64,000 nt of DNA from Tetragenococcus osmophilus (GTDB lineage: Bacteria > Bacillota > Bacilli > Lactobacillales > Enterococcaceae), in NCBI RefSeq assembly GCF_003795125.1, contig NZ_CP027783.1, positions 1,922,001 through 1,986,000 on the forward strand, given 5' to 3'. This document shows, in pieces, positions 1-64,000 of this stretch (the stretch's first letter is position 1; the number at the start of each line of letters is the position of its first letter). Position numbers and translations under genes: made by a program. Below the pieces are notes generated by a model, which saw nothing but the letters and a program-made list of their open reading frames with translations, was not told where the DNA came from and made no database searches.

Positions 1-102
1 TAGGAATAAGATATCCTTTCTCCAAACAAGTATTGAATACAAAAGGGGAAGGATTTGTAAAGATATAGTTTAAAGGTAAGGTTCGCTAAGTATATAGTTT
101 GC

Positions 103-152
103 ACTCTCTTTAAGATAGACTTTTGAAAGCCGATTTTAAAGAGAGTTTTTTT
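103..152 (+). terminator. Intrinsic terminator of an upstream gene
   Basis: An 11-bp perfect inverted repeat (ACTCTCTTTAA at 103-113 with TTAAAGAGAGT at 136-146) is followed by seven T residues. It would end + strand transcription from a gene outside the window. Positions 1-102 show no gene. Confidence 0.75.
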
Positions 153-240
153 ATAAAAAGATTCAATCGGAGAATGATTTCTTTATTATCTCACTGTTTT
201 GAAGTAATGATAGTCATATTGAAAAGGGAGGGGATACTTT

Positions 241-789
241 ATGGTTGAAAGTAATAATGCATTAATAGATAATATTAAATTTCAGTTTAATATTTCTAAG
301 AAACTTCTTGATTATCATCTTTCATCATTAAGCCAAGAAGAATATTTATGGCGTTCACCCAACTGTGGACTGTATATCCAAGAAATAGATGGTAAGTGGT
401 ATGCTAATTTTCCTGAAGAAGAAACGTATGATATGGGAACGCCCAGTATTGCTTGGACGTTATGGCATGTAACATTCTGGTGGGAAATGGTGTTTAATCA
501 TTCTTTTGGTGATGGCACACTAACAAAAGAGCAGATAAATGTTCATAAAGATATAGAATCGGTCAAAGGAAATATTCATTCTCTAATAGAAAGATGGCAG
601 AAAACTTTATGCAGTATAACGGAAGAAGAACTATATAGTAAATGTTATAGTAAGTTTCCGTTTAATAATGAAGTGGAATTTCATAAATTAGCTTCTTGGT
701 TAAACCTTGAATTAATGAAAAATGCTTCTGAAATTGGTTATGTTCGATTTGAATATGCGTCATTTTCGAACAGGGAAAATGATAGGTAA
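241..789 (+). CDS. DinB-like superfamily protein
   Basis: The 182-residue product resembles the DinB/YfiT four-helix bundle family of metal-binding proteins. Visible family features are the segment around residues 67-83 (AWTLWHVTFWWEM, with His76 as a candidate metal ligand) and the C-terminal ASEIGYVR segment. The other family histidines are not clear, so metal binding is uncertain. Members act in thiol-dependent or stress chemistry, but many have no known substrate. A GGGAGG ribosome binding site lies about 10 bases before the ATG. The gene is preceded by a terminator and followed after 76 bp by an insertion sequence, so it is probably monocistronic. The family call is reasonable; the function is unknown. 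Confidence 0.6.
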   Translation: MVESNNALIDNIKFQFNISKKLLDYHLSSLSQEEYLWRSPNCGLYIQEIDGKWYANFPEEETYDMGTPSIAWTLWHVTFWWEMVFNHSFGDGTLTKEQINVHKDIESVKGNIHSLIERWQKTLCSITEEELYSKCYSKFPFNNEVEFHKLASWLNLELMKNASEIGYVRFEYASFSNRENDR

Positions 790-1068
790 ATATATGCAAG
801 TAAGAAGTTTATCACTTATAGAATCATGAATTTGAAATTTTATAAATATATGAAAAGAGGATTATCCTGAATGATTTCTAAAAAGCTTGTGGATAACTTT
901 CGTCCCGAATGAAAGAGCCTTTTTGATGTTATTGAATCTTTTTTTTGCCTTTTTTTGGCAGATGACGGTGCTGGACAGCTTTCTATGCCTAAAAATAAAC
1001 ATACTTCTTCCTAGAAAGTCTTTAAGGCGAAAATCAAGGCGCTGTTTTTTCTTCTTTTGTTCTCATTT

Positions 1069-2391
1069 TTATAGATTCAGCCGCTGGATTCTGGCCAAAA
1101 CGTCCCAGAATAAAGTGTCATAAACATTCGTATTCGAAAGATGGATCTGGATTTGTCGTGCATGTTCCGTCATTCTGCCTGCTAGATGAAACAGTTTAAA
1201 ACGGATGGTATCGATCACTGTCGCTTTTTCTGTCGAAGGAAAGGTTAGATGCTTCATCAAATGAATGATGTTGTAAGCCATAAAGCTTAAGGCTAAACGC
1301 GCTTGATTGGCTGTAAACGAAGTGCTATCTGTTTTTTCGGCAAAGAAGCCGCCTTTCATTTCTTTAATGAAGTTTTCCATGTTCCCTCGTTTTTGATAGA
1401 GTTGAAAAATCGTCTTGGGATCGAGATTCTCAAAGTTTGTAACGATAAACTGAAAATCGGTAAAGAGTAAGGATCCGGCAGGACGAGTGGCTTTCATGGC
1501 GACTCGACGTGATTGTCGCCATTTATTCGCCCGATAGTCCATTAGAAAATATTGTTGTTCGGTTTTCGTATAATCGGTGTCGTCTTGATAAAGGACTTGA
1601 TGTTGAATGTGGTCGAGCAAACGGGCGTTGCTTTTGAGTTTGATCACATAACGGACTTGACGGTCTTCGCAATGGGCAAAAATTTCGGGCTTGGCAAATC
1701 CGCTATCTCCACGAACCATGATCAGAGGATCACTGGATCGCTGTTGATAACGATCTAACATCTCCTCGAGATAATCTTCGGCATGGGTAGACGTATAGGA
1801 TTTTCCGTGACGATGGCGAACATCTAAAGCAAGCCCGGTTAATCCTTCAAAAGCGACAAACGGATGATAGCCATTGATACCATAGTGATAGATAAACTCG
1901 GCTTTTTCTTGTTTACCGTAGGTGGGACAAGATGTGGAATCAAAATCGAGCACCAAGTGTTGTGTATTGTCATGGTCCAACCATAGATCCGCTAAGTCTT
2001 TGGCTACTTGCGCAAGTTGCGACACATTTTCTGTCGTTAATGTATGCAGAAAGGTCGAAAGCATGGATTGCGAACTAAGGTTTTCTTGTTGAAGTGCTTC
2101 TTGAAAGAGGCGATCGTATTGCACTTTATTGGCATCTCGATCGCGTGAATATCCCGCAATCAATTGATAAAGCCATTGTTTCAAGATTTCTAGCCAGGAA
2201 TGGTGCGAAAATTTGCGGTGATCGTTGATATGAATCCGTTCATTTAATAACTGATCAAAATGAATCTTCTTTAAAAATTCGGCAACCAGTACCATTCCGG
2301 CATCATTGGTTAAGGCGCCCCCATCATTGGTGATAGAAATTTTCTTTTGAGAATTGAATATTAATGGTTTTTGTTGTAAAGTGAAAGACAT
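1069..2391 (-). CDS. IS1380-family DDE transposase
   Basis: The 440-residue enzyme catalyses cut-and-paste movement of its element. The DDE triad can be placed: Asp in LDFDSTSCPTYG, Asp in VRGDSGFAKPEIF, and Glu in YQKRGNMENFIKEMKGG, which matches the Y-R-E-K signature of IS4-like enzymes. The open frame extends upstream to 2460. I chose the ATG at 2391 because it has AAGGAGT just upstream and because family members begin with a comparable short Gln-rich stretch. A large hairpin overlaps the ribosome binding site and is listed separately. The length is normal and there are no internal stops, so it is probably functional. Confidence 0.92.
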   Translation of the reverse strand: MSFTLQQKPLIFNSQKKISITNDGGALTNDAGMVLVAEFLKKIHFDQLLNERIHINDHRKFSHHSWLEILKQWLYQLIAGYSRDRDANKVQYDRLFQEALQQENLSSQSMLSTFLHTLTTENVSQLAQVAKDLADLWLDHDNTQHLVLDFDSTSCPTYGKQEKAEFIYHYGINGYHPFVAFEGLTGLALDVRHRHGKSYTSTHAEDYLEEMLDRYQQRSSDPLIMVRGDSGFAKPEIFAHCEDRQVRYVIKLKSNARLLDHIQHQVLYQDDTDYTKTEQQYFLMDYRANKWRQSRRVAMKATRPAGSLLFTDFQFIVTNFENLDPKTIFQLYQKRGNMENFIKEMKGGFFAEKTDSTSFTANQARLALSFMAYNIIHLMKHLTFPSTEKATVIDTIRFKLFHLAGRMTEHARQIQIHLSNTNVYDTLFWDVLARIQRLNL

Positions 2392-2451
2392 AAGAACGCA
2401 CTCCTTATTGTTATGTTTTGTCGACTTTACAATAACACGAAGTGCGTTCTT
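2392..2451 (-). promoter_or_regulatory. Hairpin sequestering the transposase ribosome binding site
   Basis: AAGAACGCACT at 2392-2402 is the exact complement of AGTGCGTTCTT at 2441-2451. Inside these arms TTATTGT (2405-2411) pairs with ACAATAA (2429-2435). In RNA reading toward the transposase, the stem ends next to the ATG and includes part of the GGAGT ribosome binding site. Several insertion sequences use such structures to stop readthrough transcripts from being translated. This role is inferred. Confidence 0.6.
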
Positions 2452-2551
2452 TTTGTACACCCAGAAGGTGAAGCAACTAAACTTTTAGAAAAATGAGCAT
2501 ACCAAGGATTAAATCATTCTTGGAAAAATTTATAAATCATTCAGGATTATT

Positions 2552-2764
2552 ATGACATTTAAAGAAAGAGCAAGACAATCTCGTTATCGTAAAGTAGTTA
2601 GAGGGCTCTTTATCTTTCCAGTATTGGCTATTTTAGGTTTTTTAGATTTAATTCCTAATGCAAACTTAGTGGCATGGGGCTCATTAGCAATATCCATTGT
2701 TGGTTTAATTGTTTATTTTGTTTCTTTCAAAGGAGAAAACAGAACATATAGTAATAAAAAATAA
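2552..2764 (+). CDS. Small two-helix membrane protein, separated from its ribosome binding site by the IS
   Basis: The 70-residue protein has a basic N-terminus (KERARQSRYRKVVR), two predicted membrane segments (about residues 19-34 and 40-58) and a polar tail. I do not recognise a family. The ATG lies two bases beyond the IS target duplication. If the element and one copy of ATTAT are removed, the sequence reads AAAAGAGGATTATTATG. The original ribosome binding site (GAGG near 857-860) therefore now lies 1.7 kb upstream, on the far side of the IS. No replacement ribosome binding site is visible at the end of the element. The reading frame is intact, but the gene is probably silent or poorly translated. 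Confidence 0.6.
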   Translation: MTFKERARQSRYRKVVRGLFIFPVLAILGFLDLIPNANLVAWGSLAISIVGLIVYFVSFKGENRTYSNKK

Positions 2765-2866
2765 ATTATTGAATTGACACTTTCCTTTAACTAGCGTAAT
2801 CTTGAGAATATATTAAATTTTCTAACTATTTAAAATTAGACTAGATATTATTGAAGGAGTGAGTAT

Positions 2867-4237
2867 ATGACTCAAATTAACGCAGAAGAAATAAAGCGTA
2901 TTTCGGATAAAAATATGGATCTTTTTTATGATTACTTAAGGTTGGAATCCGTCTCGGCTCAAGGAAGACAAATCAATCAAACTGCTAAAGCAGTACAAGC
3001 ATTGATTGAAAATATCGGGGGAGAATCAGAAGTTTTAGAATTAAAAGGTGCCCATCCGGTTGTCTACGGCTTTTTTGAAGCTGGACAGGCAGGTGATTCT
3101 GACAAGACGTTATTATTTTATGATCACTATGATGTGCAACCGGAAGATCCATTAGATGAATGGAACACTGAACCATTTGAACCTACTATAAAAGATGGAA
3201 TTTTATATGCTCGTGGTGTTTCTGATAATAAAGCCAATTTTATGGCGCGCATTAATGCCATAGAAGCTTATAAAAATACAGAAGAAGGCTTACCGGTTAA
3301 TGTTAAGTTTTTTGTAGAAGGGGAAGAGGAAATTGGCAGTCCTCATGTAAATGATTATCTTAAAGCTTACTCCAATTTATTTGCAGCGGATGTTTGCATT
3401 TGGGAATCTGGAAGCAAAGATTCCAAAGAACGTTTAGGTATTTCAGCGGGAATTAAGGGAATTGCTTACTATGAAGCTCGTGTAACCAGTGCTGATATCG
3501 ATATGCATTCCTCCTTAGCAGCTATTGCTGATAATTCAGCATGGCGCTTAGTACAAGCCTTAGCAAGTATGAGAAATGCAAAAAATGAAATTACCGTAGA
3601 TGGTTTTTATGATATGATGACAGCACCAACAGAGCTTGAAAAGAATGTGCTAGCTGAGATGCCATTTGACCCTAATGCTAGTAAGCAAACTTATGGCTTG
3701 AAACATCCTTTAATTACAGATCAATTGCCTTATTCTCCAGAAGAAGCTTTGGTTTTTTATCCAACATTAACGATTAGTGGTTTATTATCTGGCTATACGG
3801 GTCCTGGAGCTAAAACGATCTTACCTAGACAAGCTATGGCCAAGATCGATGTTCGTTTAGTTCCTGGTTATGAACCTGATAAAGTGACAGAATTGTTGAG
3901 ACAACATTTAGATAAACATGGATTTGAAGATGTTGAACTAAACTTAATTACCTCTGTTATGCCGTTTAGGACCAACTTAGAAGATCCTTTTGTTAAAACA
4001 GTGATCGATTCGGCTAAGCAAGTTTATGGCGAGGATAAAGTTGTTTTAGAACCTAACTCAGCTGGGACAGGTCCAATGTATGGCTTTGGCAAATATTTAA
4101 ATGTTCCTATACTTGGAAGTGGTACTGAATGGGAAAAGTCTGGTGCTCATGCGCCAAATGAAAATATTCGCTTAGCAGATTTTTATCAAGGAGTGGAACA
4201 CATGGTGGTTCTACTTGATAGTTACAAGCATTCTTAA
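2867..4237 (+). CDS. M20-family metallopeptidase (dipeptidase-like)
   Basis: The 456-residue enzyme belongs to the M20 zinc peptidases (ArgE/DapE/CPG2/PepV group), which cleave dipeptides or deacylate amino acids in the cytoplasm. The expected metal and catalytic residues are visible: His87 and Asp89 in DHYDVQP, Asp120 in GVSDNK, and the acidic pair in EGEEEIGS (151-158). A late histidine occurs in KSGAHAPNENI. The middle region matches the lid and dimerisation domain. GAAGGAG precedes the ATG. A terminator follows directly, so it is a single-gene transcript. The substrate cannot be told from sequence; dipeptidase is the likeliest role in a lactic acid bacterium. Confidence 0.85.
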   Translation: MTQINAEEIKRISDKNMDLFYDYLRLESVSAQGRQINQTAKAVQALIENIGGESEVLELKGAHPVVYGFFEAGQAGDSDKTLLFYDHYDVQPEDPLDEWNTEPFEPTIKDGILYARGVSDNKANFMARINAIEAYKNTEEGLPVNVKFFVEGEEEIGSPHVNDYLKAYSNLFAADVCIWESGSKDSKERLGISAGIKGIAYYEARVTSADIDMHSSLAAIADNSAWRLVQALASMRNAKNEITVDGFYDMMTAPTELEKNVLAEMPFDPNASKQTYGLKHPLITDQLPYSPEEALVFYPTLTISGLLSGYTGPGAKTILPRQAMAKIDVRLVPGYEPDKVTELLRQHLDKHGFEDVELNLITSVMPFRTNLEDPFVKTVIDSAKQVYGEDKVVLEPNSAGTGPMYGFGKYLNVPILGSGTEWEKSGAHAPNENIRLADFYQGVEHMVVLLDSYKHS

Positions 4238-4246
4238 AAAAGTAAC

Positions 4247-4287
4247 TAAAAGCCCGAGCTATAATGTCAATAGTTCGGGCTTTTTAA
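4247..4287 (+). terminator. Intrinsic terminator after the M20 peptidase
   Basis: AAAGCCCGA (from 4248) pairs with TCGGGCTTT around a loop with further AGCTAT/ATAGTT pairing, followed by a T run ending near 4286. Confidence 0.85.
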
Positions 4288-4308
4288 TACAATATATATA
4301 CATAGGCA

Positions 4309-4352
4309 ATGTAAGCGCATTATTTTTGCGTACAGATAAAATGTTTTATAAT
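4309..4352 (+). promoter_or_regulatory. Candidate promoter and cre-like site before the aldehyde dehydrogenase pseudogene
   Basis: ATGTAAGCGCATTATT at 4309-4324 resembles the CcpA operator (cre) with mismatches at two 3' positions. Just downstream, TTGCGT (4326-4331) and TATAAT (4347-4352) form a possible promoter with a short 15-bp spacer. Together they suggest carbon catabolite control. Both assignments are tentative. Confidence 0.35.
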
Positions 4353-4389
4353 TAGTTTAGTTCTTTTACTTATAGTTAGGAGGGTTTTC

Positions 4390-5850
4390 GTGTTGAATTA
4401 TAACAATCTTCAATTGCAATATATTGATGGAAAATGGTGTAAAGGAGATAGTAAGGAACAAATTACTTCGATAAATCCTTATACAGAGGAAACTTATGTC
4501 TCTTTTCCAGCTGCTTCAGAAAAAGATGTGGATGAAGCTTATAAATCTGCTCAAAAGGCGCAAAAAAAGTGGACAAAAATAAATCCTTATCAAAAACACG
4601 AGATTATTCGAAAAGCGGCGGATTTGTTACAAGAACGTAAAGAAGAGATTATAGATATTTTAGTATAAGATTCTGGTTCAACGAGAGTAAAAGCAAACCA
4701 AGAAGTAGAGGCCACAATTTCGATTATTAGACTAGCTGAGACGATGCCTTTTAAAATGGAAACTATAGAAAATGAGTCCATGATTCCTGGTAAGAAAAAT
4801 AAATTAATGAGAAACCCCTTAGGTGTAGTTGGGGTTATCGGTCCATTTAATTTTCCGCTTTATTTAGCCGTTCGTTCAGTAGCACCAGCTTTGGCTACTG
4901 GAAATGCTGTCGTATTAAAAGCGTCTTCAAGCACGCCTGTTTCTGGTGGTTCTTTTATTGCGAAATTATTTGAAGAAGCTGGACTTCCAGAAGGTGTTCT
5001 TCAATATGTTTTACCAAAAAGTTCTGAAATAGGCGATGGTTTCTTTGGGCATGATATACCTAAAATGATTTCATTCACCGGTTCTACTGCTATAGGGCAA
5101 CGTATAGGAGAAGCGGCCGGAAAACAGGTCAAAGAAACAATTCTAGAGCTCGGTGGAAATAATCCGTTAATTGTTCTTGATGATGCTGATATTGACGAAG
5201 CTGTTAAAAGCGCTGTGTTTGGTTCTTACTATCATAGTGGACAAATTTGTATGGCATTAAATCGTATTATAGTAGATGAATCGATATTTGAGGAATTTGC
5301 TGAGAAATTTGTTGCGGCATCGAAACAGCTAAAATCTGGAGATCCTAATGAAAATGATACGATCAATGGCCCAATGATCAGTTCATCTGAAGTAGATCGC
5401 GTGCAGGAAGCTGCGGAAAAAGCTGTTGAAGAAGAAGGCGCTAGTTATTTACTTGAAGGTCAGCGTAAAGGAAATATCATCACACCAATAGTTCTAAAAG
5501 GAACAAATAAAACCTACACCGCCTGCAATGAAATGTTTGGTCCGATTATGACATTGATTCCTGCACAAAATGAAGACGAGGCCATTGCAATGGCTAATGA
5601 TACTCCTGAAGGTCTTTCCAGTGCTGTTTATTCTAAAGACATAAAAAGAGCAGAAAAGGTTGCAGAAAGAGTCGAAGCAGGCATGACTCATATCAATGAT
5701 CAAAGTGTGAACGATGAGCCCTATATTTATTTTGGAGGGGAAAAGTATTCAGGTATTGGACGTTTTGGGCGTGAACAGTCCCTTGCAGAATTTACGACTT
5801 ATAAATGGGTCTCCGTTCAAGAAGAGTATCGAAATTATCCGAGTGATTGA
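4390..5850 (+). pseudogene. Aldehyde dehydrogenase, interrupted by one in-frame TAA
   Basis: The region encodes an NAD(P)-dependent aldehyde dehydrogenase of the benzaldehyde/vanillin dehydrogenase-like group, about 486 codons. A single TAA at 4666-4668 splits it after residue 92. Both halves are in the same frame and the protein continues across the stop (IDILV, stop, DSGSTRVKANQEVEA), where relatives have Lys, Glu or Gln. Downstream the enzyme is intact: cofactor-binding GPFNFP and FTGSTAIGQ, catalytic Glu in ELGGNNP and catalytic Cys in SGQICMALNR. The start is GTG at 4390 behind TAGGAGG. A restart at ATG 4744 would lack the N-terminal cofactor-binding portion and has no good ribosome binding site. 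A sequencing error cannot be excluded. Confidence 0.85.
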
Positions 5851-5900
5851 TACTGACTAACATAAAGATAATTGAGTTTTTTATAAAACGACGTACAAAA

Positions 5901-5945
5901 AAGCGAGGCTTTTACCCAAAAATGGGGTAAAGCCTCGCTTCTTAA
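5901..5945. terminator. Bidirectional terminator between the ALDH pseudogene and the BCCT gene
   Basis: AAGCGAGGCTTT...ACCC at 5901-5917 pairs with GGGGTAAAGCCTCGCTT ending at 5940, with one bulge. A-rich and T-rich flanks allow termination of the two convergent genes. Confidence 0.75.
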
Positions 5946-5959
5946 GTGTTTAACAAACA

Positions 5960-7924
5960 TTATGAATCTTGGTCATTTGTATGGCTATTTTTCTCATCTG
6001 TTTCTTCTTCGTTTTCTTCTTGCTCTGCTTGCTCTTTTTCATCTTCTTCGGCTAATCTTTCCGCCACATTTTCGACGAGAGCCTGATCTTCTACGTTAGA
6101 TTGGATAACATCGGTGATAATGTGATCCCTTCTAACTTTGCGAAGTCTTTCTCTAACGGCTCGTTCAATTAAGAACTCTTGCCTTAGACCCAAATATAAA
6201 GAATAGACCATAACAAGTAAGAGAAGGGCGAACGGTACACCTGTAAGAATGGAAGCCGTTTGAAGTGCAGTTAGTCCGCCACCGATAAGTAATACTGCAG
6301 CAACAGCGCCTTCTATAACAGCCCAAAAAATTCGTTGAGCTATTGGGGTGTCTAACTTACCTCCTGAGGTCAAGTGGTCAATGACCAGAGAACCCGAGTC
6401 AGAAGAGGTGACAAAGAAGACTGTAACTAATATTATTCCCACGATAGATAAAATACTCGAGAATGGTAAATGGTCGGATAAGGAAAATAAGGCTAAGGAT
6501 TCGTCCACATCAACTACGCTAGCTATATCATTTATACCATTAATTTGTTGGTATAATGCAGTTCCTCCAAGTATACTCATAAACAGTAAAGAGATAATAG
6601 TTGGTACAAGAACAACTCCGATAATAAATTCTCTAACCGATCTTCCTTTAGAAATTCTAGCGATAAACATGCCAACAAAAGGAGACCAAGAAATCCACCA
6701 AGCCCAATAAAATAGGGTCCAGCCGCCTTGCCAATTCGTATTTGAAAATGTCTCTGTCCACATACTCATTTCTACAAAGTTAGCAACGTAATAACCAAGA
6801 TTTTGGGTAAAGCCGCTTAGAATGAAGACTGTAGGACCTACTGCTAGGACAAAAATTGCAAAAACAGCGGCTAGCGCCATATTAATTTCACTTAAACGTT
6901 GCACACCTTTGTCAAGACCTAAAATAACAGAGGTTGTAGCCATACCAGTGATTACAATAATCAATACAATTTGAATAACCGGGTTTATCGAAATGCCAAA
7001 AAGATGGTTTAACCCAGCGTTAACTTGCGAAACACCAAGACCAAGTGATGTTGCTAAGCCTGTCATTGTTGCTAAAACGGACAATATATCAATTAAGTTA
7101 CCCCACCATCCGTAAATTTTATTACCTATTAAGGGGTAGAACAACGAACGGATTGTTAATGGGAGTCCTTTATTGAAAGAAAAGAAAGCTAACCCTAATC
7201 CGACAATAGCATAAATAGCCCATGGATGAACACCCCAATGGAAAAAGGTAGACGTTAAAGCAGCTTGGACGGCTCCTGGAGAATTTGGATCAACATTAAA
7301 TAATGGAGAAGGTTCCCCTAAATGAGAAATAGGTTCTGCAACACTCCAAAAAACAAGTCCAATTCCCATACCTGCGCTGAGTAGCATGGCGAACCAGCCA
7401 AATCTAGAGAATTCTGGTTTGGCATCATTACCACCAATAACAATTCTTCCATAACGACTAAAAGCAAAAAAGAGGCCTGCCACGATAAATACGGCTGTGG
7501 CTAAAATCATAAACCAACCTGTATAATTGGTAGCTGCATCTAAAATATAATCGAAAACGACATTTGCTTCTTCGGAAAATATTGATAATAAAACGATAAA
7601 TAATAATAAAATGATAGTCGCAGGAATTGTAACTTGTGGATGGATATCAATTCCCCATCCCTTCCAATTACGTTCCCCAATTTCTTCTTTACCTTCTTCA
7701 TCAAATAAAGAAACAGTAGGATTTATTTGTAGTCCTCTAAAGGGTGGGCGATTTTCGATGGCTTCTCTACGAGCTCTAGCTTCTTCTGCACGTAATTTTC
7801 TAGCTAACTGTCGCTCTGACTCAAGCTCTGGGTTACGTTTTGACCTTGCGTCTTCTTTTTTGCGTTTACGGCTTCGACTTCTTCTTGTTTGTTTTTGAGT
7901 ATCGTTCTCTTTGTTTTCAGACAA
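5960..7924 (-). CDS. BCCT-family osmolyte transporter (glycine betaine/carnitine/choline)
   Basis: The 654-residue protein is a sodium-coupled secondary transporter for trimethylammonium osmolytes. It shows the family's GMGIGLVFW substrate loop (185-193) and the tryptophan-rich segment ending in WAWWISWSPFVGMFIARISKG, with roughly twelve membrane helices. The ends are unusual. The first 60 residues are strongly basic (about 21 Lys/Arg), while the last 45 are very acidic and Glu-rich; BetP-type sensors typically have an acidic N-terminus and a basic C-terminus. The start is TTG, chosen for the upstream AGAAAGGAA. A promoter-like pair lies about 150 bp upstream with a terminator-like hairpin between. 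Uptake of compatible solutes under salt stress is the likely role. Confidence 0.85.
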   Translation of the reverse strand: MSENKENDTQKQTRRSRSRKRKKEDARSKRNPELESERQLARKLRAEEARARREAIENRPPFRGLQINPTVSLFDEEGKEEIGERNWKGWGIDIHPQVTIPATIILLLFIVLLSIFSEEANVVFDYILDAATNYTGWFMILATAVFIVAGLFFAFSRYGRIVIGGNDAKPEFSRFGWFAMLLSAGMGIGLVFWSVAEPISHLGEPSPLFNVDPNSPGAVQAALTSTFFHWGVHPWAIYAIVGLGLAFFSFNKGLPLTIRSLFYPLIGNKIYGWWGNLIDILSVLATMTGLATSLGLGVSQVNAGLNHLFGISINPVIQIVLIIVITGMATTSVILGLDKGVQRLSEINMALAAVFAIFVLAVGPTVFILSGFTQNLGYYVANFVEMSMWTETFSNTNWQGGWTLFYWAWWISWSPFVGMFIARISKGRSVREFIIGVVLVPTIISLLFMSILGGTALYQQINGINDIASVVDVDESLALFSLSDHLPFSSILSIVGIILVTVFFVTSSDSGSLVIDHLTSGGKLDTPIAQRIFWAVIEGAVAAVLLIGGGLTALQTASILTGVPFALLLLVMVYSLYLGLRQEFLIERAVRERLRKVRRDHIITDVIQSNVEDQALVENVAERLAEEDEKEQAEQEENEEETDEKNSHTNDQDS

Positions 7925-7989
7925 TATATGATTTCCTTTCTAGATTTTTTGTAATTTAGAGCATTTCACAATGGTTGTCCTTATTAGTT

Positions 7990-8024
7990 CAATAAAAAAG
8001 AGAGGGCTTGCCTCTCTTTTATAA
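7990..8024 (-). terminator. Terminator-like hairpin in the BCCT leader
   Basis: On the - strand GAGAGGCAAGCCCTCTC is followed by six T residues (stem about 7997-8018). It lies between the candidate promoter at 8073-8100 and the TTG start at 7924. It could be an attenuator of the transporter, the end of a small RNA of roughly 75 nt, or the terminator of the DUF454 gene upstream. Confidence 0.6.
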
Positions 8025-8072
8025 ATATTTTAGTTCATTCATAAGCAACCAAGACATAATATAATCAGAAGT

Positions 8073-8100
8073 ATTATATCATTTTCATTTCTGTAATCAA
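8073..8100 (-). promoter_or_regulatory. Candidate promoter for the BCCT gene
   Basis: On the - strand TTGATT (8095-8100) and TATAAT (8073-8078) are separated by 16 bp. Transcripts would start near 8066 and meet the hairpin at 7990-8024 before the coding region. The rest of 7925-8355 is AT-rich and shows only a candidate small ORF on the opposite strand. Confidence 0.55.
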
Positions 8101-8240
8101 ATGTTTAAATTGTTTTTTTATTTAAAATGTGTGAAAAGACGTTTTAAATTGGCAAGGTGAAAGGCTTAAACTAATAATTTTTGTTACAAAGCCAACAAAG
8201 ATAAAAAGCGTTTTCTTATCCACTATGGTATACTGTTACT

Positions 8241-8375
8241 ATGTTGCTTATAAAAAAGGGTAAGGAGATCCCAAAAATTCTTGCAGAGATAGGATCTTTT
8301 TCTATGCAGCAACTAGAATTTCAACAAGAAAACTTAGAAACTTTTCTATCTACTTTTACTTTTTGTCAGGTATAA
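8241..8375 (+). CDS. Candidate 44-residue small protein, possibly leaderless
   Basis: An ATG at 8241 opens a 44-codon frame beginning MLLIKKGKEIPKILAEIG, with a Gln/Glu-rich middle and a Phe/Thr-rich end. An extended -10 element (TGGTATACT, 8227-8234) lies so close that transcription would begin at about the ATG, giving a leaderless message. The 3' end overlaps the convergent gene at 8356 by about 20 bases. I do not recognise it. It may be a chance ORF, but the composition looks protein-like and the promoter match is good. Confidence 0.35.
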   Translation: MLLIKKGKEIPKILAEIGSFSMQQLEFQQENLETFLSTFTFCQV

Positions 8376-8718
8376 TAAAAAATAGAAAAATTGAAATAAA
8401 CACGGTTAAGCAAGCTAACATAATTTTTACAGCAAATATTGGGGCTAGAAAAATGGACACAGTCATTAAAATAAGAATATTAGCCCAAATTTTCCATTTT
8501 TTGCTTCGGGGGATAGTACGGGTTTCCACGTAATCTGCACAATAGAATTTATATAATTTTGTTTGTTTTAACCACTGATTAAACCGTTCAGAACTTCGGG
8601 TAAAACAATAACCAGAGAGTAATAAAAATGGGGTAGTTGGTAAAATGGGAAGCATAGCACCGACACTTCCAAGAACAAATGAAAGTACTCCTGCGCTAAT
8701 TAGAAAATACTTTTTCAT
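8356..8718 (-). CDS. YbaN/DUF454-family inner membrane protein
   Basis: The 120-residue protein matches the DUF454 (YbaN) family: an N-terminal hydrophobic segment leading into GSVGAMLPILPTTPFLLLSGYCF, the family's Pro/Thr-rich hallmark, then a cytoplasmic basic stretch with SSERFNQWL, then two C-terminal helices (about residues 76-113). Members are small membrane proteins of unknown function found in many bacteria. The start has AAGGAGC just upstream on the - strand. It appears to stand alone. The family call is secure; no function can be given. Confidence 0.8.
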   Translation of the reverse strand: MKKYFLISAGVLSFVLGSVGAMLPILPTTPFLLLSGYCFTRSSERFNQWLKQTKLYKFYCADYVETRTIPRSKKWKIWANILILMTVSIFLAPIFAVKIMLACLTVFISIFLFFIIPDKK

Positions 8719-8900
8719 GGCAAAGCTCCTTATAAACTCTCTTTACTCTAATAACTGGCTCTACAATAACATAAAAGAAGCTTTGATTGTACTTTTTTCC
8801 TCAATTGAAAATGTAGCTAGTTTCGATAAATGAATGAGAAAAACTTTGTACTAAAGTTAGGGTTTTGTTAAGCTATAAGCAATAGAAAGGGTGCAATAAA

Positions 8901-9344
8901 ATGGACCATTCCCAATTGAAAGATAAAATTAATACTTTTTTTAAAAGCTATGAGCACCAATTTAATAGTTCCTTGGCTGGGGAAGCCGATTTAGACGCTA
9001 TTGCAAATTTTTATACAGAGGAATTTATTGCTGCTAATCCAAATGGGGTAAAAGCTGGGGAAAATAATGATCAACTTAAAAAAGCGATGGATAAAGGGTA
9101 TGAGTACTACCGTTTGATCGGAACTAAGGAAATGAAATGTCAGAATATTGACATTATTCCTCTTGACGGACAACATGTAGTCGCTGATACTGACTGGCAA
9201 GCAACTTATCTTAAAGAAGAAAAAGAAATAGTTATTCCTTTTACATCGAATTATCTTATCCAATTTAGAGAGGGGCAGCCTAAAATCTTTGGTTGGGTTA
9301 CTGGAGATGAAACGCAAGTATTAAAGGAAAATGGTATCATTTAA
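8901..9344 (+). CDS. NTF2/SnoaL-like fold protein
   Basis: The 147-residue protein resembles NTF2-like (SnoaL/DUF4440-type) alpha+beta barrel proteins: an amphipathic helical start, then NFYTEEFIAANPNG, then an alternating beta pattern ending in YLIQFREGQPKIFGWVTGDE. Members bind small ligands or act as isomerases or dehydratases. No catalytic residues can be assigned. It is followed after 39 bp by a short-chain dehydrogenase with its own ribosome binding site, and the two may be cotranscribed. The call is at fold level only. Confidence 0.55.
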   Translation: MDHSQLKDKINTFFKSYEHQFNSSLAGEADLDAIANFYTEEFIAANPNGVKAGENNDQLKKAMDKGYEYYRLIGTKEMKCQNIDIIPLDGQHVVADTDWQATYLKEEKEIVIPFTSNYLIQFREGQPKIFGWVTGDETQVLKENGII

Positions 9345-9383
9345 AAAGTAGTAAATAATCATTTTGACAGGAGGAAGCAATAC

Positions 9384-10169
9384 ATGGACTTACAAATAAA
9401 AGGCAAGACTGCTTTAGTATTAGCCTCAAGTGACGGCTTGGGAAAGGCAATTGCTCATGAATTAGCTAATGAAGGGGCTAATGTTATGTTAACAAGCCGC
9501 ACAGAAGAAAATCTAAGGATAGCTAAAGAAGAAATTGAAAAAACGGCTACAGGCTCTGTTTCTTATTGTCTATTAGATCAGACAAAAAGTGAAAGCATTG
9601 CAACAGCAGTGAAAACAACAAGACAAACTTTCGGTTCTATTTCAATTTTAGTTAATAACTCCGGTGGCCCACCTGCTGGAAGCTTTGAAGACTTCGGGGA
9701 TGAAGACTGGCAGCAAGCATTTGAGCTTACTTTATTAAGTTATATTCGAGTCATTCGTATGGTTTTACCCGATTTAAAGGAAAACAAGGGTCGTATTTTG
9801 AATAATACTTCTTCTTCGACAAAAGAACCAATTGATGGTCTGACTTTATCTAATGTGTTTAGAGTAGGCATTTTAGGGCTTGCAAAAACATTATCCCAAG
9901 AATTAGCCAAAGATGATATATTAGTAAATACGATTGGACCAGGACGCATCCAAACAAAACGAGTGGACGAACTGGATCAAGCCAATGCAAAGAAAAAAGG
10001 GGAAACGAAAGAAGACGTACAAGCTGCCAACCTATCAACTATTCCAATGGGACGTTATGGAAAACCAGAAGAGTTTGCTAAAGTAGCTGCTTTCCTAGTT
10101 TCGGGAGCGAACACTTATTTAACAGGGCAAAATCTTCTTGTTGACGGTGGAAAAGTTAAGGCGATCTAG
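9384..10169 (+). CDS. Short-chain dehydrogenase/reductase family protein with altered active site
   Basis: The 261-residue protein is a Rossmann-fold SDR close to FabG-like oxidoreductases. The cofactor loop is LVLASSDGLG (residues 11-20) in place of TGxxxGxG, and NNSGG (91-95) stands in for NNAG. The catalytic Ser is present in NTSSS (141-145). At the positions of the usual YxxxK dyad the sequence reads SNVFR, giving Ser156 and Arg160. A subgroup of SDR proteins shares this change, so catalysis may differ or be absent. The C-terminal YLTGQNLLVDGG is typical. AGGAGG precedes the ATG. It may form an operon with the preceding NTF2-like gene. Confidence 0.8.
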   Translation: MDLQIKGKTALVLASSDGLGKAIAHELANEGANVMLTSRTEENLRIAKEEIEKTATGSVSYCLLDQTKSESIATAVKTTRQTFGSISILVNNSGGPPAGSFEDFGDEDWQQAFELTLLSYIRVIRMVLPDLKENKGRILNNTSSSTKEPIDGLTLSNVFRVGILGLAKTLSQELAKDDILVNTIGPGRIQTKRVDELDQANAKKKGETKEDVQAANLSTIPMGRYGKPEEFAKVAAFLVSGANTYLTGQNLLVDGGKVKAI

Positions 10170-10209
10170 CGAATACGCAAGAAGAAATTAATTTTAAAAC
10201 ACTTTGCCA

Positions 10210-10296
10210 TTGATTCCTTTTTTAGCGAATCTTTTTAATTGATTCACTTTAAAAGGAATCAAAAGAATTGATTCGCTATTAAAGGAATTATATAAT
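10210..10296 (+). repeat. Three tandem 29-bp operator-like repeats overlapping the satD promoter
   Basis: TTGATTC occurs at 10210, 10239 and 10268, exactly 29 bp apart. Each unit carries a rough palindrome of the form TTGATTC-N-CTTTTAAAG-GAATCAA, best kept in the second unit. The third unit is itself the promoter: TTGATT (10268-10273), a 17-bp spacer and TATAAT (10291-10296). A protein binding these units would cover the promoter. SatD, encoded directly downstream, ends in a helix-turn-helix-like region, so autoregulation is a reasonable inference. Confidence 0.7.
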
Positions 10297-10316
10297 GGCT
10301 ACAGGAGGTGTCTGTC

Positions 10317-10988
10317 ATGTCTACAGTTGCAACTCATTTTCCCTATATAGCTGTTATTGGCGATATTAAGGATTCAAGAAATTTGGAAAATCGAAAAGCA
10401 AGTCAACAGAAATTTTCTGGAACTTTAGAAAAGTTAAACCAGGAGTATCAAAAAGATTTAGCAGCTAAATTCACAGTAAGTATGGGAGATGCTTTTCAAG
10501 GTTTATTAAAAGACGCAAGCCACTTGATGGTAATGCTTTTGGAGCTTGAATTAAATCTAGCGCCTATTGAATTACGTATAGGTATTGGCTTAGGCAATAT
10601 TGAAACACAACTCAATTCAGAAAACTCTTTGTTAAACGATGGTTCTTGCTATCATCGGGCACGAGCGATGATTGAATGGATTGAAAAAAGTGAGAAGCAA
10701 TACGAACAAGCTAGTTCAAATATTTTATTATCCACTGGTGGCGAAGCTGTTCATTATGAAAAACTTATTAATGCGATCTTTTCTTTAGAGTCTGCTATAA
10801 AAAGGAAGTGGACTGAAAGACAAAAAGAAATCGTTCGCATTTATTTAGCAAATGAAAAAAATCAATATGCTACAGCTAAGGCGCTAAATATTGGGCAGTC
10901 AAGCGTAAATAAAGCGCTTAATAGTACAGACTTTTATACATTTAATCATTCATTAATTACACTTCAAGACGTGATTAATGAATTATAG
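10317..10988 (+). CDS. SatD-family protein
   Basis: The 223-residue protein matches the SatD family: YIAVIGDIKDSR near the N-terminus, FTVSMGDAFQGLL, and RIGIGLGNIET, a pattern recalling nucleotide-cyclase-like folds. The C-terminal part (WTERQKEIVRIYLAN through ATAKALNIGQSSVNKALN) looks like a sigma-region-4-type helix-turn-helix. The frame opens at GTG 10308, but AGGAGG at 10303-10308 overlaps that codon, so ATG 10317 is the better start. The next gene encodes a DUF3307 membrane protein, the usual partner of SatD. In Streptococcus, sat genes were linked to acid tolerance; here the role is unknown. Confidence 0.75.
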   Translation: MSTVATHFPYIAVIGDIKDSRNLENRKASQQKFSGTLEKLNQEYQKDLAAKFTVSMGDAFQGLLKDASHLMVMLLELELNLAPIELRIGIGLGNIETQLNSENSLLNDGSCYHRARAMIEWIEKSEKQYEQASSNILLSTGGEAVHYEKLINAIFSLESAIKRKWTERQKEIVRIYLANEKNQYATAKALNIGQSSVNKALNSTDFYTFNHSLITLQDVINEL

Positions 10989-11004
10989 TCGGGGATGAAA
11001 ATCT

Positions 11005-11742
11005 ATGGTAGATATTTTATTTTTACATTTTTTTACTGGCCATATCTTAGCCGATTATTATTTTCAAACTTCGACAATGGCCAAAGAAAAAGAAACCACC
11101 TTTCGTTACTTACTATTGCATTGTCTAATTTATCTAGTGACTATGATTATAGTAATTTTACCGTTGTTTAACTGGCAATTATTTTTTGGCGCATTTTTCA
11201 TTGGGCTGATTCACTCTTTTATTGATTCTTGTAAAGCATTACTCAATAAATATTTTGAATTTAATGATTTACAAAATGTACTACTTTATTTTACAGATCA
11301 ACTTTTACACATTTTAACCATTTTATTTGTCGTTACTTTTATAGGATTAACTCAAATAGATATAAGTTACCTGTTGCCTTTAAAAGAGTTATTAATGTAT
11401 TTTAATGTTAATCTTAAAGAGATGCTATCTTGGTTAGTAGTACTGCTTTTAATTTTACAACCAAGTAGTATTACCATAAGAAAAGTACTCGATCATTTCG
11501 ATCCTAAGACTTCAGACGAGGGAATCGCTAACGCAGGAGCACTTATCGGTGTTTTTGAACGCCTACTTATTTTGCTTATGCTTTATGCTAATCAGTACGC
11601 AGCTATTGGTTTTGTACTTACTGCCAAATCCATTGCTCGTTATAATAAGATAGCAGAAGACCCTAAATTTGCAGAATACTATTTGTTAGGTACACTATTA
11701 AGTTCACTGTTAGTTATTGCAAGTTTTACGATTATTTTTTAA
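11005..11742 (+). CDS. DUF3307 membrane protein (SatD partner)
   Basis: The 245-residue protein has about six hydrophobic helices. It begins with the DUF3307 signature LFLHFFTGHILADYYFQT and continues with LLLHCLIYLVT and IGLIHSFIDSCK; the conserved His and Asp residues recall membrane-embedded catalytic or ion-binding sites. It starts 16 bp after satD and shares its promoter. A His/Asp membrane protein paired with a cyclase-like DNA-binding protein suggests a sensory or stress module, but no substrate is known. Confidence 0.75.
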   Translation: MVDILFLHFFTGHILADYYFQTSTMAKEKETTFRYLLLHCLIYLVTMIIVILPLFNWQLFFGAFFIGLIHSFIDSCKALLNKYFEFNDLQNVLLYFTDQLLHILTILFVVTFIGLTQIDISYLLPLKELLMYFNVNLKEMLSWLVVLLLILQPSSITIRKVLDHFDPKTSDEGIANAGALIGVFERLLILLMLYANQYAAIGFVLTAKSIARYNKIAEDPKFAEYYLLGTLLSSLLVIASFTIIF

Positions 11743-11756
11743 CAAGGAGTATTTAA

Positions 11757-13256
11757 ATGAAAGAACAAGAGTTTTTAACAGAATTAAAAGAAATGGATAT
11801 GCTACAACAAGCGTTAGGTATTTTAGAATGGGATACGCAAACGGGCATGCCAGAAGAAGCTAGTGATTATCGAGGAGAAGTTTCAAGTTATTTATATGGC
11901 CAATATTTTGCTAAAAAAGTTGGACCTAAAATGACAGAAGCAATTGATTATTTTTCCCAACATCCCAAAGAACTTTCTGAGGTAGGAAAGGCAGCTCTCT
12001 CCTTAGTTAAAGAAGAATATGACCGTGAACAAGCTGTCCCTAATGCATTGATGGTTGAATATAGTAAAGCAACTTCTGATGCGCATCATGCTTGGCAAAA
12101 AGCGCGAAAAGAAAAGGATTTTTCTTTATTTCAGGAGGCTTTACAAGAAAACATTCGTTTAACCAAAGAATTAATTTCTTATTGGAAGAAAGAGGAAAAG
12201 ACCGATTATGATGTGCTGTTAAATATTTATGAGCCAAATATGACAACAGAAGTTTTAGATGATGTTTTTTCTACAGTTCGGGAGGGAATTATTGCGTTAC
12301 GGCAAAAAATTGTAGAAGAAGGAGTCAACCCAAGGACTGACTTTTTAAATCGTAAAATGTCAGAATCGCAACAGCGCCAGTTTATTATAAAAGTCGTCCA
12401 AGATCTTGGATTTGATTTAAACCGAGGGCGTGTGGATGATACGACTCATCCATTTGCGACAGGCATTAATCATCGAGATGTGCGTCTAACTAACCGCTGG
12501 AATGAGACAGACCTTACAATGGGAATCATGGGATTAATCCATGAAGCAGGCCATGGGGTTTATGAACAAAATATTGCAGAAAAATTTGAGAATACCCCCG
12601 TGCATGAAGGAGCTTCTATGGGCATTCATGAGTCACAATCTTTGTTTAATGAATTAGTTATTGCTAGTCGAAAATCTTTTTGGCAGAGACAATATCCTTA
12701 TTTACAAGAATGTGCCCAAGGGACTTTTGACGATATTTCTTTTGAAGATTTTTACGCTTCTCTTAAACAGACACAAGCAAGCTTGATCCGAATTGAAGCA
12801 GATAGTCTTACGTATATATTGCATATTATCATTCGTTACGAAATTGAGAAGATGATCTTTAATGAAGAAGTGGCAGTAGAAGAATTGCCGCGAATTTGGA
12901 ATGACAAATATGAAAAATACTTAGGAATTCGGCCTAAAGATGACTTAGAAGGTATTTTGCAAGATGTCCATTGGTCAGCAGCAGAATTTGGTTATTTCCC
13001 ATCTTATGCTTTAGGATATATGTATGCTTGTCAACTTTATTATGCAATGAAAAAAGATATTGATGTAGATGAAGTTTTAAGTTCGCAAGATTACACTCCT
13101 ATTAGACAGTGGTTAACGCAAAATATCCACCAATATGGCGCTTCTAAAAAGCCATATCAACTGATTTACGATGCTACTGGAGAAAAATTAAACCCGCAAT
13201 ATTTACTGGATTATCTGCAAGAAATTTATTTTGCTGTATACCAAATTAATGAATAA
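11757..13256 (+). CDS. M32-family carboxypeptidase (Taq type)
   Basis: The 499-residue enzyme is a zinc carboxypeptidase of family M32, a helical cytoplasmic peptidase removing C-terminal residues. The HExxH motif is in GLIHEAGHGVYEQN. The metal ligand Glu lies in HEGASMGIHESQS, and the family's TGINHRDVRLTNR and RIEADSLTYILHIIIRYEIEK are present. Length is normal for the family. It starts 14 bp after the DUF3307 gene behind AAGGAG, so it is likely on the same transcript. The HD-domain gene follows directly. Confidence 0.92.
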   Translation: MKEQEFLTELKEMDMLQQALGILEWDTQTGMPEEASDYRGEVSSYLYGQYFAKKVGPKMTEAIDYFSQHPKELSEVGKAALSLVKEEYDREQAVPNALMVEYSKATSDAHHAWQKARKEKDFSLFQEALQENIRLTKELISYWKKEEKTDYDVLLNIYEPNMTTEVLDDVFSTVREGIIALRQKIVEEGVNPRTDFLNRKMSESQQRQFIIKVVQDLGFDLNRGRVDDTTHPFATGINHRDVRLTNRWNETDLTMGIMGLIHEAGHGVYEQNIAEKFENTPVHEGASMGIHESQSLFNELVIASRKSFWQRQYPYLQECAQGTFDDISFEDFYASLKQTQASLIRIEADSLTYILHIIIRYEIEKMIFNEEVAVEELPRIWNDKYEKYLGIRPKDDLEGILQDVHWSAAEFGYFPSYALGYMYACQLYYAMKKDIDVDEVLSSQDYTPIRQWLTQNIHQYGASKKPYQLIYDATGEKLNPQYLLDYLQEIYFAVYQINE

Positions 13257-13266
13257 GGAAAAGTTT

Positions 13267-13908
13267 ATGGAAAAGATTGAAGCGATTATTTCATATGCGC
13301 AAGAAAATTTGGCTGAAGAAAGCACGGGGCATGATTTTGCTCATGCGCAAAGAACAGCGCATTTAGCTAAAAAAATTATAGAAGAAGATGGGCTAGATGT
13401 AGAAAGATTTATCGTTATAGCTAGTGCCTACTTACATGATGTTATTGATGATAAAGTTGCAAAATCTCCAGTAAAAGCGCAAAAAGATTTACAGTATTTT
13501 TTACAAGAAGTCGGGTGTTCTGTACAGGAAATTGGAGCCATTTTTGACATTATTCAAAATTTGTCCTTTTTAAGTGAAATGTTTCTTTCAGCAAAACCTC
13601 TTTCGATAGAAGGAAAAATTGTACAAGACGCAGATCGCTTAGATGCATTAGGAGCTGGTGGCATTTTGCGGGCTGCTTACTTTAGCGGAGTATACGGACA
13701 AACTATATATGATAAAAATCAACCTCCTCAAAATTTTCATACAAAAGAAGAGTACCGCCAACCTACAACTATGATTAATCACTTTTATGAGAAGTTATTC
13801 TTATTGCCAGAAATGATGAATACAGAATATGGTAAGAAAGAAGGAGCACGACAAAAAGCGTTTATGCAAGAGTTCTTAGAGGAATTTTATAAGGAATGGC
13901 AAATTTAG
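13267..13908 (+). CDS. HD-domain phosphohydrolase (YpgQ-like)
   Basis: The 213-residue protein has the metal-binding HD motif: His in GHDFAHAQRTAHLAKKI, the His-Asp pair in ASAYLHDVIDDK, and a late Asp in VQDADRLDALGAGGILRA. This layout matches YpgQ-like proteins, some of which hydrolyse nucleoside triphosphates. The frame opens at 13231 inside the carboxypeptidase gene. ATG 13267, 10 bp after the stop of that gene and behind AAGGAAAAG, is the likely start. Operon context does not point to a substrate. Confidence 0.82.
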   Translation: MEKIEAIISYAQENLAEESTGHDFAHAQRTAHLAKKIIEEDGLDVERFIVIASAYLHDVIDDKVAKSPVKAQKDLQYFLQEVGCSVQEIGAIFDIIQNLSFLSEMFLSAKPLSIEGKIVQDADRLDALGAGGILRAAYFSGVYGQTIYDKNQPPQNFHTKEEYRQPTTMINHFYEKLFLLPEMMNTEYGKKEGARQKAFMQEFLEEFYKEWQI

Positions 13909-13990
13909 TGGCTATTTATTGCTCAGTAGAGTAAATTACTTCCTTATTTTCTTATCTATATTTATAATGGAAGGGAAAGGAGCGAGTAAA

Positions 13991-14353
13991 TTGTTTTATC
14001 GGCATACGTTAAAACCAAACGAATTGGCGCTTGTCATTCCTAATGTAAACGAATGCCTGTTTGCTCTTCACACAAAGCTAGCGGCTCGTGATTACGAAGT
14101 TACTGTTTATAAATATGGACAAGAATATTTTGTTTTAGACGATGCTCGTATCTTTAAACAAATACAGGGAATGGAGCAAGAAAGCCAAGGAGACGAAGAA
14201 GAGATACTTCCTTATGTGGAAGAAGCTTTTGAAGATAATTGTTACACTGCGGTTGAGGAAGATTTTATACAACTGGAATTAAATATTTTAGCTACAATAT
14301 CCGATAGTCGTCCGGTACAAGTTAGATATTATGAATTTACTGATTTTATTTAA
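13991..14353 (+). CDS. Small acidic protein of unknown function
   Basis: The 120-residue product starts at TTG 13991, chosen because AAAGGAG ends nine bases upstream; the frame itself opens at 13919, but those extra residues look like noise. It begins MFYRHTLKPNELALVIPNVNECLF and has a strongly acidic stretch around residues 65-95 (GDEEEILPYVEEAFEDN). No signal peptide or membrane segment is visible. I do not recognise a family. It is last in the run of genes that starts at satD and is followed by a terminator. Confidence 0.6.
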   Translation: MFYRHTLKPNELALVIPNVNECLFALHTKLAARDYEVTVYKYGQEYFVLDDARIFKQIQGMEQESQGDEEEILPYVEEAFEDNCYTAVEEDFIQLELNILATISDSRPVQVRYYEFTDFI

Positions 14354-14358
14354 AAAAT

Positions 14359-14410
14359 ACAGGTTAAAAGGCTTTTAAGCAGAAAACCTTTTAACCTGTG
14401 TTTTCTTTTG
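14359..14410 (+). terminator. Strong intrinsic terminator
   Basis: ACAGGTTAAAAGG at 14359-14371 is the exact complement of CCTTTTAACCTGT at 14387-14399, followed by a T-rich tract. Confidence 0.85.
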
Positions 14411-14596
14411 TTATAAACTATTGTAATTTTTGCAAAAAAGAATGAAAAATAAATAACGATCTGATATAGTTAAAGCACTAATAAACATAAGGTTAGATTT
14501 AGCTAAGTATAATAAATAATTGCAAATTTATGGAGCTATAAAAATGTAAATAAATCCTAACTATATGACTAGTAGAAAAAGAAAGAAGGTGCATGA

Positions 14597-15943
14597 ATGA
14601 CTTTTGAATCATTTATGTTGCAAGATTTTATTAATCAAGCATTAAAAGAAAATAATTTTACACAGCCTACAGAAGTTCAAGAAAGACTAATTCCGCTCAT
14701 CCAAAAAGGTCGCGACGTTATTGGGCAATCTCAAACAGGAAGCGGTAAAACGCATACTTTTTTACTTCCATTAATTGATCAAATTGAAATAGAGAAAAAC
14801 GAAGTACAGGTCGTTATTACAGCTCCAAGCCGAGAATTAGCGGAACAAATTTATCAAGTTGCTAAGCAATTGGTAGCTTTTGCACCTTCTGAGATCCGCA
14901 TAGCTAAATTTGTTGGAGGAACAGATAAACAAAAACAACTAGAACAACTCCAGCATCAACAGCCTCAATTAGCTATTGGAACACCCGGACGGATACTTGA
15001 TATGGTAAACGAAAGGGCTCTTTTAATTCATAAAAGCAAAGCGTTTGTAGTTGATGAAGCTGATATGACCTTGGACCTTGGCTTCTTACCAGAAGTTGAT
15101 CAAATCGCAGGCAAGTTTTCTGAAGATATACAAATGTTAGTTTTTTCTGCTACTATCCCAGAAAAGTTACGTCCTTTTTTGAAGAAATATCTTACTCGTC
15201 CAGTGATTGAAGAAATTAAACCCAAAACATTGCTTTCTGAAACCATTGAAAATTGGTTAATTTCCACTAAAGGAAAAGACAGGAAACAATTAATTTATCA
15301 ATTACTAACCCTTGGCGAACCTTATCTAGCTGTTGTTTTTGCTAACACAAAAGAGTATGTGGATGAGATTACCGAATTTTTGCAAAATCAAGGCTTAAAA
15401 GTAGCCAAAATTCACGGAGGAATTGCTTCTAGAGAGCGTAAACGCGTAATGCGGCAAATTCAACATCTTGATTATCAATATGTGGTAGCAACGGATTTAG
15501 CTGCTCGCGGGATCGACATCGAAGGTATCAGTCATGTAATTAATGCTGAACTGCCTCGAGATTTAGATTTTTTCATTCATCGTGTAGGGCGCACAGGTAG
15601 AAATCAATTAAAGGGGACAGCTATTACCTTATATGACCCAAGTGATGAACGAGCAATTGATGAGTTGGAAAAACGAGGAATTGTTTTTGAACCTAAAGAA
15701 ATTAAAAATGGTGAAGTAGTAGCAACCTATGATCGTAACCGCCGTAAAAAAAGAGAAAAAACGCCAGATGAATTGGATCCTGAAACAATTGGCTATGTTA
15801 AAAAGCAAAAGAAACAAGTAAAACCTGGTTATAAGAAAAAAATTAAACAAAAAATTGATAAAAATAATCAGGAAAAAAGGAAAATAGAACGGCGCCAGCA
15901 ACAACGTAGCGCCAAAAAGCAAAAGAAAAATTCAAATCTTTAA
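14597..15943 (+). CDS. cshB: DEAD-box RNA helicase, CshB-like
   Basis: The 448-residue ATP-dependent RNA helicase has all core motifs in order: Q-motif region FTQPTEVQERLIP, motif I SQTGSGKT, PSRELAEQ, GTPGRILDM, motif II DEAD in VVDEADMTLDLGFL, motif III SAT, and ATDLAARGIDI with HRVGRTGR at the C-lobe. A very basic Lys/Arg-rich tail (about residues 375-448) fits RNA binding. The architecture is closest to Bacillus CshB (YqfR), linked to cold adaptation and ribosome assembly. A 5' leader of roughly 120 nt with little structure precedes it. The 3' end overlaps the convergent acetyltransferase remnant by 12 bp. Confidence 0.88.
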   Translation: MTFESFMLQDFINQALKENNFTQPTEVQERLIPLIQKGRDVIGQSQTGSGKTHTFLLPLIDQIEIEKNEVQVVITAPSRELAEQIYQVAKQLVAFAPSEIRIAKFVGGTDKQKQLEQLQHQQPQLAIGTPGRILDMVNERALLIHKSKAFVVDEADMTLDLGFLPEVDQIAGKFSEDIQMLVFSATIPEKLRPFLKKYLTRPVIEEIKPKTLLSETIENWLISTKGKDRKQLIYQLLTLGEPYLAVVFANTKEYVDEITEFLQNQGLKVAKIHGGIASRERKRVMRQIQHLDYQYVVATDLAARGIDIEGISHVINAELPRDLDFFIHRVGRTGRNQLKGTAITLYDPSDERAIDELEKRGIVFEPKEIKNGEVVATYDRNRRKKREKTPDELDPETIGYVKKQKKQVKPGYKKKIKQKIDKNNQEKRKIERRQQQRSAKKQKKNSNL

Positions 15944-16384
15944 CGTTTTTTTCATTTGTACACAAAAAATTCCATATTCTAAGTATTCTTCTGAGACTAC
16001 TTGGTAACCATTTTTTTGATAGAAAGGAATTGCTTGTTTTTCTGCAGAAAGTAAACTATATTTGTAGCCTAGTTCAACTGCTTTTTTCTCAAAAGTTTTT
16101 AATAAAGCACTTCCTATACCTTGCTTTCTAGCAGTTTTTTTCACACAGAAGCGATCAAGAGAAATGGTGTGATTTGTATAGACATCAAATCGGATGGTTG
16201 CGATAGGTTTATTTTGGTTTAAGACGACTAAATAGTTATGATTTTCCTTAGATTTTTCATCAAATTCTAAAGAAGGCTGGATTTTTTGCTCGAGTACAAA
16301 CACTTGGTAGCGTAAGTAAAAAGCGGCGGCTTTAATCCAGGGCTCGTTTCCAAAATAAGTTTGATTGGTTGTATTTAAAACTTG
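15932..16384 (-). pseudogene. GNAT acetyltransferase lacking a start codon, in frame behind the glycosylase stop
   Basis: The sequence encodes a GNAT N-acetyltransferase; the acetyl-CoA loop ARKQGIGSALLKTFEKKA and the C-terminal FYQKNGYQVVSEEYLEYGI are clear. The first possible start is GTG at 16303, inside the first domain segment. Upstream of it the same frame still encodes the family N-terminus (YFGNEPWIKAAAFYLRYQ). That frame runs back without any ATG, GTG or TTG to a TAG at 16385-16387, the stop of the glycosylase gene. Either the two were once one fused protein split by CAG to TAG, or the start codon was lost. It is probably not expressed in complete form. Confidence 0.65.
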
Positions 16385-16837
16385 CTACCACTCCATTTTC
16401 CGCTTTTGCGCGCGGCTATTATTAGCCCCGCTAGTTGAAAGACAACAGTAAACGGATTGTTCTGAGAAAAGATGGTTTGCCATAATTTCGTAATAAGCTG
16501 TCTTACCATTAGCAATGATTGTTTTAACAGAGGTTTTGTTAAGCAGATTTCTAAAATCATTTAACTTGTACTCGGTGAAATGATGGTCCATACTTCCTTT
16601 ACGTTCAAAGCTGTGGTAGACATCCCAAAGGCCGATATGATGGTCTAATAGCAGTTGAATCCGTTTATGATAGTCTATAGGGTCAGTTATTTGTAGACTA
16701 GTAAAAAGAACTTCCCAAAATCGATTGGCTCTATTTCCATAATATTGTTGTTTTGCTAGTGATTGAACGCTTGGCGCACTGCCTAAAATTAAAATTTCAG
16801 TATTTTCGTTGTAAATGGGTGCTAAGCCGGTTTGCAT
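16385..16837 (-). CDS. Hypoxanthine/uracil-DNA glycosylase-like protein (DNA-deoxyinosine glycosylase family)
   Basis: The 150-residue protein belongs to the uracil-DNA glycosylase superfamily, in the group described as DNA-deoxyinosine glycosylases, which remove deaminated purines. Visible motifs are ILGSAPSVQSLAKQQYYGNRANRFW near the N-terminus, GLWDVYHSFERKGSMD, and STSGANNSRAQKRKMEW at the end. Relatives usually continue a few residues with a hydrophobic VL-type end; here TAG intervenes after MEW and the next codons read QVLN. The truncation costs perhaps three residues and may not matter for activity. The same frame continues into the acetyltransferase remnant. Confidence 0.75.
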   Translation of the reverse strand: MQTGLAPIYNENTEILILGSAPSVQSLAKQQYYGNRANRFWEVLFTSLQITDPIDYHKRIQLLLDHHIGLWDVYHSFERKGSMDHHFTEYKLNDFRNLLNKTSVKTIIANGKTAYYEIMANHLFSEQSVYCCLSTSGANNSRAQKRKMEW

Positions 16838-16927
16838 AGCAAGATCACTCCTGATTAAGTTCTAAATTATAAAGCTATAATTTATTTTAACAAAGATTGG
16901 TATTAAAGCATAAAAAACGAGGGGAGA

Positions 16928-17986
16928 ATGGACGTGAATATTTTTGAAGCTTTGGAATGGACCCAGTGGAAAACGTTGTCGCTTGAACTCAAAACACAGG
17001 TAATGAACCAAGTATTAAAGTATTTTGTTAGTCCTTTAAAAAAAGTTTCTGATGTTACTTACCAACAATTTGAATTAGATGGGGTTAAATGCGGTACCTT
17101 TGAATGCTCTATTGATAACCAACGTTTTGTCTTAGTGCCTGGTAATCAAGCAGCAATACTAGGGTGGCAGTCGGGCGTACAAGGTATTTCGCGTAATTTG
17201 TGGGATCAAACACCTTTAAAAGAAAGCCAAGCTTATCGTAGAGCCCTCAGGAATTATGGGCTGAAAACCGCTGAGGATTGGGAAATTTTTGTGAACGAAT
17301 CAACCACCCCGCTACGTAAGCAAATGATTGCGCCTATGCTTGTTCAAAAAAATTCTCAACCAGTAGGAACAACCTATATTGGAGAATTGGACCTAATTAC
17401 AGGTGAATTTTCGGGAGAAAGTGGAAAGTTTACTTCAATAAAGCCTTCTTTTTTTAGCTATATTAGACAACCCCAATCTTTAGAAGAAAGCCTTCGTATG
17501 GAACTACCTAAAGAAATTTTTGAAGAAAATAGTTTTTACGCTTTGCTTTCTGAAAAAAATGAAAAGTACACAATTTACGAGCACGAATCCTGCGATTTTT
17601 ATTGCTTATTGGAAAAAATGGAAGAAGAGCTTTTTGACTTATTAACTGAAGATCAATGGGAGTACGCGGCTTCTGGTGCGACTCGTAAATTATTTCGTTG
17701 GGGAAATGAGTTGGAAGAAGATGAGAGCTCTTATGGAAGGCAAATTAGTAAGAAAATACAGCAAGCGAATATGTTCGGATTATACTTTTCAGATCGTTTG
17801 GATCACTGGGAAATTACACGCTCTATGTATTTAAAATTAGAAAAGGCGGAAAAAATAGGACATCCTTTGTTGGATCATCTCCCTTTGTCTTCTTATTATC
17901 GTTCGCGGAATATTTTAGTAGGTAGTCAGCCGATTTCTCCTTGTGATTTTCATTTTCGTAAAGCGATTATTATTCAAAACGGCTAA
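16928..17986 (+). CDS. Formylglycine-generating-enzyme-like (SUMF1 fold) protein, divergent
   Basis: The 352-residue protein carries a divergent SUMF1/FGE-like domain in its C-terminal half: LTEDQWEYAASGATRKLFRWGNEL (about 240-263) and the later ANMFGLYFSDRLDHWEITRS correspond to the fold's usual EWEYAARGG...YPWGNE and NVWEW segments, ending FHFRKAIII. The paired catalytic cysteines of true formylglycine-generating enzymes are not evident, so sulfatase maturation is unlikely. The N-terminal half is unassigned. The ATG at 16928 sits one base after GGGGAG; GTG 16934 has better spacing and may be the true start. It stands between divergent and T-box-controlled neighbours. Function is unknown. 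Confidence 0.5.
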   Translation: MDVNIFEALEWTQWKTLSLELKTQVMNQVLKYFVSPLKKVSDVTYQQFELDGVKCGTFECSIDNQRFVLVPGNQAAILGWQSGVQGISRNLWDQTPLKESQAYRRALRNYGLKTAEDWEIFVNESTTPLRKQMIAPMLVQKNSQPVGTTYIGELDLITGEFSGESGKFTSIKPSFFSYIRQPQSLEESLRMELPKEIFEENSFYALLSEKNEKYTIYEHESCDFYCLLEKMEEELFDLLTEDQWEYAASGATRKLFRWGNELEEDESSYGRQISKKIQQANMFGLYFSDRLDHWEITRSMYLKLEKAEKIGHPLLDHLPLSSYYRSRNILVGSQPISPCDFHFRKAIIIQNG

Positions 17987-18013
17987 AGTTTTCACAGAGC
18001 GCGTTAAAATGAA

Positions 18014-18042
18014 TTGACAATTTCAGAAAATTTGCCTATACT
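18014..18042 (+). promoter_or_regulatory. Promoter of the alaS T-box transcript
   Basis: Consensus TTGACA (18014-18019), a 17-bp spacer and TATACT (18037-18042) place the transcription start near 18049. Confidence 0.85.
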
Positions 18043-18048
18043 TTGAAA

Positions 18049-18270
18049 GGAATAAAGGATATGGTCAAAGATAGCAAACCTTTACAGAAAGCTTTTCATG
18101 CTGAGAGAAAGCAAGGCGGTTTTTGGCTGCTCCCTTGTAGCTAGATTGGTAGAAATATCAACGCAACTTCGGCGTTATAGAAGTTTAAGAGGTAATGATA
18201 GACATCATTGCAAACAAGGTGGTACCGCGTGTAGACGTCCTTAGCTTGCAAAGATGTCTTTTTAATTTTT
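18049..18270 (+). promoter_or_regulatory. T-box riboswitch controlling alaS
   Basis: The conserved T-box sequence AAGGTGGTACCGCG is at 18216-18229, just before a terminator-like helix (AGACGTC with GATGTCT and a T run near 18258). About 165 nt of structured leader precede it, with a Stem I region and GA-rich AGAGA motif. Uncharged tRNA-Ala is expected to bind and allow readthrough. The assignment to alanine rests on the downstream gene; a GCT codon is present in the TTGGCTGCTCCC region, but I could not place the specifier loop with certainty. Confidence 0.9.
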
Positions 18271-18307
18271 AAGAGTAATCGTTAATTTAATTTTAAGGAG
18301 AATAGTT

Positions 18308-20947
18308 ATGAAAGAATTATCAAGTTCTGAAGTTCGTCAAATGTTTTTAGATTTTTTTCAAACAAAAGGGCATGCAATTGAACCTAGCGCTTCGCTTATT
18401 CCAGTGGATGATCCTACATTATTATGGATTAATTCTGGCGTAGCGACGTTGAAAAAATATTTTGATGGGACTGTGGTTCCTGAGAACTTACGAATTGTAA
18501 ACGCACAAAAATCAATACGTACAAATGACATTGAAAACGTAGGTAGAACAGCTAGACACCAAACAATGTTTGAAATGCTAGGTAATTTTTCTTTGGGAGA
18601 CTACTTTAAAAAAGAAGCATTGCAGTGGGCTTGGGAATTTTTAACCTCGCCTAAGTGGATTGGTTTTGACCCAGAACGGTTGTATGTAACAGTTTATCCT
18701 AAAGACGAAGAAGCCAAGAGAATATGGCAAGAAGAAATTGGTCTTAGTTCTGATCATATTATAGAAATGGAGGATAATTTCTGGGATATAGGAGCTGGTC
18801 CAAGTGGTCCGGATACAGAGATCTTTTATGATCGGGGACAAAAGTTTAACGATCTATCCGCTGATGACCCTGAAAATTATCCAGGTGGAGAAAACGAACG
18901 TTACTTAGAAATTTGGAATCTTGTTTTTTCTGAGTTTAATCATAAACCAGATGATACTTATGAACCCTTACCCAATAAAAACATTGATACAGGGATGGGC
19001 TTAGAACGTATTGTTTCAGTTATTCAAGACGCGCCCACAAATTTTGAAACAGATTTGTTTATGCCAATTATTCGCGAGATTGAACAAATCAGTGGTCAAG
19101 TAAAATATGGCGCAAATCAAGAAACAGATGTCTCTTTTAGAGTAATAGCGGATCATATACGTGCACTGGCTTTTGCTATTGCAGATGGTGCACTTCCTTC
19201 TAATGAAGGAAGAGGATATGTTTTACGTCGCTTGCTACGACGAGCAGTGATGCACGGCCAAAAATTGGGCATTAATCAAGCTTTTTTGTATCGACTTGTT
19301 GGTACTGTGGGTAATATTATGTCCAGCTATTATCCTGAAGTCCTTAAACAACAAGCATTTGTTGAAAAAGTCATCAAAACAGAAGAGCAGCGTTTCTATG
19401 AAACCATTAATGAAGGAATGGAAATTTTAGACCAATTATTAGCAAAAGAAAAAAGCGAACAATCACAAATGATTCAAGGAGCCGACATTTTTAAACTGTA
19501 TGATACCTATGGTTTCCCAGTTGAGTTAACTGAAGAGATTGCTTCAGGAGCAGGTTTTGCCGTAGATCATGCAGGTTTTGAAGAAGAAATGCAAGCTCAA
19601 CGTGAACGTGCTCGTAATGCCCGTAACAAAGAACAATCGATGAAGCTGCAATCTTCTTTATTGACAGAAGTAAATGTGGCTAGTGAATATGTTGGTTATA
19701 CGACTTTAGAAACAGAAAGTTCTTTATCTCTTATTATCCAAAATGAACAATTTAAGGATAGTATCTCTAGCGGACAAGCAGAAGTCATCTTCGCGCAAAC
19801 GCCCTTTTATGCAGAAATGGGTGGACAGGTTGCTGATACAGGCGTTATCATTGATCAAAGTGGGGAAACTTGTGCCGTTGTTACTGACGTGCAAAAAGCA
19901 CCTAAAGGACAGTACCTACATCAAATTGACGTGAAAAAAAATCTACAAAAAGAACAAACTTATACATTAAAAGTAGATAAAAAACGTCATAACAGTATAA
20001 TTAAAAATCATACTGCTACTCACTTATTGCATAAAGCATTAAAAGAAGTGCTAGGTTCTCAATCCAACCAAGCAGGTTCTTTGGTAGCTCCAGACTATTT
20101 GCGATTTGACTTTTCTCACTTTGGACAAATTACTGCTGAAGAACTGCAAAAAATGGAAAAGATTGTTAATGAAAAAATTTGGCAAGCCTTGCCTGTAACT
20201 ACAATCGAAACAGATATTGATACAGCTAAAGAAATGGGCGCTATGGCCTTATTTGGTGAAAAGTATGGTCACAATGTACGAGTCGTCAATATTTCTGATT
20301 GGTCGATTGAGCTTTGTGGAGGTAACCATGTAAAAAATACGGAGGATATTGGTACTTTTAAAATTACTTCTGAATCCGGCATTGGAGCTGGAGTTAGACG
20401 GATCGAAGCAGTAACGAGTAGAGAGGCTTATCAACTGTCTGTTCAACAAGAAGACAAGTTACGTAACGTAGCTGAATTGCTTAAATTACCAACGACAGAT
20501 AGCGTAGTGGATAAAACGGAACAATTGCAACAAGAATTAGAACAAGCGCTAAAAGAAAATGAACAATTATCTAGTAGGATAGCAAATCAACAAGCTGAAA
20601 ATGTTTTCCAAGATGTAAAATATATAAATGAGCTTTCTTATGTGAGTGCTCAAGTTGATGTAAAAGATATGAATCAATTACGTCAGTTAGCTGATCAATG
20701 GAAACAACAAAAAGTCTCTGATGTGCTTGTTTTAGCTACAGAAAATAATGGCAAGGCGAACTTATTAGCTGCAGTGACACCAGATAAAGTCAATGAAGGC
20801 ATTAAAGCGGGAGATTTAATTAAAGCTATTGCGCCTAAAGTTGGCGGTGGCGGCGGAGGTCGTCCAGATTTAGCTCAAGCTGGTGGAAAAAAACCTGAAG
20901 GTATTCCTCAAGCATTAGAAGAAGTTCGTCATTGGTTAGAAGGATAA
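18308..20947 (+). CDS. alaS: Alanyl-tRNA synthetase
   Basis: The 879-residue class II synthetase charges tRNA-Ala. The catalytic domain begins ELSSSEVRQMFLDFFQTKGH and includes FEMLGNFSLGDYFK. The editing domain has the zinc-binding HTATHLLHKAL and the later CGGNHV. A coiled-coil segment (about 725-760) joins to the C-Ala domain ending in GGGGGGRPDLAQAGG. Length matches bacterial enzymes. AAGGAG precedes the ATG. Expression is controlled by the T-box leader directly upstream, and an inverted repeat follows the gene. Confidence 0.97.
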   Translation: MKELSSSEVRQMFLDFFQTKGHAIEPSASLIPVDDPTLLWINSGVATLKKYFDGTVVPENLRIVNAQKSIRTNDIENVGRTARHQTMFEMLGNFSLGDYFKKEALQWAWEFLTSPKWIGFDPERLYVTVYPKDEEAKRIWQEEIGLSSDHIIEMEDNFWDIGAGPSGPDTEIFYDRGQKFNDLSADDPENYPGGENERYLEIWNLVFSEFNHKPDDTYEPLPNKNIDTGMGLERIVSVIQDAPTNFETDLFMPIIREIEQISGQVKYGANQETDVSFRVIADHIRALAFAIADGALPSNEGRGYVLRRLLRRAVMHGQKLGINQAFLYRLVGTVGNIMSSYYPEVLKQQAFVEKVIKTEEQRFYETINEGMEILDQLLAKEKSEQSQMIQGADIFKLYDTYGFPVELTEEIASGAGFAVDHAGFEEEMQAQRERARNARNKEQSMKLQSSLLTEVNVASEYVGYTTLETESSLSLIIQNEQFKDSISSGQAEVIFAQTPFYAEMGGQVADTGVIIDQSGETCAVVTDVQKAPKGQYLHQIDVKKNLQKEQTYTLKVDKKRHNSIIKNHTATHLLHKALKEVLGSQSNQAGSLVAPDYLRFDFSHFGQITAEELQKMEKIVNEKIWQALPVTTIETDIDTAKEMGAMALFGEKYGHNVRVVNISDWSIELCGGNHVKNTEDIGTFKITSESGIGAGVRRIEAVTSREAYQLSVQQEDKLRNVAELLKLPTTDSVVDKTEQLQQELEQALKENEQLSSRIANQQAENVFQDVKYINELSYVSAQVDVKDMNQLRQLADQWKQQKVSDVLVLATENNGKANLLAAVTPDKVNEGIKAGDLIKAIAPKVGGGGGGRPDLAQAGGKKPEGIPQALEEVRHWLEG

Positions 20948-20956
20948 ACGTGCTAT

Positions 20957-21006
20957 AGGTTGGAAAAAATGCCAGTTGTATGTATTGATTTTTTCCAACC
21001 TTCGTT
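20957..21006 (+). terminator. Inverted repeat after alaS, probable terminator
   Basis: AGGTTGGAAAAAAT (from 20957) pairs with ATTTTTTCCAACCT ending near 21001. The following tract is only moderately T-rich. Confidence 0.6.
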
Positions 21007-21119
21007 ATTTTCTTTGTTTAGCAACTGTTATTTTTAAGTGTTTCACGATAAAATGAAGATAAGAGCCATTATTTTGTTTCGTCCGTTGATTTTAAATCAT
21101 AATAAGGAGTTTCCTGATA

Positions 21120-22271
21120 ATGCTTGAACGTTTAGTTGAAAGGCTTATAAAAAATAAAAATAAAGAAGAACAACGGACAAAAGTGGGGCAAATAGCCGGT
21201 GTTTTAGGCCTAATTTCAAACATTGTTTTATTTTTTGGCAAACTCTTTGTCGGTTTTATTGCTAATTCAGTGGCTATTATGGCAGATGCTGTGAACAGCT
21301 TGTCCGATATGGTTTCTTCTATTCTAACTTTAGTTGGTTTTAAAGTAGCTGCAAAACCAGCAGACAAAAAACACCCATATGGACATGAACGTTTTGAATA
21401 TATTAGCGGTTTAGCGGTCTCATTTGTCATTATTCTAGTGGGACTTCAATTTTTACAAAGCTCGTTTAATAAAATTCTTGAACCAGAAAGTACTACATTT
21501 TCTTTAGGTATATTCATTGTTTTATTGGCTTCTATTGTAATTAAAATTTGGCAACTGAGTATGTATAAGCGGCTTGGGCAAAAAATAGGTTCCCAAACTT
21601 TACAAGCTTCAGGAAAAGATAGTTTAAATGACGTATTTACAACAGTAACTGTATTGCTTTCTGCTTTAATAGAGCATTTGACAAGTTGGCAAATTGATGG
21701 ATTTATTGGTTTTATCTTAGCTCTTTATATTATTTATACTGGAATTCGTATGATAAAAGATTTTATTGATGAATTACTAGGCAGTCGACCTTCTGATCAA
21801 CAAATCCAAATGATGGAAGCAAAGTTGGCAAGTTATCCTTTGATCTTAGGTTATCATGATCTTTTAATCCATAATTATGGTCCTCAAAGTAAGTTTGCTT
21901 CAGTACATGTGGAAATTGATGCTAGTTGGAGTTTAACTTACGCCCATCAAATCATTGATATGATTGAAAAAGATTTTCAGGAAAATCTTGAAGTAGAGCT
22001 TGTCTGTCACTTAGATCCTGTGGCTATTCATGACGCTCAGTTCTTGAAAATTAATAAAGAACTAATGAATATCTTGGCCGATTTTAACGAAGGGCTAAAA
22101 ATGCATGACTTACGTATAAAAGATAACAATATATTGCAATTTGATCTGGTTATACCAGAAGGAATTACGGAGAATGAGCAACAACTACTAGCTGAAATAC
22201 GCCAAGCAGTTAGCAAAAGAATTGGTGATTATCAATTAGATGTTAGGCTTGACCATAACTATTTATTATGA
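21120..22271 (+). CDS. Cation diffusion facilitator (CDF) metal efflux protein
   Basis: The 383-residue protein is a CDF transporter that exports divalent metals such as Zn, Mn or Fe in exchange for protons. It has about six membrane helices and the two HD/DD metal-binding patterns: ADAVNSLSDMVSS in helix 2 and ASGKDSLNDVFTT in helix 5, with the KKHPYGHERFEY loop. The C-terminal cytoplasmic domain contains HxH-type positions (SVHVEIDASW, LVCHLDP) and is longer than in minimal members. DxxxD in helix 2 with DxxxD in helix 5 suggests Mn rather than Zn, but this is weak evidence. Cardiolipin synthase follows directly. Confidence 0.88.
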   Translation: MLERLVERLIKNKNKEEQRTKVGQIAGVLGLISNIVLFFGKLFVGFIANSVAIMADAVNSLSDMVSSILTLVGFKVAAKPADKKHPYGHERFEYISGLAVSFVIILVGLQFLQSSFNKILEPESTTFSLGIFIVLLASIVIKIWQLSMYKRLGQKIGSQTLQASGKDSLNDVFTTVTVLLSALIEHLTSWQIDGFIGFILALYIIYTGIRMIKDFIDELLGSRPSDQQIQMMEAKLASYPLILGYHDLLIHNYGPQSKFASVHVEIDASWSLTYAHQIIDMIEKDFQENLEVELVCHLDPVAIHDAQFLKINKELMNILADFNEGLKMHDLRIKDNNILQFDLVIPEGITENEQQLLAEIRQAVSKRIGDYQLDVRLDHNYLL

Positions 22272-22282
22272 GGGGGAACCTA

Positions 22283-23749
22283 ATGGATTTAAGGACAGAT
22301 TTAGCCATCCTATACCAAATTTTTTGGGGCTTAGTACTTATCAATACGGTAGTTGCATTTATTACTGTATTTCGTAGACCTCGTTCAATTACAAGCATTC
22401 TTGCTTGGATGATGACATTAGTTTTTCTTCCAGGAATTGGCTTTCTTTTGTATGCTTTTTGCGGTAGAGGGATTGATAGAGAAACTGTCTATCTTTTTAG
22501 CGAACAGCATCAAAAAAGAATTAAAGAAATCAACGAGATGATTGAAAAAAACAATGAAGGCTATGAGCCTAAAGCTTATACCTATGAAGCAATTTTACTA
22601 AAACATTATTTTTCTAATATGGACGAATCACCTTTAACAAGAGGAAATCATGTCGAATTTTTTACTGATGGTCAAGAAAAGTTTTCCCATTTGTTCGCAG
22701 ATATTGAAAAGGCGCAAGATAACGTGCACGTGGAATACTATGCTTTTTTTGATGATAATATCGGTAACTCTTTTTTAGATCTTTTAGTAAAAAAAGCAAG
22801 AGAAGGAGTGGAAGTTCGTTTAGTATTTGACCCGTGGGGCGGACGAACGACCGAACGATTTTTTAAGCCATTAAAAGAAGCAGGGGGAAAAGTTATTCCC
22901 TTTATTACTTCAAGAAACATCATTCGAAAAACTCGTTTAAATTATCACTTACATCGCAAAATTGTGGTTATAGATGGCGAAATTGGCTGGACTGGTGGTT
23001 TTAACGTAGGTGATCAATATGTGGGAACTTCAGAAAAATTTGGCTATTGGCGAGACACTCATGCCAGAATCGTTGGAACAGCCTCTTTTTCTCTTCAGGA
23101 GATATTTATCCGTGACTGGAACGCTTCAATAAGAAACAAAGAAGACTTATTAGAATACGAGGATCGCTATTTTGTTATTCCTAAGCAAGTAGGTCATGCA
23201 GATGTGCCTTTGCAAATTGTCGCAGATGGTCCTGAGTCGATTGAACGTATTATTGAAGGTGGTTTTATTAAGACCATCGTTTCAGCTAAAGAAAGGGTTT
23301 GGATTCAGTCCCCTTATTTGATTCCTGATGATTCGATGACAAGCGCCTTACAAATTGCAATTCGTTCTGGTGTGGATGTACGTATCATGATTCCTTGCAT
23401 GCCTGATCATCCATTTATCTACCGAGCAACTCAGTATTATGCAAACTTATTTCAAAAAATCGGCGCCCAAATTTATATTTATAACGGAGGCTTTATTCAT
23501 GCAAAAACTATAGTTGCTGATGATTCGATTGTCTCTTTTGGCACGACGAACCAAGATATCCGAAGTTATGATCTTAATTTTGAAGTGAGTGCTTTTGGTT
23601 ATGATGAGAAGTTGAATAAAGAACTGGCTAGAATTTTTGAAGAAGATATGGAATATAGTGCTTTATTAACTCAAGATATGATCGATCAACAGTCGTATTG
23701 GTTAAAATTCAAACAAAACTTTTCCCGCTTATTATCACCGATTCTCTGA
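22283..23749 (+). CDS. cls: Cardiolipin synthase
   Basis: The 488-residue membrane enzyme condenses two phosphatidylglycerol molecules to cardiolipin. Two N-terminal membrane helices are followed by two phospholipase D HKD motifs: HRKIVVIDGEIGWTGGFN and HAKTIVADDSIVSFGTTN. An earlier ATG at 22268 overlaps the previous stop, but the GAGGGGG ribosome binding site lies between the two ATGs, so translation should start at 22283. It is coupled closely to the CDF gene. The end overlaps the convergent RNase H gene by 15 bp. Confidence 0.92.
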   Translation: MDLRTDLAILYQIFWGLVLINTVVAFITVFRRPRSITSILAWMMTLVFLPGIGFLLYAFCGRGIDRETVYLFSEQHQKRIKEINEMIEKNNEGYEPKAYTYEAILLKHYFSNMDESPLTRGNHVEFFTDGQEKFSHLFADIEKAQDNVHVEYYAFFDDNIGNSFLDLLVKKAREGVEVRLVFDPWGGRTTERFFKPLKEAGGKVIPFITSRNIIRKTRLNYHLHRKIVVIDGEIGWTGGFNVGDQYVGTSEKFGYWRDTHARIVGTASFSLQEIFIRDWNASIRNKEDLLEYEDRYFVIPKQVGHADVPLQIVADGPESIERIIEGGFIKTIVSAKERVWIQSPYLIPDDSMTSALQIAIRSGVDVRIMIPCMPDHPFIYRATQYYANLFQKIGAQIYIYNGGFIHAKTIVADDSIVSFGTTNQDIRSYDLNFEVSAFGYDEKLNKELARIFEEDMEYSALLTQDMIDQQSYWLKFKQNFSRLLSPIL

Positions 23750-24148
23750 TTTAAGTGCTTTTTGCAAACCTTGTCTTGCTAAGTGATCGGCGCCTTTATT
23801 GTTAGCTTCTGGAATCCACTTGATAAATAAAAGTGAAAAATTTTGCAATTTTATTTGAATTTCATTTAAGAATTTTTTGAATTCTGGGTTTTTCGTATAG
23901 TTTTTCTGGATAGTCTGCGCTAAAATTTTACTATCGGTATAGACTAAAATAGTTTGTGTATGTAGATGACGTTCACACAAATCATCAAGTAGATAGCTAA
24001 AAACTGCAAATTCTGCTTGATGATTTGTTAATAAGTCGGAAAATGCAAATGAGTCTTGCTCGTAAAGCTCATTATTTAAAAGAACAATTCCGCCTCCACT
24101 TGGTCCGGGATTTCCTTTGGTAGAAGCATCGATATACGCTTTTATCAT
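23735..24148 (-). CDS. RNase HI-like protein
   Basis: The 137-residue protein is an RNase H-fold nuclease of the short RnhA-like group found in Gram-positive bacteria. The four acidic active-site residues can be placed: Asp in AYIDASTKGNPGPSGGG, Glu in NHQAEFAVF, Asp in LVYTDSK, and Asp in NKGADHLARQG. It would cut RNA in RNA-DNA hybrids. The basic protrusion of E. coli RNase HI is missing, as usual in this subgroup. A GGAGG-type site precedes the start on the - strand. Confidence 0.85.
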   Translation of the reverse strand: MIKAYIDASTKGNPGPSGGGIVLLNNELYEQDSFAFSDLLTNHQAEFAVFSYLLDDLCERHLHTQTILVYTDSKILAQTIQKNYTKNPEFKKFLNEIQIKLQNFSLLFIKWIPEANNKGADHLARQGLQKALKSENR

Positions 24149-24230
24149 CTTTTAACCTCCTTTAAATACTGTTTAGGCAATTTGATTATAATACATAAAA
24201 TTTTTAAATGATAGATGGAAGGAGAGCAAC

Positions 24231-24626
24231 TTGAAAAATTACAAAATTCGCTGGCAGCCCGAACGTTCTTTAGCTATTATTTACTGGTCGATTACATTGA
24301 TCTTTTTGTTTTTAGGCTCGACATTTATTTTAGAACGAGCTGAAGTTCATTGGAAAAGTATGGTTTTTTTCCTGATATTTTTAGTATTAGCTTATTGTGG
24401 TTATCGTCGAGCTCTTATTATTCATAAAAACGGGCTACAAATCAATTATGCTCGTTTCTGGAAAACAGATTATTTTACATTTGACCAAATTGATTCTATT
24501 CGCATAGCGGGAAGTCTATTAGTGATTCGCTTAAAAAGACATACATTAGAGCTACATTTAAGTAAAAAGCAAGTAAAGAAACTTTGTAGCGCTCTACCAG
24601 ACTGGGTTCCAGTGGAGACTGTTTAG
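24231..24626 (+). CDS. ebsA: EbsA-family membrane protein
   Basis: The 131-residue protein has two adjacent membrane helices (about residues 14-33 and 42-60) followed by a beta-rich cytoplasmic tail (FWKTDYFTFDQIDSIRIAGSLLVIRLK), a PH-like arrangement seen in EbsA proteins of enterococci. EbsA was first described next to RNase H-like and YbaK-like genes in connection with aggregation substance, but its molecular role is unclear. The start is TTG with GGAAGGAG upstream. An EbsC/YbaK-family gene exists in this window but 36 kb away. Confidence 0.65.
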   Translation: MKNYKIRWQPERSLAIIYWSITLIFLFLGSTFILERAEVHWKSMVFFLIFLVLAYCGYRRALIIHKNGLQINYARFWKTDYFTFDQIDSIRIAGSLLVIRLKRHTLELHLSKKQVKKLCSALPDWVPVETV

Positions 24627-24674
24627 GAAAATAACTATTTCGTTTTAAATAAAATAAGGAAAGAAGGGAAGTCT

Positions 24675-26336
24675 TTGTTATCAGATATAGAAATTGCACA
24701 AAAAGCTAACTTAGCCCCCATTGAACAAATTGCTCAGAAATTAGGACTTTTTCAGGAAGATGTTGAGCCTTATGGAAAATATAAAGCTAAAGTTTCATTA
24801 CCTGAAAGCACGTCAAACGATATGGGCAAATTAATTCTGGTGACTTCTATTAATCCAACGCCAGCAGGCGAAGGAAAAACGACGGTTTCTATCGGCTTAG
24901 CAGACGGTTTAAATCAAATACATAAAAAAGCGGTATTAGCTTTAAGAGAACCATCACTAGGGCCGGTTATGGGCCTAAAAGGCGGCGCGACAGGTGGAGG
25001 ATACTCTCAAGTATTACCTATGGAAGATATTAACTTACATTTTACTGGCGATATCCATGCCATCACGGCGGCTAATAACGCTCTTTCAGCTTTAATTGAT
25101 AACCATATTCATCAAGGAAATGAATTGGAGATAGATCCACAACAAATTATTTGGAAGAGATCTCTAGACATTAATGATCGTGCTTTACGTCATACTGTCG
25201 TAGGGTTAGGGAATAAAGCTCAAGGTGTTCCTCATGAAGAGGGGTTTGATATTAGTGTAGCTAGCGAAATTATGGCTATTTTATGTCTAGCAAATGACCT
25301 AGCAGATTTAAAAACACGTTTAGCAAAAATTGTTATTGGTTATACTTATCAAAATAAGCCAGTAACTGTTCATGATTTGCAAGTTGAAGGAGCTTTGGCT
25401 CTTTTGCTTAAAGAAGCGATTAAACCTAACTTGGTACAAACCATGGAACAAACGCCTGCTTTTATTCATGGCGGTCCTTTTGCTAATATTGCTCATGGTT
25501 GTAATAGTGTTGCTGCGACAAAAACAGCCTTGCAATTGGGTGACTATACAGTGACAGAAGCTGGGTTTGGGGCTGATTTAGGCGCAGAAAAATTTCTAGA
25601 TATCAAAGTTCCGAGTTTAGATAAAGCTCCTGATGCTATCGTAATGGTAGCTACAATACGAGCTTTGAAAATGCATGGCGGCTTAACCACTGAACAATTA
25701 GCTAATGAAGATTTGTCTGCTTTAAAAAAAGGTTTTGCTAATTTAAAAAAACATATAAACAATATGCAAAATTATGGACTACCTGTTGTAGTAGCGATTA
25801 ATGAATTTGCTTTAGATCAAGAAAATGAACTACTTTATCTGCAAGAGCTATGTCAAGAAATTAGTGTAACTGCGGTTTTAAGTTCTGCTTGGGAAAATGG
25901 TGGACCAGGAGCTACGGAGTTAGCTAGTACGGTTGTTTCTACTATCGAGAAAAATGAAGCAAATTATAAACGTTTATATCAAAATCAATTGCCACTAGAG
26001 GATAAAATCAAAGAGGTTGCTCAAAAGATTTATGGCGCTAGTGACGTTGTATTTGAGAAAAAAGCAAAAAAACAGTTAAAAGACTTTAAAACGTTTGGTT
26101 GGGATTTGCTGCCGATTTGTATTGCTAAAACGCAATATTCTCTGTCAGATGATGCAAGCTTGCTGGGTGTACCGCAGAATTTTACGCTTAATGTCAAAGA
26201 AATTCAGCCTAAAATGGGAGCAGGTTTTTTAGTTGTTTTAACGGGAAATATTTTAACGATGCCAGGCCTTCCTAAAAGACCAGCAGCTTTAGACATGGAT
26301 GTTGATGACTCAGGAAGAGTTAGTGGATTGTTTTGA
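24675..26336 (+). CDS. fhs: Formate-tetrahydrofolate ligase
   Basis: The 553-residue enzyme makes 10-formyl-tetrahydrofolate from formate, ATP and tetrahydrofolate for purine and fMet-tRNA synthesis. The ATP-binding loop [14 protein letters not shown] and the family segments [22 protein letters not shown] and FTGDIHAI are clear. Length is normal. The start is TTG at 24675 with AAGAAGGGAAG upstream. It is followed closely by the CBS-domain gene. Confidence 0.96.
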
Positions 26337-26362
26337 TCGCTAGACAAAGAAGGAGGAAATAG

Positions 26363-27046
26363 ATGGGAGAGCGCGCAGATACTTTTTTAAGTTGTTTTAA
26401 TCGAATCGAAAAATGGATGAATGATCAGCTAGATAATCCACAAAATATGGGTTTTAATCAGATGGTACGTCGCTTAAGTAATAGAGAGACATTACCCGTA
26501 AAGTCTTATGAGAATGATCTATTACAAATTTCGCAGTTACGTAACGCCATTGTTCATGAACAAATTGGAGAAGATTTTGTCATTGCAGAACCTAACCAGT
26601 GGATTGTAGACCGTATACAAAAAATTGAATCCGACTTAATTCAGCCAGAAACGGTTATTCCTCGTTTTGCCAAAAATGTTACTGGTTTCGAGCAGGATAT
26701 CCCGATTATTGAGTTGCTAAAAATTGTAGCTGCTAGACGTTATTCTCAGTTTCCTTTGTATAAAAAAGGCGATTTTCAAGGCCTCATCACACTAAAAGCA
26801 CTTGGTTATTGGTTTGCTAAAGAAAGAGTCAAAGGCAAGATTGATTTAAAAAATCGCACAGCCAAAGATTTGATTATTACAGATGGTAAACAAACAAACT
26901 TTGCTTTTGTAGCAAAGGATACGACGATTAATGAGGTCGAACAAAAATTCCGCAATAATAGATTATTAGATGCAGTTTTTATTACAAAAGATGGAAATCC
27001 AAACGGGAATTTACTCGGTATCGTCCGTCCCCGGGATATCTTTTAA
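26363..27046 (+). CDS. CBS-domain protein with an N-terminal helical region
   Basis: The 227-residue protein has a helical N-terminal domain (1-90) and a C-terminal CBS pair (about 105-227: KIVAARRYSQFPLYKKGDFQGLITLKALGYW and AKDTTINEVEQKFRNNRLLDAVFITKDG). CBS pairs sense adenine nucleotides. The N-terminal domain contains QLRNAIVHEQ, an R-x4-H arrangement (Arg60, His65) like that of HEPN domains, but this is a short motif only. It overlaps the lspA start by one base (TAATG), so the two are translationally coupled. Function is unknown. Confidence 0.65.
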   Translation: MGERADTFLSCFNRIEKWMNDQLDNPQNMGFNQMVRRLSNRETLPVKSYENDLLQISQLRNAIVHEQIGEDFVIAEPNQWIVDRIQKIESDLIQPETVIPRFAKNVTGFEQDIPIIELLKIVAARRYSQFPLYKKGDFQGLITLKALGYWFAKERVKGKIDLKNRTAKDLIITDGKQTNFAFVAKDTTINEVEQKFRNNRLLDAVFITKDGNPNGNLLGIVRPRDIF

Positions 27047-27564
27047 TGATTAAGAAATGGGGAGAAAAATTGCTTGCTATCATTTTTTTATTAAGTGCAT
27101 TGGTCATTGGAGTTGATCAATGGGTAAAGTTTTGGATTGTTACTAATTTTGAGATTGGAGAAACACAACCATTATTAAACCATTTGTTTTCTTTAACTTA
27201 CGTACAAAACCAAGGAGCTGCTTGGAATATCTTAGAAGGACAAATGACTTTTTTAACATTGATTACAGTTATTGCAATTACAGTGGTAACCTATTTAATG
27301 TTTCGCTATCGTAAGGAAAGTAAGTTTTTAACGATAGGGCTAGCTCTTGTATTAGCTGGTGCTGTAGGAAACTTTATTGATCGCATTCGTCTAGGTTATG
27401 TAGTGGATATGATACAAGCTGATTTTATTCAGTTCCCTATTTTTAACATAGCGGATTCTTCTTTGGTGATAGGTGTTATCTTAATTTTTATTTATACAAT
27501 ATTTGAAGATCGTTTGAAAGGAAGAAGACATGACAGAGAAACTGGAAATGACAATAACAAATGA
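27046..27564 (+). CDS. lspA: Lipoprotein signal peptidase (signal peptidase II)
   Basis: The 172-residue membrane aspartyl protease removes signal peptides from diacylglyceryl-modified prolipoproteins. Four membrane helices are visible, with the family motifs VQNQGAAWNIL, GAVGNFIDRIRLGYVVDMI and FPIFNIADSSLVIGV; the last two carry the catalytic aspartates. It is coupled to the CBS gene by TAATG and overlaps the following pseudouridine synthase by 35 bp, the usual lspA-rluD arrangement of Firmicutes. Confidence 0.95.
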   Translation: MIKKWGEKLLAIIFLLSALVIGVDQWVKFWIVTNFEIGETQPLLNHLFSLTYVQNQGAAWNILEGQMTFLTLITVIAITVVTYLMFRYRKESKFLTIGLALVLAGAVGNFIDRIRLGYVVDMIQADFIQFPIFNIADSSLVIGVILIFIYTIFEDRLKGRRHDRETGNDNNK

Positions 27565-28444
27565 GCAAGGACGAATTGACAAAGTATTATCCGAACGATT
27601 ATCTTCTTATAGCCGCTCTCAGATACAACAATGGGTAAAAGACGGAGAAGTCTTAGTCAATGGCCAAAAGGTAAAAGCTAATTATAAAGTACAAAGCAAC
27701 GACCATTTTACTGTTCATATCCCTGAAGATAAACCTTTAGAAGCTAAAGCTTGCGATATTCCAATTGAAATTGTTTATCAAGATCAAGATGTTGCCGTGG
27801 TCAATAAACCTCAAGGCATGGTAGTGCACCCCTCACAAGGACATCCAAACCATACATTGGTCAATGCTTTATTATTTCATTTAGACCATTTATCGGGTAT
27901 TAATGGAGTGATCCGGCCTGGTATTGTTCATCGTATTGATAAAGATACTTCCGGGCTTTTAATGATCGCTAAAAACGATCGTAGTCATGCTTCTTTAGCG
28001 CAACAATTACAAGAAAAGACAATTTTGCGCGAATACACCGCCTTAGTTCATGGCAATATCAAACATCAAAAAGGGACGATTACAGCACCTATTGGACGTT
28101 CTAATACGAATCGAAAAATGCAAGCTGTGGTAGATAACGGCAAATTTGCTGTGACTCATTTTTCTGTTATTGAACGTTTTTCTGATTTTACTTTAATTAA
28201 GTTACAATTAGAAACAGGCCGCACTCATCAAATCCGGGTTCATATGAAATATATCGGTTACCCTATTGCCGGTGATCCAGTTTATGGACCCAAGAAAACT
28301 TTAGCTAGTAACGGTCAATTTTTGCATGCAGGTACCCTTGGCTTTACTCATCCTACAAGCGGTGAACAATTAACCTTTGAAGCTCCTTTGCCTGAAAACT
28401 TTAAAAAAACTTTAGCAAATTTACGACAACCAATTGATTTTTAA
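27530..28444 (+). CDS. RluD-family 23S rRNA pseudouridine synthase
   Basis: The 304-residue enzyme converts uridine to pseudouridine in large-subunit rRNA. An N-terminal S4 RNA-binding domain (about 14-75: RIDKVLSERLSSYSRSQIQQWVKDGEVLVNG) is followed by the catalytic domain with the nucleophilic Asp in HRIDKDTSGLLMIAK and the conserved ETGRTHQIRVH. The ATG at 27530 has AAGGAAG upstream and lies inside lspA. The last codons contain the promoter of the pyr operon. Confidence 0.92.
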   Translation: MTEKLEMTITNEQGRIDKVLSERLSSYSRSQIQQWVKDGEVLVNGQKVKANYKVQSNDHFTVHIPEDKPLEAKACDIPIEIVYQDQDVAVVNKPQGMVVHPSQGHPNHTLVNALLFHLDHLSGINGVIRPGIVHRIDKDTSGLLMIAKNDRSHASLAQQLQEKTILREYTALVHGNIKHQKGTITAPIGRSNTNRKMQAVVDNGKFAVTHFSVIERFSDFTLIKLQLETGRTHQIRVHMKYIGYPIAGDPVYGPKKTLASNGQFLHAGTLGFTHPTSGEQLTFEAPLPENFKKTLANLRQPIDF

Positions 28445-28462
28445 AACGAATAACTGTATAGT
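28434..28462 (+). promoter_or_regulatory. Promoter of the pyr operon
   Basis: TTGATT (28434-28439), a 17-bp spacer and TATAGT (28457-28462) overlap the end of the pseudouridine synthase gene and put the start of the pyr leader near 28469. Confidence 0.65.
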
Positions 28463-28468
28463 TAATGT

Positions 28469-28629
28469 AATAAAATTTTACAGCTTATCCTTTAAGTTAG
28501 TCCCGTGAGGCTAAAAAGGAAGTGACAGATTATAAAGCATTGACTTGGGTTGTTGCAAAGTTTTAAGCAATAATCATGTATAAGACCAGTGTATGTTCAC
28601 TCCTGCCTCAAACGGGCAGGGGTTTTTTT
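28469..28629 (+). promoter_or_regulatory. PyrR-dependent transcription attenuator
   Basis: AGTCCCGTGAGGCT at 28499-28512 matches the PyrR-binding anti-antiterminator loop consensus ARUCCNGNGAGGYU. About 90 nt later a terminator (CCTGCC 28602-28607 with GGCAGG 28615-28620, then a G/T run to 28629) lies before pyrR. With UMP bound, PyrR should stabilise the upstream helix and favour termination. Only this one attenuator is seen; the junctions after pyrR and pyrP are too short for others. Confidence 0.9.
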
Positions 28630-28655
28630 ATGTAAAAAAATAGGAGGTAGAGTAG

Positions 28656-29200
<545 letters not shown>

Positions 29201-29201
<1 letters not shown>

Positions 29202-30481
29202 TGGCAGACAAAAATGAGTTTCGTAATCCAGATGCGATCCTAGATATTAAAGATCGTCCTCGGTTTTGGCCTTGGGTAGGGCTTAGTCTTCAACATTTGT
29301 TTACGATGTTTGGAGCAACCGTATTAGTTCCTATACTTGTTGGGCTTGACCCTAGTATTGCATTATTTAGTTCAGGTGTTGGAACACTTTTATACATTTT
29401 AATTACCAAAGGAACCGTTCCTGCTTATTTAGGTAGTAGTTTTGCTTTTATAACAGCTATTCAATCGCTGATGGGAACTAGCGGCTACCCAGCTGTTGCT
29501 CAAGGAATTATTTATTCAGGGATTGTTTATGTCATTGTAGCTTTTATTATTGCCAAAGCTGGCTCAGACTGGATTGATGATGTCTTGCCACCTATTGTTG
29601 TAGGTCCGGTAATTATGGTGATCGGGTTAGGATTAGCTCAAAATGCTGCTGAAAATGCAATGTTTAACGAAGGCACTTATGATACGAAATTTTTTCTGGT
29701 AGCTTTAGTTACTTTAGGAATCACAATTATTTTTAACATGTATTTAAAAAAATTCTTAAGCCTTATTCCAATTTTATTAGGGATTGTTGGCGGCTACTTG
29801 CTTGCTTTAGCAGTGGGTATTGTAGATTTAGAACCTGTTAAAGCAGCTGCGTGGTTTCAAACACCTGATTTTCAAATCATGTTTGCAGATTACGATTTTC
29901 ATTTCTCTCTTGCAGCATTAACGAGTATGGCGCCTATCGCTTTTGTAACAATGACTGAGCATATGGGACATTTAATGGTTTTGAGCAAAATCACTAAACG
30001 AGATTTTTTCAAAAAACCCGGACTGAAAAAAACTTTGCTTGCTGATGGTTTATCGACAATGATTGCAGGTTTTATTGGTGGACCACCTACAACAAGTTAT
30101 GGAGAAAACATTGGTGTTTTAGCGATTACTAAGGTTCATAGTGTATTTGTACTTGCAGGTGCTGCCATCTTTGCCATCCTCTTTAGCTTTGTTGGGAAAA
30201 TGAGCAGTTTAATCTATAGTATCCCTAATCCTGTCATCGGAGGTATCAGTTTTCTATTATTTGGTGTCATTGCTTCGAGTGGTTTGCGTATCTTAATTGA
30301 TAATAAGATTGATTTTGATAAAAAACGTAATTTAGTTATCGCTGCAGCTATTTTAGTTATTGGTATCGGTGGTGCTTATTTGAAAATTGGCAGTTTTGAA
30401 CTAACGAGCATGGCTTTAGCTACAGTTATCGGCATTATTTTAAACTTAGTTTTACCTGTAAAAGCCAAAAGCGAAGTGTGA
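29201..30481 (+). CDS. pyrP: Uracil permease
   Basis: The 426-residue protein is a nucleobase/cation symporter of the NCS2 family (UraA/PyrP) with about 14 membrane segments. It shows [20 protein letters not shown] at the N-terminus, [16 protein letters not shown], and the conserved [19 protein letters not shown]. Uptake of uracil fits its place in the pyr operon. Its importance may be greater than usual here because the de novo pathway genes downstream appear defective. Confidence 0.95.
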
Positions 30482-30497
30482 TAGGAGGACAAGTGTC

Positions 30498-31424
30498 ATG
30501 ATAGTACAGTCTGAACAAGTGAGTTTGAAACACTTACTAACTGTTGAAGCTTTATCTGATCAAGAAGTTATGGGGTTGATCCACCGCGGAAATGCTTTTA
30601 AAAAGGGTGCGATTTGGTTACCAAGAAAAAAGCAGTATTTCGCCGCCAACCTTTTTTTTGAAAATAGTACGCGCACACATAAAAGTTTTGAAATAGCGGA
30701 AAAGAAACTAGGGATTGACGTTATTGACTTTGCGGCTGCTGCAAGTTCTGTGCAAAAAGGAGAATCGCTTTACGACACAGTTTTGACAATGTCGGCCATA
30801 GGAGTTGATTGTGTGGTAGTACGACATGAAGATGAAAATTATTATGATCAACTTATTCAAAGTCCATCCATCCAATGTAGCGTTATTAATGGTGGAGATG
30901 GAAGTGGACAACATCCTACCCAATGCCTGTTAGATCTTATGACAGTTTATGAAGAGTTTGGTACTTTTGAAGGGTTAAATGTAGCTATTATTGGTGACAT
31001 CACACATTCGCGTGTAGCTAAATCCAATATGCAGATGCTTAAGCGTTTGGGAGCTAATGTTTATTTTTCTGGTCCTAGGCAATGGTATGACCCTACCTTT
31101 GAAGTTTACGGCACATATTACCCGATAGATGAATTAATTAGCCAAATGGATGTATTAATGATGCTACGCGTGCAACATGAACGCCATGATCCCGATGAAA
31201 GTTTTTCCAAACAAGAGTATCATAATAAATTTGGCTTAACGATAGAGCGAGCTAAAAAAATGAAACAAAATGCTATCATTATGCACCCAGCCCCGGTAAA
31301 CCGTGATGTCGAAATTGCTGATTCGTTAGTTGAAGGAATACAGTCAAGAATTGTGAGCCAAATGAGTAATGGTGTATACGTTCGAATGGCAATTTTAGAA
31401 GCTATTTTACAAGGAAAATCGTAA
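30498..31424 (+). CDS. pyrB: Aspartate carbamoyltransferase catalytic subunit
   Basis: The 308-residue enzyme joins carbamoyl phosphate and aspartate. The active site is complete: the carbamoyl-phosphate loop [12 protein letters not shown], the Ser/Lys loop [21 protein letters not shown] and the [11 protein letters not shown] segment. It starts 16 bp after pyrP behind AGGAGG. No pyrI regulatory subunit is present, as in other Firmicutes. Unlike carA and carB in the same operon, no key residue seems lost. Confidence 0.96.
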
Positions 31425-31450
31425 AGGACGTAGAATAAAGGAGGAAGAGT

Positions 31451-32734
31451 ATGGATCTGTTAATTAAAAATGGGCGGATAGTCTCTCATGAAAATCAATT
31501 AATCGCAGTGCAGTTATGGATTAGAGATCAAGTAATTTATGCAATAGGAGAACAATTTGATGAACAGTTCTTTGACCAGGTAATCGACGCTAAAGGCCAG
31601 TTAGTTACTCAAGGCTTGGTGGATGTTCATGTTCATCTTAGAGAACCAGGATTTGCTTACAAAGAAACAATTCAAACGGGAAGCCAGGCTGCTAGCCGAG
31701 GTGGATTTACTACAATTTGTGCAATGCCTAATCTAGATCCGGTGCCAGATACGACCGAACGTTTTTTACAAGTACAAAATATTATCGCGCAAGATGCTGT
31801 TAATCATGTGCTTCAGTATGCTCCCATTACAAAAACTTTGCGTAGCGAAGAATTAGTTGACCAAGTCGCTTTGAAAAAAGCGGGAGCATTTGCTTATACC
31901 AATGACGGCAACGGCGTACAAACAGCTAAAACGATGTATTTAGCTATGAAAGAGGCAGCGGAAAATAATCATACGATTGTTGCGCATACAGAAGATGAAT
32001 CGCTTCTTTTCAATGGCGTGATACATGAAGGAAAGAAGGCTAAAGAACTAGGGTTACCTGGTATAATGAGCGCGACAGAATCTTCTCAAATCGCTCGGGA
32101 TTTACTTTTAGCTGAACAGACAGGCGCCCATTATCATGTATGTCATGTTTCTTCTAAGAAAAGTGTGCGGATTATTCGCCAAGCAAAAGAAGCGGGTGTT
32201 CATGTTACTTGTGAAGTTTGCCCCCATCATTTATTACTAGCTGATGAAGATATTACACAAAATCACGGCTATTGGAAGATGAATCCACCACTACGAGCAA
32301 AAGAAGATCAAGTAGCTTTAATTAATGGTCTATTAGATGGTACGATTGACTGTATTGCGACAGACCATGCGCCCCATAGTTTTGCTGAGAAAAACCAGGA
32401 TTTTCTTAGCTCTCCTTTTGGAATCGTGGGTTCTGAGTATGCTTTTCAGCTCATTTACACTGCTTTTGTAAAAGAAGGCATCTTTACGCTAGAACAAGTC
32501 ATTGACTGGATGGCAATAAAACCGGCTGAAATTTTTGGACTGACAGTTAATCGCTTAAATATTGGTGATACTGCTGATTTGGCAATATTTGATATTGGCC
32601 ATTCTTATACAGTAGATGAAAAAAAGTTTTTATCTAAAGCTGAAAATACGCCGTTTATAGGAAAAGAACTTTTTGGAGATACATTATATACCTTAGTAGA
32701 TGGAAAAATTGTATGGCAGGGTGAAAAGCTTTGA
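31451..32734 (+). CDS. pyrC: Dihydroorotase
   Basis: The 427-residue zinc amidohydrolase closes carbamoyl-aspartate to dihydroorotate. Metal ligands are in [11 protein letters not shown], the His residues in VAHTEDE and YHVCHVSSK, and the catalytic Asp in ATDHAPHS. The substrate loop [13 protein letters not shown] is present. It is a type I enzyme of normal length. The ATG of carA overlaps its last codons by four bases. Confidence 0.95.
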
Positions 32735-33813
32735 ATAATCGTTGGCTAATTTTAGAAGATGGGACTTACTTCGCTGGTAAAGGCTTTGGAGCTGAATTAA
32801 ACGTTTTTGGAGAGCTTGTCTTTAGTACTAATATGACAGGTTATCAAGAAACGATTACTGACCAAAATTTTAATGGACAGATTATCACTTTTACTTATCC
32901 TTTGATCGGTAATGTGGGTATTAACCGTGATGATTATGAGACTCTTTCACCAGCTTGTAAGGGAGTTGTAATTAAAGAATATCCGCGGCTAGCAAATCAC
33001 TGGCGCTGTCAAATGTCCCTTTCTGACTTTTTAGCTAAAAGAAATATTGCCGGCATTTCTGGAATCGACACACGTGCGTTAGTACGTAAAATTCGAGACC
33101 AAGGAACAGTGAAAGCAAGTATTGTAGATTCTGGCGATGTCTTTAGCCATGCTTATGATCAATTAAAAGCTAGTGTATTGCCTACAAATCAAGTAGAACA
33201 AGTTTCTACGCAAACACCGTATCCTAGTCCTGGAACAGGCCATAATGTGGTTATTATTGATTTAGGGCTAAAGCATAGTATTATGCGTGAATTAGTCAAA
33301 AGAAATTGTAATTTAACTGTTATGCCTTATAATAGTTCAGCTGAAGAAATTCTTGAATTGGCCCCTGATGGTATCATTTTGACTAACGGCCCAGGAGACC
33401 CTGAAAGTTTACCTAATGTAATAGAAATGATTCGTAAAATTCAAGGAAAAATAACAATTTTTGGTATTGGTTTAGGACAACAATTATTTGCTTTAGCGAA
33501 TGAGTGTGAAACCTATCAAATGTCATTTGGTCATCATGGGCAAAATTATCCAGTAAAAGAAAAAGCTACGGGTCGTATTGATATTACGTCACAAAGTCAC
33601 GGATTTGCTGTAAAAAGAAACTCAGTAGACAATAATAAACTTTTAATTACTCATTTTAATGTCAATGATGGTACTGTGGAAGGATTAAAGCATCGTCGGT
33701 ACCCAGCTTTTACGGTACAATTTAATCCAGATGCTGCTCCAGGCCCCCACGATGCTTTACATGTGTTTGATGAATTTATTGAGATGATGGATGCGCAAAA
33801 AGGAGCGTTTTAG
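32731..33813 (+). CDS. carA: Carbamoyl-phosphate synthase small-subunit homologue with a lost glutaminase triad
   Basis: The 360-residue protein aligns along its whole length with CarA/PyrAA: the N-terminal half ([35 protein letters not shown]) and the glutamine amidotransferase half ([17 protein letters not shown]). The catalytic residues are changed. The nucleophile motif FGICLGHQ reads FGIGLGQQ, with Gly247 in place of Cys. The His-x-Glu pair of QYHPEASPGPHD reads [12 protein letters not shown], giving Asn332 and Asp334. Such a protein should not hydrolyse glutamine. The frame is otherwise intact. Start codon TTG at 32731 overlaps pyrC. It is probably inactive or repurposed, together with carB. 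Confidence 0.9.
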
Positions 33814-33815
33814 TT

Positions 33816-36800
33816 TTGCCACAAAGGACAGATATCAAAAAAATATTAATTATCGGTTCAGGCCCTACAGCCATTGGTCAAGCTGCTGAATACGATTATA
33901 TAATAAACCAAGCATGTCTAGCTTTAAAAGAAGAAGGCTATGAAGTTGTTCTTGTTAATTCAAATGCTGGAGATGTTACAAGTGATAAAGAAATTGTTGA
34001 CCATGTTTATATTGAACCTGTTACTGTTGAGTTTGTTGCTCGTATTTTAAGAAAAGAACGCCCAGACGCTATTTTACCAACTTTTGGCGGTCAGACCGCT
34101 TTGCGTGTCGCACAAGAATTAGAGGCTTCAGGTATTTTGACAGAATTAGCCATTGAATCTTTAAGTCTACCTAATTCCTCAATAAAACACCAAGATTTTC
34201 TTGAAAAAGAGCTAACTAATCTTCAGCAATTATTTCCACTAACGAAGTTTGTTCGTACTGTTAAAGAAGGACTAAATTTTGTCCAAGAAATGGACTACCC
34301 AGTGTTTATTCGTGCAAGACTAACGATAGCTGGCGTTGGAAGTGGGGTTTGTTATAATAAAAATGATTTAAAAAAATCACTTCAAAGAGGCTTAAAGGCT
34401 TCTCCTATAGCTCAATGTGAAATCAAACAGAGTTTGGCTGGCTTTAAAGAAATTGAATTTGAAGTGATACGGGATGCAAGAGATAATGCGTTAGTTGTTA
34501 GTCATATGGAAAATTTTGATCCAGTAGGTATTCACAGTGGTGATTCTATAGTTTTTGCGCCTAGCCAGACTTTAACCGATCATGAATATCAGTTGTTGCG
34601 TGATACTTCATTACAAATTATTCGTACGTTAAAAATTGAAGGTAGTTGTCATATTCGATTAGCTCTTGATACAAAGAGTCTTAATTACTATGTTTTGGCT
34701 ATTCATCCGCGTTTAACTCGTTCTAGCGTATTAGCTAGTAAAGCAAGTGGCTATCCTATGGCAAGGATTGCCGCAAAAGTCGCTACTGGTTTCTCACTTT
34801 CAGAAATAAAAAATCCTATTACACCGGCACTTACTGCTAATTTTGAACCTACTTTGGATTATATTGTGACAAAGCTTCCGACCTGGTCTTTTATAAATTC
34901 AAAAAATGCCCAATATCCATTGAATACGCAGATGAAAACGACTGGAGGAGTAATGGCAATTGACCGGACCTTGGAAGCTTCTTTATTAAAAGCCGTTCAT
35001 TCGTTAGATACTTCTTCGAATCACATAGAACTAAGCCACTTACAACGGTTAACGGATGAAAAGCTGATTCAAAAAATAATTTATCCGCAAAGTGATCGAT
35101 TATTTAGTTTAGCAGAAAGTTTGCGGCGCGGTTATAAGATCGAGGAATTGGCAGAAATGACAAAGATTCATCCATTTTTTATAGATAAAATTGCTCAAAT
35201 TGTGGAAATGGAAGAAACTTTGGAAGAAAACCAGGAAAATATTGAAGTATTACAACAAGCTAAGCAAAAAGGCTTTTCTGATACTAAAATTGCTCAATTA
35301 TGGGAGTATAAAGAAGAGACAATTCGTTTTTTACGAGAACAGCATCAATTGTCTCCTGTGTTTAAAATGGTGGATACATGTGCAGGGGAGTTTAATGCTC
35401 AACGCCCATATTTTTACAGCACCTATGAAACAGAAAACGAAGCTACTCCTACAAAAAGTCCTACCATTTTAATCTTAGGCGCTGGACCTGCTAGGATTGG
35501 CGAAGGAACTGAATTTGATTATACTACCGTACACGCTGTTAAGGCTATACAACAAGCAGGATATAAAGCCCTTCTTGTTAATGATAATCCAGCGAGCTCG
35601 ACTACTGATTTTATGCTAGCAGATAAACTTTATTTTACCTCGTTAACTTTTGAAGAAGTATATAAAATTATTGAACTCGAAAAGCCGTTGGGCATCATTA
35701 TCCAATTTGGTGGGAAAAAAGCTCAAAGCTTAGGGGAAGATTTAGCTTACTTTGGAATTAAAATATTGGGTATAAGCCAAGAAACGATCTCACAAGTAAA
35801 TAACCCAGTAAAATTAGCAGCTAATTTAAAAGAGGGGACAGACTTTCAACCGGATGAACTAAGTTTTCCTAGTAGAGAAGAGACAGACCCTTCGTTTATT
35901 TTAGGTAAAAAATGTGAAGTCCAAGCGATTTATGATGGGGATACTGTTTTTATACCAGGGCTTTTGGAATATATTGAACAAACAGATGTGCATACAGGGG
36001 ATTCCATAGCAGTTTATCCCTCACAAGATTTTTCGCAAGAAATCATAACAACACTCAAAAGTTACACTAAACGACTATTTCAAGCGTTAAATATACGTGG
36101 GGCAATAAATATTCAATTTGTTGTTTCAGATAAACAAATTTATGTAAGAAAAATATCTCCTTATATAAATCGGGCGACGCCTTTTTTAAGTAAAGTTACT
36201 GGAATCCCTGTAGTAGAAATAGCTTTAAGGACGATTTTAGGAGATAAGCTTTCAGGGCTAATAGATGATAACCTTGCACTGCCTTTATCTAATCATGTAG
36301 TATATGTTCAAGTGCCTGCTTTTTCTTTAACAAGTTTATCAACAAGTGATGGTTACACAAGTCAAGCAATGAAATCTACAGGGGCTGTAATGAGTACTGA
36401 TATTAATTTAGAAAAGGCGCTTTATAAAGCTTTTAAAGCTACTGACTTCAATTTGCCAGAATTTGGTACGATATTGTTTGCCGTTAATGATCAAGATAAA
36501 ACTATTGCTTTAGACCTAGCTCAGCGCTTTTCTGATATTGGATTTACGATTATTGCTACACAAAAAACGGCCGCATTTTTTAATGAACATGGGTTAAATG
36601 TACGCCAGATTGATGTTTTTTCTGATACGAGACCTGAAGAAATCGTTTTGGAAGAAATGAATAGTAGCGATATTCCAATGATTGTTTATATGTCACATAA
36701 AATATATCCAAAAAGTGATTATTATGCCATTCAGCGCAAAGCAATAGAACAGGGCGCCGCTTTATTTACCTCTTTAGATACGCTAGCAGCTGTTTTAAAA

Positions 36801-36839
36801 GTGATTCAGTTTAGAACTTTTTCGACAAAAGAATTGTAA
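33816..36839 (+). CDS. carB: Carbamoyl-phosphate synthase large-subunit homologue with both ATP-grasp sites degraded
   Basis: The 1007-residue protein is recognisable as CarB throughout: GSGPTAIGQAAEYDY at the start, GAGPARIGEGTEFDY at mid-protein and an MGS-like allosteric domain near 890-1000. Family members have about 1060-1070 residues. In the first ATP-grasp site the Gln/Glu/Asn metal ligands correspond to Arg281, Ala295 and His297 (VLAIHPR for VIEVNPR), and the Gly-rich RPAFTLGGTGGG reads RARLTIAGVGSG. In the second, EVNPR reads KISPY (779-783), and about 50 residues of the domain are missing between 655 and 700. The frame has no stop or frameshift. Start is TTG. Carbamoyl phosphate synthesis by this protein seems impossible. 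Confidence 0.9.
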   Translation: MPQRTDIKKILIIGSGPTAIGQAAEYDYIINQACLALKEEGYEVVLVNSNAGDVTSDKEIVDHVYIEPVTVEFVARILRKERPDAILPTFGGQTALRVAQELEASGILTELAIESLSLPNSSIKHQDFLEKELTNLQQLFPLTKFVRTVKEGLNFVQEMDYPVFIRARLTIAGVGSGVCYNKNDLKKSLQRGLKASPIAQCEIKQSLAGFKEIEFEVIRDARDNALVVSHMENFDPVGIHSGDSIVFAPSQTLTDHEYQLLRDTSLQIIRTLKIEGSCHIRLALDTKSLNYYVLAIHPRLTRSSVLASKASGYPMARIAAKVATGFSLSEIKNPITPALTANFEPTLDYIVTKLPTWSFINSKNAQYPLNTQMKTTGGVMAIDRTLEASLLKAVHSLDTSSNHIELSHLQRLTDEKLIQKIIYPQSDRLFSLAESLRRGYKIEELAEMTKIHPFFIDKIAQIVEMEETLEENQENIEVLQQAKQKGFSDTKIAQLWEYKEETIRFLREQHQLSPVFKMVDTCAGEFNAQRPYFYSTYETENEATPTKSPTILILGAGPARIGEGTEFDYTTVHAVKAIQQAGYKALLVNDNPASSTTDFMLADKLYFTSLTFEEVYKIIELEKPLGIIIQFGGKKAQSLGEDLAYFGIKILGISQETISQVNNPVKLAANLKEGTDFQPDELSFPSREETDPSFILGKKCEVQAIYDGDTVFIPGLLEYIEQTDVHTGDSIAVYPSQDFSQEIITTLKSYTKRLFQALNIRGAINIQFVVSDKQIYVRKISPYINRATPFLSKVTGIPVVEIALRTILGDKLSGLIDDNLALPLSNHVVYVQVPAFSLTSLSTSDGYTSQAMKSTGAVMSTDINLEKALYKAFKATDFNLPEFGTILFAVNDQDKTIALDLAQRFSDIGFTIIATQKTAAFFNEHGLNVRQIDVFSDTRPEEIVLEEMNSSDIPMIVYMSHKIYPKSDYYAIQRKAIEQGAALFTSLDTLAAVLKVIQFRTFSTKEL

Positions 36840-36871
36840 ATAATAAATACAATATAAGAAAGGATAAAAAA

Positions 36872-37591
36872 ATGATTGAACGTCCAATAATTGCCTTAGA
36901 TTTTGCGACTAAATCTGAAATACAAACTTTTTTGAATAAATTTCCTACAGATGAATCTCTTTTTGTTAAAGTAGGAATGGAAATCTTTTACCAAGAAGGG
37001 CCTGCAATTGTGCGGTGGTTAAAAGAAAAAGGTCACGATATCTTTTTAGATCTTAAGTTGCACGATATCCCTAACACAGTACAGCGTTCTATGAAAGGTT
37101 TAGCTAAAATGGGGGTTTCAATCACCACAGTTCAAGCAGCTGGAGGTTTTGAAATGATGCAACAAGCTAAAGAGGGGCTAAAAGAAGGGACAATGGAAAC
37201 CAAAAACGTTCCTCAAGTTATTGCCGTGACGCAATTAACTTCCACAAGTCAAGAGCAAATGCAAAAAGAGCAATTGGTTCAAGCAACATTAGAAGAAAGT
37301 GTGCTTCATTATGCCAAAAGTGCTCAAAAAGCTGGTTTGGATGGAGTTGTTTGTTCAGCATGGGAAGCACAAAAAATCCATGAAATAACAACTAAAGAGT
37401 TTATGTGTCTATCTCCTGGCATTCGCCCACAAGGTAGTACGACTGATGATCAAAAACGAGTAGTAACTCCTTATAAAGCTCGAGAACTAGGGGCAAACGC
37501 TATTGTTGTTGGTCGGCCGATTACTTTAGCCGATGATCCTTATGAAGTTTATCAAATGATTAAAACAGATTGGAGAAACAAGAATAAATGA
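36872..37591 (+). CDS. pyrF: Orotidine 5'-phosphate decarboxylase
   Basis: The 239-residue enzyme converts OMP to UMP. The catalytic DxKxxD array is visible in IFLDLKLHDIPNTV, with the N-terminal IIALDFATK and the phosphate-binding LSPGIRPQG and GANAIVVGRPIT. It starts 32 bp after carB, where pyrK and pyrD would lie in enterococcal operons. It overlaps pyrE by ATGA. Confidence 0.95.
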   Translation: MIERPIIALDFATKSEIQTFLNKFPTDESLFVKVGMEIFYQEGPAIVRWLKEKGHDIFLDLKLHDIPNTVQRSMKGLAKMGVSITTVQAAGGFEMMQQAKEGLKEGTMETKNVPQVIAVTQLTSTSQEQMQKEQLVQATLEESVLHYAKSAQKAGLDGVVCSAWEAQKIHEITTKEFMCLSPGIRPQGSTTDDQKRVVTPYKARELGANAIVVGRPITLADDPYEVYQMIKTDWRNKNK

Positions 37592-38223
37592 ATATCGAAA
37601 AAGAAATTGCTCAAGAACTATTAGCTATTCAAGCTGTATTTTTAAATCCTCATACCCCTTTTACTTGGGCTAGTGGTATGAAAAGCCCTATTTACTGCGA
37701 TAATCGGATGACGATGAGCTACCCTAAAGTTAGAAAAAAAGTTGCTCAAGGCTTAGCTGAAAAAATTAAAAAGAATTTTCCTGAAACTGAAGTTATAGCA
37801 GGTACCGCTACTGCAGGCATTCCTCATGCCGCTTGGGTGGCGGAAATTTTGGATTTACCAATGGTTTATATTCGTAGTAAGAAAAAAGAACATGGCAAAA
37901 CGAATCAAATTGAAGGAAAATTAGAAAAGGGACAAAAAATTGTCATTATTGAAGATTTAATCTCTACTGGGCAAAGCGTATTAGATGCTTGTAACGCAGC
38001 CAAAAGCCAAGGGGCTCAAGTTTTAGGAGTAATGGCTATCTTTACTTACGAACTGGAAAGTGGCCGAGCAAATTTTGAAAAAAACCAAGTTCCGCTTGTT
38101 ACTTTAACCAATTATTCAACTTTAATTGACACAGCTTTAAGTGATAAGTATATTGATGAAAAAGAACTTACTTTATTACAAGCATGGAAAAAGGATCCAG
38201 AACATTGGGACTTATCAGTCTAA
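37588..38223 (+). CDS. pyrE: Orotate phosphoribosyltransferase
   Basis: The 211-residue enzyme joins orotate and PRPP to OMP. The PRPP loop is VIIEDLISTGQSVLDA. The lysine-rich loop YIRSKKKEHGKTNQIEG and the N-terminal FTWASGMKSPIYCDNR match the family. It is the last pyr gene; no terminator is seen before the carbonic anhydrase gene 58 bp downstream, so that gene may be read with it. Confidence 0.95.
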   Translation: MNIEKEIAQELLAIQAVFLNPHTPFTWASGMKSPIYCDNRMTMSYPKVRKKVAQGLAEKIKKNFPETEVIAGTATAGIPHAAWVAEILDLPMVYIRSKKKEHGKTNQIEGKLEKGQKIVIIEDLISTGQSVLDACNAAKSQGAQVLGVMAIFTYELESGRANFEKNQVPLVTLTNYSTLIDTALSDKYIDEKELTLLQAWKKDPEHWDLSV

Positions 38224-38281
38224 GTATTCTAGCTATTAGGTAAATTTTGAAAATTTTAAAACAAAAAAGGAAGTGCTTTTA

Positions 38282-38932
38282 ATGACACGTATTTGGAGTT
38301 ATACGGGAGAGAACGGACCTGAATTTTGGCCAGAACTTTCTCAGGAATTTTATGAGGCAGCGCAATTTCCTTTACAGTCTCCAATTTCATTATCTTATGA
38401 AGAAACGCAACCCTTATATAAAAACCTCACATTTCATTATGAGAAACAGACATTTTCTATAAAAAATGTGAATGATACTATACATTTCGAACCTGTAAAT
38501 ACGATAAGTTTTGTTGATTTTTTACATGATCGTTATTACTTAACAGATATTCATTTTCATATGCCCAGTGAACATATTATTGCCAATGAGCAAACATCTT
38601 TAGAATTCCATCTTGTTCATAAAAATAATTACGGTGATCCTTTAGTATGTGCTGTACTTTTTTATCTGACAAAAGAGCCAGCACCCTCATGGGCAGAAGA
38701 TAATAATGAGTTGTTGTTTGATCCATCCCTTTTTTTACCAATGAACGCTAGCTATTTTCATTACGAAGGGTCACTGACCACTCCGCCAACAGATGGTCCT
38801 GTGAAGTGGTTTGTATTCGATCAAAAAAATCCAATGTCCTCTTCTCTTATGGAACGTTTTAAAACGGATTTACTTCCTAATAATCGACCTTTACAAGATA
38901 AAAAGCAGCGTCTAATTTATTACAAGAAATAA
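38282..38932 (+). CDS. Alpha-class carbonic anhydrase without signal peptide
   Basis: The 216-residue enzyme interconverts CO2 and bicarbonate. The three zinc ligands are His91, His93 (DIHFHMPSEH) and His110 (LEFHLVH). QSPISL and the C-terminal YEGSLTTPPTDGPVKWFVF are alpha-class hallmarks. Bacterial alpha enzymes are usually exported, but this one has no signal peptide and should stay in the cytoplasm. ATG 38282 was preferred to the in-frame GTG at 38273, which lies within the ribosome binding region. Position after the pyr operon would suit bicarbonate supply for carbamoyl phosphate, though carAB here look inactive. Confidence 0.88.
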   Translation: MTRIWSYTGENGPEFWPELSQEFYEAAQFPLQSPISLSYEETQPLYKNLTFHYEKQTFSIKNVNDTIHFEPVNTISFVDFLHDRYYLTDIHFHMPSEHIIANEQTSLEFHLVHKNNYGDPLVCAVLFYLTKEPAPSWAEDNNELLFDPSLFLPMNASYFHYEGSLTTPPTDGPVKWFVFDQKNPMSSSLMERFKTDLLPNNRPLQDKKQRLIYYKK

Positions 38933-38933
38933 T

Positions 38934-38980
38934 AAAAAGCGAGAAATGAGGCCTTTAAACTTCATTTCCCGCTTTTTTTA
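38934..38980. terminator. Bidirectional terminator
   Basis: AAAAAGCG-GAAATGA pairs with TCATTTC-CGCTTTTTTT across 38935-38978, between the convergent carbonic anhydrase and rqcH genes. Confidence 0.85.
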
Positions 38981-40684
38981 AGCTTTTTGTAATTGTTCTG
39001 TGTCTTGTTTACTAGGAGTAACAAAATAGGTGGTTTGATTTTCATAAATAACAAATCCGGGTTTAGCACCGTTAGGTTTTCGTACATGTTTTACTTGAAC
39101 GAGATCTACCGGAACGGAAGAAGAAAAACGATACTTGGAAAAATAAGCAGCTAGTTTAGCGGCTTCTTCAATTGTTTCTTCCGTAGGTTCAGAGCTTCGA
39201 ATGATAACATGAGAACCCGGAATATTTTGTGCATGCAGCCAATAATCTGTTTTTTTAGCTGTCCTCATGGTTAAGCGATCGTTTTGTAAATTATTTTTCC
39301 CTACTAAAATAGGCGTACCATCTGAAGCAGTAAAATGTTCAGGCTGTGACTTTTTCTCTTGTTTTTTTCTTTTTTTCTTTTGCGCTTTGATGTAGCCTTG
39401 TGCAACTAGTTCTTCTCTAATTAGTTTCAAATCTTTAGGGGAGGCAAGTTCAATTTGAGCCATAACGGATTCCAAATAAGCTAATTCATCCTTTGCCTCT
39501 TGGATTTGTTGGCCTACAACTTTCACCGCATTTCGCAATTTTTGATAGCGTTGAAAATATTTTTGCGCATTTTGGCTTGGAGAAAGCGCAGGGTTTAAGG
39601 AAATGAGTTGAGGTTTATTTTCTTCATAATAATTAGGCAATTCGACTTCACTTTTTCCGCGTGGCACTTGATTCATAAAAGTCGTTAAAAGTTCCCCTTT
39701 TTGACGAAACTCTTCCGCATTTTTTGAATCTGCCAATGTTTTCTCTCTTTTTTTCAGCTTTGTTTTATTTCTTTTAATTTCGTTTTCGACCCTTTTGATT
39801 AATGCGTTTCCTTGTTCTTTTACGCGATCTCTTTCAGCTTTTTCCCAGTAAAAGGCATCTAAAAGCTCACTTAAAGTCGTGTAGGTGCTTACTTCAGTTT
39901 CTTGTGTTTCTAGATGACAATAGAAAATAGGGGTGAAAAATTCTTTTTTAGAAGTCTTAAGATAAGTAGGACGCCTATGTTGAGTTAATTCAGTAAAAAA
40001 GTTTTCCCAAACGGTCATTTTCTCATTAGGTTTTTCATTCAAACGAAAAGCTAACTCGTTGGCTGTATCTCGCCCTAATCCTTGAAATTGAGATTGTAAA
40101 GATTTTCCATCTAAAATTGGAAGAGTAGAAATACGGTCAAAAACTTGCGCATTAGGCGCTGTAAAAGGGTTTAATGTTTCTTGTTTAGGAGGCGCGATAT
40201 AATTGGCTCCTGGTAGGAGAGTGCGGTAAGTATTTTGTGACAAACCGATATGTTTTATTGCGTCTAAAATTTTTCCATTGGATTGGTTCAACAATAAGAT
40301 TGTACTATGGCGGCCCATTAACTCAGCTACTAACACGATATTTTCCAGATCGCCCAATTCGTCGCGATGAGAAAAAGTGAAGTAGACAATACGATCATTG
40401 GCTACTTGTTCAATGGATTGTAAATGAGCGCCTTCCAAATATTTTCGTAGCATTAATGCAAAATTTGGAGGGGTTGCTGGGTTATCGTATTGCATTTGAG
40501 TCAGCTGAATCCGAGCATAGTTGGGATTAGCAGATAATAACAATTTATGATTTTGACGATTCGCTCGTATCACCAATACAATTTCATGTTCGTAAGGTTG
40601 TTGGATCTTTTGAACACGGCCGTTTTGTAATTGTTCGGCTAATTCTTTAACTATCAAATGGGTAAATATACCATCAAATGACAT
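38978..40684 (-). CDS. rqcH: Rqc2-homologue RqcH (NFACT/FbpA family)
   Basis: The 568-residue protein belongs to the NFACT family. In bacteria RqcH binds stalled 50S-peptidyl-tRNA complexes and adds alanine tails that mark the nascent chain for degradation; older names are fibronectin-binding protein FbpA or PavA. The NFACT-N domain starts MSFDGIFTHLIVKELAEQL. A coiled coil spans about 280-330 and 370-420. The NFACT-R domain has DYWLHAQNIPGSHVII. No signal peptide is present. A GGGG-type site precedes the start on the - strand. Confidence 0.92.
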   Translation of the reverse strand: MSFDGIFTHLIVKELAEQLQNGRVQKIQQPYEHEIVLVIRANRQNHKLLLSANPNYARIQLTQMQYDNPATPPNFALMLRKYLEGAHLQSIEQVANDRIVYFTFSHRDELGDLENIVLVAELMGRHSTILLLNQSNGKILDAIKHIGLSQNTYRTLLPGANYIAPPKQETLNPFTAPNAQVFDRISTLPILDGKSLQSQFQGLGRDTANELAFRLNEKPNEKMTVWENFFTELTQHRRPTYLKTSKKEFFTPIFYCHLETQETEVSTYTTLSELLDAFYWEKAERDRVKEQGNALIKRVENEIKRNKTKLKKREKTLADSKNAEEFRQKGELLTTFMNQVPRGKSEVELPNYYEENKPQLISLNPALSPSQNAQKYFQRYQKLRNAVKVVGQQIQEAKDELAYLESVMAQIELASPKDLKLIREELVAQGYIKAQKKKRKKQEKKSQPEHFTASDGTPILVGKNNLQNDRLTMRTAKKTDYWLHAQNIPGSHVIIRSSEPTEETIEEAAKLAAYFSKYRFSSSVPVDLVQVKHVRKPNGAKPGFVIYENQTTYFVTPSKQDTEQLQKA

Positions 40685-40843
40685 GATATCCCCTCGTTTC
40701 TTCTGTTAGTCTTTGTCTATTATAACGAATAATAAGGAATAAAACAAAAATAAGAGAAGTTTTGTGAACATGCTTGACGACAGGGTTTGTTTATTGCTAG
40801 TATAAATTACAATGACATGAATTAAAGCAGGTGTAAAGGGATT

Positions 40844-41410
40844 ATGATTCGTTGGTGGGTAAAAAACCTCATAAATAAACTACAAACCGCATGGGAAAGC
40901 TTTGCGGAGACAATTTATGCAAATAAAAAAACAAGTATTATTGCAACAGCTGTTGGTCTTGTTGTTATAATAGGCTTAACTTTTTTTTCGCTGACTATGA
41001 ATACAAAAATACGTGCGGCACAAATGAATAATTTGATTTATGAGAGTCTTCCTACAAAAAGGGTAGTACCTTTTTCTTATGATCAAGGAGATAATATGAT
41101 TAGCGAAAAAAAGGCGATTTCTGTGATGTTTGCCAAACCCAATCGTTCTGATACGAATCAAGTTATGGAAATTGTAGATCAAAAAAATAACGAATTAAAT
41201 CGAAATTTTTATTATTATCCTATTGTCTACCAGTCAGACGAAATTGCACAGACCTATAATATAAATCCCAATGAAGTCACCTTTATCTTTTTTCAAAACG
41301 GGGAAGAAAAAAACCGATTTACTTTTCGCTCAATAGACGACCCTGGTCAAAATTTCATTCCAGAGCTCAATCGCTTGCCTATGTGGAATATTCAAGCACA
41401 AGAAGATTAA
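40844..41410 (+). CDS. Membrane-anchored protein of unknown function
   Basis: The 188-residue protein has a basic amphipathic N-terminus, one membrane helix (about 32-53: IIATAVGLVVIIGLTFFSL) and an extracellular domain of about 130 residues with SVMFAKPNRSDTNQVMEIVD and VTFIFFQNGEEKNRFTFRS. The outer domain has a thioredoxin-like feel but no CxxC, so this is only an impression. AAAGGG precedes the ATG. It lies immediately before the trp-type leader and has no terminator after it. I do not recognise the family. Confidence 0.55.
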   Translation: MIRWWVKNLINKLQTAWESFAETIYANKKTSIIATAVGLVVIIGLTFFSLTMNTKIRAAQMNNLIYESLPTKRVVPFSYDQGDNMISEKKAISVMFAKPNRSDTNQVMEIVDQKNNELNRNFYYYPIVYQSDEIAQTYNINPNEVTFIFFQNGEEKNRFTFRSIDDPGQNFIPELNRLPMWNIQAQED

Positions 41411-41416
41411 AAATTA

Positions 41417-41445
41417 TTGACATAAACTTTTGAATCAGTTATGAT
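41417..41445 (+). promoter_or_regulatory. Promoter of the trpXYZ-like operon
   Basis: Consensus TTGACA (41417-41422), a 17-bp spacer and TATGAT (41440-41445) give a start near 41452, 27 nt before the leader-peptide ATG. Confidence 0.8.
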
Positions 41446-41478
41446 TATTTAAAATTAGAAGGAAAGGACGAATCTATC

Positions 41479-41544
41479 ATGCAAAATACTTACATCACTC
41501 AAGTAACTCAAACTTGGCAAAGCTGGTACAAAACGTTGTATTGA
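41479..41544 (+). CDS. Trp-rich leader peptide
   Basis: A 21-codon ORF with ribosome binding site GGAAAGG encodes a peptide whose residues 12-17 read TWQSWY. Two Trp codons in 21 and a stop codon placed just inside the first hairpin segment are typical of ribosome-controlled attenuation. The peptide itself needs no function; ribosome stalling at TGG codons would report tryptophan shortage. The downstream genes look like a Trp-type ABC transporter. Confidence 0.8.
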   Translation: MQNTYITQVTQTWQSWYKTLY

Positions 41545-41659
41545 TAGGTTTTATTTTCCTATAGATACAACTTTTTAGAAGTGCACTCTAAAGTTTTGTA
41601 TCTATGCCGGTCTACATATAGAAACGACACCGCATAGATAAAAGGTCTATGCGGTTTTT
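41530..41659 (+). promoter_or_regulatory. Five-segment transcription attenuator before trpX
   Basis: Segments: A 41530-41548, B 41558-41576, C 41587-41608, D 41630-41638, E 41646-41654. A pairs with B (about 17 of 19 positions). B pairs with C (ATAGATACAA with TTGTATCTAT plus an inner stem). C pairs with D (TATCTATGC with GCATAGATA). D pairs with E (CCGCATAGA with TCTATGCGG), forming a terminator with TTTTT at 41655-41659. A:B plus C:D excludes B:C plus D:E. A ribosome at the leader stop (41542) would cover A and favour the terminator; one stalled at the first Trp codon leaves A free and favours readthrough. Confidence 0.75.
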
Positions 41660-41665
41660 GTTATT

Positions 41666-41700
41666 AAGACAATTGCCGTAAAGTCAATTGTCTTTTTTTA
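41666..41700 (+). terminator. Second terminator in the trpX leader
   Basis: AAGACAATTG (41666-41675) pairs exactly with CAATTGTCTT (41685-41694), followed by a T run to 41699. It follows the attenuator directly. No sequence able to block it was found in the leader. Confidence 0.7.
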
Positions 41701-41751
41701 TGGAAAAATTTCGGGAAATTTTAATAGAGATTATAGAAAAGAGGAGTTTAA

Positions 41752-42771
41752 ATGAAAAATAGAGGGCTTATTTTAACGATTATCGTTTTATTTGCCATAC
41801 TTATAACGACTTTTGTTTTTGAAGTGGGCAAGTCAACTTCTGAAACGGAGTCAAATACAGACGATAGCAATAAAACAGTAGGGATACTACAATATGTGAG
41901 CCACCCTGCTTTAAATGATATTCGTCAAGGAGTAGAAGATGGTCTTGAAGAAGCTGGGTATAAGCAAGGGGAAAACTTAACCATAGAATATCAAAATGGG
42001 CAAGCGGATCAAAGTAATTTAGATACCATGAGTCAACAATTAGTGCAACAAGATCCAGACGCTTTGGTAGGAATTGCCACGCCTGCCGCGCAAAGTTTAG
42101 CTAATACAACACAAGATATTCCCACAGTATTAGGTGCTGTTACGGACCCCGTAGGCGCCAATTTAGTTGATGACATGCAAGAGCCGGGTGGAAATCTTAC
42201 AGGAGTATCGGATAAAGCTCCCGTAGATCAACAAATGGAATTAACCAAAGAGCTACTACCAGATACTGAAAAAATAGGAATTTTATATTCTTCGACTGAA
42301 GACAATTCAAAATATCAAGTAGCTGAAGCTAGAGAAGAAGCGGAAAACTCAGGTTTTGAAGTAGAAACTTTTCCAGTTCCTTCTACAAATGAAATTTCAC
42401 AAACTGTACAGACAATGACAGATGAAGTAGATACAATTTATGTTCCTTTGGATAATACCATTGCTAATGCCATGCCAGCAGTCGTTAACGAGGCCAATAA
42501 AACAGAGACACCAATTATCCCTTCAGTTGATACGATGGTTGAACAAGGAGGTTTGGCAACGATAAGTGTGAATCAATATGACTTAGGAGTAAAATCCGGT
42601 GAGATGGTAGCCGATATTCTTGATGGTAATGCAGAGCCTGCCACTACACCTATTTACACTTTTGATACGGGAGATATTATAATTAACGAAGAACAAGCAG
42701 AAAAATTAAACATAGAGCTGCCAGATTCTGTCAAAGAAGATGCCACATACGTAGAGGAGGATGACGAATGA
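41752..42771 (+). CDS. trpX: ABC transporter substrate-binding protein, TrpX-like
   Basis: The 339-residue protein belongs to the ABC_sub_bind family (PF04392), which includes the tryptophan-linked TrpX. It has an N-terminal membrane helix (about 5-24) but no lipobox Cys, so it is probably held by an uncleaved anchor. The binding lobes read VGILQYVSHPALNDIRQGVEDGL, VGIATPAAQSLAN, and PTVLGAVTDPVGANLV. Substrate assignment to tryptophan rests on the Trp-rich leader peptide upstream; the family also includes transporters of other ligands. The permease gene overlaps its stop by ATGA. Confidence 0.75.
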   Translation: MKNRGLILTIIVLFAILITTFVFEVGKSTSETESNTDDSNKTVGILQYVSHPALNDIRQGVEDGLEEAGYKQGENLTIEYQNGQADQSNLDTMSQQLVQQDPDALVGIATPAAQSLANTTQDIPTVLGAVTDPVGANLVDDMQEPGGNLTGVSDKAPVDQQMELTKELLPDTEKIGILYSSTEDNSKYQVAEAREEAENSGFEVETFPVPSTNEISQTVQTMTDEVDTIYVPLDNTIANAMPAVVNEANKTETPIIPSVDTMVEQGGLATISVNQYDLGVKSGEMVADILDGNAEPATTPIYTFDTGDIIINEEQAEKLNIELPDSVKEDATYVEEDDE

Positions 42772-43655
42772 TTATTTCATCAATTGGACAAGGGTTATTA
42801 TGGAGCGTGCTTGGGTTGGGAATTTTTATGACCTATCGGATCTTAAATTTCCCCGATATGACAACAGAAGGCTCATTTCCTTTAGGAGGAGCTGTATGTG
42901 TAACTGCCATCATTAATGGCATCCCTCCGATAATAGCCACACTTTTAGGCGTTTTAGCTGGCATGTGTGCCGGCCTTGTGACGGCGTTATTGTATACAAA
43001 AGGAAAAATTCCTGTCATTTTATCTGGCATATTGGTTATGTCAGCTTTAAATTCGGTTATGCTCTTTGTGATGCAATCGCCTAATTTATCTTTACTGAAT
43101 CAGTCTAATGTTGTCAACTTTTTTACAGACATGGGACTGCCGACGAACTTTGATATTGTATTTCTAGGTTTATTAGTCGTTATTGTACTCATTGCCATAT
43201 TGTTCTTTTTCTTTAGTACAGAATTTGGTCAAAGTTATATTGCTACAGGAGATAATGAAGCAATGGCCAAGTCGCTTGGAATCAAAACAGATCGAATGAA
43301 AATTACTGGCATTGTGCTTTCAAATGGTGTTATTGCTTTAGCAGGTGCGTTAATTTCTCAAAGTGATGGCTACGCTGATGTAAATAAAGGAACGGGCGTC
43401 ATCGTTATTGGCTTATCTTCCATAATCATTGGAGAAGTATTGTATGGAGAGCTCACCTTTTTTGAACGGCTAGTCGCTATCGTTATAGGAAGTATTATTT
43501 ACCAGTTGCTAATATTATTAATTATCCGTTTAGGTTTTGATACGACTTATCTCAACTTATTCTCTTCTATCGTATTAGCCTTTTGTCTATTGATACCACG
43601 ATTTAAAGAAAAGTTACAACTAAAAACAGGATTTGAAAGGGAGGCGGAAAAATGA
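42768..43655 (+). CDS. trpY: ABC transporter permease, TrpY-like
   Basis: The 295-residue integral membrane protein is a permease of the branched-chain/sugar type (BPD_transp_2) with about eight helices. FMTYRILNFPDMTTEGSFPLGGAV and FVALGDNEAMAKSLGI-type segments (here YIATGDNEAMAKSLGIKTD) match the permeases that partner PF04392 binding proteins. Overlapping ATGA junctions on both sides couple it to the binding protein and ATPase. Confidence 0.8.
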   Translation: MIISSIGQGLLWSVLGLGIFMTYRILNFPDMTTEGSFPLGGAVCVTAIINGIPPIIATLLGVLAGMCAGLVTALLYTKGKIPVILSGILVMSALNSVMLFVMQSPNLSLLNQSNVVNFFTDMGLPTNFDIVFLGLLVVIVLIAILFFFFSTEFGQSYIATGDNEAMAKSLGIKTDRMKITGIVLSNGVIALAGALISQSDGYADVNKGTGVIVIGLSSIIIGEVLYGELTFFERLVAIVIGSIIYQLLILLIIRLGFDTTYLNLFSSIVLAFCLLIPRFKEKLQLKTGFEREAEK

Positions 43656-44416
43656 GTGTTTTAGAAATGCGTAATGCTGCAAAATTAGTAAATAATGGTC
43701 CTAAAGAGAAAAAAGCTTTGTTAGATCATATTGATCTTTCTATTCAAAAAAATGATTTTATTACAGTACTAGGAGGCAATGGCGCAGGCAAAAGCACCTT
43801 ATTTAATACGATTTCTGGCACAATGCCCTTATCTTCTGGCAAGATTTTTCTGGAAGATAAGGATGTTACCCAATTAAGTGAAGAAAATAGAGCTTCCTTT
43901 CTCTCCCGTGTTTTTCAAGATCCTAAAATGGGGACAGCACCACGCATGACTGTGGCAGAAAATCTATTATTAGCCAAAGGACGAGGAAAAAAACGGCGTT
44001 TACGCTTACGCCAATTAAAACAAAATTTAGATCATTTTTATCAAATAACAAAAGAAGTAGGCAATGGATTAGAAAATCATTTAAATACGCCTGCCGGTGA
44101 TTTGTCAGGCGGTCAAAGGCAAGCCTTAAGCTTATTAATGGCAACTATTCAGACACCACAATTACTTCTTTTGGATGAGCATACGGCAGCACTTGACCCT
44201 AAGACATCAAAGCTTTTGATGCAACTTACAGATCAGCGAATTAAAGAACAACAATTGACTTGCTTAATGATTACACATCGAATGGAAGATGCGCTACAAT
44301 ACGGAAATCGTATGATTGTCATGCAAAAAGGTGAGATTGTTCAAGACTTGAACGAAGAGGAAAAAGCAAAACTATCGATGACAGACTTATTGCAGTTTTT
44401 TGAAGAAATCAATTGA
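43652..44416 (+). CDS. trpZ: ABC transporter ATP-binding protein, TrpZ-like
   Basis: The 254-residue ATPase has a Walker A loop GGNGAGKSTLF, Q-loop in VFQDPKMGT, signature LSGGQRQALSLL, Walker B LLLLDEHTAALDP and switch His in MITHRMEDAL. It powers the importer formed with the preceding permease. No terminator separates it from the aro promoter 16 bp downstream, so readthrough into the aro leader is possible. Confidence 0.88.
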   Translation: MSVLEMRNAAKLVNNGPKEKKALLDHIDLSIQKNDFITVLGGNGAGKSTLFNTISGTMPLSSGKIFLEDKDVTQLSEENRASFLSRVFQDPKMGTAPRMTVAENLLLAKGRGKKRRLRLRQLKQNLDHFYQITKEVGNGLENHLNTPAGDLSGGQRQALSLLMATIQTPQLLLLDEHTAALDPKTSKLLMQLTDQRIKEQQLTCLMITHRMEDALQYGNRMIVMQKGEIVQDLNEEEKAKLSMTDLLQFFEEIN

Positions 44417-44431
44417 AAATTAAAAAAATTG

Positions 44432-44460
44432 TTGACTTTTCTCTTTTCTTTTTCTATACT
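44432..44460 (+). promoter_or_regulatory. Promoter of the aro operon
   Basis: TTGACT (44432-44437), a 17-bp spacer and TATACT (44455-44460) put the start near 44467, 28 nt before the leader-peptide ATG. The geometry copies that of the trpX promoter and leader. Confidence 0.8.
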
Positions 44461-44494
44461 ATGTTCAATCTCAATTCAGTTTGGAGCGATTATT

Positions 44495-44551
44495 ATGATT
44501 AAAACAACGCAAATACAACTGAATAATTTTTACTTTAGCTATTTTAGATAG
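44495..44551 (+). CDS. Phe/Tyr-rich leader peptide
   Basis: An 18-codon ORF with ribosome binding site GGAG (44482-44485) encodes a peptide ending NNFYFSYFR: three Phe and two Tyr codons in the last seven positions. It is followed immediately by the first hairpin segment. This is the arrangement expected for attenuation of a Phe/Tyr biosynthetic operon by ribosome stalling. Confidence 0.8.
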   Translation: MIKTTQIQLNNFYFSYFR

Positions 44552-44748
44552 GTTTGTATTCATAAAACATGGGTACAAACACGACAAGCGTTTGTATCTA
44601 TGATGGCTAGAGTAATTTGAAGTGACAAAATAGGCCGCATAGATCAATAAAAATCTATAGCGAGCCGTAAAATAATTTTTGATGATACCTATACTACTGT
44701 ATAAAGGTGTTCGCTATAGTTTTTTAACTTAGCGGACACCTTTTTTTA
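44552..44748 (+). promoter_or_regulatory. Seven-segment hairpin-relay attenuator before aroE
   Basis: Segments: A 44552-44561, B 44571-44580, C 44590-44602, D 44633-44644, E 44653-44666, F 44706-44719, G 44730-44740. A:B is 10 bp (GTTTGTATTC with GGGTACAAAC). B:C is TACAAAC with GTTTGTA plus wobble pairs. C:D is ATCTATG with CATAGAT plus GGC/GCC. D:E is GGCCGCATAGAT with ATCTATAGCGAGCC, two bulges. E:F is CTATAGCGA with TCGCTATAG. F:G is GGTGTTCGCTA with TAGCGGACACC, followed by seven T. The sets A:B, C:D, E:F and B:C, D:E, F:G exclude each other. A ribosome at the leader stop (44549) covers A and should lead to the terminator; stalling at Phe12/Tyr13 leaves A free. Confidence 0.75.
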
Positions 44749-44804
44749 TTATCTTAGAGATTAAAGATGTTACTTGAGTACTTAAAAAAGCAAGGAGGTA
44801 AAAA

Positions 44805-45668
44805 ATGGAAACACAAATTAACGGAACTACTCAATTAGTAGGTTTCTTCGCTTATCCAGCCAAACATAGTTTGTCACCTAAAATGCAAAGCTTAGCTATG
44901 CAATTAACCGATACCGATGCCATTTACCTTGCTTTTGAAATAAAAAAAGAGCAATTAAATGCAGCAATTCAATCGATTTTTACTTTTGACATGTTAGGCG
45001 CTAACATATCAATGCCTCATAAAACAGAAGTTTTAGACTATTTAGATGATTATACGCAAAGTTGTGCTTTAATCGGTGCAGCTAACACAATTGTAAAACG
45101 TGATCAGCAATTATTTGGTTACAACACAGATGGTATAGGTTTTACGCGGAGCCTACAAGCCGCAGGCGTTAGCTATAAAGGAAAAACAATGACGATTTTA
45201 GGCGCAGGCGGGGCAGCTACAGCTATGGTCTGCCAGGCAGCTTTAGAAGGTGTAACTGAGATTCATATTTTTAGTCGCTTAGGACCCCGCTTTAACAAAA
45301 TGAGAGAAAAAATGAAAGAAATCCAACAACAAACTAATTGCAAAGTCACTTTAACAGAGATTTACGACGAAAAATCGTTAAAAGAAGCTATTAATGATTC
45401 GGAAATTTTAATCAATGCTACCAGTGTTGGGATGAAAAAAGACGAATGTCCGATCAGTGACTTTTCTGTCTTACGAAAAGGGTTAGTCGTTTACGATGCA
45501 ATCTATCAGCCTAAAGAAACTTATTTACTTAAAGAAGCTAAAAAACGTCAAGCAACGACAATAAACGGAATAGGCATGCTTTTATATCAAGGAGCCGCTT
45601 CTTTTGAATTATGGACACATAAAAAAATGCCAGTACAAAAGATTCAACCACTTTTGGAGGAAAACTAG
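44805..45668 (+). CDS. aroE: Shikimate dehydrogenase
   Basis: The 287-residue enzyme reduces 3-dehydroshikimate with NADPH. Visible features are HSLSPKMQS (the usual MHN reads MQS), the catalytic Lys in NISMPHKTEV, GAANTIV, the catalytic Asp in YNTDGIGF, the NADP loop ILGAGGAATA and the C-terminal GIGMLLYQGAASFELW. It is the first gene after the attenuator and starts behind AAGGAGG. Confidence 0.94.
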   Translation: METQINGTTQLVGFFAYPAKHSLSPKMQSLAMQLTDTDAIYLAFEIKKEQLNAAIQSIFTFDMLGANISMPHKTEVLDYLDDYTQSCALIGAANTIVKRDQQLFGYNTDGIGFTRSLQAAGVSYKGKTMTILGAGGAATAMVCQAALEGVTEIHIFSRLGPRFNKMREKMKEIQQQTNCKVTLTEIYDEKSLKEAINDSEILINATSVGMKKDECPISDFSVLRKGLVVYDAIYQPKETYLLKEAKKRQATTINGIGMLLYQGAASFELWTHKKMPVQKIQPLLEEN

Positions 45669-45754
45669 CAGAAGGTTATCGACGAAATTTTTCTTGAAAA
45701 TAGAAATTGGCGGCAACAAGATATTTTTATAAAAATAAAAAGTGAGGGAATACT

Positions 45755-46795
45755 ATGATTATTATTATGAAATCAGGAGCAACAAAAGAACAAGTGACAA
45801 CGGTTATTGACCGTATCAAAGATATAGGTTTAGATGTGCAAATCAACCGTGGAAAAGAACAAGTTGTATTAGGCCTACTTGGCGATACGAGAAATGTTCA
45901 AGATATTGCTTTTCGTAGCTATGAAGGGGTAGATACGACGATTCGTATCACCAATACTTATAAGTTAACTTCTCGCGAATTTCATCCACAAGATACTGTG
46001 GTGGATGTCGATGGAGTTAAAATTGGTGACGGGAGCTTTACTACAATGGCAGGTCCATGTTCGGTTGAAGGGCTTGAACAAATAAGAGAAACTGCGCAAA
46101 TAGCTAAAGAGGGAGGCGCGAAAATTTTAAGAGGAGGTGCTTTTAAACCACGAACTTCACCTTATGCTTTTCAAGGCTTAGAAGAAGAAGGATTAAAATA
46201 TTTAAGACAAGCAGCTGATGAATTTGGTTTAAAAGTAATTACGGAAGTGATGGATGAAAACCACATTGATCTAGTGGCGCGCTACAGTGATATCTTACAA
46301 ATTGGTGCGCGGAACATGCAGAACTTTAAATTATTATCAGCGGTAGGCCAAACAGGCAAACCAATTGGTTTAAAGCGTGGAATTTCCGGGACTATTGATG
46401 AATGGCTCAATGCTGCGGAATATGTAGCTGTTTCGGGTAAAAGTCCTGTCATTTTTATCGAACGTGGTATACGTACTTTTGAAAGTGCGACCCGTAATAC
46501 CTTCGATCTAAGTGCAGTACCCTTGATTAAGAAAATGAGCCATTTTCCAATTATTGTCGATCCGAGCCATGGCACAGGCGTTTGGGATTTAGTTCCTCCT
46601 ATGGCACGTGCAGGCGTAGCTGCTGGAGCGGATGGCATGATTGTTGAAATTCATCCTGATCCAGAAAATGCTTGGTCAGACGGCCAGCAATCCTTAAACG
46701 AAAAGACTTACCATCAAATGATGCACGAAATTCAGGTATTAAATACTGCGATGCAAGAAATAACATCATTGGAAGAACTTACTGTCAGGGGGTAG
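45755..46795 (+). CDS. aroF: 3-Deoxy-7-phosphoheptulonate synthase, type I-beta with N-terminal regulatory domain
   Basis: The 346-residue DAHP synthase commits erythrose 4-phosphate and PEP to the shikimate pathway. A ferredoxin-like/ACT-type domain (1-70: MIIIMKSGATKEQVTTVID) precedes the barrel, as in the Thermotoga enzyme, where Tyr and Phe inhibit through this domain. Barrel motifs include AGPCSVEG, LRGGAFKPRTSPYAFQG, QIGARNMQN and VDPSHGTG. No chorismate mutase domain is fused. With the upstream attenuator this gives two layers of aromatic feedback. The paralogue name varies (aroF, aroG, aroA in Bacillus). Confidence 0.92.
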   Translation: MIIIMKSGATKEQVTTVIDRIKDIGLDVQINRGKEQVVLGLLGDTRNVQDIAFRSYEGVDTTIRITNTYKLTSREFHPQDTVVDVDGVKIGDGSFTTMAGPCSVEGLEQIRETAQIAKEGGAKILRGGAFKPRTSPYAFQGLEEEGLKYLRQAADEFGLKVITEVMDENHIDLVARYSDILQIGARNMQNFKLLSAVGQTGKPIGLKRGISGTIDEWLNAAEYVAVSGKSPVIFIERGIRTFESATRNTFDLSAVPLIKKMSHFPIIVDPSHGTGVWDLVPPMARAGVAAGADGMIVEIHPDPENAWSDGQQSLNEKTYHQMMHEIQVLNTAMQEITSLEELTVRG

Positions 46796-46798
46796 AAA

Positions 46799-47857
46799 AT
46801 GTTACTTTCGCTAAATTTAAAGAAACATTCATATCAAATAAAAGTGCAGCGTAACAGTTTAGCACAAAGTGGCGCTTGGATAAAAACTATTTGGCAAAAA
46901 CAAAAAGTAGCCCTTATTACAGATAGTACAGTCAATCAGATTTATACTCAGCAAGTCAGAGAATCAATAGAACATAACGGTTTTCAAACGACTGTTATGG
47001 CAATACCAAGTGGCGAGGCGAGCAAGTCTTTAGAAATGGCAGAATTTCTTTATAGTAAACTAGCGCAAAATCACTTTACTAAAAGTGATGGCGTTGTTGC
47101 TTTAGGCGGAGGTGTCATTGGTGATTTAGCGGGGTTTGTGGCTGCTACTTATATGCGCGGGATTCATTTCTTGCAAATCCCTACAAGTTTATTAGCTCAG
47201 GTTGACTCCAGTATTGGCGGTAAAACAGCCGTCAATACTACAGCGGCTAAAAATTTAGTTGGAGCATTTTATCAACCAGACGGTGTTCTTATTGATCCTG
47301 ATGTCTTAGATACTTTACCTCAAAGTCGTTTAAAAGAAGGCGTAGCTGAAATTGTAAAAGCAGCAGCTATTGCGGATGTTCAATTGTGGCAGTTACTCGA
47401 GAGTTTAAAAGATATCAATGAATTAAAGCAGCGTGCTGAAGAAGTAATTATTCCAGCTTTAAAAGTGAAACAGCAAGTGGTAGAAGAAGATGAATTTGAT
47501 CAAAACCAACGCTTAATTTTAAATTTTGGTCATACAATTGGCCATGCGATTGAAAAAACAGCAGGATATGGTGTCATCAGTCACGGGGAAAGCGTTGCGA
47601 TTGGTATGGTAAAAATGACGCAGCATGCTGAAAAAATTGGACGAACAGCTAAAAGCACAACTCAAAAATTACAACAAATGCTAAACAAATTTGATTTGCC
47701 ACTTACATTTGCTGATTTTAATCCTATACAGATTAAAGAAGCAATCATCCATGATAAAAAAGTACGTGACGATCAATTAAAAATTATTTTATTAGAAAAG
47801 ATAGGACAAGCCAAAATTGTGCCTGTCTCTTTAGATACAATTGAAGAATATTTATAA
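46799..47857 (+). CDS. aroB: 3-Dehydroquinate synthase
   Basis: The 352-residue NAD- and metal-dependent enzyme forms the carbocycle. ALGGGVIGDLAGFVAATYMRGI, the substrate loop DSSIGGKTAVN, and metal ligands in LKEGVAEIVK and NFGHTIGHAIE are all present. It begins 3 bp after aroF, with GGGGG overlapping the preceding stop as ribosome binding site. Confidence 0.95.
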   Translation: MLLSLNLKKHSYQIKVQRNSLAQSGAWIKTIWQKQKVALITDSTVNQIYTQQVRESIEHNGFQTTVMAIPSGEASKSLEMAEFLYSKLAQNHFTKSDGVVALGGGVIGDLAGFVAATYMRGIHFLQIPTSLLAQVDSSIGGKTAVNTTAAKNLVGAFYQPDGVLIDPDVLDTLPQSRLKEGVAEIVKAAAIADVQLWQLLESLKDINELKQRAEEVIIPALKVKQQVVEEDEFDQNQRLILNFGHTIGHAIEKTAGYGVISHGESVAIGMVKMTQHAEKIGRTAKSTTQKLQQMLNKFDLPLTFADFNPIQIKEAIIHDKKVRDDQLKIILLEKIGQAKIVPVSLDTIEEYL

Positions 47858-47969
47858 AGTGGATGAATACACGGAGAAAGAATCGATAAATTATTATCTG
47901 ATTGGAGAAGTTTTTCCCCATGTTTACAGAAAAAATTAGCGAAGGCTAAAAAATAAGGAGAAAGTTATT

Positions 47970-49136
47970 ATGCGATATATTACAGCAGGAGAATCTCATG
48001 GACCAGAGTTAACCGCAATTATTGAGGGCTTACCAGCAGGGATGCCTTTGTCAGTGGAAGATATTAATCACGAACTTGCTCGTAGGCAAGTTGGTTATGG
48101 TCGCGGCGGACGGATGTTGATTGAAACAGATCAGATACAAATTACTTCTGGTTTACGTCACGGTGAAACGCTAGGGTCTCCTTTAACATTAGTGATTGAA
48201 AATAAGGATTGGAAAAATTGGCGTAAGGTGATGGGCATAGAAAGTGTCCCTGAAAAACAAAAAAAGATGCGCCGTGTTTCTCGCCCGCGTCCTGGACATG
48301 CAGACTTAGCAGGAGGGATGAAATATCATCAACAAGATTTGCGAAATGTTTTAGAACGTTCTTCTGCTCGGGAAACAGCCCTACGTACAGCCATTGGCGC
48401 TATTGCAAAAAAATTGCTGGCAGAACTAGGCATGGAAGTTGCCGGTCATGTCCGTATATTAGGCGGAATTGAAGCCACTATTCCTGAAGCAATTTCAATT
48501 CAAGAAATTAAAGACAAAGCAGAGGCATCTGATGTGAGAGTGGTTGATACAACTATTGAACAACCTATTCGTGATTTAATTGACGAAACAAAGAAAAATG
48601 GAGATACAATCGGCGGTGTTGTTGAGGTTTTAGTAGGAGGCGTCCCAGCTGGTTTGGGGAGCTATGTCCAATGGGATAAAAAGTTAGATGCCAAAATAGC
48701 CCAAGCAGTGGTTAGTATTAACGCCTTTAAAGGGGCAGAATTTGGTGTAGGATTTCAAGCTGGAAAGCTTCATGGTTCTGAAGTGATGGATGAGATTGCT
48801 TGGGACAAAACAAATGGTTATACGCGACGCTCCAATAACTTAGGTGGCTTTGAAGGAGGAATGACTAATGGCGAACCCATCGTTGTGCGCGGTGTAATGA
48901 AGCCTATTCCAACATTGTATAAACCATTACAAAGTGTTGATATTGATACAAAAGAAGCTTATAAAGCGAGTGTAGAACGTTCGGATAGTACAGCTGTACC
49001 CGCTGCTAGTGTTGTATGTGAAAACGTTGTGGCAACGGTGATTGCACAAGAAATTTTAGACAAATTTTCCAGCGATTCATTTGCTGAACTGCAAGAAGCG
49101 GTAGTTAGTTACAAAGAGTATTTAAAAAACTATTAG
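47970..49136 (+). CDS. aroC: Chorismate synthase
   Basis: The 388-residue FMN-dependent enzyme removes phosphate from EPSP to give chorismate. Signature segments: [47 protein letters not shown] and [21 protein letters not shown], with the late [14 protein letters not shown] 112-bp gap separates it from aroB; that gap contains only a doubtful 26-codon frame and a good AAGGAG site. Confidence 0.96.
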
Positions 49137-49147
49137 GAGATATTGCT

Positions 49148-50245
49148 ATGTCTAAACAGACAGTCATGATTATAGGGCTTGGTCTCATTGGATCATCTTT
49201 AGCTAGATGTATCAAAAAGAATCATCCCAATGTATGGATATGTGGGTGGGATAAATCTAATGAAACAAATAAAACAGCGGTAGAAAATAAGGTTGTAGAT
49301 TATCTGCCAGAAAGTTTTGAGAAGGCCGCTCAAGCTAGCGATGTTATCGTTTTGGCTGTACCTGTAAATACCGCTCAATATTATTTAAAAGAGTTATCAA
49401 CCATTGCTTTGAAAAAAGAAACGATTATTACAGACACAAGTAGTACGAAACAGGAAATCGTTTGTACAGCAAAAGGTTATAACTTAAATTTTATCGGTGG
49501 TCATCCAATGGCAGGTTCTCATAAGTCTGGGATTTTTGCATGCGATGAAAATTTGTTCGAAAACGCCTATTATATTTTTACACCGACAAAAATAGAGCAA
49601 GAAAACCAAGTGAAGCAACTAGAAGAATTATTTTCAGGAACGCGAGCTAAATTTGTCCAATTAGACCCTAAAGAACATGACGAAATTACAGGAATGCTAA
49701 GTCATTTACCTCACATTATAGCTTCTGGATTAGTCAATCAGGCAGAAGGTTTTAACCAAAAACACCCAAGAGCCAAACAATTAGCTGCTGGTGGATTTCG
49801 CGATATCACACGCATTGCTTCTTCTGACCCGCAGATGTGGACAGATATTTTGTTAAGCAATCGACATGTTTTATTACAAATGCTTTCTAAGTGGCAAAAG
49901 ACAACGTCTCAGCTTTCTTTTTGGTTAGAAAATAAAGATATCGAGCAGATCCATCGTTTTTTTGAAAATGCAAAAGAGATGCGTGATCATCTTCCTACTG
50001 ATGAGAAAGGCTCTATCCCAGCTTTTTATGATTTATTCGTAGATGTCCCAGACCGACCAGGAAGTATTGCTGAAATTACTTCTTTGTTAGCCAAAGTCCC
50101 CATCTCTTTGACAAATATTAAAATCTTAGAAACAAGAGAAGAGATCATCGGCGTATTACAGTTAACTTTTAAAAATGAGAAAGATTTAACAACAGCCAAA
50201 ATGTATATCGAAAATAAGACAGATTACCATTGTCGTTTGCAATAG
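49148..50245 (+). CDS. tyrA: Prephenate dehydrogenase with ACT domain
   Basis: The 365-residue enzyme oxidises prephenate toward tyrosine. The NAD loop IIGLGLIGSSLA, catalytic GGHPMAGSHKSG and the His of GMLSHLPHIIASGLV are present. A C-terminal ACT domain (about 293-365: DVPDRPGSIAEITSLLA) should give Tyr feedback. It follows aroC by 11 bp. Its TAG stop runs into a nine-G tract that serves as ribosome binding site for aroA. Confidence 0.93.
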   Translation: MSKQTVMIIGLGLIGSSLARCIKKNHPNVWICGWDKSNETNKTAVENKVVDYLPESFEKAAQASDVIVLAVPVNTAQYYLKELSTIALKKETIITDTSSTKQEIVCTAKGYNLNFIGGHPMAGSHKSGIFACDENLFENAYYIFTPTKIEQENQVKQLEELFSGTRAKFVQLDPKEHDEITGMLSHLPHIIASGLVNQAEGFNQKHPRAKQLAAGGFRDITRIASSDPQMWTDILLSNRHVLLQMLSKWQKTTSQLSFWLENKDIEQIHRFFENAKEMRDHLPTDEKGSIPAFYDLFVDVPDRPGSIAEITSLLAKVPISLTNIKILETREEIIGVLQLTFKNEKDLTTAKMYIENKTDYHCRLQ

Positions 50246-50257
50246 GGGGGGGGAATT

Positions 50258-51538
50258 ATGGAATTACTACAAACCAATTATTTACAAGGAAGTATTGAAG
50301 TGCCAGCAGATAAATCTATCGCACATCGCAGCATCATGTTTGGCGCACTAGCTGAAGGAAAAACTAAAATCCGAAACTTTTTACGTGCACAGGATTGTTT
50401 AAGTACACTACAAGCCTTTAAAGAATTAGGAGTACCTATCTATGATGATGGTAAAACGATCACAGTTACTGGAGTAGGAGTAGAGGGCCTAACTCCGAGT
50501 AAACAAAGGATTCATGTAGGAAACTCTGGTACAACGATGCGTTTGCTTTTAGGTATACTTGCAGGTACTAGCTTTGAAACAATGCTTGTCGGTGATGTTT
50601 CATTAAACAACCGCCCTATGCAACGAGTAATGTCTCCTTTAAAGCAAATGGGAGCTATAGTAAGTGGAAAAAATGATAATGAATTTCCACCTATGAAGAT
50701 TAAAGGTAATGTTAAATTAAGTCCCATTGAATATTACATGCCTGTTGCCAGCGCCCAGGTTAAATCAGCTATTCTTTTTGCAGCTTTACATGCAAAAGGT
50801 TGGACCAAGATTATTGAAAAAGAGCCATCTCGTAATCACACAGAAGAAATGATCACCCAATTTGGCGGAAAAATTCAAACAGATGGAAAAGTTATTTGGT
50901 TATATGGCCCGCAGTCTTTAAAGGGACAAGAAGTAATAATTCCTGGAGATATTTCTTCTGCTGCTTTCTTTTTAGTGGCGGGAGCAACTGTAGCAAATAG
51001 CGAAATAGTTTTAAAAAATGTAGGAATCAATCCTACGCGTACTGGAATTATTGATGTAATGAAGCAGATGGGTGCTAACTTAGAAATTACTGATAAGGAT
51101 TTAATTAACCAATCCGCATCATTAACTATAAAGTCTTCTTGTTTGCAAGCAGTCACAATTAAAGGGGCGATGATTCCTCGTTTAATTGACGAACTGCCTC
51201 TCATTGCTTTGTTAGCAACACAAGCACAAGGGACAACTATTATAAAAGATGCTCAAGAGTTAAAGGTAAAAGAGACCAATCGAATTGATGCAACAGCTTA
51301 CGAGTTACAAAAGATGGGAGCTGATATACAGGCAACACAAGATGGTTTGATTATTCAAGGAAAAACAGCTTTACATGGAGCAAAAGTCTCTAGCCATGGC
51401 GACCATCGGATTGGGATGATGCTACAAATTGCAGCGCTTATCAGTAGGGAAAGTGTAGACTTAGAAAATCCAGAGGCAATCGCGATTTCATATCCTAATT
51501 TTTTCAAGGATATAAAGCAGATAGTTAAAAGGAAGTGA
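50258..51538 (+). CDS. aroA: 3-Phosphoshikimate 1-carboxyvinyltransferase (EPSP synthase)
   Basis: The 426-residue enzyme joins shikimate 3-phosphate and PEP. PEP and substrate motifs are intact: [59 protein letters not shown] and GDHRIGMML. The N-terminal pattern is that of class II (glyphosate-tolerant) enzymes, common in Firmicutes. Translation depends on a run of nine G residues at 50245-50253. Confidence 0.95.
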
Positions 51539-51544
51539 TAGATA

Positions 51545-52054
51545 ATGGAAAATATTGTATTAATTGGTTTTATGGGTGCTGGAAAAACGACCATTGGCCA
51601 TCTTTTAGCTCAAAAGTTAAATACGAAACAACATGATTTTGATGAAATTTTAGTAGAAAAAATTGGGATGAGCATTGCGGACTACTTTGAGCGTTTTGGT
51701 AGTGAATCTTTCCGGGAAGTCGAAACGAATGTTTTACAACAAAGTATACAATTAGAAGGAATTATTTCGACAGGAGGAGGCATTGTGTTAAAAGAAGAAA
51801 ACCGCTTATTTTTACAAGAAAATACAAATGTCATCTACTTAAAGGCAGACTTAGACGAATTGATCCATCGTGTTGTTTTAGACAAACGAAATGTGCGCCC
51901 TTTAGCAACTTCAAAGTCTCATGATGAAATTCGTGAAGTCTATCTACCGCGCCTCCCCTTATATGAAGAAAGTGCAAAATATGTCATTGATACAACAAAA
52001 AAGCAACCAGAAGAAATCGTTCAAGAAATTTTAGATAAAGTAGAGGTAATGTAG
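51545..52054 (+). CDS. aroK: Shikimate kinase
   Basis: The 169-residue kinase phosphorylates shikimate. The P-loop GFMGAGKTTIG, substrate-binding DFDEILVEKIG, FREVE, STGGGIVLK and the lid NVRPLA are visible. It starts six bases after the aroA stop and ends at the ATG of pheA, with overlapping translation signals. Confidence 0.95.
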   Translation: MENIVLIGFMGAGKTTIGHLLAQKLNTKQHDFDEILVEKIGMSIADYFERFGSESFREVETNVLQQSIQLEGIISTGGGIVLKEENRLFLQENTNVIYLKADLDELIHRVVLDKRNVRPLATSKSHDEIREVYLPRLPLYEESAKYVIDTTKKQPEEIVQEILDKVEVM

Positions 52055-52888
52055 ATGAAAGTTGGTTATTTAGGGCCTAAAAACTCGTTTACTTTTCAAG
52101 CAGCAAATGAACTTTTTGAAGAAAATAACTTAGTTTCTTTTGCTTCCATCCCATTAACAATTGAGCATCTGGAAAATAAGTCGATTGATTTGGCAGTAGT
52201 CCCTATCGAAAATTCGCTGGAAGGGTCCGTCCATGCTACAGTCGATTATTTATTCGGTCAAACTGCAATTACAGTACAAGAAGAAATCATTCTACCTATA
52301 CGCCAACAATTGCTAGGGTTAGAAGAGGTTAAACAACCACAAAAAATCCTTTCTCATCCACAAGCTCTTGCGCAAACAAAACAGTACTTAAAAACTTATT
52401 ACCCAGAGGTCTCTTTAGAAGCAGTAAGTTCTACAACTTTTGCAGCGCAATATGTGGCAACGCATCCTGAAAATAAGCTGTTAGCGATCGCTTCTGAAAA
52501 AGCTGCGCGAGAATATAATTTAAAGGTTGTAGCTTCAGATATCCAAGATAACGCAGCAAATCAAACTCGTTTTTGGGTATTAGCTCTAGATAAAAACAGA
52601 CAAATAACTAGAAATACTCAAGATAAAAAAGTAACATTATTTATTACATTACCTGCAAATTTACCTGGCGCACTTCACCAAGTGTTATCTGCTTTTGCCT
52701 GGCGAAAAATTGATCTTGCAAAGATTGAATCACGTCCTTTAAAAACTAACTTAGGAGAATACTTTTTTGTTATTGATGTCGTGTTAAAAGAAAATGAAAT
52801 ATTGATCGAAAATGCAGTTAAAGAGATCGAGTTATTACAAGCCAAAGTTCAAAGGGTGGGCACGTATTCGATAAATAGGTTTACTTAA
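52055..52888 (+). CDS. pheA: Prephenate dehydratase with ACT domain
   Basis: The 277-residue enzyme converts prephenate to phenylpyruvate. VGYLGPKNSFTFQAA, VVPIENSLEGSVHATVDYL and the catalytic TRFWVLA are present. The ACT domain (about 195-277) includes LPGALHQVLSAFAWRKIDLAKIESRP, the ESRP motif of Phe regulation. It is the last gene of the operon. No chorismate mutase or 3-dehydroquinate dehydratase gene is in the operon, so those must lie elsewhere. Confidence 0.95.
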   Translation: MKVGYLGPKNSFTFQAANELFEENNLVSFASIPLTIEHLENKSIDLAVVPIENSLEGSVHATVDYLFGQTAITVQEEIILPIRQQLLGLEEVKQPQKILSHPQALAQTKQYLKTYYPEVSLEAVSSTTFAAQYVATHPENKLLAIASEKAAREYNLKVVASDIQDNAANQTRFWVLALDKNRQITRNTQDKKVTLFITLPANLPGALHQVLSAFAWRKIDLAKIESRPLKTNLGEYFFVIDVVLKENEILIENAVKEIELLQAKVQRVGTYSINRFT

Positions 52889-53008
52889 AAATTATATTGT
52901 TTGCATTGCTTTTTGTTAAAATGTTTTTAAAAGATTTTATACTTTTATTTTCCTTTATTATGTAAATATTGTATGCTATTAATGGATAACGGTTTGGGAG
53001 GAAAATAA

Positions 53009-54175
53009 ATGAGCCGCATGGATAGGCATAGACATGAAGAGGAAAAACAACATCAAAATTCAAGAGAAAATATTTTTGCTCGTAGACAGCGTAAACATTC
53101 ACAAAATGAAGAACCAGAATACGACTATCCCCAAGATTACAGGACAGGCGATCAAGATTACTGGCAACAACCAGATGATGACTATCGTGATTCATCGTAT
53201 TCCATAAATAATCAACAACATACTTCATCGGGGGCTTCAGACAATGGACCGAAAAAAAAGAAGAAGAAACCGCGTAAGAAAAAGAAGCATCGCTTCTTAC
53301 GATTTATTCTTACACTTTTAATTTTTTTAATCGCTTATTCTGGCGTTTCTTTTTATTTAGGACAAAAAGTTGGTGAAGAAGAGGATAGTGGTGATATACC
53401 AGAAGCTGAGACCTTTAATGGTTTTACAGGCGAGGATGGTTCCAACAACATTTTGTTAATTGGTAATGATAGTCGTGGAGAAGACAATGCGCGTGCAGAT
53501 TCCATTATGATCTTACAATTAGATGGACCAGCGAATAAACCGAAACTTATTTCTTTTATGCGGGATACTTATGTTAGTATACCTGGAGCTGGCGATAATA
53601 AGATTAATGCTTCCTATGCTTATGGTGGAGCAGACCTTGTTCGTCAGACAATCTCAGAGAATTTTGGCATTGATTCCAAATACTATATGACCCTTAATTT
53701 TGAAACCTTTGAAAAAGTAATTGATACTTTGTTTTCTAATGGCGTTGATATTGACGCTGAAAAAAATATGAGTAAAAATTTAGAAGTTCCTATAGAAAAA
53801 GGTCCACAAAAAATGGACGGATTAACATTATTACAATATGCACGCTTTCGTATGGATGAAGAAGGGGACTTTGGTCGTGTTCGACGTCAGCAACAAGTGA
53901 TTTCTGCTATTTTTAGTGAATTAAAGAATCCTATTTCTATATTAAAATTACCTTATGCTGCAGGAAAAGCAATGGGCTATTCTGCAAATGACGTTCCTTT
54001 AAGCTTTCTAGCAAAGAATAGTTTTTCGATTATGAAAGGCGCTTCAGGAGTGGATCGCTTGAGTGTACCAGCAGAGGATACTTGGAGTTATGGTCAAAGT
54101 TTTGATGGAGCTAGCGTCTTATTATTTGACCAACAAGCAAACCAGCAAGCTATTCAAAACTTTCTAGCAAAATAA
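53009..54175 (+). CDS. LytR-CpsA-Psr (LCP) family cell-wall ligase
   Basis: The 388-residue protein has a long charged cytoplasmic N-terminus (1-93, ending in a Lys-rich run), one membrane helix (about 97-114) and an extracellular LCP domain: NNILLIGNDSRGEDNARADSIMILQL, SFMRDTYVSIPGAGDNKINASYAYGG, and the late QYARFRMDEEGDFGRVRRQQQVI with the conserved Arg residues that bind the pyrophosphate of lipid-linked glycans. LCP enzymes attach teichoic acids or polysaccharides to peptidoglycan. GGGAGG precedes the ATG. Confidence 0.92.
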   Translation: MSRMDRHRHEEEKQHQNSRENIFARRQRKHSQNEEPEYDYPQDYRTGDQDYWQQPDDDYRDSSYSINNQQHTSSGASDNGPKKKKKKPRKKKKHRFLRFILTLLIFLIAYSGVSFYLGQKVGEEEDSGDIPEAETFNGFTGEDGSNNILLIGNDSRGEDNARADSIMILQLDGPANKPKLISFMRDTYVSIPGAGDNKINASYAYGGADLVRQTISENFGIDSKYYMTLNFETFEKVIDTLFSNGVDIDAEKNMSKNLEVPIEKGPQKMDGLTLLQYARFRMDEEGDFGRVRRQQQVISAIFSELKNPISILKLPYAAGKAMGYSANDVPLSFLAKNSFSIMKGASGVDRLSVPAEDTWSYGQSFDGASVLLFDQQANQQAIQNFLAK

Positions 54176-54187
54176 TAACAAGTGCTT

Positions 54188-54215
54188 CCAAATAAATGGG
54201 CTTTTGTGCTATGAT
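54188..54215 (+). promoter_or_regulatory. Candidate promoter of the degV gene
   Basis: An extended -10 (TGCTATGAT ending at 54215) with a weak -35 (TTCCAA, 54186-54191) at 18 bp lies about 48 bp before the DegV start. Confidence 0.4.
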
Positions 54216-54262
54216 AAGGGTTGAAGTATGAAAAATGCTTGAAATTGAAACGAGGATAAAGG

Positions 54263-55111
54263 ATGAAATTAGCAATTGTCACTGATAGTACGGCTTTTTT
54301 ACCGGAAAGAATAAGGGATCATCAAGATTTATTTGTAATCCCCATCCCGGTTATTTTAGACGGGAAAGTTTACAATGAAGATGTTGATATTAAAGCCGAT
54401 GACTACTATAAATTAATGAAAAAAAGTAAAGAATTTCCCAAAACTTCGCAACCGACTTTTGGTGAAACATTAGATTTATATAAGAGTTTAAAAGAAAAAG
54501 GGTATGATACGATTATAAGTATCCACTTGTCCTCTGGTATTTCGGGCTATGTTACAAATCTCAATAGTATTAAAGATAGTGTAGAAGGATTAACAGTTAT
54601 TCCGTATGATACACAGATAACAAGTATGCCAATGGGGCATATGGCAGAAGCTGCCTTGGATATGTTGGATGCTGGGAAAAATTTAGATGAGATTTTATCT
54701 TATTTAGATATCATTCGATCGAGTACTTATGCTTATTTCATTGTTGATGATTTAAACAATCTTGTACGAGGAGGACGTTTGACAAATGGTGCTGCATTAA
54801 TTGGTGGATTGTTAAAAATAAAGCCAGTGTTAACGTTTGAAGACGGGAAGATTGTATTGTTTGAAAAGATTCGGTCAACAAAAAAAGCTCTTCGACGTTG
54901 TGAAGAAGTTATAGGAAAACGGAAAGAAGAAATCGGACGACCAGTAAAACTTTATATTATTCATGGGAATAATTTAGAGTTGGCCAAAAAAGAAAAGACT
55001 CGTTTGGAAAAGAATTATTCAGATATTACAGTAGAAATTGGTCATTTTGGGCCTGTGATTGGCACGCATTTAGGAGAAAAAGCACTTGGCTTTGCTATAT
55101 GCGCTGAATGA
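54263..55111 (+). CDS. DegV-family fatty-acid-binding protein
   Basis: The 282-residue protein is a DegV-type protein. FakB members of this family carry fatty acids to the FakA kinase for phospholipid synthesis. Family features: LAIVTDSTAFLP at the start, KTSQPTFGETLDLY, IHLSSGISGYVTN, and DLNNLVRGGRLTNGAALIGGLLKIKPVL. The neighbouring CYP152 fatty acid peroxygenase is convergent and separated by a terminator, so any link through fatty acids is only suggestive. Confidence 0.85.
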   Translation: MKLAIVTDSTAFLPERIRDHQDLFVIPIPVILDGKVYNEDVDIKADDYYKLMKKSKEFPKTSQPTFGETLDLYKSLKEKGYDTIISIHLSSGISGYVTNLNSIKDSVEGLTVIPYDTQITSMPMGHMAEAALDMLDAGKNLDEILSYLDIIRSSTYAYFIVDDLNNLVRGGRLTNGAALIGGLLKIKPVLTFEDGKIVLFEKIRSTKKALRRCEEVIGKRKEEIGRPVKLYIIHGNNLELAKKEKTRLEKNYSDITVEIGHFGPVIGTHLGEKALGFAICAE

Positions 55112-55138
55112 TAAAATTGCACGTTAACCATAATAAAA

Positions 55139-55156
55139 TTATGTAAACTAAAATAA
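55139..55156 (+). other. XerD-arm-like half site matching dif
   Basis: ATTATGTAAACTAAAATA at 55139-55156 matches the right half of the dif site at 58242-58269 and its flank (17 of 18 positions), in the same orientation. The XerC side is not conserved. It may be a degenerate dif-like site or a coincidence in AT-rich DNA. Confidence 0.35.
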
Positions 55157-55160
55157 TAGT

Positions 55161-55201
55161 AAAAAGAACGCACAGAAGTTTGAATTCTGTGCGTTTTTCT
55201 T
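55161..55201. terminator. Bidirectional terminator
   Basis: ACGCACAGAA (55168-55177) pairs with TTCTGTGCGT (55185-55194), flanked by A and T runs. It serves the convergent degV and P450 genes. Confidence 0.85.
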
Positions 55202-55204
55202 CTT

Positions 55205-56470
55205 TTAGTCTTTATATAGTAAAACTTTATCTTCTGGGAAAGTAGGGAATTTATTCATCGGTACTGTCCAATCTTGTTCCGGTACAGAAAATTGGTAATC
55301 ATTAACTAATTTATCGCTAAAAACGCGTAAAGTATGCAAAGTAATCCATTCGCCAGCACAACGGTGCATAGCTCGAAAATCTCCGCCACCTTGAGCGATC
55401 ATTTCATATTCTTCATCATAAGAAATTTGCTTAGTGCGTCCTACATAACGATCAATTATAAATGAATCTGGATTTTCTAATGAACGGCCATCATGGTTTG
55501 TTCCGAAAAGATCTAATACAACCCAGCTTCCTTCAGGAATTACATATCCATCAATATGAACTTCTCTTTTGCTAATCGCTGGAACCATTGGGAAAAATGG
55601 ATAATAACGACGAAGTTCTTGAATGAAAGAATCTTGTAAATGGTCAAAGTTTTGTTTTAATTCTTGATAAACATTATCTGGTCCAAATAATGCATGGCCC
55701 ATTAAGTTTACCCAAACTGTGATTGCAACAGTAGGACGAATAATATTTAAAAAGTCTACTGCAGCAATGTTAAGTGGTAATCGGTTACCCTCTACATCAG
55801 TTGCTTCAGCAAAAGCATACAAAGGAACGTTTTCTTTACCAGGGACTGGATTATTGCGAGCTTCAGCAAGTAAATCTTCGGCCCATTTTTCAGCTTTTTT
55901 ACGTCCTTCTAAGCCTTGTAAGTGGTCGCTTACTGAATTTACTGTTCCTTCAAACATATCAACTTGAGTATCAGCTAACTCATCAATTTCTTCATCAGAA
56001 TATTGACCTAAGTTAACGCCAGCCCATTTACAAATCGCTTTAAAAAGTACATTTTTTGTTAAATGATATAATTCAAATTGACCAGTTTGTGCATCTAGTT
56101 CTTGAGTCAATGTTTCTTCTAAAATTTTGCGGTAATCTTCCATTCGATCAGGCGTCATTAGATCCATAAATACACTTTTACGCTTGTAATGTTCTTGCCC
56201 ATCTAATGTTTGTACGCCACCTTCACCTTGAAGCGTTTTTAAAATTGGGGTAGGCATAGCCTTATCACGTTTGAAGTTTTCAGCATCATAAAACTTTTTG
56301 GCTGCCTCTTGTCCATAAATAGCAATAATTTCTTGATTCAAAAGAGAAGCTTTTACAACGGGAGCGTCAACTTCACTACGCAGCTCACTTAAAACTTCAT
56401 AACCTGCATTGTAGAGGTCCTTTAATTCAGTTAACTTTACTTTTGTTTCAGGGATCTCCTTTAAAGCCAT
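55205..56470 (-). CDS. CYP152-family fatty acid peroxygenase (cytochrome P450)
   Basis: The 421-residue P450 belongs to CYP152, which oxidises fatty acids with hydrogen peroxide. The heme Cys lies in GGGDFRAMHRCAGEW, and the Arg-Pro pair that binds the fatty acid carboxylate is in NIIRPTVAI. At the position that is His85 in the alkene-forming OleT and Gln85 in the hydroxylating BS-beta enzyme, this protein has Gln (GVQTLDG, residue 87 from the chosen start), so hydroxylation is expected. The frame opens at 56479, but AGGAGGA abuts that ATG; the ATG at 56470 has normal spacing. Heme must be supplied or made elsewhere. Confidence 0.88.
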   Translation of the reverse strand: MALKEIPETKVKLTELKDLYNAGYEVLSELRSEVDAPVVKASLLNQEIIAIYGQEAAKKFYDAENFKRDKAMPTPILKTLQGEGGVQTLDGQEHYKRKSVFMDLMTPDRMEDYRKILEETLTQELDAQTGQFELYHLTKNVLFKAICKWAGVNLGQYSDEEIDELADTQVDMFEGTVNSVSDHLQGLEGRKKAEKWAEDLLAEARNNPVPGKENVPLYAFAEATDVEGNRLPLNIAAVDFLNIIRPTVAITVWVNLMGHALFGPDNVYQELKQNFDHLQDSFIQELRRYYPFFPMVPAISKREVHIDGYVIPEGSWVVLDLFGTNHDGRSLENPDSFIIDRYVGRTKQISYDEEYEMIAQGGGDFRAMHRCAGEWITLHTLRVFSDKLVNDYQFSVPEQDWTVPMNKFPTFPEDKVLLYKD

Positions 56471-56610
56471 TACTGTCATTCCTCCTTATAATATAACTAC
56501 AATTTTAGTATAACGTATTTTTAAAATCGGAACAAACATTTGTCATTTTACTAAGCTTTCTCTTTTTTTGCGTTTCTATTATAATGGAATTTGAATAAGG
56601 AGGTAGAAAA

Positions 56611-57627
56611 ATGATATATGTTATCGGAAATCTTGTTTTATTTTGTGCTCTTTGGGTCATAATTTTTTATACGAATAAAATTTCTCATGTCCAAGACGAA
56701 GATACCTCCCAGTTATTTCAAATTTTTAAAAGGTACTCAGAACTTTATAAAGCATTTAAAAATACTCGACTTTATCCTAATACCTTTTTTATTCCTGGCT
56801 TACTTAAAACACAAACATTAGAAAAAGAAACAAAAAGGGTAGAGGATTGTTATGATATGACTCCTCAAGGTTTAGCTGTTACCCAAGATTATTTATTTAT
56901 ATCTGCTTATTGTCATAGTCATATTCATCATTCAGTTATTTTTATGCTCGATAAAAAAGAAAATCAATATATAAAAACAATTCTTTTAAAAGATCGAACT
57001 CATGCAGGTGGGTTAGCTTATGATGAAAACCAGCAATGTCTGTGGTTTTCTGCCTTTGCAAGGGGACACGGACGAGTAGCAGCTATTACTATGGAAGATA
57101 TTTTAAACTATGAATTAACGGCACAATCAAAGCCTATTAACTATGCTTACACGGTTGATTTCCCTTCACTTTATCAAGCTTCATTTATTACGTTAATGGA
57201 AGAATCTTTATTAGCAGGAACATTTGTAAAAAATGGAAAAGGTGCAGTAGCAAAGGCTTCTTTAGTTGAAAATGAAGATTCAGTTATTTACTCCGTTGAA
57301 AGCACGGAAGTCGTTATACCTAAAAAAATTCAAGGACTAGTTTTTTATAAAGATTATTGCCTATTATCACAATCATTTGGTCCTGTTAATTCAAAGATTT
57401 ACGTTTATTCAAAAGAGCAATTTAACGCTGGTAGATTAGATAAAAAAGCTGCGCTAAAAGTTATCAAAGCACCTCCATACCTTGAACAAATAGCGGTTTA
57501 TGACGATTATTTATATACACTTTTCGAAAGTGGAGCAACAAGTTATCGTGAAAAAACAGCAAAGTTTCTTATGGAAGTTCTTGTATTTCATTTACCAACA
57601 TTAATTAAAACTGAGAAAAAATTGTAA
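56611..57627 (+). CDS. Membrane-anchored beta-propeller-like protein
   Basis: The 338-residue protein starts with one hydrophobic helix (about 3-21) and continues with repeated beta-rich units such as GLAVTQDYLFISAYC, GGLAYDENQQCLWFSAFARGHGRVAAITM and GLVFYKDYCLLSQSFGPVNSKIYVY, recalling a WD40- or NHL-type propeller outside the cell. No catalytic residues are evident. AAGGAGG precedes the ATG. It is one of two + strand genes between the P450 gene and dif. I do not recognise a named family. Confidence 0.5.
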   Translation: MIYVIGNLVLFCALWVIIFYTNKISHVQDEDTSQLFQIFKRYSELYKAFKNTRLYPNTFFIPGLLKTQTLEKETKRVEDCYDMTPQGLAVTQDYLFISAYCHSHIHHSVIFMLDKKENQYIKTILLKDRTHAGGLAYDENQQCLWFSAFARGHGRVAAITMEDILNYELTAQSKPINYAYTVDFPSLYQASFITLMEESLLAGTFVKNGKGAVAKASLVENEDSVIYSVESTEVVIPKKIQGLVFYKDYCLLSQSFGPVNSKIYVYSKEQFNAGRLDKKAALKVIKAPPYLEQIAVYDDYLYTLFESGATSYREKTAKFLMEVLVFHLPTLIKTEKKL

Positions 57628-57687
57628 ATCGTATATTTAATTGATAATAAGATAATAATTGTTATTTTAAAAGAGAGGTGTATTCAG

Positions 57688-58158
57688 TTGCAAATTAGAC
57701 ATTATATAACATCAGATAAAGATGAAGTTATTCAAATGGTTAAGCAAACAATTTATTCAGTCAATAAAAAGGACTATAATTATAAACAAATACTTGCTTG
57801 GACAGCCATTAATGAAAGCTCGTGGGATCATTCTGTAGCTAATCACCAAGCGATAGTGATGATTGATAATAGCAATAAAATCATAGGATTTGCTGATATG
57901 GACGACAATGGTTATTTAGAGAATTTATTCGTTCATAAGAATTATCAAAACATGAGTATTGGAACAAAGTTAGTCACAAATTTAGAGACACATACACAAT
58001 GTAAAGAATTTTCAACATTTGCTTCAATAACAGCCAAGCCTTTTTTTGAAAAGTTAGGATATGATGTAGTTAGAAAAAATATTGCGTTACTAAGAGGACA
58101 GTATTTTAAAAATTATTATATGAAAAAAGCAAATAATATTAAATTCAATCAAATATAG
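57688..58158 (+). CDS. GNAT-family N-acetyltransferase
   Basis: The 156-residue protein has the GNAT fold: MIDNSNKIIGFADMDDNGYLENLFVHKNYQNMSIGTKLVTNLE with the acetyl-CoA loop (Q-N-x-S-I-G-T; the usual second Gly-type pattern is relaxed), then FASITAKPFFEKLGYDVVRKN. It resembles the YafP/PA4534-like subgroup. The start is TTG behind GAGAGGTG. The substrate is unknown. It ends 84 bp before dif. Confidence 0.75.
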   Translation: MQIRHYITSDKDEVIQMVKQTIYSVNKKDYNYKQILAWTAINESSWDHSVANHQAIVMIDNSNKIIGFADMDDNGYLENLFVHKNYQNMSIGTKLVTNLETHTQCKEFSTFASITAKPFFEKLGYDVVRKNIALLRGQYFKNYYMKKANNIKFNQI

Positions 58159-58241
58159 GATAAAAAAAGACCATAAAGTAGGTTTAAAAGAAGAAAGCGA
58201 TAATTTTGCTAAACTAAAACAAGCGGAATTTTATACGTATA

Positions 58242-58269
58242 ACTTTGTATAATCTATATTATGTAAACT
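58242..58269 (+). other. dif site for XerC/XerD recombination
   Basis: A 28-bp site fits the Firmicutes dif layout: left (XerC) arm ACTTTGTATAA, six-base centre TCTATA, right (XerD) arm TTATGTAAACT. The right arm equals that of the Bacillus subtilis dif as I recall it, and the left arm keeps most positions. The site sits where gene orientation switches from mostly + to entirely -, as expected at the replication terminus. Chromosome dimers would be resolved here. Confidence 0.8.
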
Positions 58270-58333
58270 AGAATAGTTGAAATTAATTTACATTGTTCGA
58301 GAATTCAACTCACGCTCCTATTTTTATATAAAA

Positions 58334-58370
58334 TAAAAAAGCATGCAAGAATTTTTCCTACATGCTTCTT
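58334..58370 (-). terminator. Terminator of the yafQ/dinJ operon
   Basis: On the - strand AGCATG...CATGCT (58340-58345 with 58361-58366) is followed by a T run. Confidence 0.7.
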
Positions 58371-58381
58371 CAACTCAATAT

Positions 58382-58651
58382 TTAATTAAATAAATCTGAA
58401 TGTGTCCCTGTACGGTATAAAAACAATTCATCTTTTCTATACTCATAAACAAACAAGCAATCAGGCTGAATATGACATTCTTCATATCCTTTGTATTTAC
58501 CAGTCAAAGTATGATTCTTAAACTTCTCCTCTAAGTTTTCGCCTCTCGCTAAACGTACAATTACTTGATCCAACTGTTCAATGGGTAACCTTCTTTTTTG
58601 ACACAATTTATAATCCTTTTTAAAACGAGAAGACGTAACAACTTTATACAT
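58382..58651 (-). CDS. YafQ-family toxin (type II toxin-antitoxin mRNA interferase)
   Basis: The 89-residue protein matches the YafQ/RelE-like ribosome-dependent mRNA interferases: VVTSSRFKKDYKLCQKRR at the start, the conserved HTLTGKYKGYEECHIQPDCLFVYEY and a C-terminal LYRTGTHSDLF with the catalytic His. Toxins of this family cut mRNA in the ribosomal A site. It follows its antitoxin gene by three bases and shares one promoter. Confidence 0.88.
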   Translation of the reverse strand: MYKVVTSSRFKKDYKLCQKRRLPIEQLDQVIVRLARGENLEEKFKNHTLTGKYKGYEECHIQPDCLFVYEYRKDELFLYRTGTHSDLFN

Positions 58652-58654
58652 AGC

Positions 58655-58939
58655 CTACTCCTTCAAATCTTTAAATAATTCATCTAAATCAGTATACCTC
58701 TTTGCATTAGTTAAATCTTCTTCAAACGCCTTAACAGTCTCTTCATTAGGAACCTCAGGACGTTTCATTTCAAAAGGCAGACCATTATTCCAAACAACTT
58801 GTTGATAAAAAATTCTCATTGCAGTCGAACGATCAATACCTAAATCATTAAAAATATCTTCTGCTTCATCAACCAACTCTTTATTTATGCGAGCTTGGAC
58901 AACTTTATTTTCATTTTTTTCTTTTAGACTTTTACTCAT
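58655..58939 (-). CDS. RelB/DinJ-family antitoxin
   Basis: The 94-residue protein has the ribbon-helix-helix DNA-binding pattern of RelB/DinJ (VVQARINKELVDEAEDIFNDLGIDRSTAMRIFYQQVV) and a C-terminal toxin-binding tail ending FEEDLTNAKRYTDLDELFKDLKE. ATG 58939 is preferred over the in-frame GTG at 58948, which lies within the GAGGTG ribosome binding site. It should neutralise the YafQ-type toxin and repress the operon through repeats at its promoter. Confidence 0.85.
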   Translation of the reverse strand: MSKSLKEKNENKVVQARINKELVDEAEDIFNDLGIDRSTAMRIFYQQVVWNNGLPFEMKRPEVPNEETVKAFEEDLTNAKRYTDLDELFKDLKE

Positions 58940-58957
58940 ATTTATCACCTCAAATAG

Positions 58958-59000
58958 ATTATATTACAAACGACTGCAAACTGCAAGCAAACTGCAAACT
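58958..59000 (-). promoter_or_regulatory. Promoter and operator repeats of the toxin-antitoxin operon
   Basis: On the - strand TTGCAG (58981-58986), a 17-bp spacer and TATAAT (58958-58963) form a promoter. AGTTTGCAGT-type repeats (ACTGCAAACT on +) occur twice across 58973-59000 and overlap the -35 element. They are probable binding sites for the antitoxin complex. Confidence 0.65.
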
Positions 59001-59090
59001 ACAATTACAATTATTCTTTCTTTATCTTGAGTCATTCATCCATCCCTTCTTTCTTATTTTTAAATCACATATATTACTAATTAAAGATAA

Positions 59091-59120
59091 ACAAAAAGCA
59101 CTCTTTAAAGAATGCTTTTA
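59091..59120 (-). terminator. Terminator of the thiT pseudogene
   Basis: On the - strand GCATTCTTTAAAGAGTGC is followed by a T-rich tract; the stem covers about 59098-59115. Confidence 0.65.
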
Positions 59121-59153
59121 AAGTTGGTGACCCCTATTTACTTTTAAAATAAT

Positions 59154-59720
59154 TTACTTATGAAAAAATATTAATTTTGGTCGCATCTGTACTAACGAAA
59201 CCATTATTACAGAACTAACTATAAAACTTGGAAAAACATAAGACGCATTATAAATAGTAGCATATAACCAAACTGGCTGATTAGGTGGCGCAAATGAAGC
59301 AAAGAATATAATCGCAGCCACATTATGCATAATAAATCCACCTAAACTTCCTATCAAACAACCTATCACGACATAACAACTAGCCTTCAATTGATTATTT
59401 TGTTTAATAGATTTAAGAACTACATTAGCTGTAATTGCACATAAACCGACTAAAACAAAAGACAAAACATAATCTATTAAAGCTTGAATTGGGTGTATGA
59501 TATAAGCACCTGTTACCAACTGTACTAATCCATAAACAAACCCAGTTGTTAAGCCACCTCTCCATCACCACCTATAAGACATTATAAAAATAGGAACCAT
59601 TTGTAGTGAAATACTACCACCTTGAAGCCAGGCGCGAAATGAAAATAGATCAAGAATTACACCTAATGCAACGAATAACGCCACTTCTACAAGAAATAAA
59701 ACCTTACCTCTAGATTGCAT
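59154..59720 (-). pseudogene. thiT: ThiT thiamine ECF-transporter S component, interrupted by one in-frame TGA
   Basis: The 188-codon region encodes ThiT, the membrane thiamine-binding subunit of an ECF importer. The first part includes ALFVALGVILDLFSF and GGSISLQMVPIFIMSYRW. TGA at 59565-59567 follows, and the same frame goes on WRGGLTTGFVYGLVQLVTGAYIIHPIQALIDYVL, the ThiT signature. Relatives have Gly at the stop, so GGA to TGA is the likely change. The start is ATG 59720 behind TAGGAGG. A complete TPP riboswitch stands upstream. Loss would block this route of thiamine uptake unless the stop is read through or is a sequencing error. Confidence 0.85.
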
Positions 59721-59748
59721 AATATTTCTCCTCCTAGAAAAAAATGCA

Positions 59749-59875
59749 ACAAAAAAACAATGTTCTATGGTCACCAAAAATGAACACCGAGCATTGTTCC
59801 TTACTAGAGGCTTACCTCACAAGTTCAAAGAGTTTGGAAAAATCCATCTCAGCTAAAAAGCACCCCTTAACGCTA
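59749..59875 (-). promoter_or_regulatory. TPP riboswitch with terminator
   Basis: On the - strand the THI-box elements appear in order: AAGGGGTGC (near 59866), GCTGAGATGG, CTTTGAACTTGTGAGGTAAG and AGTAAGGAA (near 59798). A terminator follows (AACAATG with CATTGTT, then seven T, 59751-59798). Thiamine diphosphate should promote termination ahead of thiT. Confidence 0.9.
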
Positions 59876-60080
59876 CTATCTGTTTTCTTATTGTAAACTC
59901 ATTATAAGTAACAAGACATTTTAATTCAATATCTGTATATGCGAAAGGATTTTCTTTTATGATATTCCGATTTTTCATTAAAATTTTCACTCATGTTTAT
60001 TACCTTCAATAATATCTTTTTTCTTATTCTGACAAAGAAGTTATTTCGTTAAATCGACTTTTTTTCCGATAAAATAGATA
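59876..60080. other. Gene-free stretch upstream of the TPP riboswitch
   Basis: AT-rich sequence. A 22-codon frame on the - strand starting at the CAT near 59994 (MSENFNEKSEYHKRK) with AAGGTAATAAAC upstream resembles the start of the DinJ-type antitoxin nearby and may be a remnant. Nothing else is convincing. Confidence 0.3.
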
Positions 60081-60228
60081 ATGATGCCACCAACTGTCCA
60101 GGAAGCAAATTCAAGTAATCTTGAAACTTTCGATACAGTAAAAGAACTTTTGGAGAGTTTAAATGCCGAAGATTAGGTACATGCCACTTTTTAAAAGAGA
60201 TTATAAAAAGTTACTAAAAAACATTAAC
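60081..60228 (+). pseudogene. Remnant of a second DinJ/YafQ-type toxin-antitoxin locus
   Basis: 60081-60176 encodes the last 30 or so residues of a RelB/DinJ-type antitoxin (SSNLETFDTVKELLESLNAED, then stop). Overlapping it, ATG 60163 opens a frame with MPKIRYMPLFKRDYKKLLKN, the first 20 residues of a YafQ-type toxin. After about 60222 the similarity ends. The antitoxin's DNA-binding half and most of the toxin are gone. The overlapping antitoxin-toxin junction is the usual arrangement, which supports the reading. Confidence 0.6.
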
Positions 60229-60290
60229 TCATTGTCTACTTTGTTTTTTATTGTTCCTTTGTCAATCTATTACAAAATGGCGATTCGTTC

Positions 60291-60758
60291 TCAATCTTTT
60301 GCAACATCCACCCACTCTTTAGCAGATGAATACTTTTCTAATTCATCAGGCGTTAATTCCACCGCGCTTTGGCTGTCTCCGGCCGCAGGATAGATCCAGT
60401 CAAAATTTCTCAGTGATTCGTCTAAGTAAACATCTACATCAGATTTTATGGCAAAAGGACATACGCCACCAGGTGAGTGCCCAACAGCTTGCTCGACAGA
60501 GTCCTTAGGAATCATTTTTGCTCTTTTCCCAAAAAAGGACTTATACTTTTTATTATCAACTTTAGCATCTCCTGCCATCACAATAAGAATATTATGACTT
60601 TCATTTAATGTAAATGACATCGTTTTTGCAATTTTTTCGGGTAAGCAACCTAATGCTTGGGCAGCTTGTTCGACAGTAGCACTAGAATCATGCAAAATTT
60701 TCACCCGATTTTCCATCTCCAGCGTTGAAAAATATTCTTTTACGCGCTCTAAAGACAT
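60291..60758 (-). CDS. YbaK/EbsC-family aminoacyl-tRNA deacylase
   Basis: The 155-residue protein matches the YbaK/ProX/EbsC fold that hydrolyses misacylated tRNAs such as Cys- or Ala-tRNA-Pro. Family segments are IAKTMSFTLNESHNILIVMAGDAKVDNKKYK with the conserved Lys, VGHSPGGVCPF and the acidic VDVYLDESL. EbsC in Enterococcus is of this type. It stands alone with a GGAGTT-type ribosome binding site. Confidence 0.85.
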   Translation of the reverse strand: MSLERVKEYFSTLEMENRVKILHDSSATVEQAAQALGCLPEKIAKTMSFTLNESHNILIVMAGDAKVDNKKYKSFFGKRAKMIPKDSVEQAVGHSPGGVCPFAIKSDVDVYLDESLRNFDWIYPAAGDSQSAVELTPDELEKYSSAKEWVDVAKD

Positions 60759-60836
60759 AGAAACAACTCCTAACTCCCTTTTTAAGGTTTTTATCCGTTT
60801 TGTTTGTTTATTATAAATTAGTTAGCAAATTATTGA

Positions 60837-61136
60837 TTAAAGTAAATTAGGTCCGAATACACTGATTAAAACAGTTATGAGTATCATTGCTGTGACTGTT
60901 AATAGTACAAAAAAACCAGTGACACCATTAAAATGATCTTTATTCTTATAAGAAATTGCTTTAAAACTATGATCATTACTAAAATAATAGATCGTTGGGA
61001 TCAGAATTAACACGACAAATAATGTTCCTGTTATATTTAGCCAATGAGGCTTTTGGAAAAGAAGATAAATGGTTGCTAAAAGAACACTGTACCAAAAAAC
61101 TTGTTTAAAAGTGACTACTTTTCTTTTTCGAAACAC
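60837..61136 (-). CDS. Small three-helix membrane protein
   Basis: The protein has a basic N-terminus (FRKRKVVTFKQ) and three hydrophobic segments (about residues 11-28, 34-50 and 77-97 from the chosen start), ending FGPNLL. It may belong to a DUF3899-like family, but this is uncertain. The frame opens at 61166; GTG 61136 was chosen because AGAGGAG lies eight bases before it. It appears monocistronic. Function is unknown. Confidence 0.55.
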   Translation of the reverse strand: MFRKRKVVTFKQVFWYSVLLATIYLLFQKPHWLNITGTLFVVLILIPTIYYFSNDHSFKAISYKNKDHFNGVTGFFVLLTVTAMILITVLISVFGPNLL

Positions 61137-61264
61137 TACATCCACTCCTCTACTTACTATCATCAAAATTTAACTTAATGTCTACGTTACAATAAAAATA
61201 TCTACAATTCAATTTCAAATTATTTTCTTTTTTCCAAAAATTTTATTTTTTGCTCAAAATAAGA

Positions 61265-61313
61265 TAAAAAACTTCATTCAAATCAGAAACGAAAAGCTCC
61301 TATTGAATGAAGT
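61265..61313 (-). terminator. Terminator of the 2-hydroxyacid dehydrogenase gene
   Basis: ACTTCATTCAA (61271-61281) is the exact complement of TTGAATGAAGT (61303-61313). On the - strand a T run follows. A weaker stem (AGCC/GGCT near 61343-61368) lies closer to the gene. Confidence 0.7.
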
Positions 61314-61374
61314 CGCCTGTTATACCCAATATTGGTAATGTTAAAAAGCCTAGCTATTTAAAGGCTCTTTCCAG

Positions 61375-62337
61375 CTATGTGACTGTATTTTGTTTTCGAC
61401 CAGCTAGAAATTCTGTTAAGTTATTAACGACAATATCTAATAATCGTTTTCTTGTTTCCTGTGGTGCCCAGGCTATGTGAGGCGTAATGTAACAATTTTT
61501 AGCTGTTAATAAAGGACTATCTTCATTGATTGGCTCATGTTGTGCTACGTCCATTGCTGCAGCAGAAAGTTGTTCAGTATTCAAAGCCTCAGCAAGGTCT
61601 GCTTCATTGATCAAACCACCACGTGCAGTATTAATCAAAATAGCAGTATTCTTCATTTTTTGCAGTGAGGAACTATTGATCAACTCTTTTGTATCAGGAG
61701 TTTGTGGTACATGTAAGCTAACAACGTCAGACTGGCTTAATAGCTCATTTAAGTTAACTTGTTGTACCCATTCAGCTTTATTACTTTTAGGACGATGATT
61801 ATAAAAGATGACGTTCATTCCAAATGCATGACCAATTTCCGCAACTTTTTGTGCAATTCGTCCAAAGCCAATAAGCCCTAGCGTCTTTCCTTGTAGTTCA
61901 GTCAGTGGTTTGGCAAAGAAACTAAAGTCAGGATTACTTGACCATTGTCCTTCATGTACTAGTTGGTTGTGTAAGCCGACTTGACTTGTGATCTCCAACA
62001 ACAAAGCAAACGTAAATTGAGCTACAGCTTCTGTTCCGTATGCTGGAACATTAGTTACTGTAATTCCAGCTTTAGCTGCTGCATCAATATCGATTATATT
62101 ATAACCAGTAGCCAAGATACCTATATATTGTAAATTAGGTGCAGTGTTAAGTACTTCTTCATCCAAAGGAGTCTTATTCGTCAAAACGATTCGCGCATCA
62201 CCGATCCGTTCCAAAATTTCTTCTTTATCAGTAAATGATGTTCTATCATATATCTCACATTCACCAATTTCTTTTAGCGGTTCCCAATCAATGTCCCCAG
62301 GATTTAAAGCGTATCCGTCTAAAACTACAATTTTCAT
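61375..62337 (-). CDS. D-isomer-specific 2-hydroxyacid dehydrogenase (glycerate/hydroxypyruvate type)
   Basis: The 320-residue NAD-dependent enzyme reduces 2-keto acids to D-2-hydroxy acids. The cofactor loop is TLGLIGFGRIAQKVAEIGHAFGMNVIFYNHRP. The catalytic Arg lies in INTARGGLI, the Glu in VAQHEPINEDSPL and the His in ITPHIAWAP. The sequence is closest to glycerate dehydrogenase/hydroxypyruvate reductase-like members, but substrate cannot be fixed. GGGAGG precedes the ATG. Confidence 0.88.
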   Translation of the reverse strand: MKIVVLDGYALNPGDIDWEPLKEIGECEIYDRTSFTDKEEILERIGDARIVLTNKTPLDEEVLNTAPNLQYIGILATGYNIIDIDAAAKAGITVTNVPAYGTEAVAQFTFALLLEITSQVGLHNQLVHEGQWSSNPDFSFFAKPLTELQGKTLGLIGFGRIAQKVAEIGHAFGMNVIFYNHRPKSNKAEWVQQVNLNELLSQSDVVSLHVPQTPDTKELINSSSLQKMKNTAILINTARGGLINEADLAEALNTEQLSAAAMDVAQHEPINEDSPLLTAKNCYITPHIAWAPQETRKRLLDIVVNNLTEFLAGRKQNTVT

Positions 62338-62439
62338 TCATTAATACCTCCCAATGTTATGATTAATTTTATTCTTCTTTAAATCATAACATTATACTTA
62401 TTTCTTTTCTAACAACTAAGAGGCGCATTTAGAAATAGA

Positions 62440-62480
62440 TAAAAAAGTATAGGCGCTATTTTACTAGCAACCTATACTCT
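62440..62480 (-). terminator. Terminator of the catalase gene
   Basis: AGTATAGG (62446-62453) pairs with CCTATACT (62471-62478); on the - strand a run of T follows. Confidence 0.75.
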
Positions 62481-62499
62481 TTCAAAGATTATTTCAGTT

Positions 62500-64000
62500 T
62501 TATAATAAAAATGGATCGTTCATAGGTTCTGACAGATAGAAAGGATCTTCTACGTTCGTATCGCGTCCTTCAGGTCCTAAATCTTTTGCAGTTTCTGGCA
62601 TAGCGGGTTCTGTTGGTACGTTTAAATCTTCGTAGCCACGAGCATTTGCTTCATCATTGGCTTTTTCCGAATCACGAGGCGTTGGCGTTAAATCAACATC
62701 TTTTAGATCGATTCCTAATGCTTTAGCAACGCCCTCCCCATAGTTTGGATCCGCTTGATAGCAATTATTGATATGACGATGCTTAATTTGTAAAGTACTA
62801 TCTCCCATGTTACGAGCAGTATTTTCAAATAATACAAGTTGTTGTTCTTTTGTCATGCGACGGAAAAGCATACCAGGTTGGGTATAATAATCATGATCGT
62901 CTTCTCTAAAATCATAATTTTTTACATCTCCACCTTGCATTGCTGGTTCTTCCATAAATTTATGATCTGTATAATTTCCGTAGCTATTAGGGGTATAATG
63001 AACTTCACTACCAAGGTTTCCATCCATTCGTCCTTGTCCATCACGGCTATAAGGATGAGGATTTTTCACACCTCGAGGAGCATTAACGGGAATTTGATGA
63101 TGATTGACACCAATACGATAGCGTGCTGCGTCTTGATAAGCAAAAACGCGAGTTTGTAGCATACGGTCTGGCGAAATACCAATCCCTGGTACTTGTGCTG
63201 CAGGGTTAAATGATGCTTCTTCCACATCTTGGAAGTAATTATCTGGGTTTTTATTTAATTCAAATTCCCCTACCTCGATGAAAGGAAAATCTTCTTTGTA
63301 CCAAACTTTTGTCAGGTCAAAAGGATTATAGTCTAATTGATTCGCTTCTTCTTCAGTCATCACTTGAATATACATTTTCCACTTAGGATATTTCCCTTGT
63401 TCGATAGCATTGTATAAATCTGCTTGATGAGATTCACGAGTATTAGCATTAACAGTATCTGCTTCCTGGTCTGTTAAGTTCTGTATTCCTTGTTGGGAAC
63501 GAAAATGAAATTGTACCCACACACGTTCATTATCTGCATTAATCATACTATAAGCATGAGAACTAAAACCATGCATAAAGCGATAAGAAGAAGGTATTCC
63601 CCGATCACTCATAGTAATGGTTACTTGGTGTAATGACTCAGGTAACGATGTCCAAAAATCCCAGTTATTGTTAGGACTTCTCATATTTGTACGAGGGTCT
63701 CTTTTAATCGCACGATTCAAATCAATGAAATGTTTCGGGTCCCGATGGAAAAACACAGGGGTATTATTTCCAACTAGGTCCCAATTTCCTTCTTCTGTAT
63801 AGAATTTTAATGCGAAACCTCGGATATCTCGTTCAGCATCTGCAGCACCACGTTCACCAGCAACAGTAGAAAAACGTGCAAACATTTCGGTTTTTTTACC
63901 TACTTCAGAGAAAATTTTAGCTTTTGTATACTGAGTAATATCATGTGTTACTGTAAAGGTTCCAAAGGCGCCCGATCCTTTGGCATGCATACGACGTTCA
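62500..64000 (-). CDS. katA: Heme catalase, N-terminus beyond the window
   Basis: About 499 residues of a monofunctional clade 3-type catalase are present, which splits hydrogen peroxide. Catalytic His is in [10 protein letters not shown], Asn in [10 protein letters not shown], and the heme-binding Tyr in [23 protein letters not shown]. The Met in MHAKGSG is internal: the frame remains open to the edge and relatives have about 50 more residues, so the gene is partial here. Lactobacillales usually need external heme for such catalases, as does the P450 in this window. Confidence 0.95.

Follow-up and report, generated by a model that had tools for sequence, protein, structure and literature searches.

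The aromatic amino acid biosynthesis genes in the 64,000-nucleotide stretch of Tetragenococcus osmophilus DNA analyzed here (the window) are very probably controlled by a ribosome-mediated transcription attenuator sensing charged Phe- and Tyr-tRNA. Across the sequences compared, conservation covers the leader and its codons, the position of its stop codon, seven pairings, the terminator, and the genes targeted. Phe/Tyr leader-peptide attenuation had been proposed in a sequence-only reading of the window, and this part of the explanation is strongly supported by the recurrence of the leader, stop position, pairings and gene targets across the Lactobacillales; the kinetics of the relay are inferred, with folding models lending support in part. 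We also lean towards a broader interpretation, in which the Rfam families RF02863 and RF04312 would form the two branches of a single superfamily, spread across the order, whose members are aromatic amino acid switches read by the ribosome, each an eight-segment, three-state relay of ~190 nt that is off when untranslated, off when the ribosome is at the stop codon, and on only when the ribosome is stalled on cognate codons.

The leader site is flanked by ABC transporter genes on one side and aroE on the other (Table 1). The promoter with a 17-bp spacer, the 18-codon open reading frame (ORF), the seven segments each pairing with the next, and the terminator with seven T that the sequence-only reading had described were all recovered, although the promoter match alone is not beyond chance because the stretch contains 5 such sites versus 3.4 expected in the consensus scan. 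The terminator, found by our own hairpin search and present in the fold, has a 14-bp stem and a loop of 13; it was not listed by the consensus terminator scan, which admits loops of 3–8 only. Duplexes between neighboring segments A to G range from -12.4 to -21.4 kcal/mol in the window, and the 282-nt transcript folds at -84.1 kcal/mol versus -49.0 (sd 4.5) for shuffled sequences (z = -7.8; 0 of 200 shuffles as low). In the minimum-free-energy structure, segment L, which holds the Phe/Tyr codons, pairs with C through 14 + 6 base pairs, with hairpin A:B enclosed. The lowest-energy fold also pairs the 5′ UTR ahead of the Shine–Dalgarno (SD) sequence (44473–44483) with the Gln-Leu-Asn codons of the leader (44514–44524). 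Pfam matches in the downstream row cover aroE, DAHP synthase, tyrA, and pheA, and the remaining gene names are those that we presume from the sequence. Elsewhere in the window, a PyrR binding site (RF00515, 28485–28631) scores just above the cut-off.

Table 1. Features of the aro leader and of its Trp sister element in the window.
Feature	Position	Strand	Basis
Promoter-like site, sigma-70 type, TTGACT-17-TATACT	44432–44460	+	Consensus scan, 10/12 matches
Shine–Dalgarno GGAG of leader ORF	44483–44486	+	Sequence
Leader ORF, 18 codons, MIKTTQIQLNNFYFSYFR plus stop, ending NNFYFSYFR	44495–44551	+	Sequence and conservation
Segment L, Phe/Tyr codons, partner C (44595–44615) if ribosome-free	44530–44550	+	Minimum-free-energy structure; 130/131 copies
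Segment A, directly 3′ of stop codon	44552–44563	+	Motif anchors and duplex folding; fixed-register A:B
Segment B	44569–44580	+	Motif anchors and duplex folding; A:B, B:C
Segment C, possible partners L, B or D	44590–44615	+	Motif anchors and duplex folding
Segment D	44633–44644	+	Motif anchors and duplex folding; C:D, D:E
Segment E	44653–44666	+	Motif anchors and duplex folding; E:F
Segment F, terminator 5′ arm	44703–44719	+	Hairpin search; covariation
Segment G (44730–44743) and seven T (44741–44747), intrinsic terminator 3′ arm	44730–44747	+	Sequence, hairpin search
Gene row aroE-aroF-aroB-aroC-tyrA-aroA-aroK-pheA, downstream of leader	44805–52888	+	ORFs
Sister promoter-like site TTGACA-17-TATGAT	41417–41445	+	Read from sequence
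Sister leader ORF, MQNTYITQVTQTWQSWYKTLY plus stop, Trp codons	41479–41544	+	Sequence
Sister segments A 41535–41548, B 41558–41571, C 41596–41610, D 41629–41639, E 41646–41655, F 41666–41679, G 41685–41694, T run to 41699	41535–41699	+	Folding, duplex tests
TrpX-type ABC transporter behind sister leader	41752–44416	+	PF04392 1e-93, BPD_transp_2, ABC_tran

The window leader matches RF02863 (sRNA_2410, ‘Enterococcus sRNA’), a family filed as a small RNA gene, at 78.1 bits against a cut-off of 61, the matched part running from within the ORF as far as the terminator. At E ≤ 0.001, the RF02863 model hits 101 of 105 Enterococcaceae genomes, with as many as six matches per genome, and scores above cut-off in 95 of them; for the Lactobacillales the figures are 215 of 395 genomes, of which 99 exceed the cut-off, and 52 of 80 genera. 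Among 398 genomes drawn across the class, 35 contained the element, 30 of them Lactobacillales, and none of the 14 control genomes of the three surveys matched. T-box families were absent from the Rfam matches for positions 44400–44900 at E up to 1, and the leu/phe leader (RF01743) was found in 0 of 198 Lactobacillales genomes, the window genome included, with the Lactococcus lactis control matching; both identities were rejected, the covariance models giving no match.

We examined 132 Enterococcaceae copies, taken among the RF02863 matches listed, and searched downstream of each oriented copy for the first ORF matching one of eleven window proteins (eight aro/tyr/phe and three ABC). All 132 precede genes for aromatic amino acids in the same orientation and do not stand as independent small RNA genes: the first matching gene was aroE in 47, aroF in 7, aroC in 2, aroB-like and aroK-like in 1 each, and ABC_sub_bind in 74. 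The matching gene begins 125–502 nt from the model start in 131 copies and at 953 nt in L041, which has a transposase-like 139-aa ORF (identified by eye) between the attenuator and aroE. Leaderless orphan copies near rpoB were rejected as a class; those 12 loci are on the minus strand. Forty copies from other Lactobacillales families, taken among the RF02863 matches listed for Lactobacillales genomes, have a solute-binding protein downstream in 26, aroE in 9, aroF in 1, and a pheA-like gene (26% identity) in 2; of the remaining two, L144 precedes a family 3 solute-binding protein and L152 runs off the contig. The element extends beyond the Lactobacillales, since three loci outside the order (L279–L281) carry the leader MLLTKQQQHNRFYFSYF, with the end FYFSYF, ahead of aroF. 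A fourth (L282) has the leader end YYFSYFR and a solute-binding protein downstream. Two weak RF02863 matches concern other genes: L283, outside the order, has the leader end YYYFGWFS before a transketolase gene (PF00456), whose product makes a precursor for the shikimate pathway, and L284 has the end WYSYRR before a gene of the sodium:neurotransmitter symporter family (PF00209), possibly an aromatic amino acid transporter.

The leader peptide is present in 131 of the 132 copies, the other (L067) containing an undetermined base. Over its six C-terminal residues it reads YFSYFR in 117, FFSFFR in 5, FFSYFR in 4, and YYVSYY in 2, with three other ends occurring once each. Of the 132 copies, 126 have an ATG with an SD sequence in the true frame and none has one in either shifted frame; outside the family the counts are 33 of 40 and none, respectively, so that in the sequences compared a short in-frame ORF with an SD sequence lies ahead of the genes, as in an attenuator. 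None of the 126 copies whose leader ends canonically deviates at codon -5 (TTT), -4 (AGC), or -2 (TTT), which points to a constraint on the RNA sequence beyond that on the peptide; the bases of these codons fall within the L:C pairing. The earlier observation that the stop codon abuts segment A holds for most copies: of 131, 109 have A beginning at the stop codon, 20 others have it no more than one base away (thus -1 to +1 nt from the stop end in 129), and the last 2 have it 4 nt further on. Among the 40 copies from other families, A lies within one base of the stop in 29, and the stop is 8 nt inside A in 10. In five transporter copies (L044, L048, L073, L075, and L083) the leader end contains Phe and no Tyr (FFFSFFR), possibly a mark of transporters specific for Phe.

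The pairings were assessed by comparing the duplex energy of each segment with its own and with a shuffled partner, a copy being counted when it was more than two sd beyond the control. Mean energies over 131 copies (own/shuffled, kcal/mol; copies beyond control in parentheses) were -19.5/-7.4 for L:C (130), -14.8/-4.5 for A:B (130), -16.9/-5.4 for B:C (130), -14.7/-6.0 for C:D (128), -14.7/-4.8 for D:E (131), -12.9/-4.8 for E:F (120), and -19.8/-4.9 for F:G (131), the last being partly selected because it was found by hairpin search. With 120–131 of 131 copies beyond the shuffled controls, the pairings are kept in related genomes, as the original proposal required. In the 40 outside copies, 11 of which had weak anchors, the corresponding counts were 40 for L:C, A:B, B:C, and D:E, 35 for C:D, 28 for E:F, and 38 for F:G. 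Swapping in a partner from the other gene class costs 14 kcal/mol for F:G, 6 for E:F, ~1.7 for A:B and D:E, and ≤0.5 for L:C, B:C, and C:D, which are almost invariant across copies; the own partner of E:F beats the mean partner of the other class in 129 of 131 copies. Non-neighboring pairs are near the shuffled level, except for L:E (-11.7), D:G (-9.9), and, weakly, C:F and L:G, signals that arise because C resembles E and E resembles G. In a fixed register, at least 117 of 131 copies are paired at each of the 12 positions of A:B, with some double changes; in the 40 outside copies, two of these positions pair in 13 and 24 only.

Covariation was analyzed using our own R-scape-like, tree-based implementation with 120 simulated alignments and 105 distinct rows, after 10 duplicates and 17 of 132 rows with poor anchors or F register, including outliers with double A:B changes, had been dropped. 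Covariation was significant for terminator pairs only (top E 0.008), and no upstream pair reached significance (A13:B2, E 5.6; E6:F9, E 9.2); because the nearly invariant upstream segments hardly vary, the latter result neither supports nor refutes these pairings. Judging from these comparisons, the element consists of hairpins that exclude one another and end in an intrinsic terminator, as in an attenuator, with E:F being weak in the Trp branch described below. The two exclusive pairing sets of the sequence-only reading were thus sound as to the neighbor pairings, which are conserved, and incomplete in that they missed L:C, which gives an untranslated default state.

In the mechanism that we propose, translation of the leader by a ribosome would go on as RNA polymerase transcribes the relay. 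If Phe or Tyr runs low, the ribosome would stall at codons -7 to -3, covering L and sparing A, as the anatomy suggests; A:B would then form, followed by C:D and E:F, leaving F unavailable to G and allowing read-through into aroE. With ample Phe and Tyr, the ribosome at the stop codon would cover A, and B:C, D:E, and F:G would lead to termination. Without translation, L:C and A:B would form, as in the computed lowest-energy fold, followed by D:E and F:G, so that the default would be off. The Trp sister element would use the same mechanism for Trp.

In the two folding models used, equilibrium folding under a mask and barrier-limited co-transcriptional folding, the ribosome is represented by a mask that does not move. 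For the window, the equilibrium model gives probabilities of 1.00 for L:C, 1.00 for A:B, and 0.99 for D:E without a ribosome, and 1.00 for B:C with the ribosome at the stop. Averaged over 131 copies, E:F before the synthesis of G is 0.29 without a ribosome, 0.46–0.51 for stalls between codons -7 and -3, and 0.36 when the stop has been reached; in the window itself it is 0.26–0.50 when stalled versus 0.52 at the stop, so that the stalled value is not higher. In the barrier model, run on 60 of the 131 copies, C:D formed in 3 copies with the ribosome at the stop and in 17 with stalling at codon -5, and D:E in 47 and 33, respectively; E:F formed in at most 4, stalling at codon -3 already favored B:C (46 of 60), and many copies did not switch. 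The window formed A:B and C:D under one of five masks (stall at codon -5) and at the lowest barrier only, and barriers ≥9 gave the terminator in every case. Equilibrium folding of full-length transcripts yielded no antiterminated state, the terminator being favored at every ribosome position; the relay would therefore have to act by the order in which the helices form. The idea of a domino carrying the ribosome signal to the terminator has partial support from these models: the upstream helices switch, while the E:F step is seen in the mean over copies or in some of them only; co-transcriptional folding likewise goes in the predicted direction in part of the copies, and many do not switch.

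Upstream of the TrpX-type transporter lies a sister element (41417–41699) with a layout like that of the aro leader and a fold z of -6.4. It matches RF04312, the trpB motif, at 41558–41666 with 49.2 bits, below the cut-off of 59. A DNA search with the sister element gave a match, in some cases short, in 86 of 103 Enterococcaceae genomes, and each of the 43 copies examined has a leader with at least 2 Trp codons, most ending in W(Q/R)xWRR, and precedes a solute-binding protein 48–100% identical to that of the window. The source genome contains two Trp-type copies and one Phe/Tyr-type copy, as identified by a conserved 15-base pattern with no mismatch; the second Trp-type copy (L266, contig 1, about 1772319) has the leader MQLSYANNLAQVWQNWRSKLY, and the protein encoded behind it shares 58% identity with the solute-binding protein of the window. 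RF04312 itself occurs in 137 of 246 Lactobacillales genomes, in 47 of them above cut-off, and in 5 of 299 genomes across the phylum, three of them outside the Lactobacillales and all three weak; these hits (L323–L325), which are without a Trp leader, were taken as chance. The RF04312 model begins after the ORF. Upstream of 30 copies above cut-off (6 from Enterococcaceae), the leader has at least 2 Trp codons in 27 and one in the other 3, versus 24 of 3300 shuffled upstream controls with at least 2 Trp codons, and downstream there is a solute-binding protein in 24, a gene identified by eye as trpB-like in 3 (one confirmed by Pfam as PALP), and an unrecognised gene in 3. The Phe/Tyr copy L282 matches both RF02863 and RF04312, each below cut-off, and the two families are therefore probably related. 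In the Trp branch, D:E is directly trailed by a T run, and E:F is beyond the control in 4 of 42 copies and short of it in 38; the last relay step may therefore differ in this branch.

The amino acid encoded by the leader agrees with the transporter behind it. The Trp-leader protein of the window has 3lft as its best solved relative (4e-95), and the Phe/Tyr-leader protein of L001 is closest to 6hni. Available structural descriptions indicate that 3LFT binds tryptophan through Gln-284 and that Tyr occupies this site in CD0873 (6HNI), which binds tyrosine, and in VC_1101, which binds phenylalanine (PMC6816091). We aligned the pockets of 133 proteins, 43 behind Trp leaders and 90 behind Phe/Tyr leaders, the latter comprising 65 of 74 from Enterococcaceae (the other 9 were not extracted) and 25 from outside. 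The selectivity site is Gln in all 41 resolved proteins of the 43 following Trp leaders, including the window sister-leader transporter, and Tyr in all 85 resolved proteins of the 90 following Phe/Tyr leaders; as leader and protein may be co-inherited, this is one consistent association and not many independent events. A match between leader and the Glu-263 site for Phe versus Tyr was not found in the 133 aligned proteins, in which Glu occurs at that site in 1 protein only. In the sequences analyzed, leader codons thus match the amino acid of the controlled genes, as in an attenuator: aro genes or Tyr-pocket transporters lie downstream of Phe/Tyr leaders, and Gln-pocket transporters downstream of Trp leaders.

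Three other explanations compete with leader-peptide attenuation. The terminating conformer would be the same if free aromatic amino acid held the YFSYFR or WRR ribosome at the stop codon, where it would mask A, an arrest peptide for which TnaC is a precedent. The very uniform last residues, with Arg before the stop, fit such arrest, yet the uniformity is at the nucleotide level, in bases that pair with C (TTT, AGC, TTT; 126 of 126), and leader ends vary (FFFSFFR, YYVSYY, FYFSYF, YYYFGWFS, WYSYRR, and WQSWYKTLY), which makes this explanation very unlikely. We also regard as improbable a trans-acting role, which is how Rfam files RF02863, to the point of giving it hardly any weight: the model begins within the leader ORF, and all 132 copies examined have a same-strand aro or ABC_sub_bind gene within 125–953 nt. 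Short transcripts on Northern blots from Enterococcus faecium would suit a small RNA; the available account reports sRNA_2410 as a 195-nt RNA giving two Northern bands (PMC5593968), and the words “leader” and “attenuat” are absent from the main text of that paper. Judging from its name, the RF02863 entry would derive from this RNA.

Direct binding of an aromatic amino acid or a precursor by the RNA, with the short ORF being incidental, would explain the high nucleotide conservation and has been proposed in print. Two elements of Streptococcus agalactiae, which produce short and long transcripts from one start site, are described as lying upstream of paralogous ABC transporters (gbs2033 and gbs1262), the gbs2033 element also upstream of E. 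faecium aroFBC-tyrA, and were suggested in 2015 to be aromatic amino acid riboswitches (PMC4448216); from lineage and genes, and not from alignment, we infer that they are the same as the present elements. If so, their short and long transcripts also speak for attenuation, as does the 195-nt E. faecium RNA with its two bands. The trpB motif (SRC-39-1), with >900 members located mostly before an uncharacterised ABC transporter, was presented in 2024 as a strong riboswitch candidate in a paper that also states that a classic attenuator cannot be ruled out (PMC11109978). Our Trp sister elements match this motif, for which the available part of that paper describes no Trp leader peptide. Nevertheless, the conserved bases are accounted for by overlapping pairings, with C held in three helices; the leader ORF is conserved together with its matching codons, which agree with the transporter pocket; and the ORF falls outside or at the edge of the models, RF04312 starting after it and RF02863 inside it. 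A riboswitch is accordingly unlikely in our assessment, and leader-peptide attenuation is the explanation that we prefer.

Leader-peptide attenuation resembles the control of the enteric Phe, Trp, and His operons, which combine an intrinsic terminator with hairpins that exclude one another, use ribosome position as the signal, and have a leader peptide in which the regulated residue abounds. The present elements differ from the enteric attenuators in phylum and sequence, in having more segments, and in that leader codons pair with the relay; furthermore, A would be masked by the ribosome at the stop and not by a stalled one. The his leader contains a chain of alternating pairings, and the relay, whose length had been considered unusual, is therefore longer than usual and not unparalleled. 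Within the Firmicutes, published descriptions include a leucine-rich attenuator peptide of the Staphylococcus aureus ilv operon, which is backed by reporters and likewise represents leader-peptide attenuation, for another amino acid and in an account that describes no long relay (PMC5794164), and predicted leader-peptide attenuation of hisS and hisZ in bacilli (PMC2965389). The candidate uORFC-13-1 of Acholeplasma aroF, with 24 examples, also has a leader ORF, containing a Phe codon, and a terminator; its lineage differs and its description mentions no relay (PMC8632094). A homologous Trp transporter is controlled in Streptococcus suis trpXYZ, but there by T-box transcription attenuation, which is described as binding tRNA and with no leader peptide (PMC9382623). 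Searches of open-licence articles in PubMed Central found no published experiment on this leader and no paper containing the four leader peptide motifs. New here, compared with known leader-peptide attenuators, would be the longer relay, the default-off pairing of the leader's own codons, and the existence of versions for two amino acids.

T-boxes are usually expected for such control in the Lactobacillales, and our results suggest that this order commonly places aromatic amino acid genes under ribosome-read control. From the sequence evidence, the trpB motif riboswitch candidate and the RF02863 small RNA are both likely to be leader-peptide attenuators, and if the superfamily interpretation is true, one published strong riboswitch candidate and one Rfam small RNA would leave their present classes. 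The long relay offers directly testable kinetics, and the leader codons would predict the substrate of many uncharacterised ABC transporters.
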